From the IMG/VR virus record IMGVR_UViG_3300036832_000035, positions 1-25,826 of that record: a DNA stretch of 25,826 bases; one strand, given 5' to 3'. The notes beneath the pieces were generated by a model. It worked only from the letters and a program-made list of their open reading frames with translations, was not told where the DNA came from and searched no databases. The translations under genes and the position numbers were made by a program. Source of the stretch: a virus. Every line of letters begins with the position of its first letter. Within the stretch, counting starts at the first letter, position 1. This document shows positions 1-25,826 of this stretch, piece by piece.

Positions 1-1
1 C

Positions 2-1042
2 GCGAGGAAGACAACTAGTGTCCAGAATGCTACGCGCATTGTGCGTAGCATGCTGGCTCATTACCCTGAAATACTACTCATGGACGCGAAGATTACGCCA
101 GAGAAGCTAGAGGAAGAACTGCAAGACCACACACACGAGTACGGCAGTGCACAGTGTTGCATGTCATCGTCAGAGCTTGCCGTGATGCTTGGCACAGAGC
201 ACTACATCAAGCACATGCCAACACTGCTCACCGAATTGTACGACTGCCCTGCTGCACGAGACAGTGGTGGCACCATTGCACGCGGTGCCATAAGCCTACG
301 CAACGTATGGCTCACACTGCTCGCTGCATCCACGCCCATCTGGCTACTCAAGACAGTCAACCCTAACGTTGTCGAGGGCGGCTTCACATCACGCTGTTAC
401 TTCATTGTAGCCAACGATCCGAAGCACGCTATCCCCTGGCCTACTGAGTCTGACCCAGCACTGTATGATGATCTGTGTAGTGACCTGCGTATCATAGCAC
501 AAGAGGCTCGTAAGCAAGGACCGATCCTGCTAACGGATGATGCCAAGGAACACTTCATCCACTGGTACAACGGGCGTGAGCGCTCTATCAACACATTCAA
601 GCAATCGTTCGAGAGCCGTGAGGATGCACATGTGTTGCGTGTTGCAGCACTCATGGCCATCAACGACGGATCATGGTTCATCGACACTGCACACATCGAG
701 TATGCAATCCTGCTGCTGCACGATGTCAAGACACGAGGCGATAGTATCTTCGACGAGGCTGAGGCTCAATCTAAGTTCTCGATTGGCCTAGACAAGATGC
801 GATCTGTGCTCATCAGTTCAGGCATGGATGCCATGCTACACGGTCAGCTATTCAGGCAGTGTAGGATGCACCTGTCTACTGTCGAGTTTGCAGCACTGCT
901 CGAAGTGCTACATGAGATCGGCGCCATACAGCGGTTCAGCATGAAGTCAGAAGGTGGCAAGCGTAGCGAGTATGTGCGTGGCACACAGCTACTCATGTCT
1001 CGTGAGCTTGGCACTACAGTCCTAGAGAAGTTCACTCGTTGA
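2..1042 (+). CDS. DUF3987-type primase/helicase-associated replication protein, C-terminal part (cut by left edge)
   Basis: This is the only convincing + strand gene. The frame is open to the first base; 346 residues are visible and the true start lies outside. The first residues, ARKTTSVQNATRIV, followed by a DAKITPEKLEEEL stretch, look like the region after the P-loop in DUF3987 (YfjI-like) proteins, usually written RKTTA...TPEaL. About residues 55-135 carry the rest of that pattern: an SSELAVMLG segment, LLTELYDCP, ISLRNVWLTLLAASTP and a GGFTSRCYFIVAN segment. The last 100 residues look like a helical domain plus winged helix. DUF3987 proteins are linked to phage and plasmid DNA replication, often fused to or beside a primase domain; the N-terminal part would be needed to show this here. 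The frame ends in TGA inside the 3' end of the convergent late operon. Family call is good; exact role is inferred. Confidence 0.75.
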   Translation, partial: ARKTTSVQNATRIVRSMLAHYPEILLMDAKITPEKLEEELQDHTHEYGSAQCCMSSSELAVMLGTEHYIKHMPTLLTELYDCPAARDSGGTIARGAISLRNVWLTLLAASTPIWLLKTVNPNVVEGGFTSRCYFIVANDPKHAIPWPTESDPALYDDLCSDLRIIAQEARKQGPILLTDDAKEHFIHWYNGRERSINTFKQSFESREDAHVLRVAALMAINDGSWFIDTAHIEYAILLLHDVKTRGDSIFDEAEAQSKFSIGLDKMRSVLISSGMDAMLHGQLFRQCRMHLSTVEFAALLEVLHEIGAIQRFSMKSEGGKRSEYVRGTQLLMSRELGTTVLEKFTR

Positions 1043-1052
1043 ACTGATCTGG
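1022..1052 (+). promoter_or_regulatory. Hairpin at the convergent gene ends, possible weak terminator
   Basis: AGTTCA (1029-1034) and TGAACT (1040-1045) form a perfect 6-bp stem around a 5-nt loop CTCGT. After a tandem G-A/A-G mismatch (27-28 against 46-47) a second stem of 5 pairs follows (1022-1026 with 1048-1052, one G-U). The tandem GA mismatch is stabilising only in + strand RNA. The structure sits exactly over both stop codons. It has low G+C and only a weak U-rich tail (UCCUUGCUUCC), so termination is uncertain. Confidence 0.3.
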
Positions 1053-4000
1053 TCCTTGCTTCCAGTTGATGTGTGCCACATCTACATGCTTACCGACCAT
1101 CTTACTCAGCCCAGCGTTCAGGTCTTCGATGCGCGACTGTATGTAGCCATACTTGTCAGCTATCACACGTGCACCTTCATTGTGAAACTGACGCTTCTCT
1201 TCGATGCTGCCAACGTGATCTGCTACCGTAGCCATCTGCTTCTTCAGTGCCATGATGTCAGGCATCACGTGTGACTGTATGAAGTTGTACTCGGCTGCTG
1301 TAGCAAAGAACATGTTACGCATGGTCGGATCAGTTGGCACCTTGCCTTCACCACCACCTTGATCTGGCACTTCTAGTGGGCGTGGTCCACCAGTCGTTCC
1401 TTCGTAACGCTCAGCAGACTTGTTGCCTGCTGTCGGTTTCATCATGTCAAGCTGCTTTGATACTGCCTCTACAATAGGTGGCCGCACACTAGCACGTATT
1501 GGGTTCTCCCACAGGACATGGTTGAGCATTGGATTGTTATCCATTGCGTCCTGTAGCCAATCTCTGCCTACTTGACCAAGTGCCTCATGCCAGTCACCTG
1601 TCTGGTTGTAATACTTATTGAACTGTAACGGTGCATCAAGTGCAGCACCTGCTATACCAAAGAGATTAGAGAACAGCAAGCTCCACTTCTTTCCATCGGC
1701 TGCATCGAGTGCAGTGTCGCCAGGAGCTTGGTTAGGCAACGGATGGTCAGTGCCAGCAGGCTGTGCAAACGTGTCGAACGATATACCGCCATGCTGGTAG
1801 TCATCGAGTATGCGATCTAGGTCGAGTCGCACAGTCTTGCCGGTGACCGGACCACTAATTGCATTCACCGCTGGTGGTACATCTGCGATGTTGAGTGCAT
1901 CAGCTAGTGCATGCTGTGTGCTACGCACTGTGCTATTCTCAATATGCTCAGAGAACCAGTCCTTCAAGAAGCCTAGTATGCTATCATGCACTTCTGGATC
2001 ATGTGGTGCAGCGGCAAGGTTGATCGCCTTACTGATAATGTCCAGCATTGGTGCATACGGTAAGCGATCCTCTTGTGACATTGAGAACATGGTTGCAAGT
2101 GATGGATCAGGCCCATTGAATATGTATGCGTTCCCCTCTCGCCCCTGCGTGGAGATCATGTTCTGCAAGTAGTTCAGTGTCTCAGGATGCTGCATGGCAG
2201 TATAGATCGACAGCAGTGCAAGACTGCCAACGCTGCCTGCCCATGCTGCGGACGTGCCTACTGGTGTATCCTTGAGAGCTTGACCACGACGTGCCAAACC
2301 TTGTGCTGACACGTTCGCGTACGGTACATAGCCACGCACCTGCGCCACAGCCGAACCACCACCATGTATGCCAGGGTCGCCAGTGATCGCTCGCGTCTCA
2401 TACGCACGTGTAGCCGCATCACCTGTGTTAGCAAAGTTGTTGAGCCTGTAGTAGTAGTCATGTGATGCATCACTCATCTTGGTGAAGATCTGATCCACTG
2501 CGTCCTGCAAGCGTATGTATCCTGGCTTTATTGTCCCTAGCTTGCCACCGCTCAAGAACAGCCTAGGCGATAGCTGACTAGACATAGAGCGTATGCGCTG
2601 GCCCTCACCACCTACATACGCAGGCAGTCGTAGACGATACGGGACGCTCGATCCACCTACACCTTCTGCTGCTTTCTGGTAAGTTGTCGTGCCAAGGTAG
2701 TACTTCTTCAGTGCAGCACTGATTGAGTCCATCACTTGTGGTGTGACTATGCTCTTCACAGTCTGTGTGGCTACGCCTGTATTGGTCTTGTCGAACAGGT
2801 TAGATAGCTTCAGCATCGTGTCGTCGAAGCCAGTGCGTGCTGCGCTGTATGCAGCTCCAGGCAAGTTCGTCGGATCGATGCCACGATAGCCTAGCCGTCC
2901 GCCTGTAGCTTTCTGCATACCGTAGTCTAGCAAGCCACCAACTCTGCCAGCCTCACGGTTGATCGGCAACTGGAACGCAGTGCGTGCTGCATTGACCAGC
3001 GGGAACATGCGTCCACGCAGCAGAGCTAATGCGCCTGTCGTGCCTGCTGACACAGTGCGACGTGTGATGGTTGCTGCATCGAACATCGTCTTCATCTTGT
3101 TGGCGTTCGCGTTCGTCAGCATGTCGTATACGTCGTGGTTGTTAATCTTGTAGTAGTCAACCCCTGTTGGGCGACGCACTGTGATCGTGCGCTCAGTTCC
3201 TGGTGTCGATGCTGCGGTGTTCACTCCTTGTGTTGGTGAGCTTGCTCCTGGCCTGACACGTTCTACTATCTTAGCAGCTTGTGGATTGTTGGCCTGGAAT
3301 GTCTCGATGTGATCTAGTATCTTAGAGCGCATCGTATTCACTTCTATCTGATGCTGCATCTTCTCAAGATACTGAGACAGCGACTCCCATGCGGATGACG
3401 TGACTTGCTTAGCACCACCACCTGCTGCATAGTTACGTGCCTCTAGCACGTTCATGATGTTGCCGTCAGCACCAACTGTCGGCACATAGTTCGGGTGCGT
3501 AGTACGTAGGTACTGAGCTTCACCGGGTGTGTAGAAGCCTTGTGCCTCACCTACATCAACTATGCGTCGTGTGATCGTGCCATAGCGATCAGCCAAGTTG
3601 GCGATCAGCGGATCACGTTGTGCGTTGACGATGATACGTGCAAGGTCTTGATCTGACTGGTCACTGAACTTGAAGCGTGCAGGCTGTGTGCCTTGCGTCT
3701 GCATGTATGCACGGTTGTTCATCTCATCTTGTGCATGCAGCATGTCGTTGAGCGTCTTCTGACCTGTATCAGATAGCCGTCCGATGTCATCGAATAGACG
3801 CTTCGGTGCAGGCATGAACAGCTTGGTCGCGTAGTCAACCCCTGTGTTTAGGAACGCACGCATCTTCGGCTGTTGTGCGGCATCGTTCATAAGGATGCCG
3901 TACTCTTTGGCCAACCGCTCACCTGCCTGCGGTGTCTGAGCAGTCATCTTAATCAGGTCTTGTAGCTGTGCAGTGTGGTCGAGCACATTCGTCTCAGCAG

Positions 4001-5075
4001 CCACAGCAGCAGTATGCACTGCGTTGCCCTGTGGTATCGGTGCCTCTACAGTCTTACCGAACTGTGGGCCAGATACCTGCGAGCCTTGTGCAGCAATCTG
4101 TGCTGCTTGGAAGTCAGCAGCCTTCTGTGCATACGCAGGATCAGCAAGACGTGCTGCACGCGCAGTAGCGGACATCTCCTGACCAATGCCAAGCATACGC
4201 TTGCCTGCCATACCAGCCAGGAGGATGCCACCAGCAGCAGCCAACCAGCCACCTACAGTGCCAGGACTCTCACCGAGTTGGCTGAATGTAGGTGCAGGTT
4301 GTGGTGCTGCTTGTCCACTAATGATCTTGTCGAGTGCATCACCTATCGACGTAGGTGGTTGTGTGCCGACATCAGTTGGTACTGGTGGTGCAGTAGTTGG
4401 TGTTGGTGGCGTAGCACCTGTTGGTGCAGCAGGAGACAGCGCATCGCCCAAGCCAGGGATTGTCTGCACATCAGGATGATCTTTCTCGTATGCAGACGTG
4501 ACACCAGATGCAACTGCTGATATAGGCGCATTAGTCATGAAGTGCTCAGCAGTTGGCACCACAACCTTAGCTGGACCAGAGACAATAGACGGCAGCTTCG
4601 ATAGCATAGCAGTCATACCGGGCACATACATGCCACCTGCACTGAATGCATAGTCATGCAGCCGTTGCTCTGTCTCGTTCTCGGCGAGCTTGTCTGTCGG
4701 TATCAGTTCCTTAGCAAGCCTGCTCGTATCTGCATACTGACGCTGCATCTCTTCTGCACCAGGAGCAGCAGGCAGGTTAGTCTGATAGCCTAGCTGCTCA
4801 GCACCTTTGTTGATTAGCCACGGGACAGTGCTACCTACACCACCGTAGATTGAGCTAACAACACCAGGGACTGTTGGCTCTAGGTTGCCTTGGTCATCAC
4901 GACCAACAGGCATCACCTGTGCAAGTGCACCGGGCGCTAGGCTCGTAAGCGCAAGTGGTAGGCGCACTTGCAGGCGTTGGTAGTCGTCATACCCGGCCTC
5001 ACCCGGCTTAGGTGGACCGGGCGGTAGCGGTATGTCCTTTATGTTACCTGGATAGAAGGCGTCTAACCAACTCAT
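1032..5075 (-). CDS. Large (1347 aa) LPD38-like polyvalent protein, probable internal/ejected virion protein
   Basis: This is the last and longest gene of the late block. Visible parts in order: a proline-rich N-terminus (about 15-30); a helical region; a Pro/Thr linker (about 215-245); a hydrophobic Gly/Ala/Leu stretch (273-295); a long mainly helical core (about 360-720) with the segment EAQGFYTPGEAQYLRTTHPN near 510-530; and near 917-960 the segment VPYANVSAQGLARRGQALKD followed by a hydrophobic stretch. This last part resembles the end of LPD38 domains of phage large polyvalent proteins, which have a pattern like pFfNa..qGl.r..ra...nP. No protease, lysozyme or RNA polymerase motif was found. 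Its length and its place after the tail-tip genes suit an internal protein ejected with the DNA, as for the large core proteins of podoviruses. The start overlaps the upstream stop (ATGA). Function is inferred. Confidence 0.6.
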   Translation of the reverse strand: MSWLDAFYPGNIKDIPLPPGPPKPGEAGYDDYQRLQVRLPLALTSLAPGALAQVMPVGRDDQGNLEPTVPGVVSSIYGGVGSTVPWLINKGAEQLGYQTNLPAAPGAEEMQRQYADTSRLAKELIPTDKLAENETEQRLHDYAFSAGGMYVPGMTAMLSKLPSIVSGPAKVVVPTAEHFMTNAPISAVASGVTSAYEKDHPDVQTIPGLGDALSPAAPTGATPPTPTTAPPVPTDVGTQPPTSIGDALDKIISGQAAPQPAPTFSQLGESPGTVGGWLAAAGGILLAGMAGKRMLGIGQEMSATARAARLADPAYAQKAADFQAAQIAAQGSQVSGPQFGKTVEAPIPQGNAVHTAAVAAETNVLDHTAQLQDLIKMTAQTPQAGERLAKEYGILMNDAAQQPKMRAFLNTGVDYATKLFMPAPKRLFDDIGRLSDTGQKTLNDMLHAQDEMNNRAYMQTQGTQPARFKFSDQSDQDLARIIVNAQRDPLIANLADRYGTITRRIVDVGEAQGFYTPGEAQYLRTTHPNYVPTVGADGNIMNVLEARNYAAGGGAKQVTSSAWESLSQYLEKMQHQIEVNTMRSKILDHIETFQANNPQAAKIVERVRPGASSPTQGVNTAASTPGTERTITVRRPTGVDYYKINNHDVYDMLTNANANKMKTMFDAATITRRTVSAGTTGALALLRGRMFPLVNAARTAFQLPINREAGRVGGLLDYGMQKATGGRLGYRGIDPTNLPGAAYSAARTGFDDTMLKLSNLFDKTNTGVATQTVKSIVTPQVMDSISAALKKYYLGTTTYQKAAEGVGGSSVPYRLRLPAYVGGEGQRIRSMSSQLSPRLFLSGGKLGTIKPGYIRLQDAVDQIFTKMSDASHDYYYRLNNFANTGDAATRAYETRAITGDPGIHGGGSAVAQVRGYVPYANVSAQGLARRGQALKDTPVGTSAAWAGSVGSLALLSIYTAMQHPETLNYLQNMISTQGREGNAYIFNGPDPSLATMFSMSQEDRLPYAPMLDIISKAINLAAAPHDPEVHDSILGFLKDWFSEHIENSTVRSTQHALADALNIADVPPAVNAISGPVTGKTVRLDLDRILDDYQHGGISFDTFAQPAGTDHPLPNQAPGDTALDAADGKKWSLLFSNLFGIAGAALDAPLQFNKYYNQTGDWHEALGQVGRDWLQDAMDNNPMLNHVLWENPIRASVRPPIVEAVSKQLDMMKPTAGNKSAERYEGTTGGPRPLEVPDQGGGEGKVPTDPTMRNMFFATAAEYNFIQSHVMPDIMALKKQMATVADHVGSIEEKRQFHNEGARVIADKYGYIQSRIEDLNAGLSKMVGKHVDVAHINWKQGPDQFNE

Positions 5076-6088
5076 CTGTATTGCTTCTTGCTCTTGCCGA
5101 TTATCACAGGCTTGCCGTCTGGTCCCTGTGCGATCACAGGATTACCACCATTCTGTGCATACGCACCAGTGATGTCTGCATACTGTGCTGGAGACATACG
5201 TGCTTTGTTCGTCTCTACCCAATCACGCACAGTCTTCAGCACTGCTGCATTGCCCGGTGCTGATGCCGCAGCAGGCTGTTGCGCTGGTGGCTGCGCTCCT
5301 GGTGCTGGCATTGTCTCTGTCTTAGCAGGAGGCAGGTTTGTGCCAGCACTTCTACCACCGCTGCCAGACATACTAGGCGGAACAGGTGGTGGAGCAGCAC
5401 CGATACTCCCTGGTACTCGTGTCTTTAGATAAGCGTTCCACTGATCGTCTGACCAACCCTTTGGTTTATGCAGACTTTCCGATATACCACCAAGCTCTGG
5501 ATTAGGTGGCAGCGTAGCACTTGATCCAGGTGCAGCGTTAGCATCACCAGCGGCCCTGATGCGTGCAGCAGCCAGTCGTGCTGCTGCATTTATGTTTGCA
5601 GTCTGAATAGCTAGTGGTGTGCCAGGTGTAAGTGGCACACCTGTCATGTTGGTTAACGTCTGCGGATCAGGTGTGTTACCTGCTTGCACCATGTTGTAGG
5701 CACCAGAGCCAGCATGCTCTAAGTTGGTTGCTCCCTGTGCAGCGTTTGCAGCACCCATTGCAGCTTGCACATGTGCATCGCTCGGATCGATGAAGCCCAT
5801 CGACGCAGCGATGTCGTATCCACCTGGATGTCCTGCTAGACCAGCAATGCCTTTGGCACGTGCATCTGCTAGCTGTGCAACGATCTGTTGTCTTGCAGCT
5901 TCATGCTGTGCATCAAGCTCCTGACCATACAAGTTCTTGTTGGCCTGTCGCTCTAGCCAGTACTGATCGAGTGCTGTCTGTGACTGTGCAGTATCACCAG
6001 CGAATGATTGCTTAGCAAGCTCAGTCTCGATTGGATACGGCTCTAGTGCAGCAGGATTGAACGTGCCGTATGCATTCTGTGTCGCCAT
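5072..6088 (-). CDS. Putative virion protein, Ala/Gln-rich, 338 aa
   Basis: Family not recognised. The N-terminal two thirds are alanine- and glutamine-rich and look helical (DQYWLERQANKNLYGQELDA near residues 43-62). Then comes a Pro/Gly/Ser linker, a KPKGWSDDQWNAYLKTRVPG segment, a second Pro/Ala-rich linker and a short C-terminal domain that ends in basic residues (GKSKKQYR). ATG at 6088 is preferred over the GTG one codon upstream because AGGAG lies 7 nt before it. The end overlaps the start of the 1347-aa gene by 4 nt (ATGA), so the two are probably made together. Low-complexity, cysteine-poor composition and position suggest an internal virion or ejection protein; this is inference. Confidence 0.6.
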   Translation of the reverse strand: MATQNAYGTFNPAALEPYPIETELAKQSFAGDTAQSQTALDQYWLERQANKNLYGQELDAQHEAARQQIVAQLADARAKGIAGLAGHPGGYDIAASMGFIDPSDAHVQAAMGAANAAQGATNLEHAGSGAYNMVQAGNTPDPQTLTNMTGVPLTPGTPLAIQTANINAAARLAAARIRAAGDANAAPGSSATLPPNPELGGISESLHKPKGWSDDQWNAYLKTRVPGSIGAAPPPVPPSMSGSGGRSAGTNLPPAKTETMPAPGAQPPAQQPAAASAPGNAAVLKTVRDWVETNKARMSPAQYADITGAYAQNGGNPVIAQGPDGKPVIIGKSKKQYR

Positions 6089-6095
6089 CACACGT

Positions 6096-6100
6096 CTCCT
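6096..6100 (-). promoter_or_regulatory. Shine-Dalgarno site that decides the start at 6088
   Basis: AGGAG on the minus strand is fused to the TAG stop of the upstream gene (TAGGAG). It is 7 nt from the ATG at 6088 and only 4 nt from the GTG at 6091, which favours the ATG. Confidence 0.6.
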
Positions 6101-7175
6101 ACCACGTCACGCCCTTATAGGCTGGATCGTTTGCTGTAGTGTTCTCCCAACCAGATACAGTGTTGGCTGCATTAGTGCGTGCCGTAGGACTACTACCAGA
6201 ACCAAACAGTGCACTGATTAGATCATTGCCTGAGCCTCCCTTGCCAAACGCAGTGCCCAAGTCTTTCAACCCAGACACTGCTTGGTTCAGTCCGAAGTTC
6301 GGATCAGGCACAGTGCTACGTGCAGCATTGAAGCCAGCACCAGCGATGTTCGCTGCATTGTTCGGTCCAGCCGCACCAGCAGCAGTCGTGTATGCTGCGT
6401 TACCAGCACGCTGCGCCACCAACTGTGCCAACGTAGAGTTGGCAGTACTCGGTGTCAGTGCAGTTGTGCCAAGGTTCGGTGTTGCCAAGCTAGATGCATT
6501 GACTGCTGCGTTCTCTAGCCCAGCACGCTTCGACTGATTGATCTGGTCAGTGCTGGTCATAGCAGAGATGAGATTGTCACGCATCGAGTTACGCAAGTTC
6601 TGTGCCTCGCCGAGTCCAAGCTGTGCCAGGATCGGTGCCGCTGCTGTACCTGTCCGTGCAACACTACGCAACGTGTCAGCACGCAATGGATCATACGCTT
6701 GTCTGTTGGCCTCAGTAGATTGCTGTGTCAGCAAGCCAACAAGGTCGCCATACGACTTGGGCCTGAACGTAGACAGGTCACGAACCGCAGCATCGGCAAC
6801 AGGACTGGCAAGTGCAGCACGACGCATAGCCTGCTGATTGACTAGCTCTTGGTTCTGTAAATCAGTCGTGTTGCGTGTGATGCCTGCTTGCATTGCAGCA
6901 GTGTCAGACGCTTTGGGCAAGTCACCTAGATCAGTGACCCACTGATTAGTAGCTGGATCATACTTGACAGTTGTGCCGAATGAGTCCTGTGAACCAGCAA
7001 CAGCACGCTGATTGACCAGCGCCTGCACCAACTGCTGGTTACGCATGTTGTTGTAGTCAAGGTCAAGCTGTGCTTGCGAGTAAGAGTTCGCGCCAGTGTT
7101 CTGCTGGCGGCCCATGCCCATTGCAGCACTGCCAAGCGAAGCAACCGCAGCAATGGTTGGTGCAATCCAAGCCAT
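6099..7175 (-). CDS. Putative internal virion protein, 358 aa
   Basis: The N-terminus (residues 2-21, WIAPTIAAVASLGSAAMGMG) is a short hydrophobic Ala/Gly segment of the sort found at the start of many podoviral internal or ejection proteins. The rest is rich in Ala, Gln, Asn and Thr, with long predicted helices (for example SYSQAQLDLDYNNMRNQQLV) and no cysteine. No enzyme motif was seen. It starts with TGATG coupling to the GNAT gene upstream and ends 10 nt before the next start. It could belong to the ejected core set with its two downstream neighbours. The family name cannot be given from sequence alone. Confidence 0.6.
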   Translation of the reverse strand: MAWIAPTIAAVASLGSAAMGMGRQQNTGANSYSQAQLDLDYNNMRNQQLVQALVNQRAVAGSQDSFGTTVKYDPATNQWVTDLGDLPKASDTAAMQAGITRNTTDLQNQELVNQQAMRRAALASPVADAAVRDLSTFRPKSYGDLVGLLTQQSTEANRQAYDPLRADTLRSVARTGTAAAPILAQLGLGEAQNLRNSMRDNLISAMTSTDQINQSKRAGLENAAVNASSLATPNLGTTALTPSTANSTLAQLVAQRAGNAAYTTAAGAAGPNNAANIAGAGFNAARSTVPDPNFGLNQAVSGLKDLGTAFGKGGSGNDLISALFGSGSSPTARTNAANTVSGWENTTANDPAYKGVTW

Positions 7176-7621
7176 CAGTTGAGTTCCTTCATGTATGAGA
7201 CTTCAATCTTCTTGAAGCCCATCTTCTCGAACAGCGGCTCAGTATCATAGATCAGTCTGTGTTGATGCACAATGTGTGTTACACCCATTGCCCTGAAGAG
7301 GCTCATGGCCGCTTCGACTAGAAAACGCCCAACAGCTTTGCCACGTGCCTCTAGCCGTACACCAATCATGTCACATTGTGCAATGCGTTGGTTTGCATGG
7401 TGCATGTGATCGTAGATTAGATAGAGAGCAAAGCCGTCTAGCTGCGCTTCACGACTTGTGAACAGGAAGCATGAGCCTGCACGCTCCATTGCTGCATAGC
7501 GTGTCCAGTTGATCTGTAGCTCAGACATGCCATCTGATGCATTGCTACGTGCATAGTAATCACGTACTAGTGCATCGCACTCAGCCCATACATCACCATG
7601 CAGTGTGTCGAGCGTAATCAT
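7175..7621 (-). CDS. GNAT-family N-acetyltransferase (first of two)
   Basis: This 148-aa protein is the usual length for a single GNAT domain. The acetyl-CoA pyrophosphate loop is visible as VRLEARGKAVGRFLVEAA (88-105), with R93-G94-K95-x-x-G98 matching the family R/Q-x-x-G-x-G/A pattern. The C-terminus EPLFEKMGFKKIEVSYMKEL (128-147) matches the GNAT end motif (Y/F-x-k-x-GF). Acetyl transfer from acetyl-CoA to an amine is the expected reaction; the substrate is unknown. It is coupled by TGATG on both sides to virion-protein genes, so it should be made late. Targets could be a virion protein or a host protein. The fold call is strong; the role is open. Confidence 0.8.
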   Translation of the reverse strand: MITLDTLHGDVWAECDALVRDYYARSNASDGMSELQINWTRYAAMERAGSCFLFTSREAQLDGFALYLIYDHMHHANQRIAQCDMIGVRLEARGKAVGRFLVEAAMSLFRAMGVTHIVHQHRLIYDTEPLFEKMGFKKIEVSYMKELN

Positions 7622-8760
7622 CAGAACGCACCCTGATTACCCAGTCCACGCTTACGTTGTTCTTCTTCGTCAGGTGCTACGAATGCACTCGACGTGCCAC
7701 CAACTGCACCCGCTGGGTTGGCTGCTGTCGGGTTGTTCGCTCCCTGTGCTGCACCACCAGCGCTAATCAGGTCAGTGATGTCAGCAAACTTAGAACCACC
7801 AACTGCATTGCGTAGTGCACCACCGAAGTCAGACAGGTCTGTGTTGACCATGCCAGATGCACGTGTCGTATACGTGCTGGGATCGAATGCACCACCAAGC
7901 GTCAGGTTGTTCACGTCACTGCGTGCACCGCTAATGAAGTCGTCAAGGGCTGACCGATCACTGCTCAGGATGCCACGTCCTAGGTTGCCAACAGTGCTTG
8001 TTGCTGCATCCTTCTTCTGGTTCAGCGAAGCAAGTGCACTGTTGTATCCTACATCAGTCAGTGTGCCACGCTTCTGTGCATTAGTTAGCTGCTGCATCAG
8101 CGGATCGAACTGCTCGTTCACGATGTCAGACACGTACTTGCCTGTCGTGTCATCAGGCAATACAGTAGATGAATAGGTCGGCGCGAAAGTCGAGTTCAGG
8201 GTGTTCAGCGCTGTAGTGCGTCTATCACCTGTTGCCGAATTGAGGATCGTATCACCGAGCGTAGTCGGGAACGCAGCATACGGATTCGGGTCCAAATCCT
8301 GTATGGAGTTCTTCTGTCGATCCAGCATTGGCTTGATGTAGCTGTCCATGTATGCATTCGGATCAACACCGGCACGCTGGAACGATGCTATCGTAGAAGT
8401 CAGTGCATCGTTATATGCTTTGTCACGTGTGCCTTGGAACGTAGTCTCAGCAGTGGCTGCCTTCGTGTCAGACGCTGCCTTTGCAGCATCACTGTCAGAC
8501 TTCTCCTGTGCCTTACGCTGATTGATCTCAGCGTTCAGCTTGTCTGAACCTGTCTGTGTTGGTCCAAGCGTATAGCCCATCGAGCCATCAGCCTGTGGAC
8601 CATACGAGTATCCAACGTCATCAGTGAACGACATGCCGTTGACAGGATCAGTGTACACCTGTGGCTTGGACGGTGCCTGCTGTTGACCACCACCACCTTT
8701 ACCCCCGCCGCGCACACCAGCGAACGTGAGATGATCGACTTGTCCACCGGGAGTAAACAT
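7621..8760 (-). CDS. Putative virion protein, 379 aa, between two acetyltransferase genes
   Basis: Family not recognised. The N-terminus is glycine-rich (GVRGGGKGGGGQQQAPSKPQ, residues 17-36 counted from the preferred ATG). It is followed by an aromatic Gly-rich patch (DDVGYSYGPQADGSMGYTLG), a Lys/Ala/Asp-rich helical stretch (about 77-130), a mixed core and an acidic/basic end (APDEEEQRKRGLGNQGAF). ATG at 8760 is chosen over GTG at 8763 because it lies in TGATG with the upstream stop and has a GAGG-like site at suitable distance. No cysteines or enzyme motifs were seen. Its composition matches the other putative internal proteins to its left. Whether it is a substrate of the flanking acetyltransferases is speculation. 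Confidence 0.6.
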   Translation of the reverse strand: MFTPGGQVDHLTFAGVRGGGKGGGGQQQAPSKPQVYTDPVNGMSFTDDVGYSYGPQADGSMGYTLGPTQTGSDKLNAEINQRKAQEKSDSDAAKAASDTKAATAETTFQGTRDKAYNDALTSTIASFQRAGVDPNAYMDSYIKPMLDRQKNSIQDLDPNPYAAFPTTLGDTILNSATGDRRTTALNTLNSTFAPTYSSTVLPDDTTGKYVSDIVNEQFDPLMQQLTNAQKRGTLTDVGYNSALASLNQKKDAATSTVGNLGRGILSSDRSALDDFISGARSDVNNLTLGGAFDPSTYTTRASGMVNTDLSDFGGALRNAVGGSKFADITDLISAGGAAQGANNPTAANPAGAVGGTSSAFVAPDEEEQRKRGLGNQGAF

Positions 8761-9230
8761 CACACGTCCCTCTGATACTTGTAGATTGAGCCGAACCGCC
8801 TGAAGCCAAGATGCCGATAGATGTTATCGACTGCGAAGCTGTCTATGTCAGCGATGTCACCTGACTGCACTTGCGTTGCGTGCTTCTCATCTAGTGCCCA
8901 CGCCACGAACTGGCGCATAAGCATCACTGCTGCCTTCGTCCGCTCAGGTGAGCCAGGACGCACGAACCACGCATCCTCAATCGCACCGTTCTTTGGCGAG
9001 AAGAAGAATGGCTCGACGTGCCCGACCACTGCACCTGTGTACTGTCCATCTACCTTTGCCAACCTGAAGCAGTAGTCATCGTTCTTGATTACACGGATCA
9101 TCACCTTCAGTGTATGGTCCCAATCGAACACTGGTCCTATGCGACCATACACACCAAGCTCGTGCAACTCCTTAGCCAACTGCGTAGCATACGGCACTGT
9201 CTCAAACACCAGTGGCTCAATCTCAATCAT
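8760..9230 (-). CDS. GNAT-like N-acetyltransferase (second of two), divergent
   Basis: This is a 156-aa GNAT-like protein. The central strands are visible (YCFRLAKVDGQYTGAVVGHV, 53-72), then IEDAWFVRPGSPERTKAAVM (84-103) in the acetyl-CoA-loop position, then a helix (LMRQFVAWAL), and the typical end NIYRHLGFRRFGSIYKYQ (136-153). The loop is not canonical: the usual R-x-x-G-x-G/A reads RPGSPERT, so cofactor binding may be altered. It is clearly different from the first GNAT gene and is not a recent duplicate. It overlaps the upstream 56-aa gene by 8 nt and the downstream gene in TGATG. The substrate is unknown. Confidence 0.7.
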   Translation of the reverse strand: MIEIEPLVFETVPYATQLAKELHELGVYGRIGPVFDWDHTLKVMIRVIKNDDYCFRLAKVDGQYTGAVVGHVEPFFFSPKNGAIEDAWFVRPGSPERTKAAVMLMRQFVAWALDEKHATQVQSGDIADIDSFAVDNIYRHLGFRRFGSIYKYQRDV

Positions 9231-9393
9231 GCTTGGCTGTAGCAGCTACACACTGTCCAGTGATCTTGTGGATCAGTGGTGCAGTGACACGATACGGTGC
9301 AGCCACGTCCTGCAAGATGCTGAGCAACTGTTGCCAGTCAGCAGGTGCCATTGTCACACTGATGTCCTGTGATTCTTGTGGTGCGTCAAACAT
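9223..9393 (-). CDS. Small phage protein, 56 aa, unknown
   Basis: The frame could begin further upstream at 9447, inside the fibre gene. ATG at 9393 is preferred because it is coupled to the fibre stop (TGATG). The product has a strand-helix pattern: ISVTMAPADWQQLLSILQDV (11-30) followed by a second amphipathic segment VTAPLIHKITGQC. Short proteins of this shape are common after tail genes in phages, but no function is known to me. It overlaps the acetyltransferase start by 8 nt. Confidence 0.55.
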   Translation of the reverse strand: MFDAPQESQDISVTMAPADWQQLLSILQDVAAPYRVTAPLIHKITGQCVAATAKHD

Positions 9394-11015
9394 CACTTGT
9401 TCTCCAATGCTACTACACGTGCGTCCATCTGTCTCATTGCGTTCCACAGCACAGAGATCAGCATTGTTTCTGAGATGCCAAGGTACTCATCACTCCACTG
9501 CTTCACAGCTTCAGGTATGTACTGCTGCACGTTCTGTGCTGAGAAGCCAAGCTCTTGCACCGTGCTACCAGTGCGTGTGAACATGATTGGGTCAACGAGC
9601 ATGACCTCGTTCATGCCATATGGGTTAGGCTGCGTGCTATCTTTCGCTGCTTCGTCAGACAAGTTTACGTAAGCACCATTACCTGCGACTGGTCCAAACA
9701 TGTTGAGGAAGTAAGCATCTGAGCCACGTGCCCATAGCCACGTACCACCTGGCTGGGTCCATGTCAGGTCACCGTTCGCTGTGTTCCATGCCCAATACCA
9801 GCTAGTGCCATACTGAAGGATTCTGTAGCTGCCGCCTTGGTAAATCACGAAGCTCGGATCAGCACTGTATGGATAAATCCCACCACCAGCTTCTAACACA
9901 CCTGGAACAATTAGATTGCCTTGAGGTGTGATGTTGAACAGAGAGACACCATCTGACCTCATGTAGTTAAATCCACCAGTGCTCCGTGTGTATCGCAGAT
10001 TCCAATTGCCTGAATCCATGTATATGTAGCTGTATGTTCCATCGCCAACCATTCGCATGCCGGTGGTGCTAACACTGAATGTCGGTGACGTTACTGTGCT
10101 TGCATGTGCAAATATGCCATTGCCATCAACTGCCCACAACTCTGCATTGTCTGAGCCACGCAAGTAAGCTAGACGACCATTGGCTCGCGTGTATCGCAGT
10201 CGCCAGTTGTTGGCGTCAAACACCATGTCAACGACTGAAGAACCAATAGTCCAATAACCTACACTGCCTAGATAGTACGTCGTAGCTGCTGACACCGTTC
10301 CTGTAGATACTAGTGTCGCTGCACTGATCTGTGCGCTTGAAGCTACTGCTCCTGTCAGATTGCCACCTGCTAACGGCAGCTTGAGGTCTGCATATTGCTT
10401 CGTCACAGCCTGTAGTGCTGTCGTCGGATTAGCTTGTAGCGTAAGCGGACCAGTCAACGTGCCGCCAGCCAATGGTAGATAGCCTACACCACCTACACGT
10501 GCGTCCACGTATTGCTTCGTAGCTGCACCAAGTGCGACAGCAGGATCAGCAGATAAGATCAACGCACCAGACAGTGTGCCACCAGTCAGAGGCAATGCTC
10601 CGTTCGCTGCTGCTGCACTGTTTGCTGCATTGGTTGCACTGTTGGATGCACTTGCTGCACTGCTCGATGCTGCGCTAGAAGCGTTCTGTGCCTGTACAGC
10701 ATAGTCACGTGCCGCAGATACGATCTGCACCCACCGACCAGGATTAGTCGTACGGTCCTGTGCAAACGTGGTTGGTGCAGCAGGTGACGTGTGCCCAATC
10801 ACACATGTCCACATGCTGCCATCAGCAGAGTCAACAACTGACACGCCACTTGCGTATGCTATGCTATTCTTCCAGATGCCAGCTAGATTGGCCACACCGA
10901 AGAACTGACCAACTGCTGCATCTAGAATGATTAGATCATTGTTGATGTCCTGGTCCCACGGCTCCTGGTCGAACGAAGGCAGGACCAACTTGAGAACAGT
11001 TGTGTAATCAGTCAT
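9393..11015 (-). CDS. Tail fibre with C-terminal S74 intramolecular chaperone domain, 540 aa
   Basis: Parts in order: an N-terminal attachment region with PWDQDINNDLIILDAAVGQF (19-38); a small WxC-type carbohydrate-binding-like module (about 45-95); an Ala/Ser/Asn tract (110-139) that looks like a trimeric coiled stalk; three collar repeats of the form LPLTGGTLSG...ATKQYVD (141-171, 180-210, 213-223); beta-rich repeats at 270-286 and 337-353 sharing NWxLRYTR; and a C-terminal S74 domain from about 453. There SDEAAK keeps the Ser-Asp of the autocleavage site and the Lys of the Ser/Lys pair. GFSAQNVQQYIPEAV and a coiled ending (MRQMDARVVALENK) complete the chaperone. S74 domains guide trimerisation of fibres and then usually cut themselves off. 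AGGAGG at 11021-11026 and TGATG coupling support the start. Confidence 0.85.
   Translation of the reverse strand: MTDYTTVLKLVLPSFDQEPWDQDINNDLIILDAAVGQFFGVANLAGIWKNSIAYASGVSVVDSADGSMWTCVIGHTSPAAPTTFAQDRTTNPGRWVQIVSAARDYAVQAQNASSAASSSAASASNSATNAANSAAAANGALPLTGGTLSGALILSADPAVALGAATKQYVDARVGGVGYLPLAGGTLTGPLTLQANPTTALQAVTKQYADLKLPLAGGNLTGAVASSAQISAATLVSTGTVSAATTYYLGSVGYWTIGSSVVDMVFDANNWRLRYTRANGRLAYLRGSDNAELWAVDGNGIFAHASTVTSPTFSVSTTGMRMVGDGTYSYIYMDSGNWNLRYTRSTGGFNYMRSDGVSLFNITPQGNLIVPGVLEAGGGIYPYSADPSFVIYQGGSYRILQYGTSWYWAWNTANGDLTWTQPGGTWLWARGSDAYFLNMFGPVAGNGAYVNLSDEAAKDSTQPNPYGMNEVMLVDPIMFTRTGSTVQELGFSAQNVQQYIPEAVKQWSDEYLGISETMLISVLWNAMRQMDARVVALENK
9957..10007 (-). repeat. Fibre beta-repeat, copy 2
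   Basis: Encodes NWNLRYTRSTGGFNYMR. It matches copy 1 (10158-10208) in pattern, and 13 nt of plus-strand DNA are shared apart from few changes around tgtatcgcag. The offset is 201 nt (67 residues). Confidence 0.6.
10158..10208 (-). repeat. Fibre beta-repeat, copy 1
   Basis: Encodes NWRLRYTRANGRLAYLR, followed by a segment resembling the one after copy 2 (SDNAELWAVDGNG against SDGVSLFNITPQGN). A more diverged third unit (WYWAWNTANGDLTWTQPGG) may lie about 70 residues after copy 2. Confidence 0.6.
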
Positions 11016-12724
11016 CAGAGCCTCCTGATGCTCCCACCATTGTAGCTGACAGATATACTCACGAACCGTAGAGGCTCCATCGTTGTGCCACTGAACCGCA
11101 GCTTCATCAGCTTGAACTTCAGTGGGAACGCATACAAGCGTTCTTCGCTCGTGCGCCTACCACCACCGTATGGTGCATCACCATAAGGCGAACCACCGTA
11201 TCCACCACCGTCACCGCCAATGAAGTCCATCATCATCAGTGGTGAATCTACTCCACTCTTCGTGTAGATGTTGTCTACGTAAGCACGGACAGTGAACTGC
11301 GCTGTTCCCTTCGTGTCGATGCCAAGATAGCGTGCTGACTTCGTGTTCATGCGATGCTTCATGTCAGCCCAGGGCATCTCCCAATCGAACGTGACAGGGA
11401 TACCCATACCGCCGTTCACTGCTGGATCATTATACAGATCACACGTATGACCTGGATCATCGAACGCATACGAATATAGCTTCGCACCCTGACTGAAGAT
11501 GATGTTCTGCAAGCTAGTGCGACAAGCTGACTGCCACTTCCAACCACGTAGCCGTGCCCATGCTTGCACGCTCAGCGTTGGGATGTTCGTGTAGCTGAAG
11601 CACACAGTCTCTAGCAGTACACCACCAGAGTCGAACACTGGCACGAACAGCATGTATCTGAAGTTCCGCAAGTCATAGACTGCGAACATGTACTGCTGCA
11701 CCTGTGCCGTGCTCAGCGGCTGGATCGTAGCAGTAGTCAGCGGATCGATGTAATGGCTCGCACGCACAGGTCGCAGTGTGCTGAACACATTGATGCGGTT
11801 GATCGAGTTGATGCCCACGTTGTCGTTGAAGAATGTGTCATCACCAACTGACACCAGTGACCTGTGACACAGACAGCCGAACTCTTCGATGAAGCCATCA
11901 TCAGTTGGTGTGTGCACAGCCGGTGAGCCAGTATACACGCCAAGGTTCAGCGGCAGCACACCACGCTCAAACGTCACCAGCAGCTTGTCGCGATACGCAA
12001 CTATGCCTGTGATCGTAGAACTGCCAAGCGACACACGTGGACCGAGGTTGATGTTCACTGCATCATTGGGTGCTGGATCAGCTACATACGTGCCACTGGT
12101 TCCCTGTGCACTGATGAACACAGTGCTTGGATCAGTCGGCACACCAGCCATAATTGTGTACTGGCCATGTGCGATCACATACTTGCCAATGGGCGTGTTG
12201 ACGTTAGTGCCTGTTGCCTCGTCAACTAGGAACTGCGCCTGCATGTAGTTGGGATCAGTAGGCTTGCCCTTCACCAGTATGGGCTTGTCCTTACCATTGC
12301 ATGCAATCAGGTCACCGTTGAAGATGGTGAACGACGTATACACGACATTGCCTGCATCCCACGGCTTCGTGCCAGCGGGTGCTGCGACACGTGACATGTT
12401 CGTGCCAACACCAGTGCCATCTATTCGTGTGAACGCACCACTCTGCTGCACTGCGATGACGTAGTTGCCAAAGTATGTGTGGTTCACAATCGGTGTGGTG
12501 TCCCACAACTGACTGCTGAAGAATTTGGTGCCAGGACGTATAGCTAGTGAGCCATCAGCCGAACGCTCGATGTTGTCGAGTATCTTGGCATACTTCGGTG
12601 CCATGTTCAGATCAGTGTCTGCTACGTTCAGACCACCATCGAACGAGCGCACAGTGCTAGTCTGTATCGTGAGCTTAGCACCGATAGGCTTGGCATCTAG
12701 TCCACGTAACTTGTCGAGATACAT
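11015..12724 (-). CDS. Tail nozzle / tubular protein B-like (beta-propeller) protein, 569 aa
   Basis: The segment FDGGLNVADTDLNMAPKYAK (28-47), followed by NIERSADGSLAIRPGTKFF, is the hallmark N-terminus of podoviral nozzle or stabilisation proteins. These begin with a 'GG.n..d....l....a....N.....G.l..RpGt' pattern. The rest alternates short beta strands (YVIAVQQSG, LIACNGKDKPILVK, YRDKLLVTFERGVL, RYMLFVPVFDSGG), as expected of a beta-propeller like T7 gp12. A Gly/Tyr/Pro-rich loop at about 504-524 (GGGYGGSPYGDAPYGGGRR) is an unusual insertion before the last strands. It should extend the portal-adaptor channel and hold DNA in the capsid. It lies between two fibre genes, 1 nt after the first and coupled to the second. 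Confidence 0.75.
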   Translation of the reverse strand: MYLDKLRGLDAKPIGAKLTIQTSTVRSFDGGLNVADTDLNMAPKYAKILDNIERSADGSLAIRPGTKFFSSQLWDTTPIVNHTYFGNYVIAVQQSGAFTRIDGTGVGTNMSRVAAPAGTKPWDAGNVVYTSFTIFNGDLIACNGKDKPILVKGKPTDPNYMQAQFLVDEATGTNVNTPIGKYVIAHGQYTIMAGVPTDPSTVFISAQGTSGTYVADPAPNDAVNINLGPRVSLGSSTITGIVAYRDKLLVTFERGVLPLNLGVYTGSPAVHTPTDDGFIEEFGCLCHRSLVSVGDDTFFNDNVGINSINRINVFSTLRPVRASHYIDPLTTATIQPLSTAQVQQYMFAVYDLRNFRYMLFVPVFDSGGVLLETVCFSYTNIPTLSVQAWARLRGWKWQSACRTSLQNIIFSQGAKLYSYAFDDPGHTCDLYNDPAVNGGMGIPVTFDWEMPWADMKHRMNTKSARYLGIDTKGTAQFTVRAYVDNIYTKSGVDSPLMMMDFIGGDGGGYGGSPYGDAPYGGGRRTSEERLYAFPLKFKLMKLRFSGTTMEPLRFVSISVSYNGGSIRRL

Positions 12725-12725
12725 G

Positions 12726-15677
12726 TCAGAGGTCCGCTACCAAACCGTACGAGGCTTGTCCCCAACCATACCCAGGCCCTGTGGTGATAGTAAGCTGCGT
12801 TTGCATCATCGAAGTGTTGACTGTTCCAGTAGCAAGCCCTGATGCGTTAGAGTAGGAGGCACCAGCGATTGTCACTGCGGGAGCAGCACGCATTGTCACA
12901 GGCAGCATGAATGAATTATACACGATAGTACCTGTGGCGTTATAGCCCGATGAGGTCAAGCCAACGAATGTCTGATAGAATCGCTGGCAGTGTCTTAGAT
13001 CATCTCCGTATTCGATCTTCTCTAGCGGTGTCGCATTGTTGCCAACCTCAACCTGTACACCCCAAAGGTTTATCACACCTGTTTGCACACCAACATTGCC
13101 TGCGGCTGGCGCTGACGTAGCACCACTTGAGAACCAGAAGTTCAATCGAGTGTAGTGGTCGTTGTTCGTCCCGAATGTCAGGAAGTTGGTAGTTGCTAAC
13201 TGGAACGTAAGACTGTAGCGTACAAATGTCAGACCGACGGATACAGACTTACCGATGCCAAACACTGTCGCTGATGGTGAACCGCCCGTACCGAAGTACT
13301 GGTCTAGTGAAACACCCAAGTTTAGTGTTCCACTAGAGGCTGCTGTGAAACTGACAGTTACTGTCTTACCTCCTAGCCTACGAACGTTCTCTATAGGCTG
13401 CGTGACACGTGCATAGTCAGATGCACCAGCAGTACCAGTGAAGTTTGTAGTCATATAGACTATCGCTTCTTCGTCACCGATCTGTCCACGTGCAGCGTTG
13501 TTTGTTGTCTGGATACTGATCGAAGCTGTACTGCCAGCTAGTGATAATGACCAACGGTCAGCCGTGTAGTTGCCATTAGCTGACCACGGTCCTGCACCAC
13601 GCTGCTGTACATTGAACAGTCCGTTGTGGACCATATTGCGTCCAACGTTACTTACTGCTCCACCGAGCACACCACCGAGCGGTCCTTGCGCTGCCAGCGT
13701 AGTGAACGCACCGGGTGCTGGCACTGTCAGACCGATTGGCGAACCATCGATTGTCATGCCAGTAGTTGTCTGGGCAACAGTAGCAGCTTGAAGTTCAGAG
13801 TTGGTTAGTGCACGCGGCCAGTAGCGCACACGGCGGATGCGGCCGTTGGAAGTTTCCGACACTGACGCATCGCCCATGAGTTTGATGCTGGTTATTGCAC
13901 CAAAACCAGAAGTCAGACTGCCAGACACGATAGCGCCGCCATTGAGGCATACCGTGCCTGCCGTTCCGGTGATCGCCGAGGCAATCATTGCCAACGTATT
14001 GACGGCAAAAGCATTAGCGGTTGTCAGCGTGACTGCCCCGTCGTAGGTGCCGCCCCTGCCGACATCAGTGACGTAAATAGGCGCCACTTGGTTATTGGAA
14101 CCAGCTACAATTCTGCCGAAAAATCCCGCCCTGAAGCCTTCCACCGTGAAATCCGCTGCCCATGATCCGAGCGTGCCGCTAAACCCCGGCGGCAGTGGCA
14201 TCGTCGCCACATCGGCGGCCCGCGCCACGGCAGCACCTGCGGTCGGGATGTAGGAGGTCGGGAACGTGCCGGCTTCTACCTGATACAACGCCGTATAAAA
14301 CACGTCACCCGTCAGCAGTCCTCGGATGACAAAGTTAGCAGATGTTTCCGATGGGCCGGTTATATATTGCATGACAAGCCGCTGCCAAATTCCCTTGCGG
14401 GCCATGTCATAACCATCAGCCGCAGGGGGTTGTTGCGTTCCTGTGCCGCCTTCGCCTGCGTTGTTATAGAGTAAGTTTGTCGTCGTCGTGGTGTTGGTGA
14501 CAGGAATATAGGCATAGAAATAAAACTGATAAGTCGTTGCCGCGGTCAGTCCAGAGACAGCCACCACGCCTCTATTCAGGGCGCCAGTGATCGTGTGTTT
14601 GTAGATCGTCGCTGGCGCATAGAGTGGCGACAGGTCAGTGCTTGACGCGATAGTGGCGCCTCCGCTCGTTGGTGCAGCGGCGTTGCCGTTCAGCACCAGG
14701 TTGGTGCGCGCTTCCTCGATCAGCAGCCCGAGCGGCGCGTGCGTCACCGGGTCGTAGTCGAAGCGCGCTACATTGCTCAACGCTGTCTGCATCGTGCCAG
14801 TAGCGTCGAAGTACGTAGCGGTGCTCGCACGTGTGAAAGTGATGCGGCTATCCAGCATACCAGACAGAAAGTTGAGATCGAGCGAGGTATCAACAGGCAC
14901 AGCAGGCAATGGGTTGGCAGTGTCTACATACTGCTTCGTCGCTACATCAGTCGCTGCTATCGGACTGAGCACACCACTTATGCGATGGTTGTTCATCGCA
15001 ATGTCAGTGGCTTGTGCAGTCAGTGCTGCTGTAGTGAATGTACCAGCAGCAGGTGTAGTTGCACCGATTACATGACTGTCTGACGAGCCCCCGATGATAG
15101 TTGCACCGCTAGTCATTACTACCAAGCCAGTGGCACGACTGATTGATAGCGGTGTAGCAAGATAAGAACCAGCATCGTTAAAGCGATTCATAAACCAGTC
15201 GGAGCCAGCATTAGCTCCACTTTCGGCAGCACCACTTACACCAATCTGCCATCGCTGCTGAGTACCAGAGAAGTAGCTTGCTGCACGAAGTGTTCCAGCA
15301 GCGCCTTTATAGTTCATTGCTGTACTATTGACAGCAGCAGGTGTCGTTGCACCAATCACCGTATTGTCGATACCACCTGTAGCGATCAGGTTACCAGCTA
15401 TAGTGCCGCCAGTCAGTGGCAGCACTCTTGTCCATGCAGCATTCAGCCGACCATAGGTGGTCCCATCACTCGGTGCTTCAGAGATGTTAGGGACATAACT
15501 TACTGCTGTGTCTACATATCCTTTCGTAGCTGCTTCTAGTGCGCCTGTCGGCGTATACGCAAGCGTGAACCGTCCTGTCATCGTATCGCCAGCTCGATCA
15601 ATGCAGCGACCGAAGTCAGTGTTCAGTTTGTCAGCGCGCAGCGGATTCTCACCACGCACATATGCTGTAGAGGTCAT
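12726..15677 (-). CDS. Tail fibre / adhesin, 983 aa, mosaic
   Basis: The N-terminus carries collar-type repeats (TMTGRFTL...ALEAATKGYVDTAV at 32-59; LPLTGGTIAG at 86-95; AATDVATKQYVDTA at 241-254) and motifs of the form VIGATTPAA (107-115 and 203-211) and TVPAPGAFTTL (651-661). Residues about 264-634 form a separate module. It starts with RITFTRASTATYFDATG and RFDYDPVTHAPLGLLIEEAR, seen in many phage and prophage surface proteins, and ends in a LamG-like region with RIRRVRYWPRALTNSELQAA. From about 678 a jelly-roll-like domain begins with GRNMVHNGLFNVQQRG and NYTADRW. Host adhesion is inferred. The middle of the gene differs in base use (see the separate entry). It overlaps the adaptor gene by 4 nt. 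Confidence 0.8.
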   Translation of the reverse strand: MTSTAYVRGENPLRADKLNTDFGRCIDRAGDTMTGRFTLAYTPTGALEAATKGYVDTAVSYVPNISEAPSDGTTYGRLNAAWTRVLPLTGGTIAGNLIATGGIDNTVIGATTPAAVNSTAMNYKGAAGTLRAASYFSGTQQRWQIGVSGAAESGANAGSDWFMNRFNDAGSYLATPLSISRATGLVVMTSGATIIGGSSDSHVIGATTPAAGTFTTAALTAQATDIAMNNHRISGVLSPIAATDVATKQYVDTANPLPAVPVDTSLDLNFLSGMLDSRITFTRASTATYFDATGTMQTALSNVARFDYDPVTHAPLGLLIEEARTNLVLNGNAAAPTSGGATIASSTDLSPLYAPATIYKHTITGALNRGVVAVSGLTAATTYQFYFYAYIPVTNTTTTTNLLYNNAGEGGTGTQQPPAADGYDMARKGIWQRLVMQYITGPSETSANFVIRGLLTGDVFYTALYQVEAGTFPTSYIPTAGAAVARAADVATMPLPPGFSGTLGSWAADFTVEGFRAGFFGRIVAGSNNQVAPIYVTDVGRGGTYDGAVTLTTANAFAVNTLAMIASAITGTAGTVCLNGGAIVSGSLTSGFGAITSIKLMGDASVSETSNGRIRRVRYWPRALTNSELQAATVAQTTTGMTIDGSPIGLTVPAPGAFTTLAAQGPLGGVLGGAVSNVGRNMVHNGLFNVQQRGAGPWSANGNYTADRWSLSLAGSTASISIQTTNNAARGQIGDEEAIVYMTTNFTGTAGASDYARVTQPIENVRRLGGKTVTVSFTAASSGTLNLGVSLDQYFGTGGSPSATVFGIGKSVSVGLTFVRYSLTFQLATTNFLTFGTNNDHYTRLNFWFSSGATSAPAAGNVGVQTGVINLWGVQVEVGNNATPLEKIEYGDDLRHCQRFYQTFVGLTSSGYNATGTIVYNSFMLPVTMRAAPAVTIAGASYSNASGLATGTVNTSMMQTQLTITTGPGYGWGQASYGLVADL
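13800..14770 (-). other. Segment of foreign base composition inside the 983-aa fibre gene
   Basis: By eye this stretch is richer in CCC/GGG, GCC and CGG-type codons and in A-runs (aaaaatccc, aaaccccggcggc, cggcggcccgcgcc) than the gene on either side, which prefers GCA, GGT, ACA and CGT. CTAG, frequent elsewhere in the window, was not seen between about 13540 and 15108. The limits match the ends of the TFTRASTATYFDATG/LamG-like module to within roughly 100-200 nt. Probable acquisition by recombination; edges are approximate. Confidence 0.55.
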
Positions 15678-16384
15678 GCCAGTGGGTCCGCGTCCAGTAC
15701 AAACCAGTCGTTCATGTCAGTCTGTGTTATCATGTCAGTGCCGCCAGCAACTCGTGGATCAAGCTCTAGCGAGTGTTGCGCCAGTGCTGCCTTCAGTCTG
15801 TTGCGACGCTTCACTGCGAGCATCTGATACTTGTTCACCTGTGCTGGCACAGTGCCATCATCTGTTGCATACATCCAGCATGCATCATACATGAGCAATA
15901 GCTGGTCGAGATACAGAGAGTCATTGTCTCCGAACGGTGTCGGAGTAGACTGCCGTGCCCAAACAACAACGTTCCCAGTACTGTTGGCTGGGAACACCTT
16001 GAACGGCCTATGTGGTGTAGTCATGTCGGGAGCTAGATACATAGCTCGACCGGCAGACATGGTAGTGTATGGATTGATGCCCGGTGACATCTCACGCAGC
16101 TTACGATTGCTGCCTTCGGGCCACACAGCAGCTATGTCTGTGTAGTCATCTACAAAGCTAATCGGTCCTTTTAGATCAGCAGCAAGCAAGCCAGTCGTGC
16201 CATCGATGGCAACCTGCTGGTAGTACATGTACTGTGGCCACCACAATTCATCGATCTCGAACGTGTATGCGTTCTGTACGAACTGCCGAATGATGTTCGA
16301 TGAGTAAGTCTGTGTAGCAATGCCTGGCACTTGCGACAACTCATTGATTGCCGCATTGACGACATCCTTGACCAACACTGGCAT
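15674..16384 (-). CDS. Putative head-tail adaptor (tail tubular protein A-like), 236 aa
   Basis: The protein begins with a helical region (VLVKDVVNAAINELSQVPG) and has an aromatic patch (FEIDELWWPQYMYYQQVAID, 42-61). It ends with a helical domain containing LYLDQLLLMYDACWMYATDD and NKYQMLAVKRRNRLKAALAQ. Length, this helical C-terminus and its place before the nozzle and fibre genes fit the podoviral adaptor that forms a ring under the portal (T7 gp11-like or P22 gp4-like). Homology is not certain by eye. The start is set by AGGAG 6 nt upstream of ATG at 16384. It is the first gene after the 79-nt gap with a hairpin, so its level may be set separately from the head genes. Confidence 0.6.
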   Translation of the reverse strand: MPVLVKDVVNAAINELSQVPGIATQTYSSNIIRQFVQNAYTFEIDELWWPQYMYYQQVAIDGTTGLLAADLKGPISFVDDYTDIAAVWPEGSNRKLREMSPGINPYTTMSAGRAMYLAPDMTTPHRPFKVFPANSTGNVVVWARQSTPTPFGDNDSLYLDQLLLMYDACWMYATDDGTVPAQVNKYQMLAVKRRNRLKAALAQHSLELDPRVAGGTDMITQTDMNDWFVLDADPLA

Positions 16385-16390
16385 GGTGTG

Positions 16391-16395
16391 CTCCT
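16391..16395 (-). promoter_or_regulatory. Shine-Dalgarno site of the adaptor gene
   Basis: AGGAG on the minus strand, 6 nt before the ATG at 16384 and 6 nt after the foot of the long hairpin. Folding of the hairpin could influence access to it. Confidence 0.65.
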
Positions 16396-16401
16396 ACACA
16401 A

Positions 16402-16442
16402 GTAGGTAGCACAACAGGAGCGGAACCTGCTGCGCTACCTAC
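16402..16442 (-). promoter_or_regulatory. Long RNA hairpin in the head/tail boundary gap
   Basis: The 79-nt space 16385-16463 is the only sizeable gap in the late block. On the minus strand GTAGGTAGC pairs with GCTACCTAC (9 bp). The stem continues as G-U, CA/UG, G-U, CAGG/CCUG to a 7-nt loop UUCCGCU, giving 17 consecutive pairs and possibly one more G-U at the foot. Read as + strand RNA the two G-U pairs become A-C mismatches, so the structure is complete only in late mRNA. The sequence after the stem (UUGUGUAGGAG) lacks a real U-run, so a full intrinsic terminator is unlikely. A partial terminator, an RNase III-type processing site or a translational control element are the alternatives. T7 also has a terminator (T-phi) between its capsid gene and the first tail gene. 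Confidence 0.7.
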
Positions 16443-16463
16443 CAACCAACAGCTTGGCGTGGA

Positions 16464-17144
16464 TCAACCACCAAACTGCTGGATGCCGAGCAGACCACCA
16501 CGATTGGCCGTGTTGACATCGTTCACGCAGTCACACGATGCGCTAATAATCACACTGCCATTCGGTGTAGTCGTGGGTGTGTACATGCCTCGCGGGTCTT
16601 GCGTAGTTGCAGTCTGCGGATCGACAAGCGACGGAGCCTGCAACGTGCCCGCTGCTGCAACAACACCGTTGGCGATCTCATAACCAACACGTATAGTCTT
16701 GTATGGCAGACCGAGCTTGGCGCCTGTGCCAATACTGATCGTAGTGCCAGCAGTGTTGCCAAAGTTCACAACGGTAAACCACTTCCATGCCTTGTTACCA
16801 ACAACAGGCGTGGTGCCATTCAATGTGAACGTCTCCTGCATAGCCTGACCAGTGTAGTCACCACCGACCACAGTAACAGGCGAGGTCGCTGCACCACTTG
16901 CAACTACAGTGATATTGCGACCAAACGGATCAGCGATCTGTGCCACACCGCTCAGGTCAGCACTGGTAGCAGGAGCCGCGATGCTCACACCATTGGCAAT
17001 AGCAGTTGCATTGGCAGCAGCCGGTGCACCAAAGCTCACGCGCGTTGCACCGTTGTAGTTCACGTCAGCACTATATGCCATTGCAGGCACATACGTACTG
17101 ATCCGACGCTGGAAGTTAGTCCCAATAGCCATCACGTTGGGCAT
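16464..17144 (-). CDS. Decoration-like / head-associated virion protein, 226 aa
   Basis: This is a beta-rich, Ala/Gly/Thr-rich protein with segments ADPFGRNITVVASGAATS, DYTGQAMQETFTLNGTTPVV and GNKAWKWFTVVNFGNTAGTT. I associate this 'GRN.tv...g..y.GqpmtE.ftLnGttpV.g.kAfk' pattern with phage structural proteins encoded just after the capsid gene. A short Cys pair (CDC) lies near residue 202. It starts in TAATG with the upstream gene and has GGAGAG at some distance upstream. It is the last gene before the hairpin gap, so it belongs to the head group. The exact role (decoration, cement or other) is inferred from position and beta-rich composition. Confidence 0.6.
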   Translation of the reverse strand: MPNVMAIGTNFQRRISTYVPAMAYSADVNYNGATRVSFGAPAAANATAIANGVSIAAPATSADLSGVAQIADPFGRNITVVASGAATSPVTVVGGDYTGQAMQETFTLNGTTPVVGNKAWKWFTVVNFGNTAGTTISIGTGAKLGLPYKTIRVGYEIANGVVAAAGTLQAPSLVDPQTATTQDPRGMYTPTTTPNGSVIISASCDCVNDVNTANRGGLLGIQQFGG

Positions 17145-17551
17145 TACTCAATCTCTCCCTGCTCGATTGCAGACAAGCCACCGTGCATTGTCGGTCGCGG
17201 CCTGTTCAACTGCTTACGCTCCACGATCTCCTTCGGGCTGAGATTGTAGTCATTAGGCACAATCTCACCACTCTCCATGTCCACCATCTGTGGCTGCTTC
17301 GTTACACCGACACGCATCAGTTGTTCAGTGTCGTCAGCAGCGATGAACATGCTATGGCCCTGTGGGAAGTAGACCATGTAGCCTTCGTTGAACTCTTCCT
17401 CGATAGTCTCAAGCCTACGTGCGATGATCTGCTTGTTCTTCAGCGGACCAACCTCACGCACATCCTCTACGATGTGCATGACAGTGCGCTTGAACTTACC
17501 AGTCACACGCTCAGCTTGGAACGTCGGCTTGAAGTCACGCGAGCCGCTCAT
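17144..17551 (-). CDS. Head-region protein of unknown function, 135 aa
   Basis: Family not recognised. The sequence is charged and mixed: basic near residues 18-22 (GKFKR), then an acidic/basic helix (IIARRLETIEEEFNEGYMVY), a hydrophobic strand pair around YFPQGHSMFIAADDTEQLM, and a Pro/Arg-rich end (KQLNRPRPTMHGG). Unlike its left-end neighbours it is not low complexity and probably has a compact fold. It overlaps the 95-aa gene by ATGA and the decoration-like gene by TAATG, so it should be made in step with head proteins. Confidence 0.55.
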   Translation of the reverse strand: MSGSRDFKPTFQAERVTGKFKRTVMHIVEDVREVGPLKNKQIIARRLETIEEEFNEGYMVYFPQGHSMFIAADDTEQLMRVGVTKQPQMVDMESGEIVPNDYNLSPKEIVERKQLNRPRPTMHGGLSAIEQGEIE

Positions 17552-17832
17552 CGGTGCGTGTCTGATTTGGTAGCATGTCCACCAGACGCAGAGGCACCAG
17601 ACGTTGGCGTAGCAGATGCAGGCGTAGGCTCAGGCGTCGGTGCCTTCTCTCCCGTCTTGTCTTCTTCTTCACTCACCACTGGATGCGTCATACGTGCATC
17701 CTTAGTTGCAGTGGTGTGATACACCTGCTCATCAGTCAGCGGCTTCGGACCCTGCTCTTGCTGTTCTGCCGCTGCCTTATCATGTGCAGCCTTGTCTGCC
17801 GCAGCCTTATCGTGTTCGTGCTTGTCACTCAT
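17548..17832 (-). CDS. Low-complexity acidic protein, 94 aa, after the capsid gene
   Basis: The N-terminus consists of short repeats (DKHEHDKAAADKAAHDKAAA, about 3-22) rich in Asp, Lys, His and Ala. The middle is acidic (VVSEEEDKTGEKAP) and the C-terminus is Pro/Thr/Ser/Ala-rich. It is very probably disordered. ATG at 17832 is preferred over GTG one codon upstream because AGGAG, fused to the capsid stop (TAGGAG), lies 6 nt before the ATG. Function unknown; reality is supported by the ribosome-binding site and tight spacing on both sides. Confidence 0.55.
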   Translation of the reverse strand: MSDKHEHDKAAADKAAHDKAAAEQQEQGPKPLTDEQVYHTTATKDARMTHPVVSEEEDKTGEKAPTPEPTPASATPTSGASASGGHATKSDTHR

Positions 17833-17838
17833 CACACT

Positions 17839-17843
17839 CTCCT
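17839..17843 (-). promoter_or_regulatory. Shine-Dalgarno site that decides the start at 17832
   Basis: AGGAG on the minus strand overlaps the TAG stop of the capsid gene (TAGGAG) and is 6 nt from the ATG at 17832. The same arrangement occurs before the start at 6088. Confidence 0.6.
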
Positions 17844-18810
17844 AATTCGTCAACACGCCATGCGTGCGATATGCGCGCCACAGACACCACTGGCCCTGCC
17901 ACACTACACGACTGCCAACCGCGTCTACGTTCCACGGTGCAACAAGCTCCTTCACCTTCATGTTGACACCGCGCAGCATGTGCAGACGCAGATACGTGTC
18001 ATTGATGAAGTAGGCATACGACACCGGACAGTCCTCATCATACAAGATGGGGATGCCATTGTGCAGCACGCCCTCGAAGCCAAGATCGAACATGCGCTTG
18101 CCAGCCTTACCCTCTGACAGCGGTATGGTCATCTTGTCGCGCACAGCCTGACGATACATGCGGTAGATGTTGCGTCCTGCCAGGATGACGCTTGGCTTGT
18201 CGCCTTTCAGCGTCAAGTCCATGAGCACGTCATCGAACACTTCTTCGATGTTCGTGCTATCCATTCCACCGGCAAAGATATAGGCTGAAGTACGCCACTG
18301 TGGTTGGGTCGCACGGTTGATACCGCCAAGTGTACCAACTGTCGGGTTCGTGGGCAGCACACTGCCCAGCCCGAGAGGGTCCGTGCCACCGCCTACTGCA
18401 TACAAGTACTGAGAGAACTTGTCCTTGAGGCTCTCCTCAAGGACGTTCATCTTTTCCTTCATCAGCTTGAAGATAGCAGCAGCACCGTTGTTCTCGTCCT
18501 GCTCCTGGTCAGAGATGATGACTGAGCCAGCGACGCGCGAGTAACCATACTCAACCGTGTCGAACTCATCAGTCTGATTGACCGGCAGTGGCATGTAGTA
18601 GTTGTACGACGTGACGTTGGGGTTACGCCCAACAGTCAACGGGTTGGTGATGTTGTAACCACCATCCTCGTACTCCACTCGATCATTGCTGAACACCCAC
18701 GCCATGAGCGCGTTCGACTTGATGCTCGCCATTACCAGCTTACGTCTACTCTTCGTCAACGTGCTGTGCAGAACATCTGCAACAGCGGGGATGATTGTAC
18801 CGACAGGCAT
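17842..18810 (-). CDS. Major capsid protein (HK97-type fold expected), 322 aa
   Basis: The length is usual for a phage major capsid protein, and it directly follows the scaffold gene. Recognisable segments: GYNITNPLTVGRNPNVTSYN near residues 50-70; a helical spine-like region (AAIFKLMKEKMNVLEESLKD); GTLGGINRATQPQWRTSAYI, close to the 'GGInrat.p.Wr' motif seen in many capsid proteins; KPSVILAGRNIYRMYRQAV; and FEGVLHNGIPILYDEDCP, typical of the A-domain end ('G..i.yD.dcp'). A good ribosome-binding site (GGAG, 18817-18820) precedes ATG at 18810, as expected for the most abundant virion protein. It forms the icosahedral shell. Confidence in the role is high; the exact family was not checked. Confidence 0.88.
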   Translation of the reverse strand: MPVGTIIPAVADVLHSTLTKSRRKLVMASIKSNALMAWVFSNDRVEYEDGGYNITNPLTVGRNPNVTSYNYYMPLPVNQTDEFDTVEYGYSRVAGSVIISDQEQDENNGAAAIFKLMKEKMNVLEESLKDKFSQYLYAVGGGTDPLGLGSVLPTNPTVGTLGGINRATQPQWRTSAYIFAGGMDSTNIEEVFDDVLMDLTLKGDKPSVILAGRNIYRMYRQAVRDKMTIPLSEGKAGKRMFDLGFEGVLHNGIPILYDEDCPVSYAYFINDTYLRLHMLRGVNMKVKELVAPWNVDAVGSRVVWQGQWCLWRAYRTHGVLTN

Positions 18811-18816
18811 TGACTA

Positions 18817-18820
18817 CTCC
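18817..18820 (-). promoter_or_regulatory. Shine-Dalgarno site of the capsid gene
   Basis: GGAG on the minus strand lies 6 nt before the ATG at 18810, inside the 11-nt gap after the scaffold stop. The capsid start is therefore free of overlap, unlike most starts here. Confidence 0.6.
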
Positions 18821-18821
18821 A

Positions 18822-19874
18822 CTAGTTAAGTTGACCACCACTCTCTTGCATCGCACTGCGAATGATGTCCGCCCACGATGCGTTCTCGCTGAACTGCTGC
18901 GGATTAGCTGCACCGTTCATACGAGCGGTGCCTGCTTGGTTCACACTGCGACGAGTTGGCAGTGGGCGCGTTTCAACTTGTGGCTGGGGAGTAGTCTGCT
19001 GTTGGCGCAGCGCGGCAATCTGTGCCTTTAGTGGCTGCGTCCAATCGAGGCCGTTCTCGTGCGCCCAACGAATCATCTTCGTATAGGCAGACTGAAGCGG
19101 CAGGCCCGGCTGAGCCTGCAACATTTCGCCGAGCACGTCAAGGTTTGCGTTGGCTTCTTGGTTCTCATCGATGAACGTACTGAGTTCCTGCTCTGCCGCC
19201 TGCCGCATCCTCACCTGTTGTGTCTGCTGCGCGTGCTGGTTCGTTATCGGGTGCAGCTTAGCATCGATCATGCGAGACAACGCCTGCATGTCCATGCCCG
19301 GACTTACACCTTCAGTGAGGAACGGTATCTGGTAGCCCTTGCTCTTAACTTCCTCAACAAGCCCTTGCAGTGTCCTTACCGGATCACGCATGAAGTCAGC
19401 CATCACACGTATGGCTATCTTCTGATCTTCTGGCTGCACGCCAAGCCTTGCTGCCTCTTGCAACACTTCACCGCTCGAACGCAACGCACCTTCTAATCCA
19501 GTCACACGCTGCTTGAGTGTGTTGTTCTCACGCATCGTGCGCTGACTGTCCTCGAAGATGCGACGCTCGATGCCACCTTGTGCAACAACTCTCCCACTAA
19601 CCGGATCAACTAGATCACGGGTATTAGGATTGTTGGGGTTGGGCTGTTCGATGAGTCCGTCGTGTCTACGCCTAACAGCGCCTTGCGGAGTACGTTGTGC
19701 TGCGCTGCCAGCAGTATCCGCTTGTGTAGGTTGGGCTGAGGATCGACCTTCACTACCGGAACCCTCACTGCCTTGCGTGCCGCTGCCAGCCGGTGCGCTC
19801 GTCTCTTCGCTACCACCGCTATCCTCCTGAAAGTCAGGGATATGACTAAGTATGCTGTCTTCTGTTCCGCTCAT
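18822..19874 (-). CDS. Scaffolding protein, 350 aa
   Basis: Just upstream of the capsid gene lies a helical, hydrophilic protein with an acidic, Gly/Ser-rich N-terminus (ILSHIPDFQEDSGGSEETSA). It has a coiled-coil-prone region (EDSQRTMRENNTLKQRVTGL, about 108-127, then LEGALRSSGEVLQEAAR), a Gln-rich helix (NQHAQQTQQVRMRQAAEQEL) and a C-terminal helix (ASWADIIRSAMQESGGQLN). This matches phage scaffolds, which guide shell assembly and leave before maturation; their C-terminal helix often binds the capsid protein. No protease motif is present. ATG at 19874 lies in TGATG with the upstream stop and is preferred over the GTG one codon earlier. Confidence 0.82.
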   Translation of the reverse strand: MSGTEDSILSHIPDFQEDSGGSEETSAPAGSGTQGSEGSGSEGRSSAQPTQADTAGSAAQRTPQGAVRRRHDGLIEQPNPNNPNTRDLVDPVSGRVVAQGGIERRIFEDSQRTMRENNTLKQRVTGLEGALRSSGEVLQEAARLGVQPEDQKIAIRVMADFMRDPVRTLQGLVEEVKSKGYQIPFLTEGVSPGMDMQALSRMIDAKLHPITNQHAQQTQQVRMRQAAEQELSTFIDENQEANANLDVLGEMLQAQPGLPLQSAYTKMIRWAHENGLDWTQPLKAQIAALRQQQTTPQPQVETRPLPTRRSVNQAGTARMNGAANPQQFSENASWADIIRSAMQESGGQLN

Positions 19875-20059
19875 CACACAAGTCCTTTATCCGTAGCCAA
19901 CCACATTGGTAGGGTTACTTCCTTCGCGTCTTTGTCCCATTCGCATTGGGACTTAGGAAGCCACACATGTTCTTCTTTGCCAATGTCGAACTTGTATGCT
20001 TTCTCTGTCTCGCCAACCAATGTTGCAGCTAGATCGACAAGCTCTTTCTTTATATTCAT
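19874..20059 (-). CDS. Small phage protein with VWLPKSQ / LPxWLAxxKGL motif, 61 aa
   Basis: The frame could extend to 20092. ATG at 20059 is preferred because it overlaps the upstream stop as ATGA. The product starts with a short helix and continues with AYKFDIGKEEHVWLPKSQ (21-38) and VTLPMWLATDKGLV (48-61). Small proteins with this 'vWLPkSQ...lP.WLA..KGLi' ending occur in many phages, often near other small genes; no function is established as far as I know. It sits between the Acb2-like gene and the scaffold and overlaps both. Confidence 0.65.
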   Translation of the reverse strand: MNIKKELVDLAATLVGETEKAYKFDIGKEEHVWLPKSQCEWDKDAKEVTLPMWLATDKGLV

Positions 20060-20247
20060 TGCGTGATCCCTTTCACTGCCCACATGACACATTGCTCAAG
20101 GCTTGTGACAGCCAATGCTTTGTATCGTGGATCAGGTACGTTCTCCAAGTCTGCAAGCATCCTACCTGCGGCTGCTTTGATACTGCGTATTGCCAGCTTC
20201 TCTTCTGTGCTAAGCACACGATACTCTTCGCGGAACGGATCACTCAT
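20056..20247 (-). CDS. Acb2-like protein, candidate cyclic-oligonucleotide sponge, 63 aa
   Basis: This is a two-helix protein. Helix 1 is about residues 13-35 (STEEKLAIRSIKAAAGRMLA). A short turn DPR (39-41) leads to helix 2, KALAVTSLEQCVMWAVKGIT (43-62). The second helix closely follows the Acb2/Tad1 hairpin pattern, R...A(L/V)T.LE.a.mWa..aI: A46, T48, L50, E51, M55, W56, A57 and I61 are in place. Acb2 proteins of phages assemble into oligomers that bind the cyclic di- and trinucleotides made by CBASS, and so block the abortive response. Acb2 proteins are usually somewhat longer, about 65-100 residues. The assignment is by motif only; binding residues were not checked. ATGA overlaps tie it to both portal and the 61-aa gene, so it is made with late proteins. 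Confidence 0.65.
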   Translation of the reverse strand: MSDPFREEYRVLSTEEKLAIRSIKAAAGRMLADLENVPDPRYKALAVTSLEQCVMWAVKGITQ

Positions 20248-22556
20248 GCTACTTGACCTTGTGGTGCTTGCCCACCGGGTGGCGCACCACCATGTGCCTG
20301 TGACGCAAGCAATTGCTGGAATATCTGCGCTGGTGGCACGCCTTGTGCTAGTGCGCTACCAATCGCTTGTAGAACAGGTGGTGGCAACTGCTGCATTGCT
20401 TGAACAATGGTTGCGAGCATACCACCACCTGCCGGTGGTGCACCGGGCGCACCGCCAGCCATGGGCTGTCCTGGGGGAGGCGCACCACTAGGCATGCCGG
20501 GCGCACCGGGAGCACCGCCTTGCTGTGACTGAGCCATCTTCTGCACTTCTGCATCGATGCTATCCCAGTCTTCCTTACTGATGATAAAGTCGTCGAACGC
20601 TTTGCTAAGCATGTTCAACGACACCTTGAGTGCAGTAGCAGGCGCAGCCCTCACGTACTGTGCCAACATCTGACCGACCTGCACTGCCTCTTGCTTCTTC
20701 TGCTGCGTAGTCAGCTTCTGCGTGCTGCCACCAACTATAGTCAGTGACATACGTGCGAAGTCCTGCAAGTTATCCAACGGACGCCAGAACGGTGTCACAT
20801 CCATGCCAACCAACGCTGTCGCAGTGTCTGCATCCATGAAGCGCATGCACAACTGCGCTAGCTTCCAACCTACATCTCCCAGCGCGTCCTCTAGTGCATC
20901 GAGGCGCATGTCCATACGCAAGTTGCCCATCGTGCTATAGTAGTCGATGGCTTTGTTCGTTGTGTTCGTCTTGAACTCGCCACCGCGCTCTATCTCATTC
21001 GTGGACGCAATACGGTCGATGATCTTGTACAGATCAGCCTTGTCGAACAACTGCGTAAAGCCCATGCTCGGTGGAGCAATGGAGAAGATCATCTTCTGTG
21101 GGTCTACACCCTCTGGCACGTCCAGCGGTGTTGCAGTTGCGTCAGGCCCTTTGAGTATCTGCTCAACAGTCTCCTGTGTCAGACCGGAGTTCTTGTTATA
21201 GAAGATATTACGCCGCGCCCAAAGCAGTGCTCTACGACGCTCATCGTTGATCTCGTTAATTTGGTCCTGTTGATCGAGATAATAGCTGACTTCTCCCTTG
21301 GCGTACAACGCGGTGGGACTATCGTGGAACCACATCGGAGTGAGAGGATAGAACCCCTGTAGTTGATAAGGATCGTCCCATACCCAAATCGGCCATTTCC
21401 AATCGTTGTCTGCATACATCTCCAGCCGACGTGTCACCTTGTCCCACACATACCAGACCTTGGTGAGACAGGCTTTGTCGAACGCCTCCTGTGTCTCAAA
21501 CCCATACGCATTGTAGCTGTTGTCATCATGCTTGAACAACGTGAACTCATCGTCACCGCTGACACTGCTACCACTGTTCAACACATGCGTTGGCTCGAAG
21601 ATGGACACGTTCTCATCACTGTCCTCATCCTCCATCGCATAGATCGCATTGATGTACTCAGTCGGCAGCATGTCCTCAATCATCATCCAGTTGCAGTCAC
21701 TGAGATACGGATCAGTGCTGTTCGGATCACGCAACACCTGATGCGGCATCCTAATACGCACATACGGACCGCTAGGCTGTAGGAACTCTACCTTTTCCTC
21801 CAACGCAGTAAGCTGTCCTTCTATCTCTCTGATCTCCTCAGCATCCGCTGCCTGCTCAAGCTGTGCAGACAGATCAACCAAGTTCTGCACTGCCTGCTCA
21901 CTGCTCTTGTCCTTCTGTGTGTACCCAACCTCGAACCACGCCATGTTGGTCAACAACGCTATGACTACGTTCTTCTTGGCCTTGGTCTTGATGTTCACAC
22001 CGGGTGGATACTTCATGCTGAACAGTGCATTGATTAGCTTCTGCAATGCACGTGCCAGTGTATCACCAACCTCCTGATCGCCAGGGTTCTGGCTCGGCTC
22101 AGTGGTCACAGACACAACAGGGTTCTTGGCATAAAGCTCAGGCACCTGTGCATTGACATTAGCGAACACTACGTTCTCAGTGCTAGTGTTCAGTTCATTC
22201 AGTCGTCGAGCAAGATAGCGATTACCAGATACACTGCCACCCCCACCGCGACGACCACTATTACCAGCGCCCGTTCCATCTCTGTGGTCCTGCTGGTCCA
22301 TGTTGTAGTAGCGTATGGCTTCATCCCATGCATCGATTAAGTTCTGCATGGACTTCTGTGCTGTATCCTTTCTACTCTTCCACACACCACCACGTTTGTT
22401 AGACACAGGTATCCTGCTGTCAGGCATTGCCTTGTACACTGGCGGTGCAATAGGCTCCGCAGGCAGACCAACACCTGCCTGATCCAGCGAGTTCTCTAGC
22501 GGATCATCCTGTGGTGCTGCTGCAATCGGATCGCCGTCTTCATACGTACCGCTCAT
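20244..22556 (-). CDS. Portal protein, 770 aa
   Basis: This large protein lies between terminase and scaffold, with portal-like segments: RYLARRLNELNTSTENVVFA, ANVNAQVPELYAKNPVVSVT, a long charged helix (NLVDLSAQLEQAADAEEIRE), YVRIRMPHQVLRDPNSTDPY, GEVSYYLDQQDQINEINDER followed by RRRALLWARRNIFYNKNSG, and IDRIASTNEIERGGEFKTNT. The last two resemble the stem and crown helices of podoviral portals (P22 gp1-like). The C-terminal 130 residues are Gly/Pro/Ala/Gln-rich (GGAPGAPGMPSGAPPPGQ), probably flexible. It forms the dodecameric DNA gate at the capsid vertex. ATG at 22556 is preferred over the in-frame start at 22595, which lies inside the previous gene: GGTGAG stands just before the ATG and the gap is 4 nt. 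Confidence 0.85.
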   Translation of the reverse strand: MSGTYEDGDPIAAAPQDDPLENSLDQAGVGLPAEPIAPPVYKAMPDSRIPVSNKRGGVWKSRKDTAQKSMQNLIDAWDEAIRYYNMDQQDHRDGTGAGNSGRRGGGGSVSGNRYLARRLNELNTSTENVVFANVNAQVPELYAKNPVVSVTTEPSQNPGDQEVGDTLARALQKLINALFSMKYPPGVNIKTKAKKNVVIALLTNMAWFEVGYTQKDKSSEQAVQNLVDLSAQLEQAADAEEIREIEGQLTALEEKVEFLQPSGPYVRIRMPHQVLRDPNSTDPYLSDCNWMMIEDMLPTEYINAIYAMEDEDSDENVSIFEPTHVLNSGSSVSGDDEFTLFKHDDNSYNAYGFETQEAFDKACLTKVWYVWDKVTRRLEMYADNDWKWPIWVWDDPYQLQGFYPLTPMWFHDSPTALYAKGEVSYYLDQQDQINEINDERRRALLWARRNIFYNKNSGLTQETVEQILKGPDATATPLDVPEGVDPQKMIFSIAPPSMGFTQLFDKADLYKIIDRIASTNEIERGGEFKTNTTNKAIDYYSTMGNLRMDMRLDALEDALGDVGWKLAQLCMRFMDADTATALVGMDVTPFWRPLDNLQDFARMSLTIVGGSTQKLTTQQKKQEAVQVGQMLAQYVRAAPATALKVSLNMLSKAFDDFIISKEDWDSIDAEVQKMAQSQQGGAPGAPGMPSGAPPPGQPMAGGAPGAPPAGGGMLATIVQAMQQLPPPVLQAIGSALAQGVPPAQIFQQLLASQAHGGAPPGGQAPQGQVA

Positions 22557-22560
22557 GTGC

Positions 22561-22746
22561 TCACCAGTGATATAGGCCGAAGTGCGGCCCACCAATCAGA
22601 CCGAACAGAAGCAACAGCACAAGCACCAACAGAATTATGCTGATCGGGTTATATCCAGGTGCAGGCACTCCACCAGCACCATAGTACCAAAAGCCACCAC
22701 CACCAACGAGCACGATGATAAGCAGCACGACTAGGATCACGCCCAT
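22561..22746 (-). CDS. Two-helix membrane protein, DUF3309-like, 61 aa
   Basis: Two hydrophobic segments are plain: GVILVVLLIIVLVGGGGF (2-19) and SIILLVLVLLLLFGLIGG (36-53). They are joined by an aromatic Gly/Pro loop (WYYGAGGVPAPGYNP), with a short tail ending HFGLYHW. This resembles DUF3309, small two-helix proteins common in proteobacteria and their phages. Holin or pinholin activity is possible on size and topology, but there is no lysis gene beside it. It starts in TAATG with the large terminase stop. Membrane location is well supported; the role is not. Confidence 0.65.
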   Translation of the reverse strand: MGVILVVLLIIVLVGGGGFWYYGAGGVPAPGYNPISIILLVLVLLLLFGLIGGPHFGLYHW

Positions 22747-24290
22747 TACTTGTGTCTCGCTTTCACCTTGCTGTCTTTCTTGCGTTCGATCTCATGCCAC
22801 GCCATCCATGCGGGTGGTTGGTCAGCAGTGCCAACAAACCGTGCCAGCTTTGGCCTATTACTCATTGCATACTTCCACATGTCCATCGCATGGTCATTGC
22901 GTCCCAATGGCTTGTCAGTTGTCTCATCACTGCCATCGCGTTGGAAGTAATACTCGCTGATCTCATCGATGAACCACTGGCACGAGTCACACACGTAGAA
23001 GTACGGTGACCCTCTTAGACCAGTAATCGGATGCTCATGCATAGGCAGCGGTGCTAGATACTGCCAGTTCTTAGCAATGCCACTGCTGATGTCATTGTTG
23101 CCACGCTGCATACGCACGCCCTCTTCTTGGAACATGCCTGCAACTGTCTCACCAACAGTCCTACTGTTGCCAGTCTTTCTCCTGAACACATCAGGGTCGG
23201 CATAGATCGGTGCTACTTCATCTGACACGACTCCGTGCCTGACACGTATCTCATGGATGAGTTTAACAGCACCAGCGATTGTAAGCTCAGCAATGCGAAA
23301 CCCATCAAGCAGTATTGCGTTGCCATCATCATCGGCAAAGAACAAGCCATAGCAACTGTGTCTGGACAGTCCGTGATCGTATCCCTCGAACCATGTGGGT
23401 GCGAAACCTGACAGTCGGAGCGTGCGTAGATAAGCCTTGGCCGCATCGTACTGTAGGACATGCAATCCCTCATCGAACTGTGGGTAGATCAGGCCACTGA
23501 GTGCGCCCCACTTACCATAAATAAAGCGATCACGCATAGAGCCCGTATACGTTGCCAGCATGCCACGGATGTAATCCTCGCCAACGTTATCTACGTTCTC
23601 AAACGTCGTGCCCTCGAACAACTCTATCAACGGCGTGGGCTTGCCATCAGTGAGTATTGGCTTGCCTTCGTTGTCTACTTGACACAACAGCTTGTCGCTC
23701 ATCACTCCACGATTGAAGTCATGCAGTGGCTTGATGATCTCTCGATAGCACCAATTCCTAGTCGGGTTGAGTGTAGCAATGAACCACTTAGGTCCAGTGC
23801 GCGGCATACTAGCATCGTCACCGACATATTCAGTATTGCCACGCAACCGACCCATCAGGTCCATGAAGTCCTTATGACTGAACTCAGGATCTTCTAGCTG
23901 ATCGACAATGATCCAGTCATACGTTGCAGACAGCAAGTTGGACTTGCTCTCGTCTGTCTCTTTGCCCTTCTGTGCCACATACCTGAAGTTCACAGTGCTG
24001 CCGTTCTTCAGCAACAGCGTGTTCTCATCACGCGCAGGCATACGCTTGATCCAGTGCGTAGGACACCACTGCAAGAACTCACGTCGTATCGTGTCGTTCA
24101 GCTTGGGATACGTGCTACGTGCGATCAGTCCATTACCGCCAGGATAGTCCTTGCACAGCTTCAGTGCCTTGACACATGCAGCAGCCGTCTTGCCGTTACC
24201 GAATCCACCACCGATGAACTGCACCTTCGCCTTCGACTGATGAAAGCGATCATGCATCCCATTTTCTATTATGCGGTAACGCTTGGTCAT
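22746..24290 (-). CDS. terL: Terminase large subunit, 514 aa
   Basis: This is the ATP-driven packaging motor with a headful or cos nuclease. The Walker A motif is GGGFGNGKT (27-35). The Walker B position reads WIIVDQLED (126-134), with D130 but Gln where the catalytic Glu often stands. The coupling motif ATLNP lies at 172-176. The C-terminal RNase H-like nuclease has its three acidic positions at GYDHG (D305), YADPD (D366/D368) and NDHAMD (D467/D470). Length is usual for the family. ATGA overlap with the 87-aa gene and TAATG with the membrane gene place it in the same transcript. It works with the small subunit two genes upstream and docks on the portal. Confidence 0.92.
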   Translation of the reverse strand: MTKRYRIIENGMHDRFHQSKAKVQFIGGGFGNGKTAAACVKALKLCKDYPGGNGLIARSTYPKLNDTIRREFLQWCPTHWIKRMPARDENTLLLKNGSTVNFRYVAQKGKETDESKSNLLSATYDWIIVDQLEDPEFSHKDFMDLMGRLRGNTEYVGDDASMPRTGPKWFIATLNPTRNWCYREIIKPLHDFNRGVMSDKLLCQVDNEGKPILTDGKPTPLIELFEGTTFENVDNVGEDYIRGMLATYTGSMRDRFIYGKWGALSGLIYPQFDEGLHVLQYDAAKAYLRTLRLSGFAPTWFEGYDHGLSRHSCYGLFFADDDGNAILLDGFRIAELTIAGAVKLIHEIRVRHGVVSDEVAPIYADPDVFRRKTGNSRTVGETVAGMFQEEGVRMQRGNNDISSGIAKNWQYLAPLPMHEHPITGLRGSPYFYVCDSCQWFIDEISEYYFQRDGSDETTDKPLGRNDHAMDMWKYAMSNRPKLARFVGTADQPPAWMAWHEIERKKDSKVKARHK

Positions 24291-24550
24291 CCTGCCATGT
24301 TGCCTAGCACTACACTCGGCGTGCCTGTGATCGTAAGCAGCCTAGCAGCCGGTGGAATCGCTAGCACAACAGGTGTAGCCGGGACAGTAATCACAGCAGG
24401 CACACTGTCGAACGCTATCGTGCCAGCACCGTTCGTCTGCAAGTGCGAATACAACGTGAAGGCAGGATTGTTACCAGCCGCATCAACAGCCAGTGGCAGC
24501 GTATACGTGCCAGCCGCTGCATACTGAACACTACCACCTGCGAACGCCAT
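24287..24550 (-). CDS. Small beta-rich protein between the terminase genes, 87 aa
   Basis: Family not recognised. The sequence lacks Lys, Arg-rich patches and Cys and alternates short strands: SVQYAAAGTYTLPLAVDAAG, NPAFTLYSHLQTNGAGTIAF, AVITVPATPVVLAIPPAARL, TITGTPSVVLGNMAG. It looks like a small Ig- or carbohydrate-binding-like sandwich and could be a virion surface or decoration protein. GGGAG and TGATG coupling to the small terminase support the start. Placement between the two terminase subunits is unusual. Confidence 0.55.
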   Translation of the reverse strand: MAFAGGSVQYAAAGTYTLPLAVDAAGNNPAFTLYSHLQTNGAGTIAFDSVPAVITVPATPVVLAIPPAARLLTITGTPSVVLGNMAG

Positions 24551-25143
24551 CAGATTGCTCCCATGTCTATAGTCGGCACCTTGTGCTCATCTCGCTTGAC
24601 TATCTCGATCACTAGCCCACCATCCATACGGTGCCGATGCTCTATAACATCAGCAGGGCGGTGACCGCTGCGATCAAGTATGTCACGAGCAGCAGCCATG
24701 CGATCGGTGCGTGTACCTGCCTGTAGAGCTTCAACCATTGTGTTAGCAGCGTTCTTTGCGTTCTTAGCGAACACGTCACGCACTGTCTCTGCCTGTTGGT
24801 CAAGTACTGTCTGTGCGACGACATCGTACAACTGCCTATACGGGTCAGCATCTTTGATGCGCTGCACCTGCTCGACACTCATGCCAGTGCTGATCGCTAT
24901 CTCTTCATCATCGAGACCGAACAACACATACGACAAGACAGCACCGATGGCATTCATCTGCTTCGGCATCGCAGGCAAGTCAGTCAACTTGCGTCGTGTC
25001 TGTGTGATAATCCTCTGTGCTTCCTGGTGCGTGGGTATCTCTACAAGACCGAGCTTGCGAGCATCACTAGTAATGTCGCCACCAGGATGCACAATTCTGC
25101 CGTCTGCAAGTCTAAGTGGCTCATTGGCTGCTGGCAGTGCCAT
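24550..25143 (-). CDS. Terminase small subunit-like DNA-binding protein, 197 aa
   Basis: The N-terminal third contains a Leu/Pro-rich part. A helix-turn-helix-like segment lies near 76-100 (GLDDEEIAISTGMSVEQVQR). Long helices follow (YDVVAQTVLDQQAETVRDVF, AKNAANTMVEALQAG), then RMAAARDILDRSGHRPADVI, a pattern often seen in small terminase subunits and related phage proteins ('a...lLd.aG..p'). This fits a ring-forming protein that recognises the packaging site and loads the large subunit. ATG at 25143 is preferred (TAATG with the upstream stop) over GTG at 25158. Position just before terL supports the call; the family is not certain. Confidence 0.65.
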   Translation of the reverse strand: MALPAANEPLRLADGRIVHPGGDITSDARKLGLVEIPTHQEAQRIITQTRRKLTDLPAMPKQMNAIGAVLSYVLFGLDDEEIAISTGMSVEQVQRIKDADPYRQLYDVVAQTVLDQQAETVRDVFAKNAKNAANTMVEALQAGTRTDRMAAARDILDRSGHRPADVIEHRHRMDGGLVIEIVKRDEHKVPTIDMGAI

Positions 25144-25826
25144 TAGCGTGGCACCCACAGTCTAGCAGGTGCACGCGGTGGAGCAAGCGCACGCAGTTGT
25201 GCAGCATTCGGCCTAATGATCTGCGTTGGTATGTCACCACCACCACCCGGCGTAGGCGCAGGTGACGGACCACCGGCAGGCGGTGCAATCGGCATGTTAG
25301 CCATTGGTCCAGTAGGCTGGCCACGCAATGCAACATTGGCTGCATCTTGTGGCGTAACACCAGGAGGCAATTGCGGGCGCGGCATTACATCACTTGGCTG
25401 CACAGGTGGATTGATACCACTCAGGTTAGGTGGACCCTCAATCTGTGGTGCGCCCGGTGGTGCAACTGCTTTCTGCATTGCAGCTTCCATCGGATTCACG
25501 TTTGCATCTGGCCCTTGCAACCTATACTGATCCGGTGGACCTTCTACTTGTCCTTGTTGTGATGGATCAGCAAGTGACAGCGGTGGCTCCTTACTGCCAA
25601 TGATTGCATCAGTTGCAGGATCACCAGTCGGACTGCCACCCATCAGTGCTCTATATGCACCGTAACCAGCACCGCCAAGTCCAGCACCAGCAAGTATAGC
25701 AGGGCCAAGCGACATGTTCAGTCCGCCACCACCAGCAGGCGGTGCAGATGTGTTGCCACCAGTGCCACTACCGTCACCACCACTACCACCAGCAGGCGGC
25801 ACTTTATCGGGCGGTATCGGTGGCTC
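25143..25826 (-). CDS. Pro/Gly/Ala-rich protein, cut by the right edge
   Basis: The frame is open to the window edge, so the real start is outside; 227 residues are visible. A GTG at 25802 lies in the middle of proline-rich sequence and is unlikely to be the start. The protein is dominated by Gly/Pro (PPAGGSGGDGSGTGGNTSAP), with one hydrophobic Gly/Ala stretch (SLGPAILAGAGLGGAGYGAY) that could be a membrane or membrane-active segment. It ends in a basic patch (RALAPPRAPARLWVPR). Similar composition is found in the portal C-terminus and in the left-end virion proteins. It may be another virion protein; no family is recognised. Confidence 0.5.
   Translation of the reverse strand, partial: EPPIPPDKVPPAGGSGGDGSGTGGNTSAPPAGGGGLNMSLGPAILAGAGLGGAGYGAYRALMGGSPTGDPATDAIIGSKEPPLSLADPSQQGQVEGPPDQYRLQGPDANVNPMEAAMQKAVAPPGAPQIEGPPNLSGINPPVQPSDVMPRPQLPPGVTPQDAANVALRGQPTGPMANMPIAPPAGGPSPAPTPGGGGDIPTQIIRPNAAQLRALAPPRAPARLWVPR

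Follow-up and report, generated by a model that had tools for sequence, protein, structure and literature searches.

What is an open reading frame of only 63 codons doing in the middle of the virion genes of an uncultured virus? The record in question, which we analysed over its whole length of 25,826 bases (referred to here as the window), contains a minus-strand run of virion genes in the order small terminase, large terminase, portal, acb2-like ORF, phrog_8389 gene, putative scaffold and major head protein, with a tail fibre and other genes further downstream (Table 1). The ORF starts with ATG, and its product is MSDPFREEYRVLSTEEKLAIRSIKAAAGRMLADLENVPDPRYKALAVTSLEQCVMWAVKGITQ. We find that it is a real member of the Acb2 family, for which family and mechanism were already known; what is new is its behaviour as a single-gene cassette at a variable portal-scaffold junction.

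Results

Genomic setting

An ATGA overlap between the portal gene and the acb2-like ORF, pointed out in a first-pass annotation of this DNA, is indeed present, and a second ATGA links the ORF to the gene that follows. The same annotation had placed the ORF between portal and scaffold. This holds on the portal side, albeit by weak profile matches (phrog_156 and phrog_12082 portal, 1.6e-7; P22_portal, 4.2e-5), but on the other side the phrog_8389 gene intervenes before the scaffold gene, which itself had no profile match. As for the proposed expression from the late operon, the position of the gene agrees with co-expression with the late head genes and suggests a transcript shared with them, and hence late synthesis. 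A search for a local acb2 promoter found none, the best promoter-like site upstream being a weak one at 20608, inside the portal gene.

Table 1. Features at and around the acb2-like gene (window coordinates)
Feature	Position	Strand	Basis
acb2-like gene, compact Acb2 hairpin protein (PF24729), 63 aa	20056..20247	-	Pfam, PDB profile search, AlphaFold2, Foldseek
ATGA overlap, portal stop / acb2 start	20244..20247	-	sequence; translational coupling inferred
ATGA overlap, acb2 stop / start of next gene	20056..20059	-	sequence
portal protein gene, upstream neighbour, boundary of insertion	20244..22595	-	weak profile matches
phrog_8389 small gene, function unknown, 61 aa	19874..20059	-	phrog_8389, E 1.2e-14
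putative scaffold gene	18822..19877	-	position before major head protein; conserved in relatives
major head protein gene	17842..18810	-	phrog_9953, E 1.6e-48

Elsewhere in the window, the late run includes two acetyltransferase-like genes, at 7175-7621 (minus strand; PF00583 GNAT, 1.3e-6) and 8760-9230 (minus strand; phrog_1249 acetyltransferase, 1.6e-16). A 1347-residue protein encoded at 1032-5075 (minus strand), without a match in Pfam or PHROGs, is possibly an internal virion protein.

Family membership

Compared with Pfam-A, the 63-residue protein matched one family confidently, PF24729 (Acb2/Tad1 hairpin; E 7e-15), with 55.4 bits against a curated cut-off of 27, and PF24729 was also the sole Pfam family matched by all 65 aligned relatives. 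The motif on which the first-pass annotation had based its assignment to the Acb2/Tad1 hairpin family, a turn at D39-P40-R41 followed by A46-V-T-x-L-E-x-x-x-M-W-A-x-x-x-I61, is found in the ORF, and the assignment itself is borne out, with profile, structure and pocket residues favouring Acb2 over Tad1. In PHROGs, the protein matched phrog_1454 (9e-9) and, weakly, phrog_717 (0.029), the group in which homologues of T4 Vs.4 have been described (PMC10097602). A profile built from nine phage homologues retrieved Acb2 structures from the PDB most strongly (8h2j, 1e-10; 8ixz, 3e-10), then T4 Vs.4 (7uq2, 1e-7) and 'Acb2 homolog 43' (9ptq, 4e-7), and Tad1 chains more weakly (3e-4), so that the profile search proposed as a check did return the hairpin family, in Pfam as well as in the PDB. 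Profiles were needed for this: with the single sequence, phmmer yielded only a weak Tad1 match in the PDB, and a viral scan with the lone protein recovered no relatives. Neither PADLOC nor NCBIfam held a model matching the protein, and no isolated phage matched the region by megablast.

Relatives of the protein are widespread: IMG/VR yields at least 422 matches, isolated phages 87 records when the threshold is loose, and bacterial genomes 35 contigs, whose best matches are most often alphaproteobacterial. Even the nearest relative found shares only about 56% identity with the protein. One carrier of an Acb2-like gene, Dunaliella viridis virus SI2 (L003; class Caudoviricetes), is listed with a green alga as host but probably infects a bacterium.

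Such compact proteins form an ordinary subgroup and are not peculiar to the present phage: 16 of the 80 relatives measure 59-71 residues, and the start MSDxFRxxYRxL is common to a subset of relatives. The residues missing relative to T4 Vs.4 and PaMx33-type Acb2 belong to the inter-helix region, away from the Tyr and Lys that contact cGAMP. The earlier suggestion that the short length may signal an altered choice of ligand is therefore weak and finds no support here; one pocket residue does differ, Phe82 of Vs.4 being Thr62, but PaMx33-type Acb2 has likewise lost this Phe.

Fold and pocket

With the 65 aligned relatives as input, AlphaFold2 modelled the protein at a pLDDT of 93.7, with helices at 14-34 and 40-62, in line with the two-helix protein described in the first-pass annotation. 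Y9 sits in the loop preceding the first helix, and the model thus combines the antiparallel helices and the tyrosine loop of Acb2. The first eight Foldseek matches in the PDB were Vs.4 and Acb2 (8h2j, TM 0.81, rmsd 1.6 A), followed by Tad1 in ninth place (TM about 0.42); this comparison, which had also been proposed earlier, therefore matches the predicted fold best to Vs.4 and Acb2. The E-values were weak (0.1-0.3) because a hairpin of 63 residues is a small fold. In BFVD, the top eleven structure matches were all named Acb2/Tad1 hairpin proteins.

In T4 Vs.4, cGAMP is touched by Y8, H11, K23, R79 and F82, and hexamer formation requires L29, A66, A73 and A77 (PMC10097602). The 63-residue protein has Y9, L12, K24, K59 and T62 at the former positions, and M30, A46, C53 and A57, all small or hydrophobic, at the latter, M30 being assigned from the ungapped helix-1 register after K24, where the automatic alignment gaps helix 1 of Vs.4. 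The Tyr, Lys and Arg/Lys of the pocket (Vs.4 Y8, K23 and R79) are thus present as Y9, K24 and K59, which rank 10, 4 and 15 in conservation out of 63 positions. Across the 65 relatives, the nine pocket and interface positions together are far more conserved than random positions (permutation P about 5e-5), as are the five ligand positions alone (P 6.5e-4), while the four interface positions alone reach a P of only 0.05. The second base-stacking aromatic residue, F82 in Vs.4, is replaced by T62; since a Phe of this type is missing from PaMx33-type Acb2 as well, it is a trait of Vs.4 and does not define the family. R41 and T48, candidate residues of a trinucleotide site, are invariant or nearly so within the clade. 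T48 corresponds to T68 of Vs.4, whose replacement by Met (T68M) is reported to weaken binding (PMC12657230).

A single-gene cassette at the portal-scaffold junction

We gathered close relatives of the phage by their portal (63-92% identical) and major head protein (87-99% identical). None of their 72 distinct portal-to-head-protein junctions contains an acb2 homologue. In 61 of them no more than 74 bases separate the portal end from the scaffold start; the remaining 11 have a small gene between portal and scaffold. The nearest relative, L093, has a head protein 99% identical to that of the present phage and a portal end with 90% DNA identity over 1 kb, and in it a phrog_8389 gene (91% identical) is joined to the portal gene by a single ATGA, without acb2. 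Because the flanks are the same and directly joined in L093, exactly one gene was either gained in the present phage or lost in L093, and because all 72 junctions of the relatives are without acb2, gain is the simpler reading. The acb2-like gene thus looks like a precisely inserted, recently exchanged accessory cassette. It has not simply moved to another location in the relatives, as far as 50 of their records, which may be partial, allow one to see: a whole-record search that does find the acb2 of the window found none in them. In unrelated phages, acb2 homologues often adjoin packaging or head genes, and some in other phages adjoin lysis or DNA-metabolism genes.

The phrog_8389 gene is itself variably present, occurring among the relatives only in L093 and L121, and is an accessory gene too. 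We considered it as a partner of acb2 and rejected this, as only 2 of the 34 records with acb2 also have it. The small genes at the 11 occupied junctions include relatives of phrog_8389, a WDGH-domain protein and several proteins without any family; where inspected, such genes are translation-coupled, and most have no known family. Small accessory genes were seen at this junction in L103, L119, L124, L131, L135, L143, L147, L165 and L199. The WDGH-domain protein occurs in two of the relatives (L124:2250-2620 and L143:7340-7700; PF25311, 7.7e-11 for the L124 protein). Two others encode a stand-alone protein of 130 residues (L119:6160-6660 and L147:5240-5710) with the motif (R)P-V-V/K-x-N-x-D-G-S-x-STVRS...VLIPTV...G-x-F-DTPxxA, a motif known from larger phage virion proteins.

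Discussion

We interpret the protein, with a probability of roughly 0.8, as a compact Acb2 that most likely forms a homohexamer sequestering the cyclic di- and trinucleotides of CBASS, coupled to the late operon and encoded by an exchangeable cassette at the portal-scaffold junction. By analogy with T4 Vs.4 and PaMx33-type Acb2, the 63-residue protein, presumably translated from the head-gene transcript via translational coupling, would assemble into a homohexamer that binds, without cleaving them, cyclic di- and trinucleotides made by CBASS CD-NTases. Kept from their effectors (phospholipases, nucleases and membrane-disrupting proteins), the sequestered nucleotides would then leave abortive infection untriggered. 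Vs.4 binds cGAMP with a Kd of about 30 nM, as a hexamer with three cGAMP (PMC10097602), and PaMx33-type Acb2 binds dinucleotides plus, at separate sites, trinucleotides (reviewed in PMC12043709); ligand binding, hexamer formation and an anti-CBASS effect may be expected of the present protein by the same analogy. An anti-defence role is in keeping with a gene that comes and goes as a one-gene cassette. A cost is also conceivable, as the Panoptes defence fires when sponges remove decoy nucleotides (PMC12657218, PMC12657230), and a sponge-carrying phage would risk triggering it; we speculate that this risk could explain why one phage has acb2 while its sisters do not.

Could the protein instead serve the virion or a different defence system? 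Its place within the head operon, with ATGA overlaps on both sides, and the frequent proximity of homologues to packaging and head genes would suit a small capsid protein with a role in structure or assembly. However, acb2 is missing from the 72 distinct junctions of close relatives, with head proteins up to 99% identical, which makes it dispensable for the same virion; moreover, the pattern of conserved residues is that of a ligand pocket, not of a generic coiled coil, and homologues in other phages lie beside lysis or DNA-metabolism genes. Given that close relatives lack the gene, we reject the structural reading and regard it as very improbable. A Tad1-like sponge that binds gcADPR and acts against Thoeris, a role also raised in the first-pass annotation, draws on the common Pfam family and on the weak similarity of the hairpin to the C-terminal helices of Tad1 (3e-4). 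The N-terminal beta-sheet of Tad1, however, belongs to the architecture with which it binds its signal (PMC12043709), and the present protein, with only 63 residues that are all helical after the loop, is a hairpin without this domain; its Foldseek TM is about 0.42 to Tad1 compared with 0.81 to Acb2. With the N-terminal domain missing, we reject an identity as Tad1, find the anti-Thoeris role unsupported and consider this the least probable of the readings.

Two further alternatives retain the Acb2 fold and concern what it binds. A degenerate or non-binding hairpin, retained by chance, has in its favour that the nearest homologue, only about 56% identical, is too distant to gauge selection; the ORF is intact, however, its coupling is in frame, its key residues are all in place, and its absence in relatives points to a recent gain, so that we hold this for highly unlikely. 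A protein with another or a narrower ligand preference, such as one that binds cyclic trinucleotides only or avoids the triggering of Panoptes, deserves somewhat more credence but is still unlikely. It is suggested by two replacements in the dinucleotide pocket (Phe82 by Thr and His11 by Leu), by the constancy of R41 and T48 in the clade and by the selection that Panoptes exerts against dinucleotide-sequestering sponges (PMC12657218); against it, Y9 and K24 are retained, and PaMx33-type Acb2, likewise without the Phe, still binds cGAMP.

The Acb2 described here is seen as an exchangeable one-gene cassette within an otherwise conserved virion operon, which offers a fixed genomic spot where comparing relatives might reveal further small anti-defence genes, and its compact form gives a handle on how small a cyclic-oligonucleotide sponge can be and still work. 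The portal-scaffold junction may be a hotspot for small genes with accessory or counter-defence roles. More tentatively, it is possible that in this clade of soil phages the junction serves as a hotspot of ATGA-coupled one-gene swaps, with acb2 as one of several unrelated cassettes, the others being candidate counter-defence genes, and with a compact Acb2 that may have a shifted ligand range. If this is true, the unnamed cassettes, such as the genes in L119, L131, L165 and L199, would be candidates for undescribed counter-defence proteins.

Comparison with known systems

Of the characterized sponges, T4 Vs.4 (7uq2) shares with the present protein the hairpin fold, the Tyr-x14-Lys spacing of the pocket, the MWA motif of helix 2 and small, alanine-type residues at the interface, but it is longer (88 residues), with a longer inter-helix region, and its pocket residues Phe82 and His11 are Thr62 and Leu12 in the 63-residue protein. 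PaMx33-type Acb2 (8h2j, 8ixz) aligns without gaps from the tyrosine loop into helix 1 (GYRDLSxEE...K and EYRVLSxEE...K, pairing Y11/Y9, R12/R10 and K26/K24) and also matches at R67/R41 and T74/T48; unlike the present protein, it has about 93 residues, with some 25 extra between the helices, and its helix 2 lacks the Trp. Acb2 homolog 43 (9ptq) is similarly short, with a chain of 76 residues, and aligns over the hairpin region, although the match is confined to residues beyond the N-terminal Tyr loop. The likeness to Tad1 (8kbb, 7uav) is confined to a C-terminal hairpin of the same Pfam family, next to an N-terminal beta-sheet domain of its own. A close parallel in setting is gp37 of Sinorhizobium phage Aussie, annotated as hypothetical, which is 41% identical over the whole length and likewise lies within a head-tail gene module, but has 78 residues, an N-terminal extension and belongs to another type of phage.
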